Shown one piece after another: positions 1-64,000 of a DNA stretch of 64,000 nt. Each line of letters begins with the position of its first letter. Within the stretch, counting starts at the first letter, position 1. A program made the position numbers and the translations under genes. Source of the stretch: Erysipelotrichaceae bacterium (GTDB lineage Bacteria > Bacillota_I > Bacilli_A > Erysipelotrichales > Erysipelotrichaceae). The notes below the pieces were generated by a model. That model made no database searches. It was given only the letters and a program-made list of their open reading frames with translations, and had not been told where the DNA came from. The stretch covers positions 124,001 through 188,000 of the forward strand of contig JAAZCQ010000037.1 in assembly GCA_012513225.1 (NCBI GenBank). Reading direction: 5' to 3'.

Positions 1-461
1 TCATCATTTCTTGGATCATTTAATGATGCTTCTGCAATACTTTCTCCTGTTACAATTCCTTTGTGTCCTTCTACATAGGCTTTTTCTTCATCAAATTGTA
101 ATTTTAAAATATTATAAGCATTATCAAGTAATTTATTAGCTCTATTTCTTTCTAATGTTAAGACTTCATTTTCAATTTTTAAAAATGGATCAGTATTACC
201 TTTAAAATCATATCCTAGAAGATGTAAATCTATTCCATTAATATTACAATCTAATTCAATACCAGATATAACATTCATATCATATTCTTTTGAAAGTTTA
301 ATTGCTTCTAAACTGCCTCTTATAGAGTTATGATCAGTAATTGAAATATACTTATATCCTACTTTATTACATAGTTTTAATAACTGTTTTGGTGTATATT
401 CACCATCAATACTGTAAATAGTGTGCATATGCATATCTATTAATTGTTTTGCTGTCTCCAT
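1..461 (-). CDS. PHP-domain metal-dependent phosphoesterase (3' end cut off)
   Basis: The minus-strand reading frame starts at an ATG at 461 behind AAAAGGAGATTAAC and runs off the window after about 153 codons, so the C-terminus is missing. The N-terminus shows the PHP metal-binding pattern: DMHMHT at residues 9-14, then TDHNS near residue 43 and GIELDC near residue 66. PHP proteins of this type hydrolyse phosphate esters or nucleotides (TrpH/YciV-like) using two or three metal ions. The seen part matches the family well, but the substrate cannot be told from half a protein. It is divergent from the membrane-protein genes that follow. Confidence 0.8.
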   Translation of the reverse strand, partial: METAKQLIDMHMHTIYSIDGEYTPKQLLKLCNKVGYKYISITDHNSIRGSLEAIKLSKEYDMNVISGIELDCNINGIDLHLLGYDFKGNTDPFLKIENEVLTLERNRANKLLDNAYNILKLQFDEEKAYVEGHKGIVTGESIAEASLNDPRND

Positions 462-582
462 TATAGTTAATCTCCTTTTATTTTATTGTACCAATAATAT
501 GTAATATATTTCATTGAAACATAGTTTCTAACCATAATATAATGTAAATATACAAATTAATAATTGTATAGGGAGGAGCATA

Positions 583-1376
583 ATGTATAAGTTTGATAAT
601 GATTTTTATAGTAGAGTAAAAAATAAAATGGGGAATAATTGGAAAATATGTTTATTGCTTTTTTGATTGTAGGGATAATATCTAGCGTTTTAAGTTCATC
701 TGCAACTTTACCAAGAACTTATGGATCTCTTTATTATTATATGTATCATCATAATTCAAGTAGTATTTTAAATACTGTTAGTAGTAGAGGATTTAATTTC
801 AATTCTTTGGTTTCATCAGTTATTACTGGAATATTTAATTTAATATTTAATATGGAAGTATATAACTTTGTAAAGACAGACAGTTTTGAATTGGGAAATA
901 TTTTTAATTATATAAAAGAAAACCCATCAAATGTGCTTATTGTTGGAGCGTTAAAAGGCCTTATTGATTTCTTGTTAGGTCTTATACCTGTGGTTGGTTT
1001 TATACTTGTAATATTTGCTCAATTAGGATTTACTTACATTGCTTATATAATGTATTTAAATCCAAAAAAAGAAGTAATGGATTACTTTAGAGATAGTTGG
1101 AATTTGACTAATGGTAAAAAACAACAATTATTTAGCATATTGATACATTATATGCTTATTACAATTGTTGGTGTATGATTTATTATATTTGGAATTATTA
1201 TTATATTTATAGGGGGACTATCTGATTTTTATTTATTAGCATATTTTGGATTATTATTATTTTTTGTTGGAATAATATGGATTGTTGTATGGGCATTAAA
1301 GAATTCACCTTATCTTGCTTTAGCAAATGCAATGTTCTTTGATGAACATATGGAATATGAAAATGTAGTTATATAA
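583..1376 (+). pseudogene. Broken DUF975-like membrane protein (frameshift plus in-frame stop)
   Basis: A start ATG at 583 behind GGGAGGAG opens a frame (MYKFDNDFYSRVKNKMGNNW) that matches the start of the next gene, but hits a TGA right after a run of six T at 659-664. One extra T would restore the frame, which then runs on until a TGA at 1176-1178 and, past it, to TAA at 1374 with the expected end (MEYENVVI, against MEYKNIKV in the next gene). Repaired, it would be 264 residues, the same size as its 268-residue paralog, with several membrane segments. Two lesions argue for a decayed gene rather than one sequencing error. Reading TGA as Trp is unlikely because TGA ends many intact genes here. 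Confidence 0.75.
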
Positions 1377-1404
1377 AAGTGCAATAATTTTTGCGCTTTT
1401 TAAT
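1375..1404 (+). terminator. Rho-independent terminator
   Basis: Stem AAAAGTGCA (1375-1383) pairs with TGCGCTTTT (1392-1400) with one G-U pair, followed by T. It overlaps the stop codon of the broken gene and separates it from the next paralog. Confidence 0.6.
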
Positions 1405-1556
1405 TTAAATATCATTTTTTAACTATTGATTTTTTTAAATGAGAGAAATATATGTATATTTGATTAAAAAGCATGGAATTACTGTATAATATGTAGGCTA
1501 TGTAATAGCATTATGTTTTTTATTTGATACAATTTATTTTGAAAGGTGATTAGAAG

Positions 1557-2363
1557 ATGTTTAGAAAAGATTCAAACTTTTATTCAAGAGTAGATAAAAA
1601 AATGGAAGGCCATTGGAAAATACTATTTTTTTGTATTTTCATTATTAACATTGTAAGTATTGTTGTTGATAAGGGTAGCTTTTCACTTGAAATTATTGAG
1701 TTTTTAAAAGAAGTAATCTACAGTGGGTTTTCAATAGACAAATTTTCAAAAATTATTATAGAAGAACATAGCTTTGATTTTGTACACATACTTATTAGCT
1801 TAGCTACAAACCTATTTACTATAACGTTAAATATGGTACTTTTAGATTTTATAAGAACTGGAAAATTTGAAATTAAAAATATATTAAACTATGTAAAAGA
1901 GTATCCTATACAAACTGTGGGTGCTAGTATTATTTTCTATTTATTACACGTAATTTTTGGATATATTCCAATAATTGGGGCTATTATAAATTATATACTT
2001 CACTTTGGTTTTTCTTATGTTTATTACTTAATTTTAATTAACCCAAAAGAAAATCCAATCAATTTATTTTTAAAAAGTTGGAAATTGACTGATGGTAATA
2101 AGATGGAATTATTTCATAAGGTAATTCATTATTTTAAAATTGCTTGGTATGGCTATGGTATTTCAGCAGTTGGCTTTCTAATTGTTTTATTTGCGACATA
2201 TAAAAGCCATCAAATGAATTTTATAGGTGGCTTTGGAATATTTACAATAATTTTTGGATTTGCTTGGTTAATATTTTGGAAAATTAAAAATACACCTCAT
2301 TACTATTTAGCGTGTGCTTTATATTTTAAGGAGCACATGGAATATAAAAATATTAAAGTTTAA
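1557..2363 (+). CDS. Multi-spanning membrane protein, DUF975-like
   Basis: This 268-residue protein has about six hydrophobic segments. It carries a sequence before the last membrane segments (SWKLTDGNKMELF) that resembles the S-x-LMKGnKWELF motif of DUF975 proteins. That family is common in Firmicutes and has no defined biochemical role. The ATG at 1557 sits behind GAAAGGTGATTAGAAG. It is the middle and only clearly intact full-length match among three tandem paralogs (583-3188). The family assignment rests on this motif and the topology and is moderate. A role in envelope function is inference only. Confidence 0.6.
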   Translation: MFRKDSNFYSRVDKKMEGHWKILFFCIFIINIVSIVVDKGSFSLEIIEFLKEVIYSGFSIDKFSKIIIEEHSFDFVHILISLATNLFTITLNMVLLDFIRTGKFEIKNILNYVKEYPIQTVGASIIFYLLHVIFGYIPIIGAIINYILHFGFSYVYYLILINPKENPINLFLKSWKLTDGNKMELFHKVIHYFKIAWYGYGISAVGFLIVLFATYKSHQMNFIGGFGIFTIIFGFAWLIFWKIKNTPHYYLACALYFKEHMEYKNIKV

Positions 2364-2378
2364 TAAATGGAAATATTA

Positions 2379-3188
2379 ATGAATATTTATAGGAAAAATA
2401 AAAATTTTTATAAGGAAGTTAAAAATAGTATTAAAGGAAATAGATTTAAAATATTTATTACTTTATTATTAATAATTATACTTTGGATAATAATGTTAAG
2501 TATTTCAGTTTTTTTAAAACTATTTTCATATAGGTTAAATGGGATTTTCTTAAGTGATTTTTTTCTTGAGCGTTTTTTTACAAATAGATTTGATTTAGCC
2601 ACAATTAATATATTACCTACAATACTTAAAGAAATATTATTTATGTCTTTATATATATCCTTACTTGATTTAGTTGAAAAAGGTAATTTTAAGATTTTTT
2701 ATTTATTTAAAAATATAGTAAAACATTATAATAAAATTATACCATTAGGATTTTTCATTGGTTTTATTGAATCTATGATTTTATTTATACCAATTCCTTT
2801 TTCTATATTTATATTAATAGGTTTTAATATATTTAAAATATCATTATTGTATGTTGGATTTATTGTTAAAAATGATAATAGAAGAGAAATACTAGATTAT
2901 TGTATTGAGAGTATTAAATTAATTAATAAACATAAATTTCAAATTTTTAAAATATTTATAAAATATCATTTGCCCTCAATTATAGGCTTTTTTATTGTGT
3001 TTTTTGGGTTTTTAGTGTTTTCTTATGGTGCTTTATATATTAGTGTTAATGGTGAAGTTGTTGGTGCATATATAATGATAATAAGCTTTATTATTACTAT
3101 ATTTCTTACACTAAAAAATAAAATATATTATCATTACGCTATTACTTTATATTATTTTAAACAAATAAGTTATGAAAAAGTTTATTAA
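2379..3188 (+). CDS. Multi-spanning membrane protein, third DUF975-like paralog
   Basis: This is a strongly hydrophobic protein of about 269 residues. The N-terminus MNIYRKNKNFYKEVKNSIKG lines up with MFRKDSNFYSRVDKKMEG of the gene before, so the ATG at 2379 is preferred over the one at 2367. Neither has a clear ribosome binding site, and translation may be coupled to the upstream gene, which ends only 15 bases earlier. It is the most diverged copy: the SWKLTDGNK motif is replaced by SIKLINKHKFQIF. It is extremely AT-rich even for this genome, with runs of Ile, Leu, Phe, Lys and Asn. Function unknown. Confidence 0.55.
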   Translation: MNIYRKNKNFYKEVKNSIKGNRFKIFITLLLIIILWIIMLSISVFLKLFSYRLNGIFLSDFFLERFFTNRFDLATINILPTILKEILFMSLYISLLDLVEKGNFKIFYLFKNIVKHYNKIIPLGFFIGFIESMILFIPIPFSIFILIGFNIFKISLLYVGFIVKNDNRREILDYCIESIKLINKHKFQIFKIFIKYHLPSIIGFFIVFFGFLVFSYGALYISVNGEVVGAYIMIISFIITIFLTLKNKIYYHYAITLYYFKQISYEKVY

Positions 3189-3263
3189 ACTTTTAATTTA
3201 ATTTACTTATTGACTATAAATTGGTTAAGTTTTGAATTAAAATAGATGAGTGGAGAACAGAAT

Positions 3264-4619
3264 ATGAAATATGCAATTATTATGGCTGCTGGAAAAGGAA
3301 CTAGAATGAATTCAGATCTACCTAAGGTTATGCATCAAGTTGCAATGACGCCTATGATAGAGCTTTTAATTCAAAGTGCTGAAAAAGCAGGAGCTTCTAG
3401 AATTGTTTCAATTGTCGGATATGGGCATGAAATAGTTGAAGAAGCAATGAAAAATAAATGTGAATTTGCATTACAAGAACCTCAACTTGGTACTGCACAT
3501 GCTGTAATGCAAGCAAAACAATTGGAAAATTTAAAAGGGAAAACATTGGTTATAAATGGAGATACTCCTTGTTTAGATGATAAAACCCTTGCTTTATTAT
3601 ATGATGAGCTTGATGATGCTAGTATGGTTGTATTAAGCGCTATACCCAGTGATCCTAGTGCTTATGGAAGAATAATTAAAAATGAAGAAGGTTATCTAGA
3701 GAAAATTGTAGAGTTTAAAGATGCAAGTGAAAACGAAAGAAAAATAACTGAGATTAATACAGGGATATATGGATTTGATAATGAAATACTATTTGAGGCA
3801 TTAAAAGAAGTTAAAAATAATAATGCTCAAAATGAATATTATATAACTGATTTAGTAGAAATTATAAAAGGTAAAGGACATAAGGTTAAAACTGTACTAG
3901 CAAGTGATAGTGAAGAGGTTGCTGGTGTAAATGATAGAATTGAGCTTGCAAGAGCAAATAAGTATATGCAAAAAGTAATTAATGAGAGTCTTATGAAAGC
4001 AGGAGTTACTTTAATTGATCCTAATAATACTTATATTTCAAAAAATGTTAAAATAGAAAGGGATGTAGTAATATATCCTAATGTTTACATAGAAGGAAAT
4101 AGTTATATTAAAAGTAATACTACAATATTACCTCAAACATTTATTAAAAATGGAATAGTGGGTAGTAATTGTGTTATTGATTCTTGTCATATTATAGATA
4201 GTGAAGTAAAGGATGATTGCCATATTGGGCCATATTCACACTTAAGGATGAATAGTGTTGTAGATAGTAAAACTAGGGTTGGAAATTTTGTTGAATTTAA
4301 AAATACTCACTTTGGATATGAGAGTCGTTGTGCTCATTTAACATATCTAGGAGATAGTGATATAGGGCGTGATGTAAATATTGGCTGTGGTGTTGTAACT
4401 GTCAATTATGATGGGAAAAACAAATTTAGAACCACAGTAAAAGATGGAGCGTTTATAGGAAGTAATGTTAATCTTATAGCACCTATTACAGTTGGAGAAA
4501 ATGCAGTTGTTGCTGCTGGAACCACAGCAAATCATGATGTTGAAGATGGTGATTTAGCTATTGCAAGATCACAACAGGTAAATAAATCCGGTTATGGAAT
4601 TAAATATAAAAATAAATAG
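3264..4619 (+). CDS. glmU: Bifunctional GlmU: GlcN-1-P acetyltransferase / GlcNAc-1-P uridyltransferase
   Basis: GlmU makes UDP-N-acetylglucosamine, the precursor of peptidoglycan and other wall polymers. The N-terminal pyrophosphorylase domain shows MAAGKGTRMNSDLPKVMH at the start. The C-terminal half is a left-handed beta-helix of hexapeptide repeats (for example VKIERDVVIYPNVYIEG) with the acetyltransferase motif NFVEFKNTHFG. The length of 451 residues is typical. The ATG at 3264 is chosen because GGAG lies 8 bases upstream and the protein then begins MKYAIIMAAGKG as in homologs; an ATG at 3246 lacks a site. It is followed 16 bases later by prs, the gcaD-prs order of Bacillus. Confidence 0.95.
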   Translation: MKYAIIMAAGKGTRMNSDLPKVMHQVAMTPMIELLIQSAEKAGASRIVSIVGYGHEIVEEAMKNKCEFALQEPQLGTAHAVMQAKQLENLKGKTLVINGDTPCLDDKTLALLYDELDDASMVVLSAIPSDPSAYGRIIKNEEGYLEKIVEFKDASENERKITEINTGIYGFDNEILFEALKEVKNNNAQNEYYITDLVEIIKGKGHKVKTVLASDSEEVAGVNDRIELARANKYMQKVINESLMKAGVTLIDPNNTYISKNVKIERDVVIYPNVYIEGNSYIKSNTTILPQTFIKNGIVGSNCVIDSCHIIDSEVKDDCHIGPYSHLRMNSVVDSKTRVGNFVEFKNTHFGYESRCAHLTYLGDSDIGRDVNIGCGVVTVNYDGKNKFRTTVKDGAFIGSNVNLIAPITVGENAVVAAGTTANHDVEDGDLAIARSQQVNKSGYGIKYKNK

Positions 4620-4635
4620 GGGAGAATAGAAGAAA

Positions 4636-5598
4636 ATGAATAACGAAACAGTAATATTTGCATTAACATCAAATGTAGATTTAGCTAATGAAATTTGTAA
4701 GTTTCTTAATCTACCATTAGGAAATATTGAAGTCTTTCATTTTGCAGATGGAGAAATACTTGTACAGCCTCAAGAATCAGTAAGAGGAAGAAATGTATAC
4801 ATTATACAATCAACATGTGCACCAGTTACTGAAAGATTGATGGAAGTATTAATATGTGTTGATGCTTGTAAAAGAGCAAGTGCTGCTGAAATAAATCTTG
4901 TAATACCATATTTTGGATATGCTAGACAAGATAGAAAATCAAGAGCTAGACAACCAATTACTGCTAAACTTGTGGCAGATTTATTACAAACTGCAGGTGC
5001 AAATAGAGTAATTACTATAGATTTACATGCTTCTCAAATACAAGGATTTTTCGATATACCTATTGATGATTTAACTGCAATTCCTATGCTTGGGCAATAT
5101 TTCAAAACAATGGGATTTAAACAAAATGAAATTGTAGTTGTATCTCCTGACCATGGAGGAACTACAAGGGCAAGAAATCTCGCTAATAAATTAGATGCTC
5201 CTATAGCAATTATAGATAAAAGAAGACCTCGGCCTAATGTAGTTGAAGCACAAAATGTAATTGGTGATATTAAAGGTAAAATTTGTATTGTAGTTGATGA
5301 TATCTGTGATACTGGAGGATCTTTAGTTGCTGGGTGTGAAATATTAAATAAACATGGAGCTAAAGAAATATATGCAGCTATTACTCATGGTGTGTTTTCT
5401 AGGGATGCACTAAAAACAATTGAAGAATCTCATATAAAAGAAATGATAGTGACTAATACTATTCCATTATCTGAGGAACAATTGAGCCAAACTACAAAAA
5501 TTAAGCAATTATCTGTTGGATACATGCTTGCAAAAACTATTGAAGCTATTCAGTATAATAACTCAGTTGCACATGTATATGATTTATTCGGTAATTAA
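4636..5598 (+). CDS. prs: Ribose-phosphate pyrophosphokinase
   Basis: This enzyme makes PRPP from ribose 5-phosphate and ATP for purine, pyrimidine, NAD, His and Trp synthesis. The 320-residue sequence has the family marks: FADGEILVQ near residue 37, the flexible-loop region YARQDRKSRARQPITAK, VVSPDHGGTTRARNLA, and the PRPP-binding loop VVDDICDTGGSLV in the C-terminal half. GGGGAG lies 12 bases before the ATG. It is co-transcribed with glmU and closed by a strong terminator just after the stop. Confidence 0.96.
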   Translation: MNNETVIFALTSNVDLANEICKFLNLPLGNIEVFHFADGEILVQPQESVRGRNVYIIQSTCAPVTERLMEVLICVDACKRASAAEINLVIPYFGYARQDRKSRARQPITAKLVADLLQTAGANRVITIDLHASQIQGFFDIPIDDLTAIPMLGQYFKTMGFKQNEIVVVSPDHGGTTRARNLANKLDAPIAIIDKRRPRPNVVEAQNVIGDIKGKICIVVDDICDTGGSLVAGCEILNKHGAKEIYAAITHGVFSRDALKTIEESHIKEMIVTNTIPLSEEQLSQTTKIKQLSVGYMLAKTIEAIQYNNSVAHVYDLFGN

Positions 5599-5603
5599 AT
5601 ATT

Positions 5604-5649
5604 AAAAATCCTATAACAAAGTATAAATTCTTAGTTATAGGATTTTTTA
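5604..5649. terminator. Bidirectional terminator between prs and the CYTH gene
   Basis: A long stem AAAAATCCTATAAC pairs with GTTATAGGATTTTT around a loop of about 17 bases, with T runs on both strands. It lies between the converging stops of prs (plus) and the CYTH gene (minus). Confidence 0.85.
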
Positions 5650-6180
5650 TTATAAGCTATCAATAAATCTTTTTAATTTACTATTCTTATTTTCTTTATA
5701 TTCAATATCACATTTTTTTAGTATATTTTTAAAATGTTCAAGTTTATCATTATTTGGATCAAATAATTCATATTCTACTTCGTAATCAATTAAATTATTG
5801 TATGTATTTTTATCTAAGCATAATTCTCCATATTCATCTTTATATAGATGCCTAATGGTTCTAGAACTTCCTAAATATTTTAATGTTTCAACAATGCTAA
5901 AAGTAGACAATAACTCTTTTATTTTCTTATCATTTATATCTAAATTATCAATAAGAAATTCATATTCTAATTGCCCCTCAAAAGTACTTCTTTTTAGAGT
6001 GAAAATATATTCATTATTTACTTCTCTAATTCTTACAGCCATTTTTTTATTGTATAAAGATGGTGTAGTGTCATAATAGTGATTGACTTGATCTAATACA
6101 ATATTTGATTTAAATTCTTCTTTAAGTTTATTAAATTGGGATTCATTAATAAGCATTTTATATTCTTTTTCAATTTTCAT
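5650..6180 (-). CDS. CYTH-domain protein (YjbK-like)
   Basis: About 176 residues. The N-terminus MKIEKEYKML carries the ExExK signature of the CYTH tunnel fold (triphosphate-binding enzymes such as thiamine triphosphatase and class IV adenylate cyclase). Further on, QVNHYYDT, MAVRIREVNNEYIFTLK and YEVEYELFD supply the strands and charged residues expected to line the tunnel. The start at 6180 is chosen because GGAG lies 6 bases upstream; longer frames run into the divergent gene. In Bacillus the CYTH gene yjbK lies near the NAD kinase gene, as here, but the true substrate is unknown. Short-chain polyphosphate or ThTP hydrolysis is possible. Confidence 0.85.
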   Translation of the reverse strand: MKIEKEYKMLINESQFNKLKEEFKSNIVLDQVNHYYDTTPSLYNKKMAVRIREVNNEYIFTLKRSTFEGQLEYEFLIDNLDINDKKIKELLSTFSIVETLKYLGSSRTIRHLYKDEYGELCLDKNTYNNLIDYEVEYELFDPNNDKLEHFKNILKKCDIEYKENKNSKLKRFIDSL

Positions 6181-6235
6181 GTTGTTCTCCATAATTATAT
6201 TATATGTTTTGTTTAATAAAATCATTAGTTTAAGA

Positions 6236-6250
6236 TATAATATATCTATG
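6236..6250 (+). promoter_or_regulatory. -10 box placed for leaderless nadK mRNA
   Basis: TATAAT at 6236-6241 is followed by exactly six bases and then the nadK ATG at 6248. Transcription would therefore start on or beside the A of the start codon. No ribosome binding site precedes the ATG. The -35 region is poor. Confidence 0.55.
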
Positions 6251-7021
6251 AAAAGATTTTTAACATTCGTCAGATTTGATGAGACATCTAAAAATATTGA
6301 AAAAGAAATTATTTCTTCACTTTGTAGTAATGGATTTATATATGATGATGTAAATCCTGAAATAGTAATCGTTGTGGGGGGAGATGGTACATTTCTTAAT
6401 GCAGTACACAAGATAATAGATAAAATTGGTGAGGTAATCTTCTATGGTATACATACAGGGACATTGGGTTTTTTTACTGATTATAAATCTGACCAGTTAG
6501 ATGAATTTCTTGATGATTTATTAAACAAAGAAGCTAAAATAAGAGAATACCAATTATTAGAAGTAACACTTGATAATAACGAGAGATACTATGCCGTTAA
6601 TGAAATGAGAATTGAAAATATTTCCAGAACACAGGTTATGAATATTTTGGTTGATGATAATGAATTTGAAACATTTAGAGGAACTGGAATGTGTGTTAGT
6701 ACACAACTTGGAAGTACTGCATATAATCGTTCATTAAATGGTGCTGTTGTACAGGATGGTTTGCCACTTATTCAAATGAGTGAAATAGCAGGTATTCATC
6801 ATAAAGAGTATAGATCACTTGGAGTGCCTATAATTATGAGTGAAAACTCAAGGATTACATTTGAATCTGATAATTTTGATGATGCTTATTTATGTGTTGA
6901 TGCATTTAATTATAAATTGGATGATATAAAAAAAGTTAATGTTGTTTTAGGGGATAAAAAAGTTAGATTATTAAGATTCAAAGATGTTTCTTATTTTAAA
7001 AAGTTACAAAGTTTATTTTAG
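6248..7021 (+). CDS. nadK: NAD kinase
   Basis: The enzyme phosphorylates NAD to NADP. The 257-residue protein has the family's GGDGTFLNAVHK motif near residues 43-54, the second motif VNEMRIEN, and GSTAYNRSLNGAVVQ for NAD binding. The start at 6248 (MKRFLTFVRF) is preferred. The frame reaches back to 6179, but that stretch overlaps the promoter region and the divergent CYTH start. There is no Shine-Dalgarno sequence; the position of the -10 box suggests a leaderless transcript. The gene stands alone between the CYTH gene (divergent) and a PTS-like gene 51 bases downstream. Confidence 0.93.
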   Translation: MKRFLTFVRFDETSKNIEKEIISSLCSNGFIYDDVNPEIVIVVGGDGTFLNAVHKIIDKIGEVIFYGIHTGTLGFFTDYKSDQLDEFLDDLLNKEAKIREYQLLEVTLDNNERYYAVNEMRIENISRTQVMNILVDDNEFETFRGTGMCVSTQLGSTAYNRSLNGAVVQDGLPLIQMSEIAGIHHKEYRSLGVPIIMSENSRITFESDNFDDAYLCVDAFNYKLDDIKKVNVVLGDKKVRLLRFKDVSYFKKLQSLF

Positions 7022-7072
7022 TAGTTTGAAGTGATGATACAATAATGTTAAAATTATTCACGAGGTAATCAT

Positions 7073-8620
7073 ATGAGATTATGGCGTTCGTTTTTAGAAA
7101 TTTGTCAATTTCCACTAAAGATTATTTTTCTTGGGGTTACAATATATGGAATAGGAAATACTTTAATTAGTCCTACTTTTTCTTCATTATTTGTGATAAA
7201 AAGAGATGAAATTATTCTTTTAGCGGAATTGCTTAATAGATTAGGAAGCTTAATAATAATTAATGCTCCTTTAATTTTTTTACTTAGAACAGTTTATAGA
7301 AGAGTAAATGGTGCAACTACAGTAATGTCTGGATTTATTGGTTACATAACTTATTTAGTTGTTACAATGTTATTTGCAAGTAAAAATTTACCTTCATCTG
7401 CTTTTTCTGCAATTTTAGGAATTAGTTTTAGTTCTACTAGCTTATCAAACCTTAGTGGAATTAATTATCCTCTTCAAACAGGAATTGCTGGTGCAATAAT
7501 TGTTACTTTTACCACAAGAATATCATATAGACAATCTAGAAATAAAACTCAATATGGATTTTTCTCTTTTATAGATAAAGATATACATGCGGTTATTATT
7601 AATGTATTATATTGTTCTATTGCTGGTGGATTAGTGGCATTTTTGTATTTGCCTTTTTATGAAAGTCTAAATAAGACTATTGAGCTTATAGCTTCAGACA
7701 TAACAAATCCAATGAATTTATTTACTTATGGAGTTGTAGAAAGAGTATTATCTACATTACATATGTCTACTTTAATTAGAAAACCTTTTTGGTTTCAAGC
7801 TACAGGTGGTACATGGGCTAACTTAGTAGGAGAAAGTATTGCTGGTGATGTTAATATTTGGGCAGTTTCATTAGCGTCTAATCAGCTTCAATATAGTGCT
7901 GGGACATTTATTACACCTTATTATGTTTTAAATATATTTGCCATACCTTCTATGTTATGGGGAATATATTCAATTTATACAGATAAGTATGAAAAAAGAA
8001 GAGTTAGATTATTTTTTGTGCTTGCTACATTAGTTTCTATCTTTAGTGGAACAATGTTCCCACTTGAAATATTATTATTACTATTATCTCCATTATTGTA
8101 TTTATTTCATACTCTATATACTGGTAGCTTATTTGCGGTTTTTGAAGTGTTAGATATTTCATTAGGATTTAACTATACAGGGACTAATACAGTAGTTGCT
8201 AGCCCTGGTACTATTTTAGAATTTATCACTTATATGAAAAATCCGAATCTAGCAAATACCTTAAGAATGATTGCAATAGTTGGATTTGTAAGTGCATTAA
8301 TTTATTTCTTTTTTACAAGATTTTATTTTAGGCATTTAGCAGTTGATTTATTTAATACAGGAACTACAAAAAGGCTTGTTAAAGGAACAACTGAAGCAAT
8401 AGGTGGTACAAGTAATATAAAAATGATAAACACCTCTGTAAATATATTGGTAATTCAAGTATTTGATCCAACGTTAATTGATGCTGGAAAACTATTAGAA
8501 TTAGGAGCTACAAAGGTAACTGATACAAAAGCAGGACTATCAATACAATTTGGAGCTGCAAGTACAATTGTTGGAAGAGAACTAAATAAGAGCTTAAGGG
8601 AAACTTTAAAAAGTACGTAG
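7073..8620 (+). CDS. PTS glucose-family EIIC-EIIB-like membrane protein lacking the EIIB cysteine
   Basis: This 515-residue protein has about ten membrane segments and then a soluble tail. The EIIC part matches the glucose/glucosamine PTS family in features such as GVVERVLSTLHMSTLIRKPF and GDVNIW. The tail from about residue 440 (AIGGTSNIKMINTSVNILVI) follows the EIIB pattern GG-x-NI-x-ACITRLR, but the cysteine that carries the phosphate is Ser455 (TCT at 8435-8437) and the TRLR that follows it is also lost. Phosphotransfer by this protein therefore seems impossible. It may be a sugar carrier or sensor that does not phosphorylate, or work with another EIIB. GAGG before the ATG supports the start. 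It lies 16 bases before a VanY-type gene. Confidence 0.75.
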   Translation: MRLWRSFLEICQFPLKIIFLGVTIYGIGNTLISPTFSSLFVIKRDEIILLAELLNRLGSLIIINAPLIFLLRTVYRRVNGATTVMSGFIGYITYLVVTMLFASKNLPSSAFSAILGISFSSTSLSNLSGINYPLQTGIAGAIIVTFTTRISYRQSRNKTQYGFFSFIDKDIHAVIINVLYCSIAGGLVAFLYLPFYESLNKTIELIASDITNPMNLFTYGVVERVLSTLHMSTLIRKPFWFQATGGTWANLVGESIAGDVNIWAVSLASNQLQYSAGTFITPYYVLNIFAIPSMLWGIYSIYTDKYEKRRVRLFFVLATLVSIFSGTMFPLEILLLLLSPLLYLFHTLYTGSLFAVFEVLDISLGFNYTGTNTVVASPGTILEFITYMKNPNLANTLRMIAIVGFVSALIYFFFTRFYFRHLAVDLFNTGTTKRLVKGTTEAIGGTSNIKMINTSVNILVIQVFDPTLIDAGKLLELGATKVTDTKAGLSIQFGAASTIVGRELNKSLRETLKST

Positions 8621-8635
8621 AAGAAGGTAATAATT

Positions 8636-9385
8636 ATGGATAAAAATGTACAAACGAAACTAATAATTGTAATAATTTTAGCGATTTTTATATTGCTTGG
8701 GCTTCTATATATGTTTATAGATAGCAAAATAAGTGATAATCCAAAACCAACACCTACTATGGAACCTACAATAGAGCCAACTATTATTCCCACTGAAGAA
8801 CCAGAACCAACCCCAACTATTGAAGTTATAGTTGATATCGATAGTGATAATAGTATAAATAAGCTTGCTAATAAAGAAAAGCTAATATCAGATACTTATG
8901 TGCCAGAGCTTGTACAAGTAGAGGGTACTGATAAGAAATTAAGACCAGAGGCTGCAGATGCTTATTTAGAAATGGTTGAGGCAGCAAAAAATGAAAATAT
9001 AAATATTATTTTAATTAGTGGTTATAGATCTTATAGTGAACAAAGATCACTATGGTATACATATGAAGAAAAATATGGAAGAAAGTATGCAAATAGAATG
9101 GATGCTACTCCTGGAGCAAGTGAGCATCAATTAGGATTAGCTGTTGATTTAGGTGGGGCTGATGGAAAATGTAAACTCTATGAATGCTTTGAAAATACTA
9201 GTACAGGTAAATGGTTATTTGAAAATGCTTATAAATATGGATATATATTAAGATATCCAAAAGGAAAAGAAAGTGTTACAGGAATTATGTATTCTCCTTG
9301 GCATTATAGATATATTGGAAAAGAAGAAGCTCAAAAAGTATTTGATTCAAACTTGACCTTAGAAGAATTTTATCAAGATAAATAG
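8636..9385 (+). CDS. VanY-type D,D-carboxypeptidase, membrane anchored
   Basis: The 249-residue protein begins with an N-terminal membrane anchor (residues 10-30), then a Pro/Thr/Glu-rich linker of PT repeats (residues about 38-62), then a peptidase M15B domain. Zinc-site motifs are visible: SEHQLGLAVD from about residue 162 and SPWHYRYIG near residue 221, plus ISGYRSYSEQ earlier. Such enzymes remove the terminal D-Ala from peptidoglycan stem peptides outside the membrane. AAGAAGG precedes the ATG, and a terminator follows at once. It is probably house-keeping wall trimming; no vanH or vanA partner is nearby. Confidence 0.9.
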   Translation: MDKNVQTKLIIVIILAIFILLGLLYMFIDSKISDNPKPTPTMEPTIEPTIIPTEEPEPTPTIEVIVDIDSDNSINKLANKEKLISDTYVPELVQVEGTDKKLRPEAADAYLEMVEAAKNENINIILISGYRSYSEQRSLWYTYEEKYGRKYANRMDATPGASEHQLGLAVDLGGADGKCKLYECFENTSTGKWLFENAYKYGYILRYPKGKESVTGIMYSPWHYRYIGKEEAQKVFDSNLTLEEFYQDK

Positions 9386-9407
9386 TACAGAAATGTACTA
9401 TTTTTTA
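9381..9407 (+). terminator. Rho-independent terminator after the carboxypeptidase gene
   Basis: ATAGTAC (9382-9388) pairs with GTACTAT (9395-9401), followed by a run of T. The stem overlaps the stop codon. Confidence 0.8.
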
Positions 9408-9517
9408 AATGAAAATATAAAAAAGTATTATTGGTAAGTAAAGTAATATCAAATTTTTATAATGGCTAAAAAGGATATTACTTATTGTAAGATCATAAAA
9501 CTCAAATTTACCTGCTA

Positions 9518-9546
9518 TTGCATAATAATTTATAACATGTTATTAT
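9518..9546 (+). promoter_or_regulatory. Possible argG promoter
   Basis: TTGCAT (9518-9523) and TATTAT (9541-9546) are separated by 17 bases. The stretch GCATAATAATTTATAAC across it loosely resembles an ArgR operator, but the match is weak. No T-box or riboswitch was seen between 9407 and 9581. Confidence 0.35.
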
Positions 9547-9581
9547 TTTTTGAATTATTACATGAAAAGGGGTGTTCTCTT

Positions 9582-10799
9582 ATGAAGCAAATAAAAAAAT
9601 GCGTACTTGCATACTCTGGTGGACTTGATACTTCGATTATTATTCCTTGGCTTAAAGAAAATTATGGTTGTGAAGTGATTGCTGTTGCTGCTAATGTAGG
9701 TCAAGGTGAAGAGCTTGATGGTCTACATGAAAAAGCTATTACAACGGGAGCTTCAAAGCTTTACATAGAAGATTTAACTGATGAATTTGTTGATGATTAT
9801 ATAATTCCTACTATGATGGCTGGAGCAAAGTATGAAGGTTATCTTCTTGGAACCTCTTTTGCACGTCCTGTTATAGCAAAGCGTATGGTTGAAATTGCTC
9901 TTAAGGAAGGTGCTGATGCCATAGCTCATGGTTGTACTGGTAAGGGTAATGATCAAGTTAGATTTGAACTTACGATTAAAGCTTTTGCACCACAGATGAC
10001 CATTATTGCTCCATGGCGTGAATGGGATATAAAATCTCGTGATGAAGAAATTGAATATGCAGAGGAAAAAAATATTCCTCTAAAAATAAATCGTGAAACA
10101 AACTATTCTAAAGATAAGAATCTTTGGCATCTTTCTCATGAGGGTATGGAACTAGAAGATCCAGGAAATGAACCTTCTTACAATAAAGAGGGCTTTCTTG
10201 AACTTGGTGTTTCTCCTGAAATGGCTCCTGATAAGCCAACTTATGTTGAGATAGAATTTAAAAAAGGTGTTCCAGTTTCTGTTGATGGTGTTTTGATGAA
10301 AGCATCAGATATAAAAAGAACGCTTAATCAGATAGGTGGAGAAAACGGTATAGGACTACTAGATCTAGTTGAAAACAGGCTAGTTGGTATGAAGAGTCGT
10401 GGTGTATATGAGACTCCAGGAGGTACTATCCTTTATCATGCACATGAAGTTTTAGAAACTATCACTCTTGATAAGGAAACATCTCGTATGAAATCAAAGC
10501 TTGCTATAACCTTCGCTGACCTTGTTTATAATGGCCAATGGTTTACACCTTTGCGTGAAGCTCTTTCTGCTTTTGTAAGTGAAACTCAGAAAAATGTTAG
10601 TGGAAAAGTGAGACTAAAACTTTATAAGGGAAATATTATCAATGCTGGGGTATGGTCAAAAAATTCACTTTATTCTGAAGACATTGCGACATTTGGTGAA
10701 AGTGACTACAATCAAAAAGATGCGGAAGGCTTTATTAACCTTTTTGGGCTACCTATACAAGTTAAAGCCTTACTAGATCAAGGACTTTTAAAAAAATAA
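9582..10799 (+). CDS. argG: Argininosuccinate synthase
   Basis: Condenses citrulline and aspartate with ATP to argininosuccinate. The 405-residue protein begins [18 protein letters not shown], with the N-type ATP pyrophosphatase loop SGGLDTS at residues 11-17, and carries [15 protein letters not shown] and the family's GRETPGGT-like stretch ([16 protein letters not shown]). The ATG at 9582 follows AAAAGGGG. It is the first gene of the arginine cluster. Leu is mostly CTT and Arg often CGT here, against TTA and AGA in the genes on either side, a sign that the cluster came from elsewhere. Confidence 0.97.
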
Positions 10800-10837
10800 C
10801 ACTTGATTAAACATAAAATGATTAACTATGAACAGAT

Positions 10838-10883
10838 AAGATAGAAGTTTGTGTTAACTGACATAGTACTCCTATCTTTTTTG
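10838..10883 (+). terminator. Possible terminator or attenuator after argG
   Basis: AAGATAG (10838-10844) pairs with CTATCTT (10872-10878) around a 27-base loop, followed by a T run. The rest of the 269-base gap to argH holds no gene that I can see. A second inverted repeat (ATGATGATTA with TAATCAACATCAT) lies at about 11017-11050, just before argH. Confidence 0.5.
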
Positions 10884-11068
10884 CAATATTAAACTATAGC
10901 TTTAAGAAGTATTCCTTTTTCTTTCTTAAACATCCTATAGAGTATGACAAAAGTATATTTAAGAACTAAAAAGAATCCATATTTCAATTTAAACAATTTA
11001 TTTAATAGAAAGGGTTATGATGATTAGTTAAATTGTAATCAACATCATCATACTAGGATCTACTTTAT

Positions 11069-12454
11069 ATGAAACTATGGTCAGGACGGTTTTCTAAAGA
11101 TACCGATAAGCTTGTTAATGAATTTAATGCGTCAATAGATTTTGATTCTCGTTTATATCGTGAGGATATACTTGGTAGTATAGCTCACGCATCAATGCTT
11201 GGTATTCAAGGTATTATAGAACCTTTTGAAGCCCTTAAAATAACAAAAAGCCTAGAAGAAATTCTTGAAGATATAGAAGCTGGTAATATTCAGTTTTCAA
11301 AAGATAATGAAGATATCCATATGAATATTGAAAGTATCCTTACTTTGCGTATAGGAGAAACTGGTAAACGACTACATACAGCGCGAAGCCGCAATGATCA
11401 AGTTGCTTTAGACTTTCGTATGTATGTTATAAAAGAATTAGGTGAAGTACGTTTATTAATACTTGATCTTATAGATGTTCTTTGCACTATTTCTAAAGAA
11501 AATATAAATACTATAATGCCTGGGTATACTCATCTACAAAGGGCACAACCTATAACCTTTGCTCATCATTTGATGGCTTATGTGTCAATGCTTAAACGAG
11601 ATGTTACCCGTATAGAGGATGCGCTTGTTCGAATTGATGAAATGCCTCTTGGTAGTGGTGCTTTAGCGACAACAACCTATCCAATTGATAGGCAAAGTGT
11701 TGCAAAGAAACTTGGATTTTCAAAAATAACTGAAAATAGTCTTGATAGTGTGTCTGATCGAGACTTTGCTCTTGAAGCACTTTTCTGTCTTAGTGCAATC
11801 ATGATGCATTTATCACGTTTTTCAGAAGAAATCATATTATGGTGCTCATGGGAGTTTAGATTCATTGAGCTATCGGATAGTTATACAACCGGCTCATCAA
11901 TCATGCCACAAAAAAAGAATCCTGATGTAGCAGAGCTTGTGCGTGGAAAAACGGGTAGAGTTTATGGCTCACTCATAACACTTTTAACTCTTATGAAGGG
12001 CTTACCTCTAGCTTACAACAAGGATATGCAGGAAGATAAGGAGCCTGTCTTTGACGCTTTTGATACTGTTAAAGCCTCTCTTCCGGTATTTACTGCAATG
12101 TTATCAACTATGAGTGTCAAATCAGAAAATATGCGCTCTGCTGCGGCAGGTGGTTTTATAAATGCTACTGATTGTGCTGATTATCTTGTAAAAAAGGGTT
12201 TGCCTTTTAGGGAAGCTTATACAATAGTAGGACGACTTGTTAGTCAGTGTATTACTAATGATAAGACTCTTGAAAATCTTAGCATAGATGAATATAAAGC
12301 TGTCTCACCTGTTTTTGATACTGATGTATATGACTATATTAGCCTTGAAACTTGTCTTGCAAATCGCAAGGTACCAGGTGGTCCTGCCCCTGAGTCTGTA
12401 CTAATTCAGATAAATAGTGCAAAGGATTTTATAAAGGAGCGAAAAATTAAATGA
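11069..12454 (+). CDS. argH: Argininosuccinate lyase
   Basis: Splits argininosuccinate into arginine and fumarate, the last step of arginine synthesis. The 461-residue protein starts [20 protein letters not shown] as in homologs, carries [25 protein letters not shown]-like [15 protein letters not shown], and the fumarase/lyase superfamily signature [12 protein letters not shown] with the catalytic serine loop. AGGAT lies upstream of the ATG at somewhat long spacing. The stop overlaps the argC start (ATGA), so the two are translationally coupled. Confidence 0.97.
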
Positions 12455-13368
12455 AACCAAAAGTATTTATAGATGGAAAAGAAGGAACTACGGGTTTACA
12501 GATTTATGATTATCTTGAATTACGTTTAGACATAGAACTTATGCTTATAAGTGAAAATAAACGTAAGGATCCACATGAACGCTCTAAATTTCTTAATGAG
12601 GCTGATATAGTATTTTTGTGCTTGCCTGATGATGCTGCAAAAGAAGCAGTTTCGATGGTAAAAAATCCAAATACAAAAATTATTGATGCTTCTACAGCGC
12701 ATAGAGTTGCTGATGGATGGGTTTATGGCTTGCCAGAACTATCTATAAATCAACCTGAAGTTATTGCCTCTTCAAAAAGAGTTTCAAACTGTGGTTGTCA
12801 TGCATTAGGTGCCATCCTTCTAATAAGACCTCTAATTGAGAAAGGTATTATTGATTCTAATTTCCCTATTTCAATAACCTCTATAACAGGCTATTCTGGT
12901 GGTGGAAAAAATATGATAAATAATTATAATAATAACAAAACGTCTGATATGTTTTCTCCTCGTTTTTATAGTACAGGTCAAAAACATAAACACTTGCCTG
13001 AAATTACAAAATATTCCTTATTATCAGTTCCTCCTATTTTTTGTCCTATTGTGGATGATTATTATGCTGGTATACAGACTATAATTCCACTACCAGGACT
13101 TGATCCTAAACAGGTGTACAATGTTTTATCTAAGCACTATTTCAATCAACGATTTATTAGCGTCCTTCCATTTACACAGGATGATACAATCCTTGAAAGT
13201 GCAAGGATTGTTGATAGTAACAGAGTAGAAATTAGTGTTCATGGTCAAAATAAAAGGTGTGTAGTAACGGCTAGGTTTGATAATCTAGGCAAGGGTGCTG
13301 CTGGAACAGCCATACAAAATATGAATATCATGCTTTCGCTGCCAGAAGACAGTGGATTGAAAGGGTAG
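12451..13368 (+). CDS. argC: N-acetyl-gamma-glutamyl-phosphate reductase (short type)
   Basis: Reduces N-acetylglutamyl phosphate with NADPH to the semialdehyde. At 305 residues it belongs to the shorter ArgC class; the N-terminus shows [17 protein letters not shown], where the long class has a GxxGYxG nucleotide loop. The catalytic cysteine lies in [10 protein letters not shown] near residue 112, and HKHLPEI supplies the conserved His region. Its start overlaps the argH stop by four bases, and argJ follows after three. Confidence 0.93.
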
Positions 13369-13371
13369 AAT

Positions 13372-14589
13372 ATGAAAGAAATTATAGGGGGTGTGACCGC
13401 TGCAAAGGGTTTTTCTGCAGGTGGTATACACTGTGGAGTAAAAAAATCAAATATAGATAAAAAAGACGTTGCTTTAATAGTGTCTGATTGTATGTGCTCA
13501 GCAGCTGGCATTTATACAAAAAATATAGTGAAGGCTGCACCAGTACTTCTTACAATGAACCATCTTAAAGACGGTAAAGCGCGTGCTATTGTAGTAAATT
13601 CAGGTAATGCTAACGCTTGTGCTCCCTTTGATATGGAAAATGCGTATAAAATGGCTTTAGCTACTGCAGATCTTATGAATATTAGCCCTGAAGATGTTAT
13701 TGTAGCCTCTACAGGTGTTATAGGACAGACTCTTAATATCAAGGCTATTGAGGAAGGTCTACCCAAACTTTATAAATCAATAAATAAAGAAGGATTTGAT
13801 GATGCAGCACAAGCCATTATGACAACGGATTTGGTAAAAAAAGAACATGCAGTTTCATTTAAAATAGGAGAGAATATTGTTTCTCTTGGGGGAATGGCTA
13901 AGGGTAGTGGTATGATACATCCCAATATGGGGACCATGCTTTGTTTTATTACTACTGATATTGCTATCAGTTCTGAAATGTTAAAAAAAGCACTGATTGC
14001 TGCAAATAAGGTATCTTTCAACCGTGTCTCAATAGATGGAGATACTTCTACAAATGACATGTGTGTAATTCTTGCCAATGGTATGGCAAATAACAAGCCT
14101 ATTGACAGTGATGGAGAAGATTTTGATGAATTTCTCAAGGCTCTTACATTTGTTTGTACCAATTTTGCAAGAGATATTGCTAATGATGGAGAAGGAGCAA
14201 CTCATCTTATCACTTGTAAAGTTTCAGGGGCAAAAGATGAACAATCTGCAGAGAACATTAGTAAATCTATTATCTCTTCAACACTTACAAAGGCTGCAAT
14301 CTTTGGTGGGGATGCAAATTGGGGACGCATCTTATGCGCTATGGGCTATTCAGGGGAAATCTTTGATCCTGAAAAAGTGGACATTGCATTTGCTTCTAAT
14401 GACAATATTGTAGAAGTTTGCAAACAAGGTAAAGGCCTTCCTTTTGATGAAAAGCTTGCAAAATCAATTCTCTTAGAGCGCGAAGTTATTATCAATGTTA
14501 CTTTATGTGAAGGAAATAAAGAAGCAGTATGTTGGGGATGCGATATGACATACGATTATATCCGTATAAACGGAGACTATAGAACTTAA
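13372..14589 (+). CDS. argJ: Ornithine acetyltransferase / N-acetylglutamate synthase
   Basis: Transfers the acetyl group from N-acetylornithine to glutamate, so the pathway recycles acetate. The 405-residue precursor is expected to cut itself into two chains before the nucleophile threonine. The site is visible as KGSGMIHPNMGTMLCFITTD near residue 180, with Gly-Thr in place of the more common Ala-Thr. GGDANWGRI lies further on. The presence of argJ explains the absence of argA and argE from the cluster. Whether it is mono- or bifunctional cannot be told from sequence. Confidence 0.96.
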   Translation: MKEIIGGVTAAKGFSAGGIHCGVKKSNIDKKDVALIVSDCMCSAAGIYTKNIVKAAPVLLTMNHLKDGKARAIVVNSGNANACAPFDMENAYKMALATADLMNISPEDVIVASTGVIGQTLNIKAIEEGLPKLYKSINKEGFDDAAQAIMTTDLVKKEHAVSFKIGENIVSLGGMAKGSGMIHPNMGTMLCFITTDIAISSEMLKKALIAANKVSFNRVSIDGDTSTNDMCVILANGMANNKPIDSDGEDFDEFLKALTFVCTNFARDIANDGEGATHLITCKVSGAKDEQSAENISKSIISSTLTKAAIFGGDANWGRILCAMGYSGEIFDPEKVDIAFASNDNIVEVCKQGKGLPFDEKLAKSILLEREVIINVTLCEGNKEAVCWGCDMTYDYIRINGDYRT

Positions 14590-14602
14590 GGAGGTCTTAC
14601 TT

Positions 14603-15454
14603 ATGCCAGAACGTTCCGATATACTTATAGAGGCACTGCCCTATATACAAAAGTATTATAAAAAAACAGTAGTAATTAAATACGGCGGAAATGCAATGAT
14701 TAATGAAGAGCTTTCCCACGCAGTAATGAGTGATATAGTATTGCTCTCTCTTGTTGGTGTAAATGTGGTTCTTGTACATGGAGGAGGTCCAGAAATAAGT
14801 GATCTTCTTAAAAAGACAGGTAAGGAGTCTAGGTTTATAAATGGTCTACGCTATACTGATACTGAGACGATGGACTATGTCCAAATGGTTCTTTGCGGTA
14901 AAATTGGAAAATCACTTGCTGCTACAATAAACCGTACGGGTGGTAGGGCTTTATCTCTTTGTGGACTTGATGGTGGTATGATAAAAGCAAAAAAATTGTC
15001 TAATGATGGAATAGACTATGGTTTAGTTGGTGAAATAACTTCTATAGATCCTCGACCAGTATTAGATACTATCTCTAGTGGATATTTGCCAGTTATATCT
15101 ACGGTTGCTCAAGGTGAAGATGCTGATACAGCCTATAATATAAACTCTGATACTGCTGCTGCAAAGCTAGCAATATCTATTAACGCAGAAAAGCTTATAC
15201 TTTTAACCGATGTAAGTGGACTTATGAACAATCCAGATGATAAAGATTCTCTTATACCAGTCGTTCATCTTTCTGAGATTCCAGGACTGATTAAAGATGG
15301 AATCATTACAGGTGGAATGATTCCAAAAATAGATTGTTGTCTAGAGGCGGTACGCCATGGGGTTAAAAGTGCAAGTATACTAGATGGAAGGATCCCTCAT
15401 TCAATTATTCTAGAAATGTTGACTGATGAAGGTTCGGGTACAATTATATATTAA
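14603..15454 (+). CDS. argB: Acetylglutamate kinase
   Basis: Phosphorylates N-acetylglutamate. The 283-residue amino-acid-kinase fold shows VVIKYGGNAM near residue 24, LVHGGGPEIS near 56, RTGGRALSLCGLDG, and the ATP-site end TGGMIPKIDCCLEAV. AAGGAGGTC before the ATG is one of the best ribosome binding sites in the cluster. In many bacteria that use argJ, ArgB is the arginine-inhibited step. The N-terminus here is short and I cannot judge inhibition from it. Confidence 0.96.
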   Translation: MPERSDILIEALPYIQKYYKKTVVIKYGGNAMINEELSHAVMSDIVLLSLVGVNVVLVHGGGPEISDLLKKTGKESRFINGLRYTDTETMDYVQMVLCGKIGKSLAATINRTGGRALSLCGLDGGMIKAKKLSNDGIDYGLVGEITSIDPRPVLDTISSGYLPVISTVAQGEDADTAYNINSDTAAAKLAISINAEKLILLTDVSGLMNNPDDKDSLIPVVHLSEIPGLIKDGIITGGMIPKIDCCLEAVRHGVKSASILDGRIPHSIILEMLTDEGSGTIIY

Positions 15455-15484
15455 CTATTAGAAATCAATAGTGTTATAAAAAAG

Positions 15485-15508
15485 CATATCAAATGGCCAT
15501 TAGATATG
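15485..15508. repeat. 24-bp near-perfect palindrome between argB and argD
   Basis: CATATC-A-AATGGCCATT-A-GATATG is symmetrical around GGCC apart from one mismatched pair. It is long enough to be a protein-binding operator or a short RNA hairpin. There is no T run, so it is not a classic terminator. Confidence 0.5.
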
Positions 15509-15568
15509 TTTATAAGATTTATGGTCTAGAAAGAAAATTATCATTTTATATTGATAATATGAGAAATT

Positions 15569-16759
15569 ATGACAAATCAAGAAATAATGGATCTAGATAA
15601 AGAATTTATAATTCCCACTTATGCAAGGTTTCCTATCGCTATAGAGCGGTATAAAGGTGCACTCGCATATGATTTTGAAGGCCGTGAGTATGTGGACTTT
15701 ACTAGTGGAATTGGAGTTAACTCCATAGGTGGAGGTAATCCACACTGGATAAAGGCAATTAACACTCAGGCAGAAAAGCTTGCTCATATGTCTAACCTTT
15801 TTTATACTGAGCCTTGTGCAAATCTTGCGAAAAGACTTTGTTTATCTACTGGAATGGATTCTGCGTTTTTTTGTAATTCAGGAGCTGAAGCAAATGAGGC
15901 GCTTATTAAACTTGCGCGCAAATATAGCTTTGATAAATATGGAGCAAATTCAAATCGTAATGTGATTGTGACGTTAAAAAATTCATTCCATGGAAGAACA
16001 ATGGCAACAATTACTGCAACTGGTCAGGATTCTTTTCATAATTACTTTTTTCCATTTCTTGAAGGGTTTAGGTATGTAGAAGCAAATAATCTTGATGATT
16101 TAAAAGAGGCGTGTAGTTCAGGTGATGTTTGTGCTCTTTTGATTGAAACAATACAGGGGGAAGGTGGTGTATTGCCACTAAAAGATAAATACGTAATTGA
16201 TGCATGCAATTTTTGTCATGATAATGATATTCTTTTTCTTATCGATGAGGTTCAGACTGGTATAGGTAGAACAGGGAAACTATTTTCATTTCAAACTTAT
16301 AACACAAAACCAGATGCTATTAGCTTTGCTAAAGGTATTGCTGGTGGTCTACCTTTTGGAGGAATACTTGTTTCAAATAAACTAAAAGGTGTTTTTACCC
16401 CATCTACTCACGGTTCTACTTTTGGTGGGAACCCTATCTGTGCAGCTGCCGCAAATGCGACACTTGATATAGTTGAAGAAGCTTTGCCACAAATAAATGA
16501 AAAGGGTCAGTATATCAAAAATAGAATAGAAAGTATAAAGAGTCCTTATCTAGGAGATGTTTGTGGAAGAGGACTTATGCTGGGGGTTCAAATCCATACT
16601 CTTTCTCACAAAGAACTAGCTGCAAAATTTATAGAAAATGGTCTTTTGGTTCTAACAGCGGGTAAAGATAGGATACGGCTTTTACCTCCACTTAATATTA
16701 GCTATGACGAGATTGAAAAAGGATTGATCGCGTTTGAGCTCACCATGAAAGGAATTTAA
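15569..16759 (+). CDS. argD: Acetylornithine aminotransferase
   Basis: A class III PLP-dependent aminotransferase converting N-acetylglutamate semialdehyde to N-acetylornithine. The 396-residue protein has GIGVNSIGGGNPHW near the start, FCNSGAEANEALIKLARK, LIDEVQTGIGRTGKLF, and the PLP lysine in FAKGIAGGLPFGG. No convincing ribosome binding site precedes the ATG at 15569; the region upstream (15455-15568) holds a palindrome. argF follows after four bases. Confidence 0.95.
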   Translation: MTNQEIMDLDKEFIIPTYARFPIAIERYKGALAYDFEGREYVDFTSGIGVNSIGGGNPHWIKAINTQAEKLAHMSNLFYTEPCANLAKRLCLSTGMDSAFFCNSGAEANEALIKLARKYSFDKYGANSNRNVIVTLKNSFHGRTMATITATGQDSFHNYFFPFLEGFRYVEANNLDDLKEACSSGDVCALLIETIQGEGGVLPLKDKYVIDACNFCHDNDILFLIDEVQTGIGRTGKLFSFQTYNTKPDAISFAKGIAGGLPFGGILVSNKLKGVFTPSTHGSTFGGNPICAAAANATLDIVEEALPQINEKGQYIKNRIESIKSPYLGDVCGRGLMLGVQIHTLSHKELAAKFIENGLLVLTAGKDRIRLLPPLNISYDEIEKGLIAFELTMKGI

Positions 16760-16763
16760 AATC

Positions 16764-17675
16764 ATGCAAAAAAATCTACTTAAACTTCTCGACTTGTCTA
16801 AAGAAGAGATAATGCGCATTCTTGATGTAGCCGACCAACTTAAATATGAACAAAAAAATAATATGTCTCATAAAATCTTGGAAGGAAAAACCCTTGCAAT
16901 GATTTTTGAAAAAGCTTCTACTCGTACAAGAGTTTCCTTTGAAGTAGGTATATTTCAACTTGGTGGACATGGAGTTGTCATGTCTAGTGCTGATAGTCAA
17001 CTTGGAAGAGGAGAACCGATAAAAGATACTGCACGTGTCTTGTCTCGCTATTGCGATGGTATAATGATGCGTACTTTTGGACAAGAAACTATTGAAGAAG
17101 TGGCTAAGTACTCATCTGTTCCTGTAATAAATGGACTTACAGATTTCTCCCATCCTTGTCAGGTACTAGCAGATCTAATGACAATTCGTGAGAGACTTTC
17201 TCGTCTTGAAGGTGTCAAAATCTGTTATATTGGCGATGGGAACAATATGGCAAATTCCATAATAGTCGGTGGATTAAAGTGTGGTATGAATGTTTCTGTT
17301 GCTTGTCCAAAGGGTTATGAGCCTCATAAAACCATCCTTGAGTTTGCAGAAAATGCGGATGCTGAGTTTGTTTTAACAACAGATATATATAAGGCTGCTA
17401 AAAACGCTGATGTTGTGATTACGGATGTTTGGGCAAGTATGGGTATGGAAAAAGATGCTGAAAAGCGCCGTAAAGCATTTAAAGGATATTGTGTCGATGA
17501 TAAGCTTATGTCTTATACAAATAACGCTATGGTACAACACTGCTTACCTGCTCATAGGGGAGAGGAAATTAGCGATGATGTATTAGAAGGTCATGCTGAT
17601 GAGATATTTGAAGAAGCAGAAAACAGACTTCATGTTCAAAAGGCAGTTATGGCAATTCTTATGGGTAATATATAG
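16764..17675 (+). CDS. argF: Ornithine carbamoyltransferase
   Basis: Makes citrulline from ornithine and carbamoyl phosphate. The 303-residue protein has the carbamoyl phosphate motif STRTRVSFEVG near residue 53, the ornithine-side HPCQVLADLMT and the HCLPAHRGEEI motif with the active Cys. It closes the arginine cluster. Anabolic use is inferred from the neighbours; no arcA or arcC is present. The carbamoyl phosphate source (carAB) is not in the window. Confidence 0.96.
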   Translation: MQKNLLKLLDLSKEEIMRILDVADQLKYEQKNNMSHKILEGKTLAMIFEKASTRTRVSFEVGIFQLGGHGVVMSSADSQLGRGEPIKDTARVLSRYCDGIMMRTFGQETIEEVAKYSSVPVINGLTDFSHPCQVLADLMTIRERLSRLEGVKICYIGDGNNMANSIIVGGLKCGMNVSVACPKGYEPHKTILEFAENADAEFVLTTDIYKAAKNADVVITDVWASMGMEKDAEKRRKAFKGYCVDDKLMSYTNNAMVQHCLPAHRGEEISDDVLEGHADEIFEEAENRLHVQKAVMAILMGNI

Positions 17676-17776
17676 ACATTTAATATTTTTCTATAGATAA
17701 GCTAGTCACTATGCTTTTTAAAGAAGTTATGTTTTATGTTATTTATGTTTTTAAGTGTTTGTGTTAAGATATTCAT

Positions 17777-17834
17777 GCGATAGTCTCTATTCTAAATTCT
17801 ATACAAATTTAATTATACGAGATTATCGCTTTTA
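17777..17834 (+). terminator. Hairpin ending the arginine cluster
   Basis: GCGATAGTCTC (17777-17787) pairs with GAGATTATCGC (17819-17829) with one G-U pair, followed by TTTTAT. A smaller stem (AAGC-TAG with CTA-T-GCTT, 17699-17719) with T run lies closer to the argF stop and is an alternative. Confidence 0.5.
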
Positions 17835-17874
17835 TATTCCACAATAAGTTTACACTATCAAAATATGGGTAAAT

Positions 17875-17911
17875 TTGACCAAATAATTAAATGTGGTATA
17901 ATCTTTGCATG
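17875..17911 (+). promoter_or_regulatory. Strong extended -10 promoter placed for a leaderless mRNA
   Basis: TTGACC (17875-17880), 16 bases, then TGGTATAAT with TATAAT at 17897-17902. The ATG begins at 17909, six bases after the box, so the transcript would begin at the start codon. Confidence 0.65.
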
Positions 17912-18574
17912 TTAAAAATAAAATTAAAAAAAGTGATTATCTTAGTATTGGGAATAACTTTGTTTACAACACTTAGTGGGTTTAAGAGTGAGGAGTTTAC
18001 AATAGATAACTTTGATAACTATGAAAAAGAATTTGAAACAGAAGAGATGGATGTATGCTTTAACATAAGTGCTAAAACATATATGCCTTATACTGCAATT
18101 ACTAAAAAGGGATCTCCTCAATATAAATATATTCATGAAAAAATGACTGTAGATGAAACAACTGGTATGTTATACGATGAAGAAGGTTTTATTGGTGCTG
18201 CTCTTGCGAGTGACTTTGGTAAGATAGGATCTAGATATTACTTTACTCTTGATTCTGGTATTGTATTACCAATTGTTAAAGTAGATGCAAAGCCTGATAT
18301 GTATACAGATGGTTGTGCTGCATTAAGTGGACATATTATTGAGTTTGTAATTGACACTAAAAAGGCTGGAAGTTATTTTGGGGTTGGACCTAGTGGGTTA
18401 GTTAACTATGGAAACTTTAATAATGATTCTAGGTTTGAAGGAGTTATTGTTAAAATAGAAAAAGTACTTGATGAAAAAATTGATTCTGGTATTACTTATG
18501 TAGAACATGAAATTGAAGTGAATTTAAAAAATGAAGATGTAGATACAGAATTAAGTATGTTTGGTGGTTATTAA
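17909..18574 (+). CDS. Secreted protein of unknown function
   Basis: The 221-residue protein has a basic N-terminus and hydrophobic segment (residues about 8-25) ending near a plausible signal-peptidase site before KSEEFTIDN. There is no lipobox. The middle (MPYTAITKKGSPQYKY, DETTGMLYDEEGF, YYFTLDSGIVLPIV, DGCAALSGHIIEFVID) resembles a beta-barrel-type extracellular domain found in other Firmicutes, which I cannot name with certainty. ATG at 17909 is chosen since the frame further upstream (17891) lies inside the promoter. There is no ribosome binding site. Confidence 0.6.
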   Translation: MLKIKLKKVIILVLGITLFTTLSGFKSEEFTIDNFDNYEKEFETEEMDVCFNISAKTYMPYTAITKKGSPQYKYIHEKMTVDETTGMLYDEEGFIGAALASDFGKIGSRYYFTLDSGIVLPIVKVDAKPDMYTDGCAALSGHIIEFVIDTKKAGSYFGVGPSGLVNYGNFNNDSRFEGVIVKIEKVLDEKIDSGITYVEHEIEVNLKNEDVDTELSMFGGY

Positions 18575-18739
18575 ATCAAAAACTATAGGTTCTAAATAAT
18601 TTATTGTTGGTGAAATAAAAATTCATTTAGATTAATTGTCGATTTGTTTGTTTACAGATTATAAGGGAGTAAAATATTTTAGAGAAAAATGTATTCTTTG
18701 AGTATTATAGTATATCTATATACTTGAATATATCTTGTT

Positions 18740-18789
18740 GAGATTATTAACGATTCAAATATTTCGAATCGTTAATAATCTCTTTTTTT
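18740..18789 (+). terminator. Strong terminator with a 17-bp perfect stem
   Basis: The 17-base arm at 18740-18756 (core ATTATTAACGATTC) pairs exactly with 18766-18782 around a 9-base loop, followed by seven T. It lies about 165 bases after the secreted-protein gene. Between 18575 and 18739 I see no gene. Confidence 0.85.
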
Positions 18790-18924
18790 ATTGTCAAAGG
18801 AAATCTATTATCGTATAATCAAACAAATTCAAATAATATTTGTTTTTTATATGATTCTCTAAGTTTACCAGTTCTTTTATTAGATTTTAAGTTATTAGTA
18901 AGAGAGTATGATACAAATCTAAAG

Positions 18925-19212
18925 TTAAAACTTAAAGTTTTTTCTTTCTTTAATGGAATAGATTCTAAATGTCTTGATAAAACTTTTAGATCTATCAGGT
19001 AATATTTCGTTAAGATATCGATTATTATTATCGACAAATACACTAAGATAAACACCACCATATTTAATCATACTAATGTGAAGCTTATCAATACCTAAAT
19101 TTTCTGATAATGTAAGTTTAGAAACTTAAATAAAGCTATCTGCATATAATTGTATTAGAGTAGTTGAAACATTATTTTTAATTAAAACTTCTTTATAAGT
19201 GTAACGATTACA
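18925..19212 (-). pseudogene. Remnant of an ISL3-family transposase
   Basis: Read on the minus strand from 19212, the frame gives CNRYTYKEVLIKNNVSTTL, a stop, then LSENLGIDKLHISM and VFVDNNNRYLNEILPDRSKS, ending KERKNFKF at a stop at 18925. The order GID-(E/K)-x, VD...ILPDR, ERKN-K matches the DDE domain of ISL3-type transposases. The first acidic position is lost (GIDK where GIDE is usual), there is an internal stop, and both ends are missing. An 80-codon frame at 18819-19061 in another register probably reads through the same decayed element. No terminal repeats were found. Confidence 0.5.
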
Positions 19213-19375
19213 TAGAATATTCAAGATTTGAATGCAATTTTTTTAATAAATGAATTTTATAAATACTGAATAAACATGCATAAAAAATATATAATAATGA
19301 ATAATCATTCAATAAACTCTTTATCTTTTATATTTTTTGATTTATAATTTAAATATTAAAGGGAGAAAAGAGAAA

Positions 19376-21106
19376 ATGAAAAAGAATATTTATGCATTGA
19401 GTATGGTTATTTTACTAGGATTATTTTTGGTTGGATGTTCTCCAACTAATAATCAATCAAATAGTACAAATGAAACTAAAATAGAAGAATCTGTTGAAGA
19501 AACAGTAAGTGTTTTAGTTGATACTGAATTTGGACAAGTTGAAGGTGTTTCTGAGGAAAAAGCATTAATTTGGAGGGGAATTCCCTATGGTGATGATACT
19601 TCTGGTGAAAATAGATGGAAAGCACCACAAAATCCAAAAAAATGGAACAATGTATTAGAAACAAAAGAACCAGGTTCTTTAGCCTTACAATTCTCACAAA
19701 ATGGCGCTATTGGAAGTGAAGATGCACTTAATTTAGATATTTATCGTCCTAATAATAATAGTAAAGATCTACCTGTACTTGTTTATATTCATGGTGGTAA
19801 TAATCAAACAGGACATGCACAAGAAATATCTGGAAAATCATTTGTATCTAATCATGATGCTATTTACGTATCTGTAAATTATCGTTTGGGAGTTTTAGGA
19901 TTTAATCCTTTGTCTGCTTTAAAAAAAGGTTCTGATGAAGAAAACTCAGGTAATTTTGGTTTGCTAGATATAGCATTCGCGTTAGATTGGGTAAAAAATA
20001 ATATTGAAAACTTTGGTGGTCAAAAAGATAACATTACTGTTGCTGGTTTTTCAGCAGGTGGTAGAGATGTAATGGCAATGTTAACTTCACCATTATTTAA
20101 AGATAAATTCCAAAATGCTATATCTTTTAGTGGAGGTATGACAATAGCTGATGAAGAAAAAAGTCAAGAAGTATTTGCTACTGCTTTAGCCCCATTAGTT
20201 GTTGAAGATAAAGTGAAAGATAATAAAGAAAGCGCTAAAGAATGGCTACTTTCTGATGATGAAGAAGTTAGAAGTTACTTGATGGATTTAGAGAGTGAAA
20301 GACTAGCTCCACTTATGGGGAATGCAGGAATACGTATGGAAGTATTCCCTCACCTATTTAATGATGGTGTTGTTCTTCCTAAAGATGGATTTGATACAAC
20401 TATATTTAACGATGTTCCTTTGTTAATGTTGACTGGGCAAAAAGAGTTTTCTATGTTTGGTATGTTTGATGCGTATTTTTCAGAAAGTTATGCAGATGGA
20501 ACAATTTTTACAGATGAAACAAAAAGTAAAGAATTTGAATTTGTAAATACATATGGTGGACAACTATATAGCTTATTTAACGTAAATGATTCTGCTGAAA
20601 AACTGATTGAAAATTATCAAAGTCCAATTTATAATATGGAAATTAGTTTTGGTAATAATCCTGATAACATAGATGAATCACTGCAAGCTTTAGCATCATT
20701 CCACGGAGTTTTTGTTCCTTTATTAGATACTGATAACCATAATTATGATGTATTTATAGGTGATTCATATAAGTCTGAAGGAGCAAAAGGAATGCAAGTT
20801 GCTTTTCAAGAGTATATATATAATTTCATTAAAAATGGTGATCCTAATGGAGAAAATGTACCTGAATGGACACAATGGACTAAAGATAATAAAAAGAATT
20901 TAATTCTTGATGCTGATAAGAATGAATACTCAGCAGAAATGGAAGAAAAAGTTTTTACTTATGAAGATGTTTTAGTAAATATAGATCAAGATAGTACGAT
21001 TTCAACAGAACAAAAAGAAACTCTTATCAAAAATGTATTAAATGGTAGATGGTTTAGTTATGATTTAGATAAAAAATATGACAATCTATCAAACTTTTAT
21101 AAATAA
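19376..21106 (+). CDS. Lipoprotein carboxylesterase type B
   Basis: A 576-residue alpha/beta hydrolase with a lipoprotein signal peptide; the lipobox LVGC is at about residues 19-22. Family marks are YIHGGNNQTGH (oxyanion hole), VNYRLGVLGF, GNFGLLDIAFALDWV, and the nucleophile elbow GFSAGG in place of the usual GESAGG. It should hydrolyse an ester at the outer membrane face; the substrate is unknown. The start at 19376 follows GGGAGAAAAGAG and gives a proper signal peptide; the frame upstream to 19337 is not used. Monocistronic. Confidence 0.88.
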   Translation: MKKNIYALSMVILLGLFLVGCSPTNNQSNSTNETKIEESVEETVSVLVDTEFGQVEGVSEEKALIWRGIPYGDDTSGENRWKAPQNPKKWNNVLETKEPGSLALQFSQNGAIGSEDALNLDIYRPNNNSKDLPVLVYIHGGNNQTGHAQEISGKSFVSNHDAIYVSVNYRLGVLGFNPLSALKKGSDEENSGNFGLLDIAFALDWVKNNIENFGGQKDNITVAGFSAGGRDVMAMLTSPLFKDKFQNAISFSGGMTIADEEKSQEVFATALAPLVVEDKVKDNKESAKEWLLSDDEEVRSYLMDLESERLAPLMGNAGIRMEVFPHLFNDGVVLPKDGFDTTIFNDVPLLMLTGQKEFSMFGMFDAYFSESYADGTIFTDETKSKEFEFVNTYGGQLYSLFNVNDSAEKLIENYQSPIYNMEISFGNNPDNIDESLQALASFHGVFVPLLDTDNHNYDVFIGDSYKSEGAKGMQVAFQEYIYNFIKNGDPNGENVPEWTQWTKDNKKNLILDADKNEYSAEMEEKVFTYEDVLVNIDQDSTISTEQKETLIKNVLNGRWFSYDLDKKYDNLSNFYK

Positions 21107-21172
21107 ACCTTAATATTATGTTGTTTTATTAGATTTAAATTTGAATTATGATTATGTGTTAATGGTTACGAT

Positions 21173-21223
21173 AAAATGTAGGAAATTTAAAAATTTTAAA
21201 ATTATGATTTCCTACATTTTATG
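21173..21223 (+). terminator. Terminator hairpin after the carboxylesterase gene
   Basis: AAAATGTAGGAAAT (21173-21186) pairs exactly with ATTTCCTACATTTT (21207-21220). The T run is short. Confidence 0.65.
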
Positions 21224-21302
21224 TGCTTAAAAGAGACAATCTTATTTAAACGTAATTAAAAGGGAATCTATTAAAGTTTATTAGAAAACTAAATTTTTAT
21301 AA

Positions 21303-21335
21303 TATAAAAAAACTATCCTTTTAAAGGGTGGTTTT
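21303..21335 (-). terminator. Terminator of the rhodanese gene
   Basis: On the minus strand AAACCACCC pairs with GGATAGTTT (two G-U pairs) and is followed by TTTTT. It lies about 35 bases after the rhodanese stop. Confidence 0.6.
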
Positions 21336-21369
21336 AAGTAAAAAATGATAATAAATGATTTAAAATATT

Positions 21370-21744
21370 TTATTTTACTATTTCATAAGGCCAAGAATTT
21401 AATCCACCAAAATCATATAAATTAGTGTATCCTAATTTTTCTAGTTTTAAAGCTGCTTGATTGCTTCTACTACCACTTCTACAATAAATTAATATTTTAG
21501 AATCTAGATTAGGTAATTCTGTAGGTATTGTATTTCCAATATAACTTACATCTAAATTAATCGCGTTTAAAATATGTCCATCCTCATATTCTTCTTTTGT
21601 TCTAACATCAATAATTGTTACTTCTTCATTTTGCATCATTTCATAAGCAGTTTTAGAATCAATAATTGTAATATTTTCACTTTGTGTTTTAGTGCATCCC
21701 ATTAATAATGATAATAATCCCATAGTTATAGCCAACTTTCTCAT
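21370..21744 (-). CDS. Lipoprotein with a rhodanese domain
   Basis: The 124-residue protein has a signal peptide ending in the lipobox LLMGC (Cys about residue 17) and a single rhodanese domain: IIDVRTKEEYEDGHILNAINL and the active-site loop YCRSGSRS with the persulfide-forming Cys. It would sit on the outer face of the membrane and handle sulfur or thiol redox chemistry; the partner is unknown. AAAGAGGT precedes the ATG at 21744. It is the only minus-strand gene between 19.3 and 33.7 kb. Confidence 0.88.
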   Translation of the reverse strand: MRKLAITMGLLSLLMGCTKTQSENITIIDSKTAYEMMQNEEVTIIDVRTKEEYEDGHILNAINLDVSYIGNTIPTELPNLDSKILIYCRSGSRSNQAALKLEKLGYTNLYDFGGLNSWPYEIVK

Positions 21745-21816
21745 TTATTATACCTCTTTGAATTATTCTAAAATAATAGTATGTATATTTCCATATATAT
21801 GATTTTAGTGATTTAA

Positions 21817-21845
21817 TTGTTGAAGTAAAATAAAGAAGGTATAAT
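21817..21845 (+). promoter_or_regulatory. uvrA promoter
   Basis: TTGTTG (21817-21822), 17 bases, TATAAT (21840-21845), 20 bases before the uvrA ATG. CGAGG is the ribosome binding site. Confidence 0.6.
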
Positions 21846-21864
21846 ATAATTCGAGGTAAAATTA

Positions 21865-24681
21865 ATGGATAAGATTATAATAAAAGGTGCAAAGGAAAAT
21901 AACCTTAAAAATATAGATTTAGAAATCCCAAGAAATAAATTAGTTGTAATGACAGGTGTATCAGGCTCAGGAAAGACATCTTTAGCTTTTGATACAATAT
22001 ATGCTGAAGGACAAAGAAGATATGTGGAATCTTTAAGTGCTTATGCAAGAATGTTTTTAGGAGGAGTAGAAAAACCAAATGTTGAATTAATTGAAGGTTT
22101 GAGTCCATCTATCTCTATTGATCAAAAAACAACACATAGTAATCCAAGAAGTACAGTTGGAACAGTTACTGAAATATATGATTATCTAAGATTGTTATAT
22201 GCAAGAGTAGGAATACCTTATTGTCCAATACATAATATTCCTATTACTGCACAAACAATAACTCAAATGCTTGATAGAATAATGGAGTTAGAAGATAAAA
22301 GTAGACTAGAGGTATTAGCTCCAGTTGTAAAAGAAAAAAAAGGTACACAAAAAGAATTGATTGCTAAACTTATAAAAGATGGATACGTTAGAGCAAGAAT
22401 TGATAATGAAGTAAGATTATTAGAAGAAGTAGAAGATTTAGAAAAAAATGTTAAACATAATATTGAAGTAGTTGTAGATAGAGTCATTAAAAATGATGAT
22501 TCTAGAAGTAGATTACATGAATCTTTAGAAACTGCTTTAAATTTAGGAAATGGAAATGCAATTATTCATACAAATAATGAAGATATTTTGTTTTCGAGTA
22601 ATTTTTCTTGTCCTATTTGTGGTTTCTCTGTACCAAATTTAGAACCTAGATTATTTTCTTTTAATGCTCCTCTTGGCGCTTGTGATGAGTGTAAGGGATT
22701 AGGTGTAACAATGGAAGTTGATATAGATATTCTTATTGAAGATAGAGAAAAATCAATAAGACAAGGTGGTATAAAATACTATAAAAACATTGTTGATAAA
22801 GAAAATATTGAATGGCAGAATTTTAAAATTTTATGTGAACATTATAATATCGATTTAAATAAACCATTAAAAAATTTCACAAAAAAAGAAATGGATATTA
22901 TATTATATGGTTCTAAAGAGCCTATAAAGTATTCAATCACAACATCAGGTGGGAATACTTATACAAAAAATGATTATATTGAAGGAGTAAAATCTTTAAT
23001 AGAAAGAAGATATGTAGAGACTACTTCTAGTATGACAAAAGAATGGTATCAATCTTTTATGGTTGAAAGTCCATGTCCTAAGTGTAATGGGAAAAGGTTA
23101 AATGAAGTTGCTTTAAGTGTTATGGTTTCAGATAAAAATATTTATGATTTTACAACAATGTCAATTAAAGAAGCTATATTGTGGATGGAAAATTTAAAAC
23201 TTTCTGATATGAATATGACTATTGCAAATCTAGTTTTAAAAGAAATTAATAGTAGACTACGTTTTTTAAAAGATGTTGGCTTAGATTATCTTACTATGGA
23301 TAGACTTGCAGGAACTTTAAGTGGTGGAGAAGCACAAAGAATAAGATTAGCTACTCAAATTGGATCTAGTTTAACAGGAGTGTTATATGTTTTAGATGAG
23401 CCTAGTATAGGTTTACATCAAAGAGATAATTCAAGGTTAATATCAACTTTAAAAAATATGCGTGATATGGGAAATAGCGTTATAGTTGTTGAACATGATG
23501 AAGAAACAATGTTTGAGTCTGATTATATAGTTGATATTGGACCTGGTGCTGGCATACATGGTGGAGAAGTTGTAGCTGCAGGAACACTTCAAGAAATACT
23601 GGATAATGATAATTCTATTACTGGTCGCTATTTAAGTGGAAAAATGAAAATAGATATTCCAGAATCAAGAAGAAAAGGTAGCGGAAAATTTATAGAAATA
23701 TTAGGAGCTAGTGAAAACAATTTAAAAAATATTAATGTAAAAATTCCTTTAGGGAAATTTATTGTGGTTACTGGTGTAAGTGGAAGTGGTAAAAGTACTC
23801 TTGTTAATGAAATATTTTGTAAAGCGATACAACAATCTTTAGGTAAAAAAAGAGTTAAACAAGGTAAATTTAAAAAAATAAAAGGTTTAGAAAATATAGA
23901 TAAAGTAATTGAGATAAGCCAAGATCCAATAGGAAGAACTCCTAGAAGTAATCCTGTAACATATACTGGAGTTTTTGATGATATAAGAGATTTGTTTTCT
24001 TTAACACCAGAAGCTAAAATTAGAGGTTATAATAAAGGACGTTTCTCTTTTAATGTAAAAGGTGGAAGATGTGAGGCTTGCCAAGGTGATGGAGTTAAAA
24101 AAATAAGCATGAATTTTTTACCAGATGTATATGTTCCTTGTGAAGTATGTCATGGTAAAAGATATAATGAAGAAACATTACAAGTGAAATACAAAGGTAA
24201 AAATATTAGTGATATATTAGAAATGACAATTGAAGAGTCAATTCCTTTCTTTTCTCCTATAATTAAAGTAAGAGATAAACTTCAAACTTTATATGATGTT
24301 GGTCTTGATTATATTAAGCTTGGACAATCTAGTACAACTTTAAGTGGTGGAGAAGCACAAAGGGTAAAGCTTGCTTCTGAGCTTCAAAAAAAGCCTACAG
24401 GAAAAACAGTTTATATACTGGATGAGCCAACTACTGGGTTACATACTCATGATGTTAAAAGGCTTTTAAGTGTTTTGCAAAGAATTGTTGATAATGGAGA
24501 TACTGTATTAGTTATAGAACACAATTTAGATGTTATTAAATGTGCTGATCATATTATAGATTTAGGGCCAGAAGGTGGAGATGAGGGAGGTACTGTAGTA
24601 GGTATTGGTACTCCTGAAGAGTTAGTTAAAAATGAAAATAGCTATACAGGTTATTATATAAAAAAAGCATTAGAAAGGTAG
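21865..24681 (+). CDS. uvrA: Excinuclease ABC subunit A
   Basis: The DNA damage sensor of nucleotide excision repair, a dimeric twin ABC ATPase. The 938-residue protein has Walker [15 protein letters not shown] near residue 32, two zinc modules (CPIC...CDEC near residues 250-275 and CEAC...CEVC near 735-765), two ABC signatures LSGGEAQR, and second Walker [12 protein letters not shown] near residue 640. Length is normal. uvrB is not next to it, unlike in Bacillus; instead hprK follows with only a few bases between, so uvrA heads a mixed operon. Confidence 0.97.
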
Positions 24682-24686
24682 TGTGT

Positions 24687-25649
24687 ATGTCAGAAAAATT
24701 TGAAGGAAAAGTAATGATTAAAGAAGCTAAAGAATTCTTTGATTATGAACAAATTACTGGTGATGAAGAATCTTTAAATCGGTGGATTGTAGTTCCAGAT
24801 GTTAACAGACCAGGTTTAGAACTTAGTGGTTATGAAAAGTTAACAGAGCCTAGACGTGTAGTAATTATAGGTAATAAAGAACAAGAGTATATCAGTGAAA
24901 TGAGTGAGGATTTACAAAGAGAAAGATTTAAATTAATAACTGATTCTTTAACTCCTTGTATTATTATTACTAGGAATTTTGATTGTCCAGAAATACTTTT
25001 AGAAGTTGCAAAAGAATTAAATTTTCCTATTTTTAGGACTGGTTCTCCTACTTATAGGGCAATGGTTGATTTAATAACATTTTTAGATGAAAGATTAGCA
25101 CCAAGTGATTCATTACATGGTGTACTTATGTCAGTTTATGGAGTTGGTGTATTAATAACTGGTGAAAGTGGAATGGGTAAATCAGAAATAGCTCTAGAAT
25201 TAATCAAAAGAGGTCATGTTTTAATTTCAGATGATAGAGTTGATGTTAAAAGAATCCACAATGTCATAAAGGGACATCCACCTGAGTTATTAGAAGGAAT
25301 GCTTGAAATAAGAGGTATAGGTGTAATTGACGTAGTTAAAATGTTTGGTGCTAGTGCACTTTTAAAAAGCTTTAATATTACCTTTATAATTAATTTGGAA
25401 AAATTTAATGGAAATTCAGATTATATGAGAGTCGGTAATGAAGATAATCAATTTATAAATATTTTAGGCTTAGATGTACCGTCAATAACTGTTCCTGTTA
25501 AAGAAGGTAGGTCTGTGGCTGTAATTGTTGAATCTGCAGTTACTAACTTTAGATTAAGGGAAGAAGGATTTAATAGTGCAAAAGAATTTGAAAATAGAGT
25601 TTTAGAATATATTAAAGCAGAAAATGCTAAAAATCAGGAGGCTAATTAA
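24687..25649 (+). CDS. hprK: HPr kinase/phosphorylase
   Basis: Phosphorylates Ser46 of HPr and removes that phosphate, the metabolic switch for carbon catabolite repression. The 320-residue protein has the Walker A GESGMGKSEIALELIKRGH near residue 160, then LISDDRVDVKR, and the family motif LLEGMLEIRGIGVIDV. The ATG at 24687 (MSEKFEG) is preferred since AAAGG lies about 9 bases upstream; a GTG at 24681 is an alternative. The order hprK-lgt-ppaX is conserved in Bacilli. Confidence 0.95.
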   Translation: MSEKFEGKVMIKEAKEFFDYEQITGDEESLNRWIVVPDVNRPGLELSGYEKLTEPRRVVIIGNKEQEYISEMSEDLQRERFKLITDSLTPCIIITRNFDCPEILLEVAKELNFPIFRTGSPTYRAMVDLITFLDERLAPSDSLHGVLMSVYGVGVLITGESGMGKSEIALELIKRGHVLISDDRVDVKRIHNVIKGHPPELLEGMLEIRGIGVIDVVKMFGASALLKSFNITFIINLEKFNGNSDYMRVGNEDNQFINILGLDVPSITVPVKEGRSVAVIVESAVTNFRLREEGFNSAKEFENRVLEYIKAENAKNQEAN

Positions 25650-27106
25650 TGCAATTATTTCCAGATTCAAAAACATTAATATCTTTTGGAATATTTAAAA
25701 TAACATATTATGCACTGGGTTATTTATTTGGCGGAGGTACTGCTTATTATTTTGCATTAAAAGATATGAAGAGAAATGGTTATACTCAAGATACTGTAGA
25801 TGATATATTTTTTGGTGCCTTTATATCAGGTATTATTGGGGCAAGAATATGGTATGTACTATTTTCTAATTTAAACTATTATTTAAGTGATCCTATAAGA
25901 ATACTATTTATATTTGAAGGTGGTTTAGCTATACAAGGTGGAATTATCGCTGGTTTACTTTATGGGTATTACTATACAAAAAAACATAAAATGTCATTTT
26001 TTAGAGCTGCAGATGCCTTTTTACCAAATTTTTTAATTGCACAAACAATTGGTAGATGGGGAAACTTCATGAATCAAGAAGCATATGGAGAAATAGTAAG
26101 TGAGGCATTTTATAATGGATTTCCAGCTTTTATAAAAAATAAAATGTATATAGATGGTGCATATAGACAACCTACATTTCTATGGGAGAGTGTTTTAAAT
26201 TTATTAGGTTTTATTTTAATAAGATACGTATATAAGAAGTACAATAGAAATAAACGTGGAGACTTAGCTTACATGTATCTTGTTTGGTATGGAGTTACTA
26301 GATTTTTTGTAGAAGGATTTAGAACTGATAGCTTAATGTTTAAAAATATAAGAATGGCTCAGTTAACTTCTATTGTATTTGTAATTGTTGGCTTACTTGG
26401 TATTTTAGGCGTATTTGATAAATTTATAAAAAAAGAAAAACCTGTAATATTATTTGATCTTGATGGAACTTTACTTGATACAACTCCAGCGATTTTAGAA
26501 TCATATAGATATTTATTTAAGAAATATAGAACATTAGAAGAATTTGATAGAGAGAAAGAAATTGAAGTTCAAGGACCACCACTTTTTAAAATGTTTGAAA
26601 AATATTTCCCTAATCAAAATACAGATGAATTAATAAAAGAATATAGAGATTATAATCACAGTATACATAAGGAGTTTGTAAAGCCTATGGCCAATACAAG
26701 TGCATTATTAGAGCATTTATCTAAAGAAGGATATAAAATAGGTGTCGTGTCTACAAAGTTAAAAGAATCTGTATTAATGGGCTTAGAATTATTTAAGTTA
26801 GATGATTATGTAAAAGTTATAGTTGGACTAGATGATGTTAGTAATAGTAAACCTGATCCAGAAGGTATTATAAAAGCATGTAAACTATTAAACCATACTC
26901 AAGATGAGTGTATTTATATAGGAGATACTCCTACTGATATAAAAGCTGCACAAAATGCTGGTGTTTATTCAATTGGATATATCTTTGATGAAGATAGAAA
27001 ACAATCATTAATTGACAGTAAGCCAAATACAGTTATAAATGACTTACTTGAATTGAAAGGTATATTAAAAAAAGGTGAAAAATCATGGACAAAAGATACG
27101 ATGTAA
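25649..27106 (+). CDS. lgt-ppaX: Fusion: prolipoprotein diacylglyceryl transferase (Lgt) + PpaX-like HAD phosphatase
   Basis: Residues 1 to about 262 are Lgt, a membrane enzyme that puts diacylglycerol on the lipobox Cys of prelipoproteins; the signature GRWGNFMNQEAYG lies near residue 130. Residues about 265-485 are a soluble HAD-family phosphatase: FDLDGTLLDTT at 269-279 with nucleophile Asp270, SNSKPDPEGI, and YIGDTPTDIKAA. Known Lgt proteins end before the HAD part. In Bacillus, ppaX (pyrophosphatase for the PPi made by HprK) is a separate gene near hprK and lgt, so this is best read as lgt and ppaX joined. AGGAGG precedes the ATG; the C-terminus overlaps trxB. Confidence 0.92.
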   Translation: MQLFPDSKTLISFGIFKITYYALGYLFGGGTAYYFALKDMKRNGYTQDTVDDIFFGAFISGIIGARIWYVLFSNLNYYLSDPIRILFIFEGGLAIQGGIIAGLLYGYYYTKKHKMSFFRAADAFLPNFLIAQTIGRWGNFMNQEAYGEIVSEAFYNGFPAFIKNKMYIDGAYRQPTFLWESVLNLLGFILIRYVYKKYNRNKRGDLAYMYLVWYGVTRFFVEGFRTDSLMFKNIRMAQLTSIVFVIVGLLGILGVFDKFIKKEKPVILFDLDGTLLDTTPAILESYRYLFKKYRTLEEFDREKEIEVQGPPLFKMFEKYFPNQNTDELIKEYRDYNHSIHKEFVKPMANTSALLEHLSKEGYKIGVVSTKLKESVLMGLELFKLDDYVKVIVGLDDVSNSKPDPEGIIKACKLLNHTQDECIYIGDTPTDIKAAQNAGVYSIGYIFDEDRKQSLIDSKPNTVINDLLELKGILKKGEKSWTKDTM

Positions 27107-27999
27107 TAATTATTGGTGCTGGACCTGCAGGAATGACTGCGGGAATTTACGCAAAACGTGCAGGCTTAGATGTTGCTATGCTTGAAAATGCTGCTCCAGG
27201 AGGAAAGATGGTAAAAACATTTGAAATTGAAAACTTTCCTAGTTTTACAAATATTAATGGAGCAGATTTATCTTATAAAATGTATGAACAAACTCAAGCT
27301 CTTGGAGTAGATTACTTATATGGAGATGTAATTGATGTAATTGATGGAGATATTAAAACCATAATTACTGATGATGGAAATGAGTATAAAGCTAATGTTG
27401 TAATTGTTGCAACAGGGACAAAAGAAAGATTATTAGGAATTCCAGGCGAAGTTGAGTTTACAAGTCGTGGAGTATCATATTGTGCAGTTTGTGATGGTGC
27501 TTTCTTTAAAAATAAGACAGTAGTTGTCATTGGTGGAGGAAACTCTGCATTAGAAGAGTCTTTATATTTAACACAATTTGCAAAAAAAGTGTATATTGTA
27601 ATTAGAAGAGATGTATTTAGAGCTGATGATATAGCTCAAGATAAAGTTTGTTCTAATCCAAAAATAGAAATAATTAGAAAACATATTCCAATTGAAATAA
27701 TAGGGGATTCAAAAGTCACTAGCATTGTTTTGGAAAATGTTGATACAAAAGAAAGAACAACTTTAGAAACTGATGGCATATTCCCTTATATTGGTGCTGA
27801 TCCAAATACTTCATTTATTAGTTCACTTGGAATTACAGATGAGGCTGGTTATGTTGTTGTAAATAAAGAGATGGAAACTAGTTTACCAGGAATATATGGA
27901 GCTGGTGATTGTAACATAAAAACATTAAGACAAATAGTTACAGCAACTAGTGATGGGGCTATCGCTGCACAAAATGCATTTCATTATATAAAGGGGTGA
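27085..27999 (+). CDS. trxB: Thioredoxin reductase
   Basis: A 304-residue flavoprotein moving electrons from NADPH to thioredoxin. Visible are the FAD loop IIGAGPAGMTAGIYA at residues 8-22, the redox pair in CAVCDGAFF near residue 133, the NADPH loop VVIGGGNSALEESLYL, and the C-terminal FAD motif GIYGAGDCNIK. The start overlaps the lgt-ppaX end by 22 bases; AAAGGTG precedes it. Confidence 0.95.
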   Translation: MDKRYDVIIIGAGPAGMTAGIYAKRAGLDVAMLENAAPGGKMVKTFEIENFPSFTNINGADLSYKMYEQTQALGVDYLYGDVIDVIDGDIKTIITDDGNEYKANVVIVATGTKERLLGIPGEVEFTSRGVSYCAVCDGAFFKNKTVVVIGGGNSALEESLYLTQFAKKVYIVIRRDVFRADDIAQDKVCSNPKIEIIRKHIPIEIIGDSKVTSIVLENVDTKERTTLETDGIFPYIGADPNTSFISSLGITDEAGYVVVNKEMETSLPGIYGAGDCNIKTLRQIVTATSDGAIAAQNAFHYIKG

Positions 28000-28004
28000 A
28001 TCAT

Positions 28005-28385
28005 ATGGCAACTTTAAAGTTTGAAAATGGTTTTAATGGTATTTATGAGGTTAAAGATAATAAATTAATACTGAATAAAGAAGATGGATTAAGACCATAT
28101 GACCTAATTTTTGGTGGTATTGCAGGATGCTTTTATTCTACATTTCTTGAAGTTCTTAGATTAAATAATGTTAGTGTTGAAAGTAGTGAAATAGTTATAA
28201 ATGGGACAAAAAGAAAGTCTATTCCTACAACATTAGAATATTTAAGTATACATTTTTACGTGAAAACTAATGATGATAAGAAAAAAGTAAGAGACTGTTT
28301 TTATGAAGCTATAGAAGTTTGCAGTTTGATTCAAACATTTAAACATGTTGCTGATATACAAACAAATATATCATTTAAGGCGTAA
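28005..28385 (+). CDS. OsmC-family protein
   Basis: The 126-residue protein resembles OsmC/Ohr-type thiol peroxidases: GLRPYDLIFGGIAGCFYSTFLEVL contains the first conserved Cys, and FYEAIEVCSLIQTF contains the second. These proteins reduce organic hydroperoxides in the cytoplasm. ATG 28005 is chosen because AAGGGGTG lies 6 bases upstream. It follows trxB with almost no gap, which suits a shared role in thiol redox. Confidence 0.8.
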   Translation: MATLKFENGFNGIYEVKDNKLILNKEDGLRPYDLIFGGIAGCFYSTFLEVLRLNNVSVESSEIVINGTKRKSIPTTLEYLSIHFYVKTNDDKKKVRDCFYEAIEVCSLIQTFKHVADIQTNISFKA

Positions 28386-28396
28386 GCCTTTTTTTT
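28376..28396 (+). terminator. Terminator after the OsmC gene
   Basis: AAGGC-GTAA-GCCTT followed by six more T; the stem includes the stop codon. It ends the uvrA-hprK-lgt/ppaX-trxB-osmC run. Confidence 0.8.
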
Positions 28397-28428
28397 ATGA
28401 AAATCTTATAATTTTCATATTGATTTGT

Positions 28429-28457
28429 TTGTGATACACCCATGTGCGTGGTAGAAT
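28429..28457 (+). promoter_or_regulatory. rapZ promoter
   Basis: TTGTGA (28429-28434), 17 bases, TAGAAT (28452-28457), 18 bases before the rapZ ATG. Confidence 0.55.
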
Positions 28458-28475
28458 TTAACTGAGGTAAAAGAG

Positions 28476-29342
28476 ATGGAAAAAAAACGTGTTATACTAA
28501 TTAGCGGCATGTCTGGTGCTGGTAAATCTAGTGCTATGAGTGTACTTGAAGATATGGGATATCACTGTATTGATCAATTTCCTGTTCAACTATTAGATTT
28601 GTTAACAGATTTAATTCAAAATAGTACAGATTTAAGATATAACTTTACTGCTTTAGCTACATCTGCAAAAGATTTTATGGATTTCATTAGAGTATTTAAA
28701 GGAACAGATTTAGATGTTCGAGTTTTATTTTTAGATGCTTCTAATGACATTTTGTTACATAGATATAAAAGTACTAGAAGAACACATCCATTATTAATAA
28801 GTAATATATCTAGTTCTTTAGAAGAAGCTATACAAATGGAAAGAGAAATGTTTATTAACTATAAAGATCATGCTTTTGTTACTATAGATACTACATTTTT
28901 AAATTTCAAAGAATTAAAATCTAAAATTGAAAAATATTTTGCAAAATCAGAAATTCCTATATTTACAGTAAGTTTTATATCATTTGGATATAAACATGGA
29001 GTTCCTTTAGATGCAGATTTGATGTTTGATGTTAGATTTTTACCCAATCCATATTGGGACGTGAATTTAAGACCTTATTCTGGTGATGATAAGCCTGTTT
29101 ATGATTTTGTAATGGAAAAACCTCAAACTCAAGAGTATATAAAAAGGCTGACAGATTTTTTAGATTATTCTTTTAAACAATATGTAGATGAAGGGAAAAA
29201 CCACTTTACTGTTGCTATTGGTTGTACAGGAGGACAACATAGATCAGTTTCTATTACAAACTATTTATATGATTTTTATAAAGACAAATATAATTCATTT
29301 AAAGATCATAGAGATAAAGTAGGATTAGAAGATGTCAAATAA
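28476..29342 (+). CDS. rapZ: RapZ/YvcJ nucleotide-binding protein
   Basis: A 288-residue P-loop protein: GMSGAGKSSAMSVLEDMGY at residues 11-29, then RRTHPL and the C-terminal VAIGCTGGQHRSV and FLDYSFKQYV. E. coli RapZ is an RNA adaptor for RNase E controlling glmS; the Bacillus homolog YvcJ hydrolyses GTP and affects competence. It heads the very conserved rapZ-yvcK-whiA cluster. TGAGG precedes the ATG; the end overlaps yvcK. Confidence 0.93.
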   Translation: MEKKRVILISGMSGAGKSSAMSVLEDMGYHCIDQFPVQLLDLLTDLIQNSTDLRYNFTALATSAKDFMDFIRVFKGTDLDVRVLFLDASNDILLHRYKSTRRTHPLLISNISSSLEEAIQMEREMFINYKDHAFVTIDTTFLNFKELKSKIEKYFAKSEIPIFTVSFISFGYKHGVPLDADLMFDVRFLPNPYWDVNLRPYSGDDKPVYDFVMEKPQTQEYIKRLTDFLDYSFKQYVDEGKNHFTVAIGCTGGQHRSVSITNYLYDFYKDKYNSFKDHRDKVGLEDVK

Positions 29343-30285
29343 AAAAAAGGTTGTAGTTATTGGAGGAGGACATGGATTATCTACAATATTACGAGGAATC
29401 AAGTCAATACAAGATATTGATATAAGTGCTATTGTAACAGTTGCTGATGATGGAGGATCCACTGGTAGACTTAGAAGACGCTTTCATATTCCTGCAATGG
29501 GAGATATTAGAAATGTTTTAATATCTTTAGCTGAAAATGAATCTTTATTATCTACACTTATGGATTATAGATTTGAATCTACAGATAATGATGAAGATGA
29601 TATAGATGTAGAAGGTCATAACTTAGGTAATTTAATTCTTACTGCTATGACAGATACTTGTGGTGGATTTATGGATGCGATTACTACTATAAGTAAAGTT
29701 TTAAATGTTAAGGGTAAAATAATTCCATCTACCCTACAAATAATTACACTTTATGCAATTATGGAAGATGGAACTATTGTTCAAGGTGAGGCTAATATTC
29801 CTAATTTTAATAACAAAATTAGCAAAGTGTTTTATGATAGAAAAGTTTATGCAACTCCTATGGCTATAAAAGCAATAGAAGAGGCAGATTTAATAATATA
29901 TGGAATTGGTTCTTTGTATACAAGTATTCTTCCAAATTTAATAATTCAAGAAATTGATGAAGCACTAAAAAAATCAAAAGCTGATAAAGTGTATTTTTGT
30001 AATATTATGAGTCAGCCAGGAGAAACAGATGGTTATACTTTAGAAGATCATGTTGAGGCTTTAAATAAGCATGGAGCAATGATTGATAAAGTAGTAATCG
30101 CAAGTGATGATGTTCCTAAAAGATTGATTGTTAAATATGCAAAAGAAGGAAGTAATATTGTAAAACCAACATATTTATATCATGACTTTGATATTATTAG
30201 TGAGTCTTTATTGGACTTTAAGGATGACTTTATAAGACATGATTCAGAAAAGATAAAAAAGGTAGTAGAGAAATTATTAAAATAG
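29332..30285 (+). CDS. yvcK: YvcK gluconeogenesis factor (CofD-like)
   Basis: The 317-residue protein has the family's nucleotide-binding start VVVIGGGHGLSTILRGIK, then VTVADDGGSTGRLRR and PAMGDIRNVLISLA, and NIMSQPGETDGYTLEDHVEA. YvcK binds UDP-sugars and is needed for normal shape and growth on gluconeogenic carbon in Bacillus. Its start lies inside the end of rapZ. Confidence 0.93.
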   Translation: MSNKKKVVVIGGGHGLSTILRGIKSIQDIDISAIVTVADDGGSTGRLRRRFHIPAMGDIRNVLISLAENESLLSTLMDYRFESTDNDEDDIDVEGHNLGNLILTAMTDTCGGFMDAITTISKVLNVKGKIIPSTLQIITLYAIMEDGTIVQGEANIPNFNNKISKVFYDRKVYATPMAIKAIEEADLIIYGIGSLYTSILPNLIIQEIDEALKKSKADKVYFCNIMSQPGETDGYTLEDHVEALNKHGAMIDKVVIASDDVPKRLIVKYAKEGSNIVKPTYLYHDFDIISESLLDFKDDFIRHDSEKIKKVVEKLLK

Positions 30286-30297
30286 GAGGTGATATTC

Positions 30298-31230
30298 TTG
30301 TCTTTTACAACTGATGTAAAACATGAGATTGCTCAAATAGGATTAAAAGATTGTTGTAAAAAAGCTGAATTATCAGCTCTTATTCAGCTTTGTTCTACCT
30401 TAAATATTTCAAGTGATGCAGTTAACTTAGTTGTTAAAACTGAAAATGCAACTATAGCTAAAAGAATTTGGATATTATTGAAAGATTTATATAATGTAGA
30501 AACACAACTATCAGTAATGAAAAAAATGAATTTGAAAAAAAATAATATTTATTATATACGAATATTAGAAAAACCTATAGAAATTCTTGAAGATTTGGGT
30601 CTTTATAGTAAAAGAGGACTTTTGGATGCTCCATTAATGAAAATTGTTAGTAATGAGTGTTGTGCAAAATCATATCTTGCTGGTGCTTTTATGGCAACTG
30701 GAAGTGTAAATGCACCAACAAAAACAAATTATCATTTAGAAATTACTGCTGCATCTAGTAAACATGTTGATTTTCTTATAAAATTGTTTAATAGATTCAA
30801 TTTACCAGCTAAAGTTATAGTAAGAAGGTCATCACATGTAGTATATTTAAAGGCAGCAGATAAAATTGCTGATTTCTTAAAAGTTATTGGAGCTTTTACT
30901 GCCTTACTTAAATATGAAGATATTAGAATTAGTAGAGACTTTAATAATAGTTTAAGAAGGCTTGATAATTGTGAAGTTGCAAATGAAATGAAGACACTTA
31001 AAGCTGCTCAATCACAACTAAATGATATTGAGATTATTGAAAAGGCAGGAAAACTAGAAAGTTTAGATTCTAAGCTTCAAGATGTAATTAAGCTAAGAAA
31101 AGAGAATCCGGAAATGAGCTTAATTGAACTTAGTGAAAAATATGAACAAGAATCTGGAGTCATTATGAGTAAGTCTGGTATTAAACATAGATTTACAAAA
31201 ATAAGAGAAATAGCTTCTAAGCTAAGCTAG
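30298..31230 (+). CDS. whiA: WhiA DNA-binding protein
   Basis: A 310-residue protein with an N-terminal domain related to LAGLIDADG homing endonucleases and a C-terminal HTH. SYLAGAFMATGSVNAP contains the degenerate LAGLIDADG helix, and LRKENPEMSLIELSEKYEQE...SGIKHRFTKI is the HTH. WhiA acts in cell division and chromosome segregation in Firmicutes. The TTG at 30298 is chosen: AGGAGGTG lies 6 bases before it and the protein then begins MSFTTDVKHEI as homologs do; a GTG at 30289 lies inside the ribosome binding site. Confidence 0.93.
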   Translation: MSFTTDVKHEIAQIGLKDCCKKAELSALIQLCSTLNISSDAVNLVVKTENATIAKRIWILLKDLYNVETQLSVMKKMNLKKNNIYYIRILEKPIEILEDLGLYSKRGLLDAPLMKIVSNECCAKSYLAGAFMATGSVNAPTKTNYHLEITAASSKHVDFLIKLFNRFNLPAKVIVRRSSHVVYLKAADKIADFLKVIGAFTALLKYEDIRISRDFNNSLRRLDNCEVANEMKTLKAAQSQLNDIEIIEKAGKLESLDSKLQDVIKLRKENPEMSLIELSEKYEQESGVIMSKSGIKHRFTKIREIASKLS

Positions 31231-31240
31231 GAGGTAGAAT

Positions 31241-31513
31241 TTGAAACAAGAAAATAGTTTAATATATACAATTTTTACATTATTAATATTTTTTATATTT
31301 TTAAAAGTATTTTGGCCATTAATCTTTATAATTCCTATAGTTATTATGATTTATATTATTTATATAAAATATAAGTTGAAAAAGAATTTAAAAGAAAGTA
31401 GTAATCAAATTAATGAAAAATATGGATTTAGTGATTGGAGCAATCAAGCTGAAGATATTAAGCAAAAAGAAGTAATTGATGTAGAGTATACGGAGCGTAA
31501 GGAAGAAAAATGA
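31241..31513 (+). CDS. Small membrane protein of unknown function
   Basis: The 90-residue protein has one long or two close hydrophobic segments (residues about 8-45), then a charged tail rich in Lys, Glu and Asn (KYGFSDWSNQAEDIKQKE). The start is TTG behind AGGAGG. Its stop overlaps the next gene's ATG (ATGA). I do not recognise a family. Confidence 0.6.
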   Translation: MKQENSLIYTIFTLLIFFIFLKVFWPLIFIIPIVIMIYIIYIKYKLKKNLKESSNQINEKYGFSDWSNQAEDIKQKEVIDVEYTERKEEK

Positions 31514-32418
31514 GAAGAGCTGATCCAAGTCTAACAAACAATATTAAAGAGCTATGGCTAACTTGTTTTCCTAATGAAAGCAAGAACTATATTGATTATT
31601 TTTTTAATTCAATTTACAAACCTGAAGATACTATTATCCAAATAAGAGATAATAAGGTGGTTTCTTCTTTGAGTAGAGTGAATGCTGAAGTGATGATAAA
31701 TGGAAGAATTATTAAAACTTCCACTTTAATTGGTGGAGCTACTCATCCTAATTATCAAGGAAAAGGTTATATGAAAGAAATACTTAATACTGTTTGTTCG
31801 CACTTTGATCATAGTGAACTCATAAGTTTTGCAACTACTAAAAATCCAGCATTATTACAACAATATGGATTTAGAACAGTTTATAGAAGAAATAGGTATG
31901 AATTAACAAGGGATAATGTTTCTAGGATTACTAATGATGGATGTATGTTTGATCCAAGTGCATTAGATATGCTCAATGTATATGCATTATTTGTAAAAAG
32001 ATTTAATGGATTTATAGTAAGGAATTTACAAGACTTTGAAAAATATAAAAAAGGAATTATTGATCAAGGTGGAAAAATAGTAGGATTTTATGAAAATGGA
32101 GTCTTAAGAGGCTATGCAAGTTTTGTAATTGATGGAAAAGTCTTACATATTAAAGAATGTATTTATTTAGATACTATGAGTTTATTTAAATTATTAAATG
32201 TGGCTTTGCAACAAAGACACATAGTTTATTTAAATGTAAGTGAATTTGAAAAGCTAGATGCTTTATTAGATAGTGCAAATCGTACAGTGGTAGATTATAA
32301 AATGGCAAGGTTAAATAATAGGGATTTATTCAATAGATTGTATAATTCTAATGTTGTAGATGTTGATGAAATCTTTTTTACAGGTAAAAAACCTCCATAT
32401 ACTAGCGAAATGTTTTAA
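31510..32418 (+). CDS. GNAT-family acetyltransferase
   Basis: The 302-residue protein has the N-acetyltransferase core in its first half: KTSTLIGGATHPNYQGKGYMKEIL contains the acetyl-CoA binding loop (Q-G-K-G-Y), followed by SFATTKNPALLQQYGFRTVY. The second half is longer than in a simple GNAT protein, and this shape resembles Eis-like or DUF4527-like enzymes with a second domain. The target is unknown. It is translationally coupled to the small membrane protein. Confidence 0.78.
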   Translation: MRRADPSLTNNIKELWLTCFPNESKNYIDYFFNSIYKPEDTIIQIRDNKVVSSLSRVNAEVMINGRIIKTSTLIGGATHPNYQGKGYMKEILNTVCSHFDHSELISFATTKNPALLQQYGFRTVYRRNRYELTRDNVSRITNDGCMFDPSALDMLNVYALFVKRFNGFIVRNLQDFEKYKKGIIDQGGKIVGFYENGVLRGYASFVIDGKVLHIKECIYLDTMSLFKLLNVALQQRHIVYLNVSEFEKLDALLDSANRTVVDYKMARLNNRDLFNRLYNSNVVDVDEIFFTGKKPPYTSEMF

Positions 32419-32610
32419 AAATTAATAAAATAGTAAATAATTTAGTTTTTATTATTAAATTACATCAATAAATAATGATATAATATATTAAGACTAATAC
32501 TAAGTCTATTAAAAATTAAAAATTATATCTTATGTCAAATAGTACAAAGCAATTATTATAAAACAGTGCATTACTACAAGGTTTTTAAGACTTAAATAAA
32601 TGCTTCACAA

Positions 32611-32639
32611 TTGACACTATCAAGATATAATCTTATAAT
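32611..32639 (+). promoter_or_regulatory. Consensus promoter of gap
   Basis: TTGACA (32611-32616), 17 bases, TATAAT (32634-32639): both boxes fit the sigma-A consensus exactly, as expected for a highly expressed gene. The rest of the gap from 32419 holds no gene that I see and no good terminator. Confidence 0.85.
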
Positions 32640-32666
32640 TTTATTGCATCATAAGGAGGTCATAAA

Positions 32667-33683
32667 ATGGCAGATGTAAAAGTAGCAATTAATGGTTTTG
32701 GACGAATTGGACGTTTAGCGTTCAGACAAATGTGGGGTGCAGAAGGGTATGATATCGTTGCAATTAACGACTTAACTGATCCTAAAATGCTTGCTCACTT
32801 ATTAAAATATGACTCAGCTCAAGGAAGATATGTTGGTCATGATGTTGTTGCAGGTGATGATACAATCACTGTTGATGGCGAAGAAATTAAAATTTATAAA
32901 GAAGCAGATGCTTCAAAACTTCCATGGGGAGAATTAGATGTTGATGTTGTATTAGAATGTACAGGATTCTATACTTCAAAAGCTAAAGCAGAAGCTCATA
33001 TTAATGCTGGTGCAAAAAAGGTAGTTATTTCAGCTCCTGCTGGAAATGATCTTCCTACAGTAGTATTTGGAGTTAATGAAGGCGTAATTACAGCAGATGA
33101 TAAAGTTATTTCTGCGGCTTCTTGTACAACAAACTGCTTAGCTCCTATGGCAGACACATTAAACAAATATGCTCCAATCGCTAGTGGAATTATGACTACA
33201 GTTCATGCTTATACTGGAGATCAAATGGTTCTTGATGGACCTCATCGTAAAGGTGATTTAAGACGTGCACGTGCTGCTGCAGTTAATATTGTTCCTAACT
33301 CAACAGGTGCAGCTAAAGCTATCGGACTAGTTATTCCTGAATTAAATGGTAAACTAGTTGGTTCAGCACAACGTGTTCCAGTTCCAACAGGCTCAACTAC
33401 AATCTTAATATCTGTAGTTAAAGGCACTGATGTAACAGTTGAAGGTGTTAATGCAGCTATGAAGGCAGCTTCTAATGATTCATTTGGTTATACTGAAGAA
33501 GATTTAGTATCTAGTGATATTATTGGTGAAACTCACGGTTCTATTTTTGATGCTACTCAAACAATGGTTACAAAAGTTGATGATGACACATTCCAAGTTC
33601 AAACTGTTGCATGGTATGACAATGAAAACAGCTACACTAGCCAAATGGTTAGAACTATCAAATACTTCGCAAACGTTAAATAG
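32667..33683 (+). CDS. gap: Glyceraldehyde-3-phosphate dehydrogenase
   Basis: Glycolytic enzyme making 1,3-bisphosphoglycerate. The 338-residue protein has [14 protein letters not shown] at the NAD site, the catalytic Cys in [14 protein letters not shown] near residue 153, His in HAYTGDQ, and [17 protein letters not shown] precedes the ATG. It shows better codons than its neighbours (more CGT, GGT, GTT), as expected for strong expression. It is not joined to pgk or tpi here. Confidence 0.97.
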
Positions 33684-33698
33684 TTTAAAATATAATTT

Positions 33699-33729
33699 AA
33701 GATGAGGTCATATACTTCATCTTTTTTTT
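33699..33729 (+). terminator. Terminator after gap
   Basis: AAGATGA (33699-33705) pairs with TCATCTT (33717-33723), followed by a T run. Confidence 0.8.
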
Positions 33730-33773
33730 ATTTCTAAAAATCATTATAGTTAAAAAAAAGATTTGAATAATCT

Positions 33774-34082
33774 TTAAATATGATTAATCAAATCTTTTAC
33801 TTTTAAATTTTCTGTTGTTAATAAATTTACAACTTTAGTTATCTTAGTAGAATTCAAGTTATTTTCTTTAATAAATTCAACTAATTCTTTTAATTTTACT
33901 TCATCAATTGAATAATTTGAGCAGCTTCCTTTTAATGCAAATAATAAGGTATAAATATCAAATACGTTTAATTCACTATTTAATAGTAAATCTTGTTCTT
34001 GTTTACTTGCAAATTGAAAAGCCATTTCAAATTCTTGTGCTCTTACTTCTCCTAATTGCTCTAATATGTTTTTAAGTTTTAT
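33774..34082 (-). CDS. Small protein of unknown function, probable ATA start
   Basis: The first ATG in the minus-strand frame is at 34025 and has no ribosome binding site. The open frame continues 19 codons upstream and reads like the same protein (KLKNILEQLGEVRAQEFE) back to ATA at 34082. An excellent AGGAGGG (34090-34096) lies 7 bases before that ATA. There is no ATG, GTG or TTG in that stretch. From ATA the protein is 102 residues, helical, acidic and soluble looking, with no signal peptide. I recognise no family. It is divergent from the HTH membrane protein gene. Confidence 0.6.
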   Translation of the reverse strand: MKLKNILEQLGEVRAQEFEMAFQFASKQEQDLLLNSELNVFDIYTLLFALKGSCSNYSIDEVKLKELVEFIKENNLNSTKITKVVNLLTTENLKVKDLINHI

Positions 34083-34225
34083 TGTGCTGCCCTCCTAGTA
34101 ATATAAATTTAACACGTTTTAATGAAAATGACTTTTCAAATGATTTAAATATAAATACTAACTATTAGAATTTGCTTATTATTGATAAAGCAAGTAAAAT
34201 ATTCTTATTAAAAGTGAGGATTAAT

Positions 34226-36415
34226 ATGGCTAACCAGTTTCCAAATAAATTAATTACTTTAAGAAAGCATTTTAATTATTCTCAACAAGATATTGCAGAA
34301 ATAATGGGTGTACCTGTTGCAGAGTATATGAAATGGGAAAATGGAAGTAAATTATGTACAATATCACAACTTAGTAAGTTGGCTGATACCTTTAAAGTAA
34401 CATTAGATGAATTATTTGATAATTCAATTGAAATTACTCTTCCTGTATTAGAGCTTGAAAATAGTATAGAAATACCTTTTCAAAACGCTTTGGGCAAAAA
34501 TATACCAAATATAACTACTGAGAATATTATAACTGATGATATTTTTGAAACTGAAGAAGTTAATCAAACTAGCAGTTTGGATAAAACTATAGTTACAAGA
34601 ATAATTACTGATAATACTTTAGAAGTTATTGAACCTGAAGAAACCATGGTACTTAAAAAACCTAAGGTTACAATTGAACCTAAAAAAGAATCAAAACCAA
34701 AAACAAAGGACAGTAAAAGTGTTAAGAATAATAAAAATTTAGTTATTTTAGCATCTGTAGCTGGGGTAGCATTATTCAGTGTTATATTTTACTTCTTATT
34801 TTTTAATAGCGGAAAAAATAGTATTAACGATATTAGCAATTTAAATAGGTTGGTTGCGGCTAAAGAATATTCATTATACCTATCAAGTGAAGGAAATATA
34901 GTGAGTCATGGTAATAACCCTAGCACAACAAATTTTTTACATACAATACAAATAAGTGCAAAAGGTAAAACTGCCTTAGGATTAAATAAAGATGGTACTG
35001 TTGCATGTAGTGGAACTGATTGTGATAGTGTTAAAGACTGGGAAAAAATTAAGATGATTTCTGCAAGTAATAATATATTATTAGGTTTAACTGAAGATAA
35101 AACAGTAATGTGTAGTGGAAGTAATTGTAATGTAGAAGAGTGGGAAGATGTTACTTTTATACATGCTTCTGATGAAGGTGTATATGGAATTAGTGAAGGA
35201 AAGTTACTATATTCAGGAACATCAAATATAAATTCTAAAATACAAAGTGTTAGTGGAATTCAATCTTTAAATACAAGTTCAACATATTTAACATTGCTTT
35301 CTAATACAGGAACAGTTGAAGTTATTCCTTTAGGAAGTGCTTCAACACCAATTACTAATACATGGACTAATATAACTCAAATTGCTACTGGTAGTGATTT
35401 TGTGGCAGGCCTTAGTTCTAATGGAAATGTAAGTATAGTTGGAAATGAAGAAATTGTAGAAGAAGTTTCTAAATGGACTAATATAAAATATATAGCAGCT
35501 TATGACAATTATATTATTGGGATAAATAATAATAATTTAATGGTAGGAGCTGGTGATAATACATATGGACAATATGAAAACAATAGCATTACACCTACTG
35601 AAAGTAGCGATACTTTAACTAAACTTGATAAAGTTTCTAATGTTAAGTTTTCAGAGAGTGATAAAGTATTGACTATTACATGGGATAGTGTTGCTAACGC
35701 TGATTTTTACCAAGTATCAGTAAATATTTTAGGAAATTATACAGTTAAGACACAAACAAATAGTTTGAAGATTGATTCTAGTAAATTAAGCAGTAATACA
35801 AATTATATGATTAGTATTGTTTCAAGTTCTAATAATGAAGCAGAGTATGAATCAAGTGATGCATACGTTATTAATTATCAATATATAGGTGCAACACCTA
35901 CGCCAGAAGTAAAACAATATAGTGTTATATTTTATGATTATGATGGTAAAACTGTTTTAAGTGAACAAAAAGTTGATGAAGGTTCAAATGCAATAGCTCC
36001 TGCAGATCCTAAAAGAGATGGTTATACATTTATGGGCTGGAAAGGTGATTATTTTAATATAAATAAAGATACTAAGATTTATGCAACCTATGATAAGGTT
36101 CAAGTAGCTACATATAAGATAGTATTTAAGAATTTTGATGGTAGCATTATTACTAGTATGGTACTAGAACAAGGTGCAGAAGTTAATCCACCAAAATTAG
36201 AAGGTAGATTAAATTCTATAGTATCTTGGAATCCACAAGTAGAGACAACAGCAACAAGAGATATTACATATAGTCCAATATATGTTTGTACTATATATAA
36301 TTCTGATGGAAATATATTACAACCTGATGGAAATGGTGATTGCTCATGTCCAAGTGGTACAAAGCTAGATGGAAATAAGTGTATAGTAGATGCTAATCCA
36401 GAAGGCACTAATTAG
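34226..36415 (+). CDS. Membrane-anchored HTH protein with RCC1-like, FnIII and InlB-type extracytoplasmic domains
   Basis: In order: a XRE-type HTH at residues about 6-62 (ITLRKHFNYSQQDIAEIMG...), a charged linker to about 168, one membrane segment at about 171-193 (VILASVAGVALFSVIFYFLF), about six RCC1-like propeller repeats at 205-455 (pattern W-x-NI-x-IA...GL-x-x-DGTV-x-x-G; two carry CSGTDC and CSGSNC), a fibronectin III domain at about 470-550, two InlB/Flg_new-type repeats (GYTFMGW) at about 560-690, and a Cys-containing tail. The layout puts the DNA-binding part inside and the rest outside, like a one-component receptor. Function is inference. ATG 34226 follows GTGAGG. AGGAGG after its stop leads to the next gene. 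Confidence 0.75.
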   Translation: MANQFPNKLITLRKHFNYSQQDIAEIMGVPVAEYMKWENGSKLCTISQLSKLADTFKVTLDELFDNSIEITLPVLELENSIEIPFQNALGKNIPNITTENIITDDIFETEEVNQTSSLDKTIVTRIITDNTLEVIEPEETMVLKKPKVTIEPKKESKPKTKDSKSVKNNKNLVILASVAGVALFSVIFYFLFFNSGKNSINDISNLNRLVAAKEYSLYLSSEGNIVSHGNNPSTTNFLHTIQISAKGKTALGLNKDGTVACSGTDCDSVKDWEKIKMISASNNILLGLTEDKTVMCSGSNCNVEEWEDVTFIHASDEGVYGISEGKLLYSGTSNINSKIQSVSGIQSLNTSSTYLTLLSNTGTVEVIPLGSASTPITNTWTNITQIATGSDFVAGLSSNGNVSIVGNEEIVEEVSKWTNIKYIAAYDNYIIGINNNNLMVGAGDNTYGQYENNSITPTESSDTLTKLDKVSNVKFSESDKVLTITWDSVANADFYQVSVNILGNYTVKTQTNSLKIDSSKLSSNTNYMISIVSSSNNEAEYESSDAYVINYQYIGATPTPEVKQYSVIFYDYDGKTVLSEQKVDEGSNAIAPADPKRDGYTFMGWKGDYFNINKDTKIYATYDKVQVATYKIVFKNFDGSIITSMVLEQGAEVNPPKLEGRLNSIVSWNPQVETTATRDITYSPIYVCTIYNSDGNILQPDGNGDCSCPSGTKLDGNKCIVDANPEGTN

Positions 36416-36428
36416 GAGGTTATTTTAG

Positions 36429-36647
36429 ATGAGTGAATATATGATGAATGATAAAACATGGTATTATCTAAAAAATGGACAAAAAGAAGGACCTTTTAAT
36501 GAAAGCGAAATAATAAAATTAATAAAAGTTGGTGTTTTAGAAGCTGAAGATCATATATGGATGTTGGATTTAAAAGATTGGGTATTAGTAGATAATTCTT
36601 TATTTAGTATATATATGCCAGTAAAGGAAGAAAATGAAAAAAATTAA
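36429..36647 (+). CDS. GYF_2-domain protein
   Basis: The 72-residue protein is almost entirely one GYF_2-like domain: TWYYLKNGQKEGPFNESEII, then GVLEAEDHIWMLDLKDWVL, giving the W-Y-x-x-x-x-G-x-x-x-GPF...W pattern. Such domains bind peptides or sit beside membrane proteins. It has no signal peptide. TAGGAGG precedes the ATG, 13 bases after the HTH protein gene, and its end overlaps the next gene, so the three are likely one operon. Confidence 0.7.
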   Translation: MSEYMMNDKTWYYLKNGQKEGPFNESEIIKLIKVGVLEAEDHIWMLDLKDWVLVDNSLFSIYMPVKEENEKN

Positions 36648-37341
36648 TTTTGGGAAATATGTATATTTATATATATTACTCTCATTCATTTTTTCACTCT
36701 TTTTTATAATAATTAGAATACATTTTGCACCTGCTGAAATATTACCTGGAATAGTGATGCAAAATATAAAAAGTGATTATTATTTAATGTTGCTACAATG
36801 TCTTTTAGGTTTATCAATATTCTTTTTGCCTTCAATTATAGAAAAAAAGTTTAATATAAAAATCCCAAATAAATTAAACCTTGTATATGTTATATTTCTA
36901 TATTGTGCAATTGTATTAGGAGAAGTAAGAAATTTTTATTTTCAATTTGAGCATTGGGATAGTGTATTGCATGTATTTAGTGGAGGAATGTTAGGAAGTA
37001 TTGGATTATCTATTGTATCGTTATTAAATGATTCAGATAAAACAGAAATTCATTTGACTAATAAATTTGTATGTATATTTGCGTTTTGCTTTGCGGTTAC
37101 ATTAGGAGTTTTTTGGGAGTTTTATGAATTTAGTATTGATTATTTATTAGGAATGAACATGCAAAAATTTATGCTTGAAGATGGGACATTACTTGTAGGA
37201 CAAGCAGCACTTATGGATACAATGAAGGACTTATTTATCGATACCGTAGGAGCTTTTGTAGTAACATTCTCTGCATTTTTCATAATGAAATATGATGAGT
37301 ATTGGTTATCCTCTAAACAATTATTGAAAAAAGAATTGTAA
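36634..37341 (+). CDS. YjdF/DUF2238-type membrane protein
   Basis: The 235-residue protein has about six membrane segments. The DUF2238 marks are visible: FQFEHWDSVLHVFSGGMLGS near residue 107, then GVFWEFYEFSIDYL and the late DTMKDLFIDTVGA. The acidic and His residues in these motifs face the same side as in a metal or lipid-active membrane enzyme, but no activity is known to me. The ATG lies inside the end of the GYF_2 gene behind AAAGGAAG. Third gene of the HTH-membrane protein operon. Confidence 0.75.
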   Translation: MKKINFGKYVYLYILLSFIFSLFFIIIRIHFAPAEILPGIVMQNIKSDYYLMLLQCLLGLSIFFLPSIIEKKFNIKIPNKLNLVYVIFLYCAIVLGEVRNFYFQFEHWDSVLHVFSGGMLGSIGLSIVSLLNDSDKTEIHLTNKFVCIFAFCFAVTLGVFWEFYEFSIDYLLGMNMQKFMLEDGTLLVGQAALMDTMKDLFIDTVGAFVVTFSAFFIMKYDEYWLSSKQLLKKEL

Positions 37342-37384
37342 TACTAATTAAAACTATGCTATTTTAAATAAGTAAACTAAATAA

Positions 37385-37575
37385 TGAAATAGTAACTAAT
37401 ACAAATAAAAGAGAAAATCTGTATGGTGAAAAGATTTATAAAATTAGTGAATGCATCATTATGGGAATGATTGAATTAAAGTAGGTCATTACGAGTAGCT
37501 CGCGTTAAGAGTATTGAGAAGTAAAAAAAGTGGGACCACGCAAAAGCGTCTTTTTATAAGGCGTTTTTTATTTTA
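37385..37575 (+). promoter_or_regulatory. T-box leader of cysS
   Basis: The conserved T-box core appears as AAAAAGTGGGACCACGC (TGGGACCACG at 37531-37540). It is followed by a terminator: AAAAGCGTCTT (37542-37552) pairs with AAGGCGTTTTT (37558-37568) and T. A TGC (Cys) triplet at 37452-37454 in GAATGCATC is the likely specifier codon, in agreement with the downstream cysteinyl-tRNA synthetase. Uncharged tRNA-Cys would stabilise the antiterminator and let cysS and its operon be read. The 5' end of the leader is approximate. Confidence 0.8.
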
Positions 37576-37588
37576 GAAGGAGAAAGCT

Positions 37589-38923
37589 ATGATAAAGTTA
37601 TATAATTCAAAAAGTTTAAAGTTGGAAGAATTCAAAAGTATTAAACCAAATGAGGTAAGTATGTATGTGTGTGGACCAACAGTCTATAATCATGCACATA
37701 TAGGTAATGCAAGGCCAATAATTGTCTTTGATACGCTTAGACGCTTTTTTGAGGCAGAAGGATATAAGGTTAAATTTGTTTCAAACTACACAGATGTAGA
37801 TGATAAAATAATAAAAAAAGCATTAGAAGAAAATATAAGTGAAGCTGATGTTTCTTTACGCTATATTCAAGCATATGAAAAAGTTAGAGAAGAACTAAAC
37901 ACACTAGAACTTGATGCAAAGCCAAAAGTCACAGATACAATTGATGAAATAATAGAATTTATAGATAAAATGGTTAAAAGTGGTAATGCATATGAAGTTG
38001 ATGGAGATGTCTATTTTAGAGTTAATAGTATTGAAGATTATGGATCTATTAGTAATCAAAGTCTTGATGATCTTCAAGCAGGAGCACGAATAGAAGAAAA
38101 TGATAAGAAAGAATCTCCTTTTGATTTTACATTATGGAAAAAAACAAAAGAGGGGATTATGTGGGATTCACCTTGGGGAAAAGGAAGACCAGGTTGGCAT
38201 ACTGAATGTGTTGTAATGATTGAAGATAATTTTGATGGAATGATTGATATACATGGAGGAGGTGTAGATCTAAAATTCCCACATCATGAAAATGAAGCTG
38301 CACAAAATATGGCAGTAAATCATAATCATATTGCAAATTATTGGATTCATAATGCAATGATAAATATAGATGGAAATAAGATGAGTAAATCTTTAGGAAA
38401 TGTAACATGGGCGATTGATGTTATAAATAAACTTGGCTCAAATTTGACTAGATGGTTTATCTTATCTGTACATTATAGAAAAGAATTAAACTTTACTGAT
38501 GAAGCTATAGAAACAGCAAAAAAAGAGTTAGATAAAATTTTATTAGCTTTAAAAAATGCTAGAATTAAACTTTCATTAAATAATGTATCTTTAACTAATG
38601 AAAAAGATGAAGAGAGCTATAAAAATTTTTTAAATGAATTATCAGATGATTTAAATACACCTAATGCTTATAGTGTTATTTATGATACTGTAAAAAAATT
38701 AAATAATTCAACAAGATTAAAGGAGTTAGATTATAATACGATTGGTAAATTAATAAATAGCATTGAGTCAATGTTGTATGTTTTAGGTATTAGATATAAT
38801 AAATATGACTTATCAATAGAAGAAAAAGAATTATTTAATAAATGGAATCAAGCAAAGAGCAATAAAGATTTTGAAACTGCAGATAAATATAGAGAGAAAT
38901 TAATAGAGAAGGAATTAATTTAA
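37589..38923 (+). CDS. cysS: Cysteinyl-tRNA synthetase
   Basis: Class I synthetase, 444 residues. The Cys/zinc-binding start and HIGH motif are in MYVCGPTVYNHAHIGNARP; zinc ligands also include the Cys of WHTECVVM and HHENE; KMSKSLGN is the KMSKS loop. Length is slightly below the usual 460-470. AGAAGGAGAAAG precedes the ATG. Regulated by the T-box before it. Stop overlaps the mrnC start. Confidence 0.97.
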   Translation: MIKLYNSKSLKLEEFKSIKPNEVSMYVCGPTVYNHAHIGNARPIIVFDTLRRFFEAEGYKVKFVSNYTDVDDKIIKKALEENISEADVSLRYIQAYEKVREELNTLELDAKPKVTDTIDEIIEFIDKMVKSGNAYEVDGDVYFRVNSIEDYGSISNQSLDDLQAGARIEENDKKESPFDFTLWKKTKEGIMWDSPWGKGRPGWHTECVVMIEDNFDGMIDIHGGGVDLKFPHHENEAAQNMAVNHNHIANYWIHNAMINIDGNKMSKSLGNVTWAIDVINKLGSNLTRWFILSVHYRKELNFTDEAIETAKKELDKILLALKNARIKLSLNNVSLTNEKDEESYKNFLNELSDDLNTPNAYSVIYDTVKKLNNSTRLKELDYNTIGKLINSIESMLYVLGIRYNKYDLSIEEKELFNKWNQAKSNKDFETADKYREKLIEKELI

Positions 38924-39306
38924 TGAACAGTAATGAAATGAGTGGAGGTACTTTAGCATATTTAGGTGATGCAATTTGGTCATTTTTAGTAAGAGAATAT
39001 TTGATTTCAAAAGGTTTTCATAGACCAGATGACTTACAAAAAATGAGTGTTAAATATGTTAGTGCTAAAGCGCAGGCAGCAATTTTTATAAATTTACTAG
39101 AAAGTAGTTTTTTTACAAACGAAGAAATAGAAGTGTATAAAAGGGGGAGAAACTATAAGAGTGGTACTAGCCCCAAAAATACTGATATACAGATTTATAG
39201 GATTTCTACAGGCTTTGAAGCTCTTCTTGGGTATTGGCATATTGAAAAACAAGAAGAAAGAATAATACAATTATGGGAAAAGGTTAAAACCATGATGGAG
39301 GTCTAA
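38923..39306 (+). CDS. mrnC: Mini-ribonuclease III
   Basis: A 127-residue RNase III-like catalytic domain without the RNA-binding domain; LAYLGDAIWSFLVREYL carries the catalytic acid residues. In Bacillus it matures 23S rRNA ends. Its position between cysS and rlmB is conserved. Confidence 0.92.
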   Translation: MNSNEMSGGTLAYLGDAIWSFLVREYLISKGFHRPDDLQKMSVKYVSAKAQAAIFINLLESSFFTNEEIEVYKRGRNYKSGTSPKNTDIQIYRISTGFEALLGYWHIEKQEERIIQLWEKVKTMMEV

Positions 39307-39307
39307 T

Positions 39308-40033
39308 GTGGCACAATATGTCTATGGGAAAAACGTTGTAAAAAGATTATTAGAAGATAATTCAAAAGTATATGAAATATATATGAGTAGTGATGATGAA
39401 TCTATTATTAAATTAGTTAAAAAACAAAATATAAAAATTATAAAAACAGATAGAAAAAGATTAGATAAACTTTCTCAAAATAATAATCATCAAGGAATTA
39501 TCGCAAAAATTGATGAGTATAAAACTGTAGATTTAAAAGAAATAGTCAATAGTGTTCCTAAAGATGAATATGGATTAATTGTTGTATTAGATGAAATTGA
39601 AGATCCTCATAACCTAGGAGCAATATTAAGAAGTGTTGATTGTGTAGGTGCACATGGGGTAGTAATTAAAAAAAGCAATGCAGCACCTTTGACTCCAACA
39701 GTTGCAAAAGTTTCTATGGGAGCTATTAATACAGTAAAAGTATCTAGTGTTACTAATATTTCAATGACATTAAAAGCATTAAAAGAAATGGGTTATTGGG
39801 TGGTAGGTACAGATATTAGCAATGCACAAGACTATAGATCATTAAAATATGATACTAATATTGCATTAGTAATAGGAAATGAAGGAAGAGGAATATCTAC
39901 TTTGGTAAAGAAACAATGTGACTTTATGGTAAAGCTTCCAATGAAAGGAAAGATTTCATCTTTAAATGCTTCAGTAGCTACAGGTATTTTACTTTATGAA
40001 ATTTACAACAAACGTTTCCCATTAGGGGAGTGA
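39308..40033 (+). CDS. rlmB: 23S rRNA 2'-O-methyltransferase, SpoU/TrmH family
   Basis: The 241-residue protein has an N-terminal substrate-binding domain (YVYGKNVVKRLLED) and a SPOUT knot domain: EIEDPHNLGAILRSVDCVGAHGVV, GNEGRGIS and LPMKGKISSLNASVATGILLYE. Expected to methylate 23S rRNA G2251 (RlmB) or a tRNA guanosine. The start is GTG at 39308 behind GGAGGTC. It ends in TGA. Confidence 0.9.
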   Translation: MAQYVYGKNVVKRLLEDNSKVYEIYMSSDDESIIKLVKKQNIKIIKTDRKRLDKLSQNNNHQGIIAKIDEYKTVDLKEIVNSVPKDEYGLIVVLDEIEDPHNLGAILRSVDCVGAHGVVIKKSNAAPLTPTVAKVSMGAINTVKVSSVTNISMTLKALKEMGYWVVGTDISNAQDYRSLKYDTNIALVIGNEGRGISTLVKKQCDFMVKLPMKGKISSLNASVATGILLYEIYNKRFPLGE

Positions 40034-40038
40034 TTATT

Positions 40039-40641
40039 TTGCATAATGCATATGAATTGATTTACATGATTCATCAAAAAGATGAGTATGCATCAAATGA
40101 GCTATTTAATCAATATAGATTATTGATTAATAAACTTGTAAGTGATACCGTCTATTCTTATCCATCTTTATCTTTTTATAAGGAAGATATACAACAAGAG
40201 TCATATATTACATTAATGGAAACTACACAAACATATAGAGAAGATCAAAATGCGAATTTTAAAACCTTTTTATATGTGTGTGTACTAAGAAAAATTAAAT
40301 CAATGATTAGACATTATTTATGTCAAAAAAATATTTCTAATATTAATACATTATCTTTGGATAATTATATTAGCGAGGACAGTAATATTTATGCAGTTGA
40401 ACTGAGTGAAAATCCAGATAAATTAAGTGAACCTGAATTTAGATTTTATTATGATGAAGCAGTAAAAAAGGTTAATAAAAGATATGAAGAATTAAACGAT
40501 AATGATAAACTAATATTAGATTTAAGTTTAAGTAAGATTAGTTATCAAAATGCTTCAAAAATATTAAATTGTTCAATAAAAAAATATGATAACTTAGTTC
40601 AAAAAGTTAAAAGAAATATAAAAAACTCTGTATTTGAATAA
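40039..40641 (+). CDS. SigH-like sigma-70 family factor
   Basis: The 200-residue protein has a region 2 (SFYKEDIQQESYITLMETTQTYREDQNANFKTFLYV in shape like SigH DIVQEGMIGLYKSIRDF...SFKAFAELC) and a region 4 (LNDNDKLILDLSLSKISYQNASKILNCS) with the recognition helix. Position between rlmB and rpmG is where Bacillus has yacP-sigH; yacP is missing. The TTG at 40039 is chosen since AGGGGAG lies 8 bases before it; a GTG at 40030 overlaps that site. The sequence has drifted, so its promoter specificity and role (competence or stationary phase) are uncertain. Confidence 0.75.
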   Translation: MHNAYELIYMIHQKDEYASNELFNQYRLLINKLVSDTVYSYPSLSFYKEDIQQESYITLMETTQTYREDQNANFKTFLYVCVLRKIKSMIRHYLCQKNISNINTLSLDNYISEDSNIYAVELSENPDKLSEPEFRFYYDEAVKKVNKRYEELNDNDKLILDLSLSKISYQNASKILNCSIKKYDNLVQKVKRNIKNSVFE

Positions 40642-40712
40642 TTTGGAATTATTGACTATATATCATGTAATGTGTTAAAGTATTTAGGCAATGAAAAGGA
40701 GATGTTTTAATA

Positions 40713-40865
40713 ATGGCAAAGGATACAAAAGTAATATTAACATGTACCGAATGCTTATCACGTAACTATAATACTACTGAAAATAAAAGTAGCAGTAAAA
40801 GACTAGAATTAAATAAATTCTGTAAAAAATGTGGAAAACATACCTTGCATAAAGCGACTAAATAG
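40713..40865 (+). CDS. rpmG: 50S ribosomal protein L33
   Basis: The 50-residue protein has two Cys pairs for zinc: [11 protein letters not shown] and [11 protein letters not shown], the Cys-plus form of L33. AAAAGGAGATG precedes the ATG. The position before secE is conserved in Firmicutes. Confidence 0.95.
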
Positions 40866-40877
40866 GAGGACTATTTT

Positions 40878-41063
40878 ATGTTGAAATGGTTTAGTATAAG
40901 TGGAATTAGCAAAGAAGCTAAAAGAATTCGTTGGCCAAAGACAAAAGATTTAGTTTCTGATTCATCAGAAGTTATTATATTTACTTTAGCTTTTATGGCG
41001 TTTTTTACATTATGTGAATTTATAATTGCAGCTTTATTGAAACTTGCTGGAATAGGAGTATAA
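40878..41063 (+). CDS. secE: Preprotein translocase subunit SecE
   Basis: The 61-residue single-span SecE has the amphipathic helix EAKRIRWPKTKDLV before a membrane segment at about residues 32-55. It forms SecYEG with SecY and SecG. TAGGAGG precedes the ATG. Confidence 0.95.
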   Translation: MLKWFSISGISKEAKRIRWPKTKDLVSDSSEVIIFTLAFMAFFTLCEFIIAALLKLAGIGV

Positions 41064-41064
41064 A

Positions 41065-41643
41065 ATGAGTGAATATTTAACAAAAGCACAAGAAGAAACA
41101 GAAAAGCGCTGGTATGTTGTAAATACATATGCTGGGCATGAAAATAGAGTAAAAGAAAATCTAGAAAAGCGTGTTGAATCAATGGGGATTCAAGACTATT
41201 TATTTAGAATACTTGTTGCAGAGGAATCTGAGATTGAAATTAAAAATGGTAAACAAGTTGAAAAAATGAAAAATCTATTTCCTGGATACTTGTTTGTAGA
41301 AATGATAATGACTGATGATGCATGGTATGTTGTAAGAAATACACCTGGAGTAACTGGGTTTATTGGATCTTCTGGTGGTGGTGCAAAACCATTCCCTGTT
41401 TCTCCTGATGAGATTGAATCAATTTTAAGACGTATGGGTCAAAGTGATAAAAAGATTGTTGTTGACTTTACTATTGGAGATTCAGTTAAAATACTTACAG
41501 GGCCTTTTGCGGGTATGATTGGTAGAGTGGATAATATGAATGATCAAACTCAAGTAGCTTCTGTACTTACAATGTTATTTGGAAGAGAAACACCTACAGA
41601 TATTAGTTATAATGATTTATCAAAGGAAGAATTTGATGATTAA
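41065..41643 (+). CDS. nusG: Transcription antitermination/termination factor NusG
   Basis: The 192-residue protein has the NGN domain start KRWYVVNTYAGHENRVKENL, FPGYLFVEM and VRNTPGVTGFIG, then a KOW motif, VKILTGPFAGMIGRVDNM. It binds RNA polymerase and controls pausing. It follows secE after one base. A strong terminator follows, so here it is separated from rplK by more than 5 kb of other genes. Confidence 0.97.
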   Translation: MSEYLTKAQEETEKRWYVVNTYAGHENRVKENLEKRVESMGIQDYLFRILVAEESEIEIKNGKQVEKMKNLFPGYLFVEMIMTDDAWYVVRNTPGVTGFIGSSGGGAKPFPVSPDEIESILRRMGQSDKKIVVDFTIGDSVKILTGPFAGMIGRVDNMNDQTQVASVLTMLFGRETPTDISYNDLSKEEFDD

Positions 41644-41667
41644 GTTGCATTAATGCAACTTTTTTTA
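41642..41667 (+). terminator. Terminator after nusG
   Basis: AAGTTGCATTAATGCAACTT is a perfect inverted repeat followed by five or more T. Confidence 0.88.
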
Positions 41668-41731
41668 ATGAAATATATTTAAAAACGAATTATAAAATCA
41701 TATGTTAAAATAATAATATGGAGGTATAGAT

Positions 41732-42244
41732 ATGGAATCTAAATATTTGTTAATAAATAGATATAGCGAAATAATGTTTACTGATGAAAAAATAAAAGAA
41801 GATGATTTAGAGCTTATACTTCAAGCAGGTTTAAATGCACCTTCTGGTAGAAATAGTCAAGAGGGAAAAATTGTTGTAGTGCAGGATAAACAGCTAAGAG
41901 ATGAACTATCAGAAATGAACGCTGAAATATGGTCACGTCCAAAAAAAGATCCTTTCCATGGTGCACCAACAATATTACTTGTTTTAGTACCAAAATCTAA
42001 TTCAACAAAAGTTCAAGATGGAAGTGCGATTTTAACAATGTTACAGTGTCAAGCCTTTATTTTAGGAATAGGATCTCGTTGGATTAATCGATTAAAAGAA
42101 ATGATGGAAACAGATTATGGACAAGAGCTATTATCTAAATGGGGTTTAGAAGGATATGAAGGAATAGGAATTTGTGTATTAGGCTATCCAAAATTAAAAG
42201 GAAGAAAAAAGCAGATAAAAGAAAATAGAGTTATTAAAGCATAA
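41732..42244 (+). CDS. Nitroreductase-family protein
   Basis: The 170-residue protein fits the FMN-dependent nitroreductase fold: NRYSEIMFTDEKI with the start arginine/Ser cluster, AGLNAPSGRNSQEGKIVVVQ, and the C-terminal EGIGICVLGYPK. It likely reduces nitro compounds or quinones with NAD(P)H. GGAGGTA precedes the ATG. First of the genes that separate nusG and rplK. Confidence 0.82.
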   Translation: MESKYLLINRYSEIMFTDEKIKEDDLELILQAGLNAPSGRNSQEGKIVVVQDKQLRDELSEMNAEIWSRPKKDPFHGAPTILLVLVPKSNSTKVQDGSAILTMLQCQAFILGIGSRWINRLKEMMETDYGQELLSKWGLEGYEGIGICVLGYPKLKGRKKQIKENRVIKA

Positions 42245-42268
42245 AAGATTGGCTAGGCCAATCTTTTT
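42244..42268. terminator. Bidirectional terminator between nitroreductase and CPBP genes
   Basis: AAAGATTGGC pairs with GCCAATCTTT across TAG, with T on both strands. It serves the two converging genes. Confidence 0.8.
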
Positions 42269-43002
42269 ACTATTTCTAATAAAATTACTGCAGTTGTATT
42301 ATTTATAAAGTGTAATAAAACTGAAGCATAAATAGACTTGTGTTTATCATAAAATTTTGCGAAAAAATAACCTATGTTTAAATAAGATATAATAGAAATT
42401 GCATTGATCCAGTTACCTGATAAAATACTTGACATGACATGTAATAATCCAAATAACAATGTACTAATAATATAAGCTAAGTATTTATTTTTTTTATAAA
42501 TATTCCTAAATATTGTACCTCTAAATATAAATTCTTCTAAAATAGGTGCGACAATTATTGCCATAAATATATATGAATAAGGTGTATTAGATATTAGTTG
42601 TTCAAGAGCTTGTTGATTCTCTGCTGAAGATCCAATAAAGCTTAGTAATATATTAAAAACAATATTAAAAAAATAAATTATTACATAATATCTAAATGCA
42701 TCAAAAATAATAAAAGGCATTTTATTTTTAAAATTAATTAAATCCGATTTAAATATATTTTTTGAAATTATAAGTACAATTATCAAACTAAATAGTTGGC
42801 ATATAAAATTAATAGCGTCTATTGTACTTAAACTTGTATTAGGAAATATTTCTAAGAATATATAAGGAATTGATGAAATAATAAATAAATAGAAAATAAA
42901 ATAAAATATTAATATTGAAATAGTTTTACTTTTTGTATATTGACCCCATTTTAAGTTATTTTTACTAATTGAATTATTTTCTTTTAAAATTATATTATTC
43001 AT
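42253..43002 (-). CDS. CPBP-family intramembrane metalloprotease
   Basis: The 249-residue protein has about seven membrane segments and the CAAX protease/bacteriocin-processing motifs: EEFIFRGTIFRNI (motif 1, near residue 160), STLLFGLLHVMSS (motif 2 His), and HFINNTTAV (motif 3). Such proteins process prenylated or peptide substrates or give immunity to bacteriocins; no bacteriocin gene is nearby. The ribosome binding site before 43002 is weak. It runs opposite to the neighbours. Confidence 0.85.
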   Translation of the reverse strand: MNNIILKENNSISKNNLKWGQYTKSKTISILIFYFIFYLFIISSIPYIFLEIFPNTSLSTIDAINFICQLFSLIIVLIISKNIFKSDLINFKNKMPFIIFDAFRYYVIIYFFNIVFNILLSFIGSSAENQQALEQLISNTPYSYIFMAIIVAPILEEFIFRGTIFRNIYKKNKYLAYIISTLLFGLLHVMSSILSGNWINAISIISYLNIGYFFAKFYDKHKSIYASVLLHFINNTTAVILLEIVKRLA

Positions 43003-43070
43003 TATATATCTTCACTTTCACAATTAATTGTAATGAACATTATAAAAAGAGTCAAAAAATTAATATTTAT

Positions 43071-43099
43071 TTTACATACAAATCAATTGAATCTATAAT
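43071..43099 (+). promoter_or_regulatory. Promoter of the SDR-amidohydrolase-ddh operon
   Basis: TTTACA (43071-43076), 17 bases, TATAAT (43094-43099); the SDR gene ATG is 21 bases further on behind AAAGGAAG. Confidence 0.6.
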
Positions 43100-43119
43100 G
43101 TTAAAAAGGAAGAATTTAT

Positions 43120-43860
43120 ATGAAATATATTGTCACTGGGTGTAGTAATGGTATTGGAAGATGTATTTGTTTAACTCTTTTAAAGAATAACCATGAAGTT
43201 TATGGAATAGACATTGATAAAAAGGGTAAAGATTTAGAAGATATAAATGAAAAATTCCATTTTTATAGGGTTGATATAGGTGATAAAAAAGAGTTAGACT
43301 TATTTTTAAAAAATGTTGAATATATAAGATTTGATGGAATCATAAATAATGCTGGATTTAACAGTGAGGGATTAGATAGTTGTTCTTATGATGAGTTTAA
43401 CTATGCACTGAAAGTAGGTTTAAGTGCACCTTTTTATTTAGTTAAATCTTTAAGATATAATTTAAATAAAGATGCTAGTATTGTAAATATTGCTTCAACA
43501 AGAGCATTGATGTCACAAAAAAATAATGAAAGCTATGCGACTGTAAAAGGTGGTATACTAGCGTTAACTCATGCGATGGCCATGACTCTTAGAAATAAGG
43601 CAAGAGTCAATAGCATTAGTCCTGGTTGGATAGATGTTTCAAATTATAACGAAAGTAAAAAAATTGAAATATCTAACAATGATATGCTTCAACATCCTGT
43701 TGGAAGAGTTGGGAAACCTGAAGATATTGCAGAAATGGTTTTATTCATGTGTAGTGACAAAGGGTCATTTATAAATGGGGAAAATATTGTAATAGATGGT
43801 GGTATGAGTAAGCAAATGATTTATCATAATGATGATTATTGGAAATATAAAGGAGAATAG
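43120..43860 (+). CDS. Short-chain dehydrogenase/reductase
   Basis: The 246-residue protein has the NAD(P) loop TGCSNGIGRCICLTLL (residues 6-21), the NNAG motif (INNAGFNSEG), the catalytic Ser region NIASTRALMSQ, YATVKGG with Tyr and Lys, and SPGWIDVSNY. The substrate is unknown. AAAGGAAG precedes the ATG. Four bases after its stop the M20 amidohydrolase begins, so they are co-transcribed. Confidence 0.88.
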   Translation: MKYIVTGCSNGIGRCICLTLLKNNHEVYGIDIDKKGKDLEDINEKFHFYRVDIGDKKELDLFLKNVEYIRFDGIINNAGFNSEGLDSCSYDEFNYALKVGLSAPFYLVKSLRYNLNKDASIVNIASTRALMSQKNNESYATVKGGILALTHAMAMTLRNKARVNSISPGWIDVSNYNESKKIEISNNDMLQHPVGRVGKPEDIAEMVLFMCSDKGSFINGENIVIDGGMSKQMIYHNDDYWKYKGE

Positions 43861-43864
43861 TAAA

Positions 43865-45250
43865 ATGGAAGACTTAAAAAAATTACAAGATGAATTATGG
43901 GAGTATGCTGAATTAGGCTTTAAAGAACATAAATCAGCAAAAGCTATGTGTGACTTTTTGGAAAATAAAGGATTTAAAGTTAATCGATCTATATGTAATA
44001 TGGAAACAGCATTTGATGCGGTTTATGGAGATAAGGGCCCAGTTATTGCAATTCTTGCAGAGTATGATGCTTTAGATGGACTTAGTCAAGAGGCGGATGT
44101 TGCAGAGTATAAACCATTAACTGATTCAACTACTGGACAAGGTTGTGGACACCATTTACTTGGAGTTGGAGCTATTAGCGCATTTCTTGATTTAAAGAAA
44201 ATGATTGATGAAGAAAATCTTGATGCAACTATTAAATTAGTGGGATGTCCTGCAGAAGAAGCAGGAAGTGGTAAAGCTTATCTTGCAAGAGATGGTTATT
44301 TTGATGATGTAGATATTGCACTAACATGGCATCCAAGTAATATAAGTAGTGTAACTAGTGGATCTCATCAAGCTTGTATACAATGTTATTTTAGATTTCA
44401 TGGTGTTTCTAGTCATGCTGCTGGTTCTCCAGAGCTTGGTAGAAGTGCTTTGGATAGTGTTGAATTAATGAATGTAGGAGTAAATTATTTAAGAGAACAT
44501 ATGAGTAGTGATGAAAGAGTTCACTATGCAATTACTAATACAGGTGGATCTGCACCAAATGTAGTTCAAGCTGAAGCTGAAGTAAGATACTTTGTAAGAA
44601 GTACAACAGGTCCTAAAGTAAAGAAGCTTTATGATAGAGTTTGTAATATTGCTAGAGGTTCTGCACTAATGAATGAAACAGAAGTTGATATTATATTTGA
44701 TGAAGGATTAGTTAATGTAATTCCTAACTTTACACTTGAAGATGTATTAAGAGATTCATTTCTTAAATTAGATGTTCCAAAGTATACAGAAGAAGAAAGA
44801 GAATATGCTAAAAAGTTTAAGGAAACATATGATATAAAAATTGTTTTAAATAATATTGATGATACAGTAAAAGATAAAGAAAGATTAAAAAACAATATTC
44901 TTGAAAGTGAGTTAAACGATTACTTTGTTGATAAAGAACATACTAATGTATGTCATATGGGATCAACTGATGTTGGAGATGTTAGTTGGGTAGTGCCTAC
45001 TGCACAAGTAAATGTAAATTGCTATAGCTATGGTGCTGGTGGTCATAGTTGGCAATGGGTTGCTCAAGGCAAATCAAGTATAGCTACTAAAGGTGCTATT
45101 CATGCAGGTAAAATTCTTGCAGATTCAGCACTGACATTAATTAAAAATCCTGAATTAATAGAAAAAGCAAAAAAAGAATTACAAGAAAGACTTGGCGATG
45201 ATAAATATGAATGCTTAATTCCAAAAGATGTTTTACCGCATGTATATTAG
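43865..45250 (+). CDS. M20-family amidohydrolase (AbgB-like)
   Basis: The 461-residue protein fits the M20D peptidases: AILAEYDALDGLSQ, QGCGHHLLGVGAISA with metal ligands, VGCPAEEAGSGKAYLARDG with the catalytic Glu, and FHGVSSHAAGSPELGRSALD in the dimer domain. AbgB cleaves p-aminobenzoyl-glutamate; other members remove acyl groups from amino acids. Here it is followed by ddh, so an N-acyl-diaminopimelate or wall-peptide substrate is a fair guess. ATG 43865 follows AAAGGAGAATAG. Confidence 0.82.
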   Translation: MEDLKKLQDELWEYAELGFKEHKSAKAMCDFLENKGFKVNRSICNMETAFDAVYGDKGPVIAILAEYDALDGLSQEADVAEYKPLTDSTTGQGCGHHLLGVGAISAFLDLKKMIDEENLDATIKLVGCPAEEAGSGKAYLARDGYFDDVDIALTWHPSNISSVTSGSHQACIQCYFRFHGVSSHAAGSPELGRSALDSVELMNVGVNYLREHMSSDERVHYAITNTGGSAPNVVQAEAEVRYFVRSTTGPKVKKLYDRVCNIARGSALMNETEVDIIFDEGLVNVIPNFTLEDVLRDSFLKLDVPKYTEEEREYAKKFKETYDIKIVLNNIDDTVKDKERLKNNILESELNDYFVDKEHTNVCHMGSTDVGDVSWVVPTAQVNVNCYSYGAGGHSWQWVAQGKSSIATKGAIHAGKILADSALTLIKNPELIEKAKKELQERLGDDKYECLIPKDVLPHVY

Positions 45251-45259
45251 GATAAAGTT

Positions 45260-46234
45260 ATGAGTATAAAAGTTGGTATTGTTGGATATGGTAATTTAGG
45301 AAAAGGTGTAGAGACTGCTGTTTTAAAGAATAAAGATATAAAACTTATAGGAATATTTTCTAGAAGAGAACCAAAGGATATTCAAAGTATATTTGGAAAA
45401 GTTCTTCCTTATTCAACAATTGAAGATTATATTGGAAAAATAGATGTAATGATATTATGTGGAGGCTCTGCAACAGATATCTTAATTCAAGGACCGTATA
45501 TAGCTTCAATGTTTAATACAGTAGATGCATTTGATACACATGCTAAAATTAGTGATTACATGCAGACCTTAGAAAATATCTGTAAAGAGTCAAATACATT
45601 AAGTATGGTATCAACAGGTTGGGATCCAGGGCTATTTTCATATGTTAGAGTGTTAAGTGATGCTATTTTACCCGATGGAATGTCTCATACATTTTGGGGT
45701 AAAGGAGTTAGTCAGGGACACTCAGATGCAATAAGACGTATAGAAGGAGTAGTTGATGCTAGGCAATATACAGTTCCTAATGAAGAAGTAAAAACTAAAA
45801 TTAGAAATGGCGAACAATTAAATATATCTACTTATGATAAACATAGTAGATTATGTTATGTGGTTGTTGAAGATAATGCAGATAAATTACTTATTGAAAA
45901 AGAAATAAAAGAAATGCCAAATTATTTTAGTGATTATGAAACTACTGTTAAATTTGTAGATTTAGAAACATTAAGGAAAAAACATAATAAACTTCCTCAT
46001 GGTGGTAATGTAATTAGACTTGGAAAAACAAGTGAAGATAATAAAGATGTAGTTGAATTTAGTTTAAAATTAGATTCAAATCCAGAATTTACAGGTAGTG
46101 TTATGGTTGCTTGTGCTAGAGCGGTGTATAGATTAAGTAAAGAAAATAAAAAAGGCTCGATTACAATGATGGATGTACCTTTAACTTATTTTATTGATAA
46201 AGATAGAAAAGAAATAATAAAAGAATATATGTAA
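45260..46234 (+). CDS. ddh: meso-Diaminopimelate D-dehydrogenase
   Basis: The 324-residue protein matches NADP-dependent Ddh: VGIVGYGNLGKGVETAV at the start, IFSRREP, VDAFDTHAKI, and VSTGWDPGLFSYVRVL, which is a hallmark of the family, then GKGVSQGHSDAIRRIEGV. The enzyme interconverts tetrahydrodipicolinate and meso-DAP in one step, for lysine and peptidoglycan. It shows that the wall has DAP or lysine made from it. It lies 9 bases after the amidohydrolase gene. Confidence 0.93.
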   Translation: MSIKVGIVGYGNLGKGVETAVLKNKDIKLIGIFSRREPKDIQSIFGKVLPYSTIEDYIGKIDVMILCGGSATDILIQGPYIASMFNTVDAFDTHAKISDYMQTLENICKESNTLSMVSTGWDPGLFSYVRVLSDAILPDGMSHTFWGKGVSQGHSDAIRRIEGVVDARQYTVPNEEVKTKIRNGEQLNISTYDKHSRLCYVVVEDNADKLLIEKEIKEMPNYFSDYETTVKFVDLETLRKKHNKLPHGGNVIRLGKTSEDNKDVVEFSLKLDSNPEFTGSVMVACARAVYRLSKENKKGSITMMDVPLTYFIDKDRKEIIKEYM

Positions 46235-46252
46235 ATGATTTAGATTTAAATG

Positions 46253-46287
46253 AAACCTGTTTGCAGAAAAATGTAGACAGGTTTTTA
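46253..46287 (+). terminator. Terminator after ddh
   Basis: AAACCTGT (46253-46260) pairs with ACAGGTTT (46277-46284), followed by T. Confidence 0.75.
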
Positions 46288-46392
46288 TATAAAAATAAAT
46301 GTTACGATAAGTAACAATAAAGTGATAGAAAGTTTCTTGATGATACCTAGTGTAATAGTTAATATTTACTTACAAAGTAAAGGAGATACATC

Positions 46393-46788
46393 ATGGAAGT
46401 AAGTGACAGAATTAAAAAGTTAAGAGAAGAAAATAATATAACTCAACAAGAGATGGCAGATAAAATTGGTGTCTCTAGGGCTGCAATTGCAAAATGGGAA
46501 ACAAACAAAGGATTGCCTGATATATCAAATTTAATAAGAATAAGTGATATTTTTAATATAAGTCTTGATGAATTAATTAAAGGAAATGAAGACGTAAAAA
46601 GAAAAATAATTTCTGATAGTGATTCAAAAAAATGGCATTATTTAGTTATTGTTTATTTAATTTCAATTATTGTTTATATTGGATATTTTGTTTATGCTCA
46701 TCGTATTTTTATGGCTGGATTTTTAATATCTACATTATTTATGATGGGTTTTGAATTAAGGATATTTTTTAAAGATAGAAAAAGATAA
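46393..46788 (+). CDS. XRE-type HTH protein with two membrane segments
   Basis: The 131-residue protein has a XRE HTH at residues 5-60 (IKKLREENNITQQEMADKIGVSRAAIAKWE) and two membrane segments at about 80-120. It ends in a basic tail. Membrane-bound small repressors of this kind are common in Firmicutes; the target genes are unknown, perhaps itself and the operon before it. GGAGATACATC precedes the ATG. About 105 bases without a gene lie before it. Confidence 0.8.
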   Translation: MEVSDRIKKLREENNITQQEMADKIGVSRAAIAKWETNKGLPDISNLIRISDIFNISLDELIKGNEDVKRKIISDSDSKKWHYLVIVYLISIIVYIGYFVYAHRIFMAGFLISTLFMMGFELRIFFKDRKR

Positions 46789-46816
46789 CTAAAAGAGAAT
46801 ATCATTTTTAATAATC

Positions 46817-46845
46817 TTGACTAAGTTGTTTTCTTGATATAAGAT
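46817..46845 (+). promoter_or_regulatory. rplK promoter
   Basis: TTGACT (46817-46822), 17 bases, TAAGAT (46840-46845), about 95 bases before rplK. Confidence 0.5.
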
Positions 46846-46865
46846 GGATTGTGCCTTAATAGGCT

Positions 46866-46915
46866 TATAGATGCGTGGGAGGAAAGCAACATTCCATTAA
46901 ACCACAGCACTGACA
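46866..46915 (+). promoter_or_regulatory. Probable L1-binding leader of rplK-rplA
   Basis: TGCGTGGGAGG (46872-46882) is set against ACCACAGCA (46901-46909), forming stems GTGG/CCAC and TGC/GCA around a lopsided loop. This layout is what ribosomal protein L1 binds on 23S rRNA and on L11-operon leaders, so L1 feedback on rplKA translation is likely. Confidence 0.5.
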
Positions 46916-46939
46916 AAATAGATATAGGAGGTATGTCAC

Positions 46940-47359
46940 GTGAAAAAAGTTGCAAAAGTAGCTAAGTTACAGTTCATGGCTGGCGGTGCAAGACCGGGTC
47001 CAGCTCTAGCATCAGTTGGTATTAATATGCCACAATTTTGCTCGGCATTTAATGATGCTACAAAAGATCGTGCAGGAGATTTAGTTCCAGTAATTATCAC
47101 TGCATATGAAGACAAATCATTTGATTTTGTTTTAAAGACAACACCAGCATCAGTTTTACTTAAAAAAGCTGCAGGTGTTTCAAAAGGTTCAGGTGAACCA
47201 GACACTAAAAAAGTAGGTAAGATTACACAAGAACAATTAAGAGAAATTGCTGAGTATAAAATGCCTGACTTGAATGCTAACTCTGTTGAAGCAGCAATGA
47301 ATATTGTTGCAGGTACTGCAAAAAACATGGGTATTAAAGTAGAAGGGATAAAGGACTAA
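46940..47359 (+). CDS. rplK: 50S ribosomal protein L11
   Basis: The 139-residue protein has [22 protein letters not shown] at the N-terminus with the proline-rich linker that binds thiostrepton-type drugs, and the C-terminal [17 protein letters not shown]. The start is GTG behind AGGAGGT. The usual second half of PAGxA differs ([12 protein letters not shown]), within normal variation. Confidence 0.96.
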
Positions 47360-47362
47360 TTT

Positions 47363-48040
47363 ATGGCTGGAAAGAAATATGTAGAGGCTGCTAAGTTAGT
47401 TGATAAAACTAAAACTTATAACTATGCTGAGGCAGTTAGTCTTGCTAAAAAGACAAATTATACAAAGTTTGATGCTTCTGTTGAAACAAGTTTTCAATTA
47501 AATGTAGATCCTCGTCAAGCTGATCAAAATATCAGAGGTGCTATGGTTCTTCCTAATGGTACTGGTAAAAGCCAAAAAGTATTGGTAATTACTCAAGGTC
47601 CTAAAGAACAAGAGGCTATAGATGCGGGCGCTGATTTAGTTGGTGGAAAAGAAATGTTAGATAAGATCAAAGGTGGATGGTTTGACTTTGATATTATTGT
47701 TGCAACTCCTGATATGATGGGTGATCTTGGAAAACTAGGTAAATTATTAGGTCCAAAAGGATTAATGCCTAACCCTAAAACAGGAACAGTTACACCTAAT
47801 GTAGCTAGTGCTATTGAAGATATTAAAAAAGGTAAAGTAGAATACCGTGTTGATAAAGAAGGAAACATTAATGTTATGATTGGTAAATGCTCATTTACTG
47901 ATGAACAACTTGCTCAAAACTATAAAGCTTTATATGATGTTATCGTAAAAGCTCGTCCAGCAGCAGTTAAGGGTGCATTTATTAAAGGAATTACAATTTC
48001 AAATACAATGGGTCCTGGAATTAAAGTTACTATTGAGTAA
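47363..48040 (+). CDS. rplA: 50S ribosomal protein L1
   Basis: The 225-residue protein has [42 protein letters not shown] and [17 protein letters not shown], all hallmarks of L1. It is three bases after rplK. L1 is probably also the feedback regulator of this pair. Confidence 0.97.
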
Positions 48041-48046
48041 GAATAT

Positions 48047-48077
48047 AAACTCTCTTGAATAATATAGAGAGTTTTTT
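48047..48077 (+). terminator. Terminator after rplA
   Basis: AAACTCTC (48047-48054) pairs with GAGAGTTT (48067-48074), followed by T. Confidence 0.85.
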
Positions 48078-48123
48078 AATGAAATTATTAAGAAATTGTA
48101 TTTGATTTGATACTATATATCTA

Positions 48124-48151
48124 TTGACAAAATACTAAAATCTATTAGAAT
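48124..48151 (+). promoter_or_regulatory. rplJ-rplL promoter
   Basis: TTGACA (48124-48129), 16 bases, TAGAAT (48146-48151), just upstream of the L10 leader. Confidence 0.7.
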
Positions 48152-48164
48152 AGTATGTGTTATC

Positions 48165-48270
48165 AATATACCATAGACAGTAACGGCGATTATGCTTAAT
48201 AATGTTACCGAGGTGAAGAGTAATTTTTAAAACTTTTTAGCCCTTACTGTCTTAGTAAGGGCTTTATTTA
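48165..48270 (+). promoter_or_regulatory. L10 leader with attenuator
   Basis: AGACAGTAACGGCGA and CCGAGGTGAAGAG are typical of the ribosomal L10 leader. AGACAGTAA (48175-48183) is exactly complementary to TTACTGTCT (48244-48252), which overlaps the terminator AGCCCTTACT-GTCTT-AGTAAGGGCT (48239-48263) and its T-rich tail. The two pairings exclude each other, so L10(L12) binding would decide whether transcription reaches rplJ. Confidence 0.85.
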
Positions 48271-48306
48271 TATGAGTATATTGCTAAGCATGATGGAGGT
48301 GAAAAA

Positions 48307-48897
48307 ATGAGAGAAGCGACAATGAAATCTAAAGAAGAACTAGTTAGTCATATTCAAGGAAAGCTAAATGAAAGCTCATCTTCAGTGATTGTTGAATATC
48401 GCGGACTAAGTGTTCAAAAAGTTACTGAACTTAGAAAACTTCTAAGAGAAGAAAATGTTGAGTTTAAAGTTTATAAAAACACAATGGTAACTAGAGCTGC
48501 AGAAGCTGCTGGTTATAATGACTTAAGCGAATACTTAACTGGACCAAATGCTATTGCGTTTTCAGATGATGCTGTAGCACCAAGTCGTATTTTGGCAAAG
48601 TTTGCTAAAAGAAATAAACAACTTGTATTAAAAGGTGGGGTAGTTGAAGGCAAAGTAGTAGATTCTGAAACTTTAAAATCACTATCAACTTTACCAAATC
48701 GTGAAGGAATGCTATCTATGTTACTAAGTGTTCTACAAGCACCTGTTAGAAACTTTGCAGCTACTGTTAAGGCTGTTGCAGATCAAAAAGGTGAAGCACC
48801 TAGTGAAGATACTGCAGAAGCACAAGCTGAAGAAGCTAAAGTAGAAACAAAAGAAGAAGTTAAAGAAGAGACAGCAGAACCTGCTGTAGAAGCTTAA
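48307..48897 (+). CDS. rplJ: 50S ribosomal protein L10
   Basis: The 196-residue protein has the L10 N-terminus ([36 protein letters not shown]) and [13 protein letters not shown]. The usual length is 165-175. The extra about 25 residues are an acidic tail of Glu, Ala, Lys and Thr (from [18 protein letters not shown]). The L12-binding helix lies before it. GGAGGTG precedes the ATG at 48307; an internal ATG at 48322 could also serve. Confidence 0.95.
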
Positions 48898-48914
48898 TTA
48901 GGAGGAAAGAAATA

Positions 48915-49292
48915 ATGGCTAAAATTACAAATGAAGATATCCTAGCATATCTAGATGATGCTACAATCCTTGAACTAAATGATTTAGTTAAGGCAATCGA
49001 AGAAAAATTCGGAGTTACTGCTGCTGCACCTGTTGCTGTTGCTGCTGTTGCTGCTGAAGAAGATGCAGCTCCTGAAGGACCTACAAGTGTTAACGTTGTG
49101 TTAGCTGCTATAGGTGATAGTAAAGTTGCAGTTATTAAAGTAGTTAGAGAAATTACTGGTTTAGGACTTGTTGATGCTAAGGGATTAGTTGACAAGGCTC
49201 CTGGAGTAATTAAAGAAAATGTACCGGTTGCTGAAGCAGAAGAAATCAAAAAGAAATTGATGGACGCTGGAGCAACTGTTGAATTTAAATAA
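48915..49292 (+). CDS. rplL: 50S ribosomal protein L7/L12
   Basis: The 125-residue protein has the dimer domain, an alanine-rich hinge ([17 protein letters not shown]) and the factor-binding domain [27 protein letters not shown] precedes the ATG. It is the stalk protein that recruits elongation factors. Confidence 0.97.
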
Positions 49293-49316
49293 TTTTTGTA
49301 AATTTATATAAAAGAG

Positions 49317-49341
49317 AAGCCGAAGTAACTTCGGCTTTTAC
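49317..49341 (+). terminator. Hairpin after rplL
   Basis: AAGCCGAAG-TAA-CTTCGGCTT followed by only a short T run, so probably a partial terminator that lowers expression downstream. Confidence 0.65.
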
Positions 49342-49363
49342 TCCATAAAGAAAGGGGCATTTT

Positions 49364-49954
49364 ATGACACATTATTTTAGTGATAATACTGATTTGCCTC
49401 ATAATTATAAAAGAATAGAATTTATATATAATAATATTAATTTTATCTTTTATAGTGATATCGGTGTATTTAGTAAATCCAAAGTTGATGAAGGAACTAT
49501 GGTTTTATTAGATGTTGTTAATAAAGAAGAACTTAAAGGAAAAGTTTTAGATTTAGGGTGTGGCTATGGTGTAGTTTCTATAGTCTTAAAGAAATCTTTT
49601 GATTTAAGTATTGATGGAGTTGATATAAACCCTAGAGCTATAGTACTTTCAAAAGAAAATTCAAAAAGAAATAAAACTTCTATAAATTATTTTGTGTCAG
49701 ATGGATTTTCAAATGTGGTTAGTATGTATGATGAAATACTAGTTAACCCGCCAATTAGAGCTGGGAAAAAAGTAATCTATAAAATGTTTAATGATGCATA
49801 TGATCATTTAAATGTTAATGGTAACTTATGGATTGTTATAAGAAAGCAACAAGGAGCTAGTAGTGCGATTAATGAAATTTCTTCTAAGTTTAGTAACTGT
49901 CAAGTGATAGAAAAGAAAAAGGGATACTGGGTGCTTAAAGCTACCAAGTATTGA
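49364..49954 (+). CDS. RsmC-like class I SAM-dependent methyltransferase (YbxB)
   Basis: The 196-residue protein has the SAM-binding motif VLDLGCGYGVVSIVL near residue 64, DINPRAI and the nitrogen-methylating motif NPPIRAGK near residue 127, as in RsmC and the Bacillus YbxB. It is expected to methylate guanine in 16S rRNA. Its place between rplL and rpoB is conserved in Firmicutes. AAAGGGGC precedes the ATG. Confidence 0.9.
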   Translation: MTHYFSDNTDLPHNYKRIEFIYNNINFIFYSDIGVFSKSKVDEGTMVLLDVVNKEELKGKVLDLGCGYGVVSIVLKKSFDLSIDGVDINPRAIVLSKENSKRNKTSINYFVSDGFSNVVSMYDEILVNPPIRAGKKVIYKMFNDAYDHLNVNGNLWIVIRKQQGASSAINEISSKFSNCQVIEKKKGYWVLKATKY

Positions 49955-50028
49955 CAAATTGACTATTATTTGATAACATGATAAATTGCAATAAAGTCTA
50001 AATTTAATAGGGCATCATAGGCCCTTTT
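49951..50028 (+). promoter_or_regulatory. rpoB promoter and small leader hairpin
   Basis: TTGACA (49951-49956), 17 bases, TAACAT (49974-49979); a second pair TTGACT/TAAATT overlaps it. Downstream AGGGC-ATCATAG-GCCCT with TTT (50009-50028) may act as a weak attenuator before rpoB. Confidence 0.5.
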
Positions 50029-50062
50029 AGGCGTTTAATTAACAGACGAAAGGATGGCGTAA

Positions 50063-53000
50063 ATGGAAAAGAATCAAGCATACCGCGTTGTTCAACTAGG
50101 TAATAAGGCTTCAAGACGTGATTATTCTAAAGTTAGTGGAGAACTTGAACTTCCTGACTTAGTAGAAATACAGACTGCATCTTATGATTGGCTTGTAAAA
50201 GAAGGTCTAAGAGAAGTATTTGAAGATGTTTATCCTATAAATAACTACGCAGGTAACATCCAGTTGAAATTTGTTGACTATGAATTTGGTGAGCCAAAAT
50301 ATAATGTCAATGAATGCAAGTATCGTGAAACAAATTATGCAGCACCTTTAAAAGCTAAAATGGAACTAGTAATGATGGATCAAGATACTGGTGAAGTTAT
50401 GACAAAATGGGAAGATGTCTTTTTAGGGGATTTCCCTTTAATGACTGATACAGGAACATTTATCATTAACGGTGCTGAGCGTGTTATTGTTTCTCAAATC
50501 GTTAGATCTCCGGGAGCATATTTTGATATTATTTCTGAAGATAAAACTGGTAGAGATACATATACATCAGAATTAATTCCAAGTAGAGGTACTTGGTTAG
50601 AGTTAATGAGTGACTCTAAAAAACAAGCATTAGGAAGAATATTAAATATTTCTATTGACCGTAAGCGTAAAGTTTTAAGTACTGTTTTATTTAAGGCTGT
50701 TGGATTATCATTAAATCTTCAAGCTGGTGAAGATGCTTTTGGATATGAAGATATTAAAAAATTCTTGAAATCATTAGATTTAGAAGTTTTCGAAGATGTA
50801 ATAGTAGAGGGTGAACCTAGAGAGTTTTTAAATCTCTATATGTTACTTTATACTGCACTATTTGGGAATTATGAAGAAGTTAGAAATACTTTAGCTGCAG
50901 ATAAGATAAAACAAAAAAATGAGGCTTTAATAAATGTTTATGAAAATCAAAGAGCTGATGAAGTTCCTACTTTAGATGGTTCATTAAGCTTAATGAATGC
51001 AAAGTTTTTTGATCATAGACGTTATGATTTAACAAAAGCTGGAAGATATAAATTAAAGAAAAAATTAGGTGTTATTAATCGTATTGAAGGTAACATTTTA
51101 AAAGAAGATATTATATCTGCAGAAGGAAAAGTTGTATATAAAAAAGGCAAGAAAATTAACAAAGCAGAAAGAAATATACTAAGAGAAGAATTTAACAAAG
51201 GAATCAATATGGTTGCATATCCAATGACTCATGAATTCTCTCATCCAGATATTATAAGTATTCCTACAAAATGGAAAAAATCTTTAGTAGGAAGAGTTTT
51301 AGCAACTAATATTGATGGTAATGATATTACATTAGATGCTGGAACAGTTTTAAGTAAGTTAGATGTAGAAATGATTGCTAAAGAGTTTGATACAATCAGT
51401 ATTTATTCTGGCATTATTGCAAAAGCTGTTGAAGTAAATAATTCTAATGTTAATTCTGTATTAAATTATGGTTCAAGATTATACACAATTGGAAGAATTA
51501 CAAATCTTAATGGTGAAGATATCTTAAATGACGATGAATTAATTGCTGATAGATATATCCCTGATATGGATGTTTTACCTATGAGTAAAGCAAATGAAGA
51601 AATAGTAACTAGTTTAGCAACTACAGAAAAATTAGTAATTTATTTAGTGGGTGCTGCAGTTCAAGTTTCTCATATTGCTACTGATGAAGATGTAAATCAT
51701 GTAATAAAAGTAGTTGGTGTTGATCCTTTTAATGATAAGAAAACAATTACTACTTCTGATATGTATGCATTATATAGCTATCAATTGAATATGTTTGATG
51801 ATGTTGGCAACGCTGATGATATTGATATGCTTGGTAATAGAAGAATTAGAACAGTTGGAGAACTTATTCAAAATCAGTTTAGAATTGGTTTAAGTAGAAT
51901 GGAAAGAGTTGTTAAGGAAAGAATGTCTATTGCAGAGATTAGTTCACTAACACCAAAACAATTAACTAACATTAGACCATTAAGTGCTGCAATAAAAGAG
52001 TTTTTCTCTAGTTCTCAATTATCTCAGTTTATGGATCAACAAAATCCGTTAGCTGAATTAACAAATAAAAGACGTATTAGTGCTTTAGGACCTGGTGGAT
52101 TAACTCGTGAAAGAGCAGGCTTTGAAGTACGTGACGTTCATAACTCTCACTATGGTAGAATTTGTCCTATTGAAACTCCAGAAGGACCAAACATTGGATT
52201 AATTTCGAATTTAACTACTTTTGCTAGAATTAATGAATATGGGTTTATTCAAACTCCATATAGAGTTGTAGATTCAAATGGTTTTGTTACTGATGAAGTT
52301 GTTTATTTATCAGCTGATGAAGAAGCAGACTATGTAATAGCACAAGCAAATGAAATAATTGATGGTAAGTTAGTTAATGATAGAGTTGTAGCTAGAGTTG
52401 CTGGAGATACAGTTATGGCAGATAAGGTAGAAGTAGACCTTGCTGACGTTTCTCCAAAGCAAATAGTTTCTGTTGCAACAGCATGTATTCCTTTCTTGGA
52501 AAATGATGACTGTACTCGTGCTTTAATGGGTGCAAACATGCAACGTCAAGCAGTTCCTCTATTAATACCTCAATCTCCTTATGTTGGTACAGGTATTGAA
52601 CAAAGAATCGCAAAAGACTCTGGTAGTGGATGTGTTGCTGTTGGTGATGGAATTGTTACCTATGTTGATGCAAATAAGATTGTTGTTCAAGAGGAAAAAG
52701 AAGAAAGAAGTTATGATTTAATCAAGTTTAGAAAATCAAATTCTGGGACTTGTTTAAATCAAATTCCTATAGTTGTAAGAGGTGAAAAAATTAGCAAAGG
52801 TGATATCTTAGCTGATGGACCTTCTATGCAAAATGGAGAACTTGCTTTAGGACAAAATGTTACTATAGCATTTATGACATGGCATGGTTATAACTATGAA
52901 GATGCAATTATCATGTCAGAAAGAATGGTTAAAGATGATGTTTATACATCTATACATATAGAAGCTTATGATATTGAATGCCGTGAAACAAAGCTTGGCC

Positions 53001-54199
53001 CAGAGGAAATAACTAGAGATATTCCTAATGTTTCTGAAAACGCTTGCCGTCATTTGGATGTTAGAGGAATTGTTATGGTTGGTGCTGAAGTTAAAGAAGG
53101 AGATATCTTAGTAGGTAAGGTTACTCCTAAAGGACAATCAGAAGTTTCTCCTGAAGAAAAATTACTTCTAGCAATCTTTGGTGAAAAATCTAGAGAAGTT
53201 AGAGATAATTCACTTAAGGTACCTCATGGTGGTGCTGGTATAGTTCAAAGTGTTAGAGTATTTAAGCGTTCTGAAGGACATGAATTACCTCCAGGAGTTA
53301 ATGAGGTAGTTAAGGTATATATCGTTCAAAAACGTAAGATTTCTGAAGGTGATAAGATGGCTGGAAGACATGGTAATAAAGGTGTTATTTCAAAAATATT
53401 ACCAGTTGAAGACATGCCTTATATGCCTGATGGTACTCCTGTAGATATAATGCTTAACCCATTTGGTGTTCCTTCACGTATGAATATAGGACAAGTATTA
53501 GAAATACACTTAGGAATGGCTGCAAAAGCTTTAGGTGTAAAATTTGCGACCCCTGTATTTGATGGAATAACTAATGAAGAACTTGCGGATATTATGGAAG
53601 AAGCAAATGTTTCTCCTGATGGAAAGCTAGTATTAAGAGATGGTAGAACCGGCGAAGATTATGATGAAAGAATTGCCGTTGGTGTTATGTATATGATTAA
53701 GCTTGCACACATGGTTGATGATAAGCTACATGCTAGAGCAACTGGACCATATAGTTTAGTTACTCAACAACCTTTAGGTGGTAAGGCTCAAAATGGTGGT
53801 CAAAGATTTGGAGAAATGGAAGTTTGGGCTCTTGAAGCTTATGGAGCTGCACATACATTACAAGAAATCTTAACTATTAAATCAGATGATATACATGGTA
53901 GAACAAAGACTTATGAAGCAATTATTAAAGGAAAAGATATTCCTGAACCAGGAATTCCTGAAGCTTATAAAGTTTTACAACATGAATTACAAGCTCTTGC
54001 GATAAACGTTAAGATTCTTGATGAAGATGGAAATGAAATTGACATGAAGAAAGTTGAGCAAGATGAAATAAAAGAAGAAACTTCAACAATTAGTGATATG
54101 AGTGTTGTGGAAGATGTTGAAAATTTATCAATAGTTAATGTTGATGAAGAAGAAATACCTGAAGCAGCTGAAGTAGGCTTCGATGATGATATGGATTAA
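50063..54199 (+). CDS. rpoB: RNA polymerase beta subunit
   Basis: At 1378 residues it is clearly longer than the about 1190 of Bacillus. The extra sequence lies between [14 protein letters not shown] (about residue 326) and [17 protein letters not shown] (about 585). It looks like a repeat of one small module (L-x-x-D-x-x...G-x-x-x-x-x-G-x-x-I/L). The rifamycin pocket reads [20 protein letters not shown], with Asn668 (AAT at 52064) where E. coli has His526. Catalytic stretches such as [17 protein letters not shown] and [15 protein letters not shown] are intact. The C-terminus has an acidic extension. Confidence 0.97.
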
Positions 54200-54212
54200 G
54201 GAGGGCATGTAA

Positions 54213-57200
54213 ATGAATATTAATAAATTTGCGGCTATGCAGGTTGGTTTGGCTTCACCTGATCGTATCAAAGAATGGTCTTATGGCGAGGTAAAAAAGC
54301 CTGAGACAATTAACTATCGTTCTCAAAAGCCAGAAAGAGATGGATTATTTTGTGAAAAGATTTTTGGTCCTACTAAAGACTGGGAATGCTATTGTGGTAA
54401 ATACAAAAAAGTTAGATATGGCGGAATTATTTGTGATAGATGTGGTGTTGAAGTAACAAAAGCTAACGTTCGTCGTGAAAGAATGGGACATATTGAACTT
54501 GCTGCTCCTGTAGCGCATATTTGGTATTTAAGAGGAATTCCATCTAGAATGAGTTTACTTTTAAATATCACTCCAAAACAATTAGAAGAAGTTGTTTACT
54601 TTGTATCTTGGGTTGTTACTGATAAGGGTGATACTAGACTTGAATATAAACAAATTCTTTCTGAAAGAGAATATAGAGAAAATACAGCTATTTATGGACC
54701 TGGAAGTTTTAAAGCTCAAACAGGTGCAGAAGCTGTAAAAACATTACTTGAACAAGTTGATGCAAAAGCTGAACAAGCAATTATTATTAAAGACTTAGAA
54801 GGTGCTACTGGAGATAAGCGTAAAAAACTTATTAAAAGATTAGAAACTGTTAACTCTTTTGTTGATTCTGAGAATCAACCAGAGTGGATGGTATTGACTG
54901 TATTACCTGTTATTCCACCTGATTTAAGACCAATGCTTCAATTAGATGGTGGCAGATTTGCAACAAGTGATTTAAATGATTTATATAGAAGAGTTATTAC
55001 TCGTAATAATCGTTTAAAGAAACTTTTAGAGCTTGGAACACCAGCAATTATTGTACAAAACGAAAAGCGTATGCTTCAAGAAGCTGTTGATGCTTTAATT
55101 GATAATGGTAGAAGAAGTAAACCTGTTACTGGAGCTGGAGGAAGAGCACTTAAGTCTTTATCTCATAGCTTAAAAGGTAAACAAGGAAGATTTAGACAAA
55201 ACTTACTAGGTAAGCGTGTTGACTTCTCAGGTAGAAGTGTTATTGCGGTTGGACCAGATTTAAAAATGTATGAATGTGGTATTCCTAGAGAAATGGCAAT
55301 ACAACTATATAAACCATTTGTAATAAATGAAATAGTTTATCAAGGAATTGCTTCTAATCCAAAAACTGCTGAGAAGTTAATTGATAGACAAGATCCTAAA
55401 GCATGGGATTGTGTTGAAGAGGTTATAAAAAATCACCCTGTATTTTTAAACAGGGCACCTACATTACATAGACTAGGTATTCAAGCATTCTTCCCGAAAC
55501 TTGTAGAAGGAAGAGCAATTAGATTACATCCTCTTGTATGTACTGCGTTTAATGCTGACTTTGATGGTGACCAAATGGCTGTTCACTTACCTTTAAGTGA
55601 AGAAGCAAGGGCTGAAGCTGAAATATTGATGCTTGGTTCAAATAATATTTTAGGACCTAAAGATGGTAAACCTATTGTTACTCCAGGACAAGATATGGTT
55701 CTTGGAAACTTCTATTTAAATATGGAATCTACTGCACAGGAGTTTTATGAAAAAGCTGCTGTAATAGACGCTTTAGGTGATAGTGAAAGAGCAGCAATAT
55801 GGAGAGGTTTTGGAGATAGAGAAGGACAAGTGTTTAAAGGCCCTAATGAAGTAATTTTGGCTTATCAAAATAAGCTTGTTCATCTTCATACAAGAATTGC
55901 ATTAGCTGGAAAATCATTAAATAAAACTTGCTTTACTGAAGAACAAAATGATTCTTATTTAGTTACTACTGTAGGTAAAATAATATTTAATGAAATGTTC
56001 CCTAGTGATTTCCCATATATTAATAATGTTAATAGTGAATCTTTAAAAAATACTCCTGATAGTGATTTCTTACCTATTGGAAGCAATATAAAAGAGGAAA
56101 TTGCTAAAAGACCAATTAATCCTGAATTTAAGAAAAAAGATTTAGGAAGTGTTATTGCAGAAGTATTTAAGAGATATAGAACAGAAGGTACTAGTGATAT
56201 TCTTGATAAGATTAAGGACTTAGGATTTGAATATTCTACAGTTGCTGGTATGACTGTTGCATTATCTGATATAAATGTTGCGCCTAATAAACAAGCGTAT
56301 ATTGATCAAGGTAAAGAAAAATCTAATGAGTTAAGAGACTTGCTAGATAGAGGTCTACTTACACCAAGTGAGTGGGAAAGACACTTCTCATCTTTATGGG
56401 ATGGAGTTAAAAAAGAGATAGGACAAACTCTAATGAAGTCACTACCTCGTATGAATCCTATAAATATGATGGCGGTTTCTGGAGCTCGTGGTAATGAATC
56501 TCACTTTACTCAGTTAGCTGGTATGCGTGGATTAATGGCAAGACCTACTCAAACAAAATCAAAAAAAGGATATCAAGCTTCAGTAATTGAAGTTCCTATT
56601 TATTCTTGTTTCCGTGAAGGTATGACTGTTTCTGAGTTCTTTATTTCTACACACGGTGTTAGAAAAGGTCTTACCGATACAGCTTTAAAAACAGCGGAAT
56701 CAGGATATCTAACAAGACGTTTAGTTGACGTTGCACAAGATGTAATAGTCAATGAAGAAGATTGTGGAACTGATAAAGGATACTTAGTAGAAGATATTAT
56801 TGATACTAAAAACAATAGTATTATTGAAAAATTTGAAGAAAGAATCATTGGTCGTTATGCGATGGATGATATAGTTCATCCTGAAACTGGTGAAATTATA
56901 GTTGCAGAAGGTGAATTTATTGATGAAAACTTGACACAACAAGTTATTGATGCAGGTATTAAGCAAGCTTACATTAGAAACGCATTTATCTGTAAGAGTC
57001 AAAATGGTGTGTGTAAGAAATGCTATGGTAGAAACATGGCAACAGGTAAGATAGTTGAAACTGGTGAAGCTATTGGTATTATGGCTGCTCAATCAATTGG
57101 AGAACCAGGAACACAATTAACCATGAGAACCTTCCATACTGGAGGAGTTGCTGCAGGAAATGAAGGAGATATAACTCAAGGTTTACCACGTGTTGAAGAG

Positions 57201-58022
57201 TTGTTTGAGGCAAGAACACCTAAACATGTTGCAGTACTTTCTAAGATAGATGGAGAAATTACTGAAATTAGTGAACTTGAAAATGGTATGGGTATGAGAG
57301 TAGTTGTAAGTAATGAAAATGAATCAATTGAACATAAATGTAACTTAACTCAAAATATTCGTTCATGGTTTAAAGTTGGATCAACTGTAAAAGCTGGAGA
57401 AAAATTAACTGAAGGACAAATTGCACCAAAAGAATTACTTGCAGTTGCAGGAATTGTTGAAGTACAAAAATATATCCTAAAAGAAGTTAAGAAAGTTTAT
57501 GCAGCACAAGGTATTGATATATCTGATAAACATATTGAAGTAATGATTAGACAAATGCTTAAGAAAGTAGTTGTTACTGATGGTGGAGATACAGGATTAA
57601 GTATTGGACAGACATTAAGTATAAATAATTTAACTAATATAAATTTAGATATGCTTGATGAAGGTAAAAGACCAGCTAAGTTTGGACCTACATTATTAGG
57701 TATTTCAAAAGCATCAGTTGAAACAGACTCATTCTTATCAGCAGCTTCTTTCCAAGAAACTACAAAAGTTCTTACTGAAGCAGCAATTAAAGGTAAAGTA
57801 GATAATCTATCTGGGCTTAAAGAAAATGTTATTATTGGTAAACTTATACCAGCAGGAACAGGATCTAAAGAGTTTGTAAGAGAATCTTCATTGTTAATTG
57901 AAGAAAGAGCAAACCAACTAAAAGAAGAAAGAATAGCTAGAATGCAAAAAGAAGAACAAACTTTACCAGAAGATATACTAAGAGTTGATTCAATAAAAGG
58001 TGAAGCTAACAAAGCTGAGTAA
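54213..58022 (+). CDS. rpoC: RNA polymerase beta' subunit
   Basis: The 1269-residue protein has the first zinc site ([19 protein letters not shown] near residue 60), the bridge/lid region [17 protein letters not shown], catalytic NADFDGDQM near residue 448 with the three Asp that hold magnesium, the trigger-loop region [20 protein letters not shown]-like stretch, and the second zinc site [18 protein letters not shown] precedes the ATG. Length is near 1200 in Bacillus, slightly extended. Confidence 0.97.
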
Positions 58023-58034
58023 TATTTAAATAAT

Positions 58035-58082
58035 AAAATCCCACAAATTAGATAATAAAGTCTAGTTATGTGGGATTTTTAA
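58035..58082 (+). terminator. Terminator after rpoC
   Basis: AAAATCCCACA (58035-58045) pairs exactly with TGTGGGATTTT (58069-58079), followed by T. Confidence 0.85.
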
Positions 58083-58212
58083 ATCAAAAAGAAATAAAAT
58101 TTCAATAAAAACGCATTATTTTTAATAATATAGAAATAAAGTTTTTAAATGCTTAAAAAATTGGCAATTTAGTAAAAAATTTAATATCTTTATTAAGTGA
58201 AAGAGGTGTAAA

Positions 58213-59595
58213 TTGAAAAAATTAATTTCTATTTTAGCCATATTATTATTTATGGCAGGTTGTTCAAGTACAACCAACACTAATCAATCTGAAGAATCTC
58301 AAGTTAGTATTCCTGAATCTTTAGAAGCAAAGCTATACGGAAAAGTTACTGATGCCGGTCAAGTTGTATACAAAATGAGTATTGACCTTGGGGAAAAAAT
58401 AAGCGCAACAGATGTAGATGAAGAAACATTTACAGTTCATGCAGTAGGATCTACTGAAGAAATACTAAAAGGAACAGAAGTTGAAAGTTTCGGGGATTAT
58501 GATTTAGATAGAACTATAGTTAAAACAGAAGTAGACGGACAATATATTTATATTTATTTTATGCAAAATGAAGGAGCTACACTTGCTTATTTATCTGCTG
58601 CACGTAATTATCCAGTAGATTTAAGCTATACTGTTACTTTAAATAAAGATCTTACTTTAGATGTTGATGGTGAAGAAGCAGTTTTATCAGATGTAGTAGT
58701 AAATGTAGATACAACAGTAATTGATGAAGAAACTAGCAAGTTTCAATCAGTTTTAGTTGAAGATGGTATCAATTATCAATTTTATGAAGCTGCAGATTCT
58801 GATAAATTAATTGTTTGGTTCCATGGTAATGGTGAAGGTGATTATGATTCATCAAACAATAACGTAGCACAAATGCTTGGAAATAGAGGTACAGTTGCTT
58901 GGGCAAGTGATGAAGCTCAAGAAATATTTGGTACTGCTCATGTATTAGCATTTCAAGCACCAGATACTTGGTATTATGCACAATCTGATAATTTATTGGA
59001 AAAAGCATATGAAGAAATAAATGAAGTAGTAGAAAAATATGGAATTGATCCTAGTAAGATTATGGTATCTGGAGCTTCTGCAGGAGGCTATATGAGTACT
59101 AGAATGTTAATTAAATATCCTGATTTATTTTCTGTAGCATTAATTAATTGTCCTGCTTTAGATGTTGCTACTGATAGGGGTGGAGAAACTCCTACAGACG
59201 AAGAATTAAAATCAATAGCTCAATCAAATACAGCAATTTGGCTTGTACAAGGTGATGATGATACTGTAGTAAAAACTGATGAATGTACTGTAAGAATGTT
59301 TAATCATTTAATTGGTGATTTAGAAACAGTTGAAAAAGAATTTAAACAAGATTTAGACTCTAATTTTATTACAAAAGAAACTGCAAAAGATGGTAAATAT
59401 AAGCTTTCTTTATATGAGACTGTTATTGTAGAAGATAAACCAATGTTAGAATTTAAAACTGACTTAGATCAAGATGGAAAAGATGAATTAACTCAATATT
59501 CAAGTCACTGGTCATGGATTTATACATTAAGAAATAATCCAAAATCTACAGATGATACAGATATTTGGACTTGGGCTGCAAGTTACTTAAACTAA
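58213..59595 (+). CDS. Lipoprotein alpha/beta-hydrolase (esterase)
   Basis: The 460-residue protein has a signal peptide with lipobox FMAGC at residues 13-17, an N-terminal beta domain (about 35-165) and a C-terminal alpha/beta hydrolase. The triad is visible: Ser in GASAGG near residue 294, Asp in VQGDDDTV, and His in SSHWSW near the end; WFHGNGEGD forms the oxyanion hole. It resembles the LpqC/PhaC-type secreted esterases or feruloyl esterases. The start is TTG behind AAGAGGTG. Substrate unknown; it is the second lipoprotein esterase in this window. Confidence 0.83.
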   Translation: MKKLISILAILLFMAGCSSTTNTNQSEESQVSIPESLEAKLYGKVTDAGQVVYKMSIDLGEKISATDVDEETFTVHAVGSTEEILKGTEVESFGDYDLDRTIVKTEVDGQYIYIYFMQNEGATLAYLSAARNYPVDLSYTVTLNKDLTLDVDGEEAVLSDVVVNVDTTVIDEETSKFQSVLVEDGINYQFYEAADSDKLIVWFHGNGEGDYDSSNNNVAQMLGNRGTVAWASDEAQEIFGTAHVLAFQAPDTWYYAQSDNLLEKAYEEINEVVEKYGIDPSKIMVSGASAGGYMSTRMLIKYPDLFSVALINCPALDVATDRGGETPTDEELKSIAQSNTAIWLVQGDDDTVVKTDECTVRMFNHLIGDLETVEKEFKQDLDSNFITKETAKDGKYKLSLYETVIVEDKPMLEFKTDLDQDGKDELTQYSSHWSWIYTLRNNPKSTDDTDIWTWAASYLN

Positions 59596-59615
59596 ACTCC
59601 TTACGGAGTTTTTTC
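59594..59615 (+). terminator. Terminator after the lipoprotein esterase gene
   Basis: AAACTCC-TTAC-GGAGTTT followed by T; the stem starts in the stop codon. Confidence 0.8.
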
Positions 59616-59709
59616 TTTTGTCTATAAATATTAATTTCACATAAAATTCATATGTATCACATTATAAAACCGTTTTCTTTTATTAAGATTATTTACAAGG
59701 AGAAAAAGT

Positions 59710-60369
59710 ATGGAAAATGGTTTTTATGAAATCAAACAGTATTTAAGTTATGAATACTTACTAGATATTAAAAGTCAACTATTAAATAATTTAGAAAAAG
59801 ATGATACTAATAGTGATTCAAATCATTATAATTTAAAAGTTTTAGTGTTTGAATCAAATGATGAAAAATCAAAAGGAAAAATAAAAGGAATAGATAACTA
59901 TGAACAATTCTCTTTAAAAGTTTATAATAATGACTATTCACAAGTTATACTAGAAAAGAAAACAAAGAGAAATAATAAATATTTTGTTGAAGAAGCATAT
60001 ATAACTGAGAAAGAGTGTAAAAAAATAATGAATAATGATATAGAATTTATAAAAGAAATTGGTTCATATTTATTATTTGAGTTATATATAAAAATGAATT
60101 ATCAAAATCTAGTATTAAAAAAAGTTGTGAGTCTTCAAAGAGATAGTTTTAAGCATAAAGATACAAAAATCTATTTAGATTATGATATTAGAACTAGTAG
60201 TAATATAAATGATTTTTTTCTTGATAATTTTAAAGGAATTAGTTTGCCACATTATTGTATATTAAAAGTAAAATATCCTGATTATTTTCCAGAAGAGTTA
60301 AATGAAATAATAACATTATCAAAAAGAAAAGATAATCAATCTTTTCATAATTATTCATTTAGTTTTTAA
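59710..60369 (+). CDS. Degenerate VTC-domain-like protein
   Basis: The 219-residue protein follows the strand order of the VTC (polyphosphate polymerase) domain: KIKGIDNYEQFSLKVYN, VILEKKTKRNNKYF, VVSLQRDSFKHKDTKIYLDYDIRTS and ILKVKYPDYFPEELNEII. However, the arginines expected in the first of these (K-x-R-x-R-x-YN) are absent, so catalysis is doubtful. The family link is by pattern only and is moderate. Soluble, no signal peptide. AAGGAGAAAAAG precedes the ATG. Confidence 0.5.
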   Translation: MENGFYEIKQYLSYEYLLDIKSQLLNNLEKDDTNSDSNHYNLKVLVFESNDEKSKGKIKGIDNYEQFSLKVYNNDYSQVILEKKTKRNNKYFVEEAYITEKECKKIMNNDIEFIKEIGSYLLFELYIKMNYQNLVLKKVVSLQRDSFKHKDTKIYLDYDIRTSSNINDFFLDNFKGISLPHYCILKVKYPDYFPEELNEIITLSKRKDNQSFHNYSFSF

Positions 60370-60429
60370 TTATATTTATGTTTTATAATATTATTATGTT
60401 ATTTTAAATAAAGAGAAAAGAGAGTGAGT

Positions 60430-61293
60430 ATGAAAAAAATAGGATTTATTGGGACAGGAGTTATGGGAAGTAGTATGGTTAAAAACTTACTTAAAAATGG
60501 ATTTGAAGTAAATGTTTTTAATAGAACCGCTTCTAAAGCAAAAGCATTAGAAGAATATGGGGCAATTTTTTGTGAGAGTATTGAAACCTGTGTTAATGAT
60601 GTTGATGTAATTATAAGTATTGTTGGAATGCCAAAAGATGTTGAGCAAGTGTACGATTTAATATTTAAATATGCAAAAAAGGGAAGTATTTGCATTGATA
60701 TGAGTACCAGTAGCCCTAGTCTAGCTATTAAGTTATATGAAGAAGGCTTAAAAAAGAATATGGGTATTTTAGATGCACCTGTTTCTGGTGGTGATATAGG
60801 CGCAAAAAATGCAACGTTATCAATAATGGTTGGTGGTTTAAAAGAAACATATGAGAAAGTATTACCTATATTAGAATGTATGGGAACAAATATCATATAT
60901 ATGGGAAAACCAGGAAGTGGACAACATACAAAGATGGCGAATCAAATCGCAATTGCTGGGACAATTGCTGCAGTTAATGAATCTTTAAAGTATGCATTAG
61001 AAATGGATTTAGATTTAAATGAAGTGCTTAATGCAATATCAAATGGTGCAGCAGGATCATGGCAAATGAGTAATAATGGTAAGAAAATGATAGAGAAAGA
61101 TGATAGTCCAGGATTCTATATAAAACATTTTATTAAAGATATGGATATTGCTAATAATGAAGCAATAAATAAAAATTTAGATTTAAGTATACTTGATATA
61201 GTATTAAAACAATATAAATTATTACAAGAAAATGGTTATGAAGATTTAGGTACACAAGCAATATATAAATATTTTGAATTAAAATTAATGTAA
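60430..61293 (+). CDS. Beta-hydroxyacid dehydrogenase (3-hydroxyisobutyrate DH / GarR family)
   Basis: The 287-residue protein has the NAD(P) loop IGFIGTGVMGSSMVKNLL, DAPVSGGDIGAKNATLSIMVGG (substrate loop) and GKPGSGQHTKMANQ with the catalytic Lys. The family reduces tartronate semialdehyde or oxidises 3-hydroxyisobutyrate and similar acids; the exact substrate is open. ATG 60430 follows AGAGAGTGAG; a GTG at 60424 overlaps that site. Confidence 0.87.
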   Translation: MKKIGFIGTGVMGSSMVKNLLKNGFEVNVFNRTASKAKALEEYGAIFCESIETCVNDVDVIISIVGMPKDVEQVYDLIFKYAKKGSICIDMSTSSPSLAIKLYEEGLKKNMGILDAPVSGGDIGAKNATLSIMVGGLKETYEKVLPILECMGTNIIYMGKPGSGQHTKMANQIAIAGTIAAVNESLKYALEMDLDLNEVLNAISNGAAGSWQMSNNGKKMIEKDDSPGFYIKHFIKDMDIANNEAINKNLDLSILDIVLKQYKLLQENGYEDLGTQAIYKYFELKLM

Positions 61294-61315
61294 TTTTTCT
61301 ATTTATTTAAAATGC

Positions 61316-61330
61316 TATAATAAATTCATG
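61316..61330 (+). promoter_or_regulatory. -10 box placed for leaderless sensor kinase mRNA
   Basis: TATAAT (61316-61321) is followed by six bases and then ATG at 61328, the same spacing as at nadK and at 17909. No clear -35 box and no ribosome binding site. Confidence 0.5.
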
Positions 61331-62956
61331 GAGAAACATCTAAAATTTCAAGAACAACTTAAATCCCAAATATTAAAGATTGGTATAGTAACACTAATAG
61401 TATTACTCTCAATCTTTTATATTGGGATTTATTTTTTTAGTATGAACTATGAAAAAAGCAGGATTAATAAAAGTAATAATTATTTAGAAGAAAAAATAAA
61501 TTATTTATTTGATGTTGTAGATAATACTAATACTGATTTACTTTTACTAGACTCATTTGATGAAGTAAGAATATACGGATATCTATATAAAATTAATAGT
61601 GAACTTGGAATAAAAAGTAATATTATTTTGTTTAATAGTGAAAAGAATATTGTATTTACTAGTAATGAAAGTGTAACTAAAGGAAGTTACTATGAATATA
61701 TAAAAATATTATTAGATAATATTGATGATAAAAAAGAAGATTATATTTCATTTAAACCAATAAATTATGATAATCAACTACTGATAGGTAAAAAGAGTGG
61801 TAATGGATATTCTATTATAATAATTGAAGAAACTGATTTAATTAATTATTTGGATACAACTATATCTTATGTAATTGTAGATAAAAAAGATCATGTAATA
61901 GTATCCAATAATAATAGGTTTATTAATAAAATATATAAATTTATAGTACCTAATAACAGTATTTTAAAAATTGATGATATAACATATTTATATGCACCAA
62001 AATTATTGTCAAATAATATCACTATAACTAGTTTTATATTAAAACAAAACATAATTGATATGAGGCAACTAGCTATTTTAACAATTATATTAGGAGTACT
62101 TTTTACTATTTTATTAAATACTTTCTCTAACAAATTATCAAAAAATACTTCAAAATCTTTAGATTTATTAATGGATCAAATAGATTTAATTAGAAAAGAA
62201 AAATCAAAATATATTGGTCAAATAAATACAAATGATGAATTTGAATTACTATCATTAGAAATAAATAAGATGTTAGCAAATATTGATAGCTTAAATAATA
62301 AAAATACAGAATTATTAGAATTAAATAAGGAAATAGAAATAAAACAATTAGAATCTCAATTTAATCCTCATTTTTTATACAATACATTAGAAACAATAAG
62401 ATATGTAATGTATATGGATAAAGATATGGCAAGTGAGTTAATTCTTAAACTTACTAATATATTAAGATATAGTATTTCTTTTGTTGATGATGTTGCAAAA
62501 TTAGAAGAAGATATTAAGTATATAGAAAATTATTTAGAAATATGTAAAGTTAGGTTTCAAGAAAGATTTAACTATACTTTAAAAATAGATGAAAAATGTA
62601 AGAAATTATTAATACCTAAGTTAATATTTCAGCCAATAATAGAAAATAGTATTAAGCATAATTTTAGACAGAAACCTAATCTTTCAATTTGGGTAACATC
62701 TGAAATTGTTGATAATAAACTTCATATTGAAATTGAAGATGATGGTGAAGGTATGGAAGAAAAAGAGTTAAATAAACTAATAAAGTTTATAGAGGGTGGA
62801 AGTAATAAAACCAGTCATGTAGGATTATATAATGTATATAGAAGATTGAAATTAAAATATAATGAAGATTTTAGTTTCAATATTTATAGCAAAAAAAATA
62901 TTGGTACAAAGGTTGTAATAGTAATACCATTAGATTTAGAGGATGGCTATGTATAA
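61328..62956 (+). CDS. Sensor histidine kinase, YesM/LytS type
   Basis: The 542-residue protein has two membrane segments (about 18-38 and 240-262) around an extracytoplasmic domain of about 200 residues, a HAMP-like linker and coiled coil, the phospho-acceptor in QFNPHFLYNTLETIRYV near residue 345, and an ATPase end with IIENSIKHNF and DDGEGM. Signals outside the cell would be passed to the response regulator coded by the next gene, which it overlaps. The solute-binding lipoprotein after that suggests sensing of a nutrient. Confidence 0.92.
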   Translation: MEKHLKFQEQLKSQILKIGIVTLIVLLSIFYIGIYFFSMNYEKSRINKSNNYLEEKINYLFDVVDNTNTDLLLLDSFDEVRIYGYLYKINSELGIKSNIILFNSEKNIVFTSNESVTKGSYYEYIKILLDNIDDKKEDYISFKPINYDNQLLIGKKSGNGYSIIIIEETDLINYLDTTISYVIVDKKDHVIVSNNNRFINKIYKFIVPNNSILKIDDITYLYAPKLLSNNITITSFILKQNIIDMRQLAILTIILGVLFTILLNTFSNKLSKNTSKSLDLLMDQIDLIRKEKSKYIGQINTNDEFELLSLEINKMLANIDSLNNKNTELLELNKEIEIKQLESQFNPHFLYNTLETIRYVMYMDKDMASELILKLTNILRYSISFVDDVAKLEEDIKYIENYLEICKVRFQERFNYTLKIDEKCKKLLIPKLIFQPIIENSIKHNFRQKPNLSIWVTSEIVDNKLHIEIEDDGEGMEEKELNKLIKFIEGGSNKTSHVGLYNVYRRLKLKYNEDFSFNIYSKKNIGTKVVIVIPLDLEDGYV

Positions 62957-63716
62957 GATACTTATTGTTGAAGATGAAACACTACTAAGAAAAGGATTGA
63001 TATATTCAATGGATTTTAGTGAGTTAAATAGTATTGTTATTGGTGAAGCTAGTAATGGTTTAGAGGGGATAGAACAAATAAAGGCTTTAAAACCGGATAT
63101 TGTGATTACTGATATTAATATGCCTTTTAAAAGTGGATTAGAAATGCTAGAAGAGACAAAAGAATTTGATTATAGTGCTATTATTCTTAGTGGATATAAT
63201 GAATTTGAATATGCTAAAAAGGCGATTGAATTTGATGTTAGCCAGTATATATTGAAACCTGTTAATCATAAAGAGCTAAAGGAAGCTATTAAAAAAGCAA
63301 TTAAAAATATAGAGATGAAGAAATCATTTAATAAGATTTCTGATAATATTAAAGAAATTAGTGATAAAACTTTAATTACTACAAAGAGTAACTTATCTTA
63401 TTATGTTAAGTCAGTAATATCTATTATTGAAAGTGAATATATGAATAAACTTGTAATGCAAGATATTGTAGACAAACTTGATGTGTCAGCAACATTATTA
63501 AATAGTAGGTTTAAAAATGAAGTTGGAATTACAATAAATGATTATTTAAATAGATATAGAATTCAAGTTGCTATTAAGTTATTAAAAGAAAATTCAATGC
63601 CAATTTATAAGATTGCTTTAGAAACTGGTTTTAGTGATTATAAGTATTTTAATAAAGTATTTAATAAATATATGGGTTGTAGTCCTAGTGAATACATAAA
63701 TATTGTTGATTTTTAG
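62949..63716 (+). CDS. Response regulator with AraC-type HTH (YesN-like)
   Basis: The 255-residue protein has a receiver domain (ILIVEDE with the acid pocket, phospho-Asp in IVITDINMPFKSGLEM, Thr/Ser in AIILSGYNEF, Lys in YILKPVNH) and two AraC HTH motifs at the C-terminus (MQDIVDKLDVSATLLNSRFK and PIYKIALETGFSDYKYFNKVF). ATG 62949 is chosen because AGAGG lies 6-7 bases before it; the ATG at 62943 touches that site. It overlaps the kinase gene by 8 bases. Confidence 0.93.
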   Translation: MYKILIVEDETLLRKGLIYSMDFSELNSIVIGEASNGLEGIEQIKALKPDIVITDINMPFKSGLEMLEETKEFDYSAIILSGYNEFEYAKKAIEFDVSQYILKPVNHKELKEAIKKAIKNIEMKKSFNKISDNIKEISDKTLITTKSNLSYYVKSVISIIESEYMNKLVMQDIVDKLDVSATLLNSRFKNEVGITINDYLNRYRIQVAIKLLKENSMPIYKIALETGFSDYKYFNKVFNKYMGCSPSEYINIVDF

Positions 63717-63793
63717 CCAAAATTGTTGTTTTATATGATATTTTAATAATTTTGAAAATATTATAATTTATATAAGAAACAGGAGGAAAGATA

Positions 63794-64000
63794 ATGAAAA
63801 AGTTTCTAAGTGTATTTTTAGTTTTTATTATGCTTTTATCAGGATGCTCTTCTAATACTGATAGTGGTAGTAAAGAGGAGGATGGTACTGGAAGTAAAAA
63901 GCTTGTAGTATATTCTCCAAACTCAGAAGGATTAATGAATGCGACAATTCCTTTATTTGAGGAAACATACGGAATTACTGTTGAAGTTATTCAAGCAGGA
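63794..64000 (+). CDS. Extracellular solute-binding lipoprotein (start only)
   Basis: The first 69 residues are in the window: a signal peptide with lipobox LLSGC (Cys about residue 18), a Ser/Gly/Asp linker and KLVVYSPNSEGLMNATIPLF, typical of the iron/AfuA-type binding-protein family that also holds hexose-phosphate and phosphoglycerate sensors. AGGAGGAAAG precedes the ATG. Together with the two-component system before it, this recalls the HptA-HptS-HptR set of Staphylococcus. The rest lies beyond the window. Confidence 0.75.
   Translation, partial: MKKFLSVFLVFIMLLSGCSSNTDSGSKEEDGTGSKKLVVYSPNSEGLMNATIPLFEETYGITVEVIQAG

Follow-up and report, generated by a model that had tools for sequence, protein, structure and literature searches.

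A conserved membrane-held XRE protein with an RCC1-type propeller ectodomain and a GYF_2 partner gene in Erysipelotrichaceae: a candidate transmembrane transcription regulator

The analyzed window, a 64,000-nucleotide stretch of Erysipelotrichaceae DNA, encodes a bitopic protein (P) that joins an XRE helix-turn-helix (HTH) head through a linker and one membrane helix to an RCC1-type propeller, an FnIII-like domain and InlB-type repeats (Table 1). P, whose domain order, predicted propeller, single membrane helix and conserved pairing with a small GYF_2 gene come directly from computation, represents a real, conserved and apparently undescribed protein family. The best supported, though unproven, reading is that P would be a surface sensor acting directly on transcription, that is, a transmembrane one-component regulator; we estimate the probability of this reading at about 0.5.

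Table 1. Features of the P locus in the window.
Feature	Coordinates	Strand	Support
Promoter of P, TTGCTT-N17-TAAAAT	34172..34200	+	Kept in two same-genus genomes
P, 729-aa bitopic protein: HTH - linker - TM - RCC1 propeller - FnIII - InlB-type repeats	34226..36415	+	
XRE helix-turn-helix of P, aa 1-68	34226..34429	+	HTH_3 E 8e-11; helices pLDDT 90-96
Single membrane helix of P, aa 172-193 in the model (169-196 by hydropathy)	34739..34804	+	
Seven-bladed RCC1-type propeller of P, aa 205-455, predicted outside	34838..35590	+	Pfam, model, structural matches
FnIII-like domain of P, aa 463-555	35612..35890	+	fn3 in relatives, profile match, model strands
InlB-type (Flg_new) repeats of P, aa 560-690	35903..36295	+	Pfam, same-genus comparison
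GYF_2 protein, 72 aa, constant partner of P, no TM segment	36429..36647	+	Pfam GYF_2 E 3e-10
DUF2238-like membrane protein, 235 aa, occasional neighbor only	36634..37341	+	Sub-threshold Pfam match

An initial annotation of positions 34226-37341 had described the open reading frame, its start, its domains and its neighbors as we find them. In addition to HTH_3 (E 8e-11), P of the window matches the Pfam families RCC1_2 in four stretches (E 2e-16) and Flg_new in one repeat (E 2e-8); FnIII gave no Pfam match in this protein itself. Elsewhere in the family, fn3 is matched by 13 of 46 members, and the sequence profile of the family, which independently recovers RCC1, BLIP-II, fibronectin and XRE chains, also matches fibronectin/tenascin chains. 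All 46 aligned members contain both HTH_3 and RCC1_2. One hydrophobic segment is present in 58 of 59 P sequences, and the remaining sequence has one extra weak segment; a TM segment is thus found in 59/59 sequences scanned, and P joins a DNA-binding-type domain and a membrane helix in one protein. Since a Lys-rich stretch precedes this helix, the positive-inside rule predicts a cytoplasmic HTH. The InlB-type repeats are a genus-level feature, and the C-terminus varies across the family. A PASTA-like C-terminus, suspected by eye in some members, received no support from Pfam among the 46 members. Members with a long linker (window P, aa 110-160, and L057-L073) appear by eye to repeat a short motif (LDKTIVTRI, LGDTIVAP, EETMVIKKP), which to the eye resembles the phospho-threonine sites that FHA domains recognize or that PASTA kinases create.

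In an AlphaFold2 model of P, built with a 46-row alignment, the HTH helices reach pLDDT 90-96; a disordered linker leads to the membrane helix and on to seven blades (aa 209-443, pLDDT mostly >90), with FnIII-like and InlB-like strands at the end. This confident prediction bears out the propeller postulated earlier, and with RCC1_2 in 46/46 members identifies it as RCC1-type and seven-bladed. Among solved structures, residues 205-457 come closest to UVR8, plant CRINKLY4 ectodomains, BLIP-II and other RCC1-like domains (Z about 17-25 over all of these, about 21-25 for the RCC1-like domains that identify the fold). Propellers that bind proteins or serve in receptors are thus among the nearest folds (BLIP-II, Z 23.2; CRINKLY4 ectodomains, Z 24). 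The two CSG-x-x-C pairs that had been noted in the propeller repeats do exist, as CSGTDC (261-266) and CSGSNC (296-301). The first pair is confined to the genus of the window and one further locus (L059), and the second is family-wide (C301 in 59/59, C296 in 53/59). With 2.85 bits per column the HTH is the most conserved domain of P, followed by the propeller (2.36), FnIII (2.26) and the linker (0.80), with the C-terminus lowest (0.71).

The same domain order recurs among the 41 relatives searched: two genomes of the window's genus have it (64% and 53% identity), as do three further genera. At a threshold of E 1e-18 or better, 137 of 273 Erysipelotrichaceae genomes contain a P-family match, spread over 15 of 60 genera; 13 of these 15 have full-length P, and the other two (G272, G283) gave partial matches only. 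A named collection comprises 59 P loci, all from Erysipelotrichaceae or unplaced Firmicutes MAGs, of which we retained 58 after leaving out an end fragment (L109). Cultured carriers include Lactimicrobium massiliense and Anaerorhabdus furcosa. In class-level (395) and phylum-level (392) genome samples, which also include members of the family, we found no full-length homologue outside Erysipelotrichaceae; matches there are limited to either the HTH with the TM or the RCC1 region. A chance arrangement of domains, which the initial annotation had set out as the alternative, is not borne out, since the model does show the propeller, the domain order is kept among relatives, 58 named loci and 137 genomes carry the family, and the GYF_2 gene stays with P.

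The GYF_2 gene lies at most 25 bp after P in 57 of 58 loci and overlaps it in 44, at distances between -104 and +20 bp as called. The sole exception is L102, where a VTT/DedA-like gene takes this place. Among the 41 relatives, short GYF_2 frames are confined to those with P. PF14237 is matched by 36 of 44 partners, and the structural model of the GYF_2 protein resembles GYF domains: its top 16 matches are GYF-domain entries except for three TIC/TOC-TIC complexes, with weak E values of 0.001-0.8. With regard to binding of proline-rich peptides, residues of the G-P groove are missing in many members. An adjoining partner gene is also a feature of some transmembrane transcription regulators (TTRs), and the two proteins may be in contact.

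Of the proposed three-gene unit, only this pairing stood. The DUF2238-like gene cannot be regarded as a fixed partner, because it adjoins the P unit in 7/58 loci and is missing from the two same-genus genomes (G001, G002); it is also absent from G019 and is present in genomes without P. Its product has about six hydrophobic segments and scores 18 bits against the DUF2238 model (Pfam cut-off 26.4). P is located among housekeeping genes, with cysS downstream in 48 of 59 loci and gapA upstream in about 15. Between the P unit and cysS, the window contains a candidate T-box leader (37376-37556, E 2e-16, 73.8 bits vs the 93-bit Rfam cut-off). In G001 (L022:621-5946), P and GYF_2 are followed by genes for a C-type-lectin-like secreted protein and glutamate dehydrogenase in place of cysS, indicating that the unit moved or that the region was rearranged. 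PADLOC returned only weak HTH matches and no defense assignment.

We turn to the question as to whether the head is of a DNA-binding type. It belongs to HTH_3/HTH_19 in 46/46 members and its best families are repressors (HTH_3, RstR), while HTH_25 is not matched at E up to 1 in window P and up to 0.01 in the 46 members. Five residues, R13, K14, Q20, E38 and N39, do not vary, three of them (R13, Q20, N39) in 59/59. Judged by spacing, R13, Q20 and N39 probably correspond to Arg10, Gln17 and Asn36 of C.Csp231I, an XRE protein that uses these residues for contacts with the DNA backbone (PMC4321490). In the recognition helix, the positions that commonly make base contacts differ between P genera. 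The net charge of the HTH is about zero, which is uninformative as a test of DNA binding since cytosolic XRE proteins are similar.

Upstream of P, TTGCYT-N17-TAAAAT and the region of the ribosome-binding site persist in the two same-genus genomes, and nothing else is clearly conserved; in particular, this comparison revealed no conserved dyad in 34083-34225. An autoregulatory operator candidate that overlaps the window promoter (dyad TTGCTT-N10-AAGCAA) is lost in both genomes and was rejected. The proposed binding of the HTH to 34083-34225, which may nevertheless occur, therefore finds no comparative support, because only the promoter and ribosome-binding site region are kept. In one large clade (L074-L114), an extended -10 box (TGnTANAAT) of the P gene ends about 6 nt before the start codon, which suggests a leaderless mRNA; the P gene of the window species has a normal ribosome-binding site.

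Regulation of transcription by P is consistent with the conserved architecture, the invariant residues of a repressor-type HTH, the confidently predicted propeller, the pairing with GYF_2 and the fact that TTRs are common. Against it stand the lack of a conserved dyad, the variable base-contact positions and the ability of XRE heads to bind protein, as in RodZ. Under this reading, the propeller, FnIII and variable C-terminal domains would be located outside, in the zone of the cell wall, where the ectodomain may bind a surface protein, a peptide or a wall component. Binding of this ligand would alter the oligomeric state of P or its position across the single membrane helix, and the altered state would set whether the cytoplasmic XRE head binds its operator at putative target genes. 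The GYF_2 protein, presumably co-translated with P, may be a cytoplasmic co-component that binds the head or the linker and tunes the stability or activity of P, similar to ToxS or TcpH but from inside.

Single-pass DNA-binding receptors with an outside sensor are a known and widespread class: the majority of surveyed bacterial species contain TTRs, of which 56% cross the membrane once; HTH is the predominant domain type, and several TTRs come with a partner protein (PMC10269533). The initial suggestion of an unknown receptor type was therefore too strong, and what looks new is the propeller ectodomain together with the cytoplasmic GYF_2 partner. Among open-licence papers, we found no description of a receptor combining RCC1 and HTH, of a bacterial GYF partner of a receptor or of a GYF_2 co-component of a TTR. 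CadC, ToxR/ToxS, TcpP/TcpH and VtrA/VtrC share with P a cytoplasmic DNA-binding-type head, one membrane helix, an outside sensor and, in several cases, a partner gene. In contrast to P, with its XRE head, seven-bladed propeller with FnIII and partner without TM segment, CadC, ToxR, TcpP and VtrA combine a winged HTH head of the OmpR type with different periplasmic domains, and such partners as they have work outside or at the membrane. BcrR, the bacitracin sensor of Enterococcus, is likewise a one-component membrane transcription regulator from a Gram-positive bacterium (PMC3968067), but senses through four membrane helices and lacks an extracellular domain (PMC13384398, PMC3968067), whereas P has one helix and a large ectodomain.

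The main rival explanation, which we consider possible but doubtful, is that P serves as an envelope scaffold similar to RodZ. The HTH would then bind cytoplasmic proteins instead of DNA (the division or wall-synthesis machinery, or GYF_2), and the propeller would bind penicillin-binding proteins or wall material on the outside, thereby coupling wall synthesis to the inside. RodZ provides the precedent of a bitopic XRE-HTH protein with a beta-rich outside domain, the HTH of which binds MreB and not DNA (PMC6946637). BLIP-II, the closest bacterial propeller, binds beta-lactamases and has been proposed to function in wall remodeling (PMC9146315), and the housekeeping surroundings of P would also suit such a role. 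We called true RodZ by HTH_25 at E below 1e-8 and true MreB by matches above the Hsp70 level, and on grounds of length and score we assigned 600-aa frames that match MreB at about 1e-21 to Hsp70. RodZ is missing in 9/13 genera with P vs 9/47 without (Fisher p 0.001), and MreB in 9/13 vs 12/47 (Fisher p 0.007), in counts read by hand from tables and with statistics that ignore shared ancestry and genome incompleteness, so the association itself is uncorrected for common descent. Yet the head of P is HTH_3/HTH_19 and not the HTH_25 of RodZ. Since nine genera with P have no MreB match above the Hsp70 level and four have P together with RodZ and MreB, we can exclude a strict replacement of RodZ and conclude that P is not an MreB adaptor, although it may still serve as a scaffold.

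Less likely still, P could act chiefly at the surface, as an adhesin or a binder of the wall, with an HTH that only anchors the protein or represses its own gene and with no signal received from outside. Surface proteins typically carry repeats like the FnIII, InlB-type and other variable C-terminal ones of P, and the poorly conserved C-terminus fits this picture. However, the HTH is the best conserved domain, unlike a spare anchor, a self-operator is not conserved upstream of P, and a cytoplasmic GYF_2 partner is kept almost throughout. 

Returning to the receptor, the fold of its propeller also invites comparison with plant receptor kinases. CRINKLY4/ACR4 have an RCC1-like seven-bladed propeller as ectodomain (Z about 24), but the resemblance is one of fold only (about 15% identity), and they carry a kinase inside and no HTH. 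BLIP-II (17-18% identity) is a secreted bacterial propeller of the same type but, as a soluble beta-lactamase inhibitor, has no membrane or HTH part. Tentatively, P and GYF_2 might form an undescribed two-protein envelope receptor in which the propeller, used by analogy like the ectodomain of CRINKLY4, directly sets the activity of the XRE head through a GYF adaptor, and which might be a main wall sensor in lineages that have lost MreB and RodZ. As a putative receptor, P stands for a conserved family that combines a propeller ectodomain with a small, constant partner, in gut bacteria with little-studied signaling. If P does act on transcription, propeller sensors would join the repertoire of membrane-held transcription regulators, and GYF_2 domains would gain a testable role in bacteria. 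If it is a scaffold, P would be a candidate for envelope organization in Erysipelotrichaceae without MreB and RodZ.

A 590-aa lipoprotein-like protein with collagen-like repeats (L026:4755-6527, G004) has only the InlB-type repeat region in common with window P. Three loci from Erysipelotrichaceae without P (L136:1621-3468, minus strand; L138:2283-4109 and L139:2249-3865, plus strand) encode, within an opp operon, an OppC-type oligopeptide permease whose first outside loop carries an insert of about 230-290 aa with RCC1-like repeats, and this insert may be a propeller.
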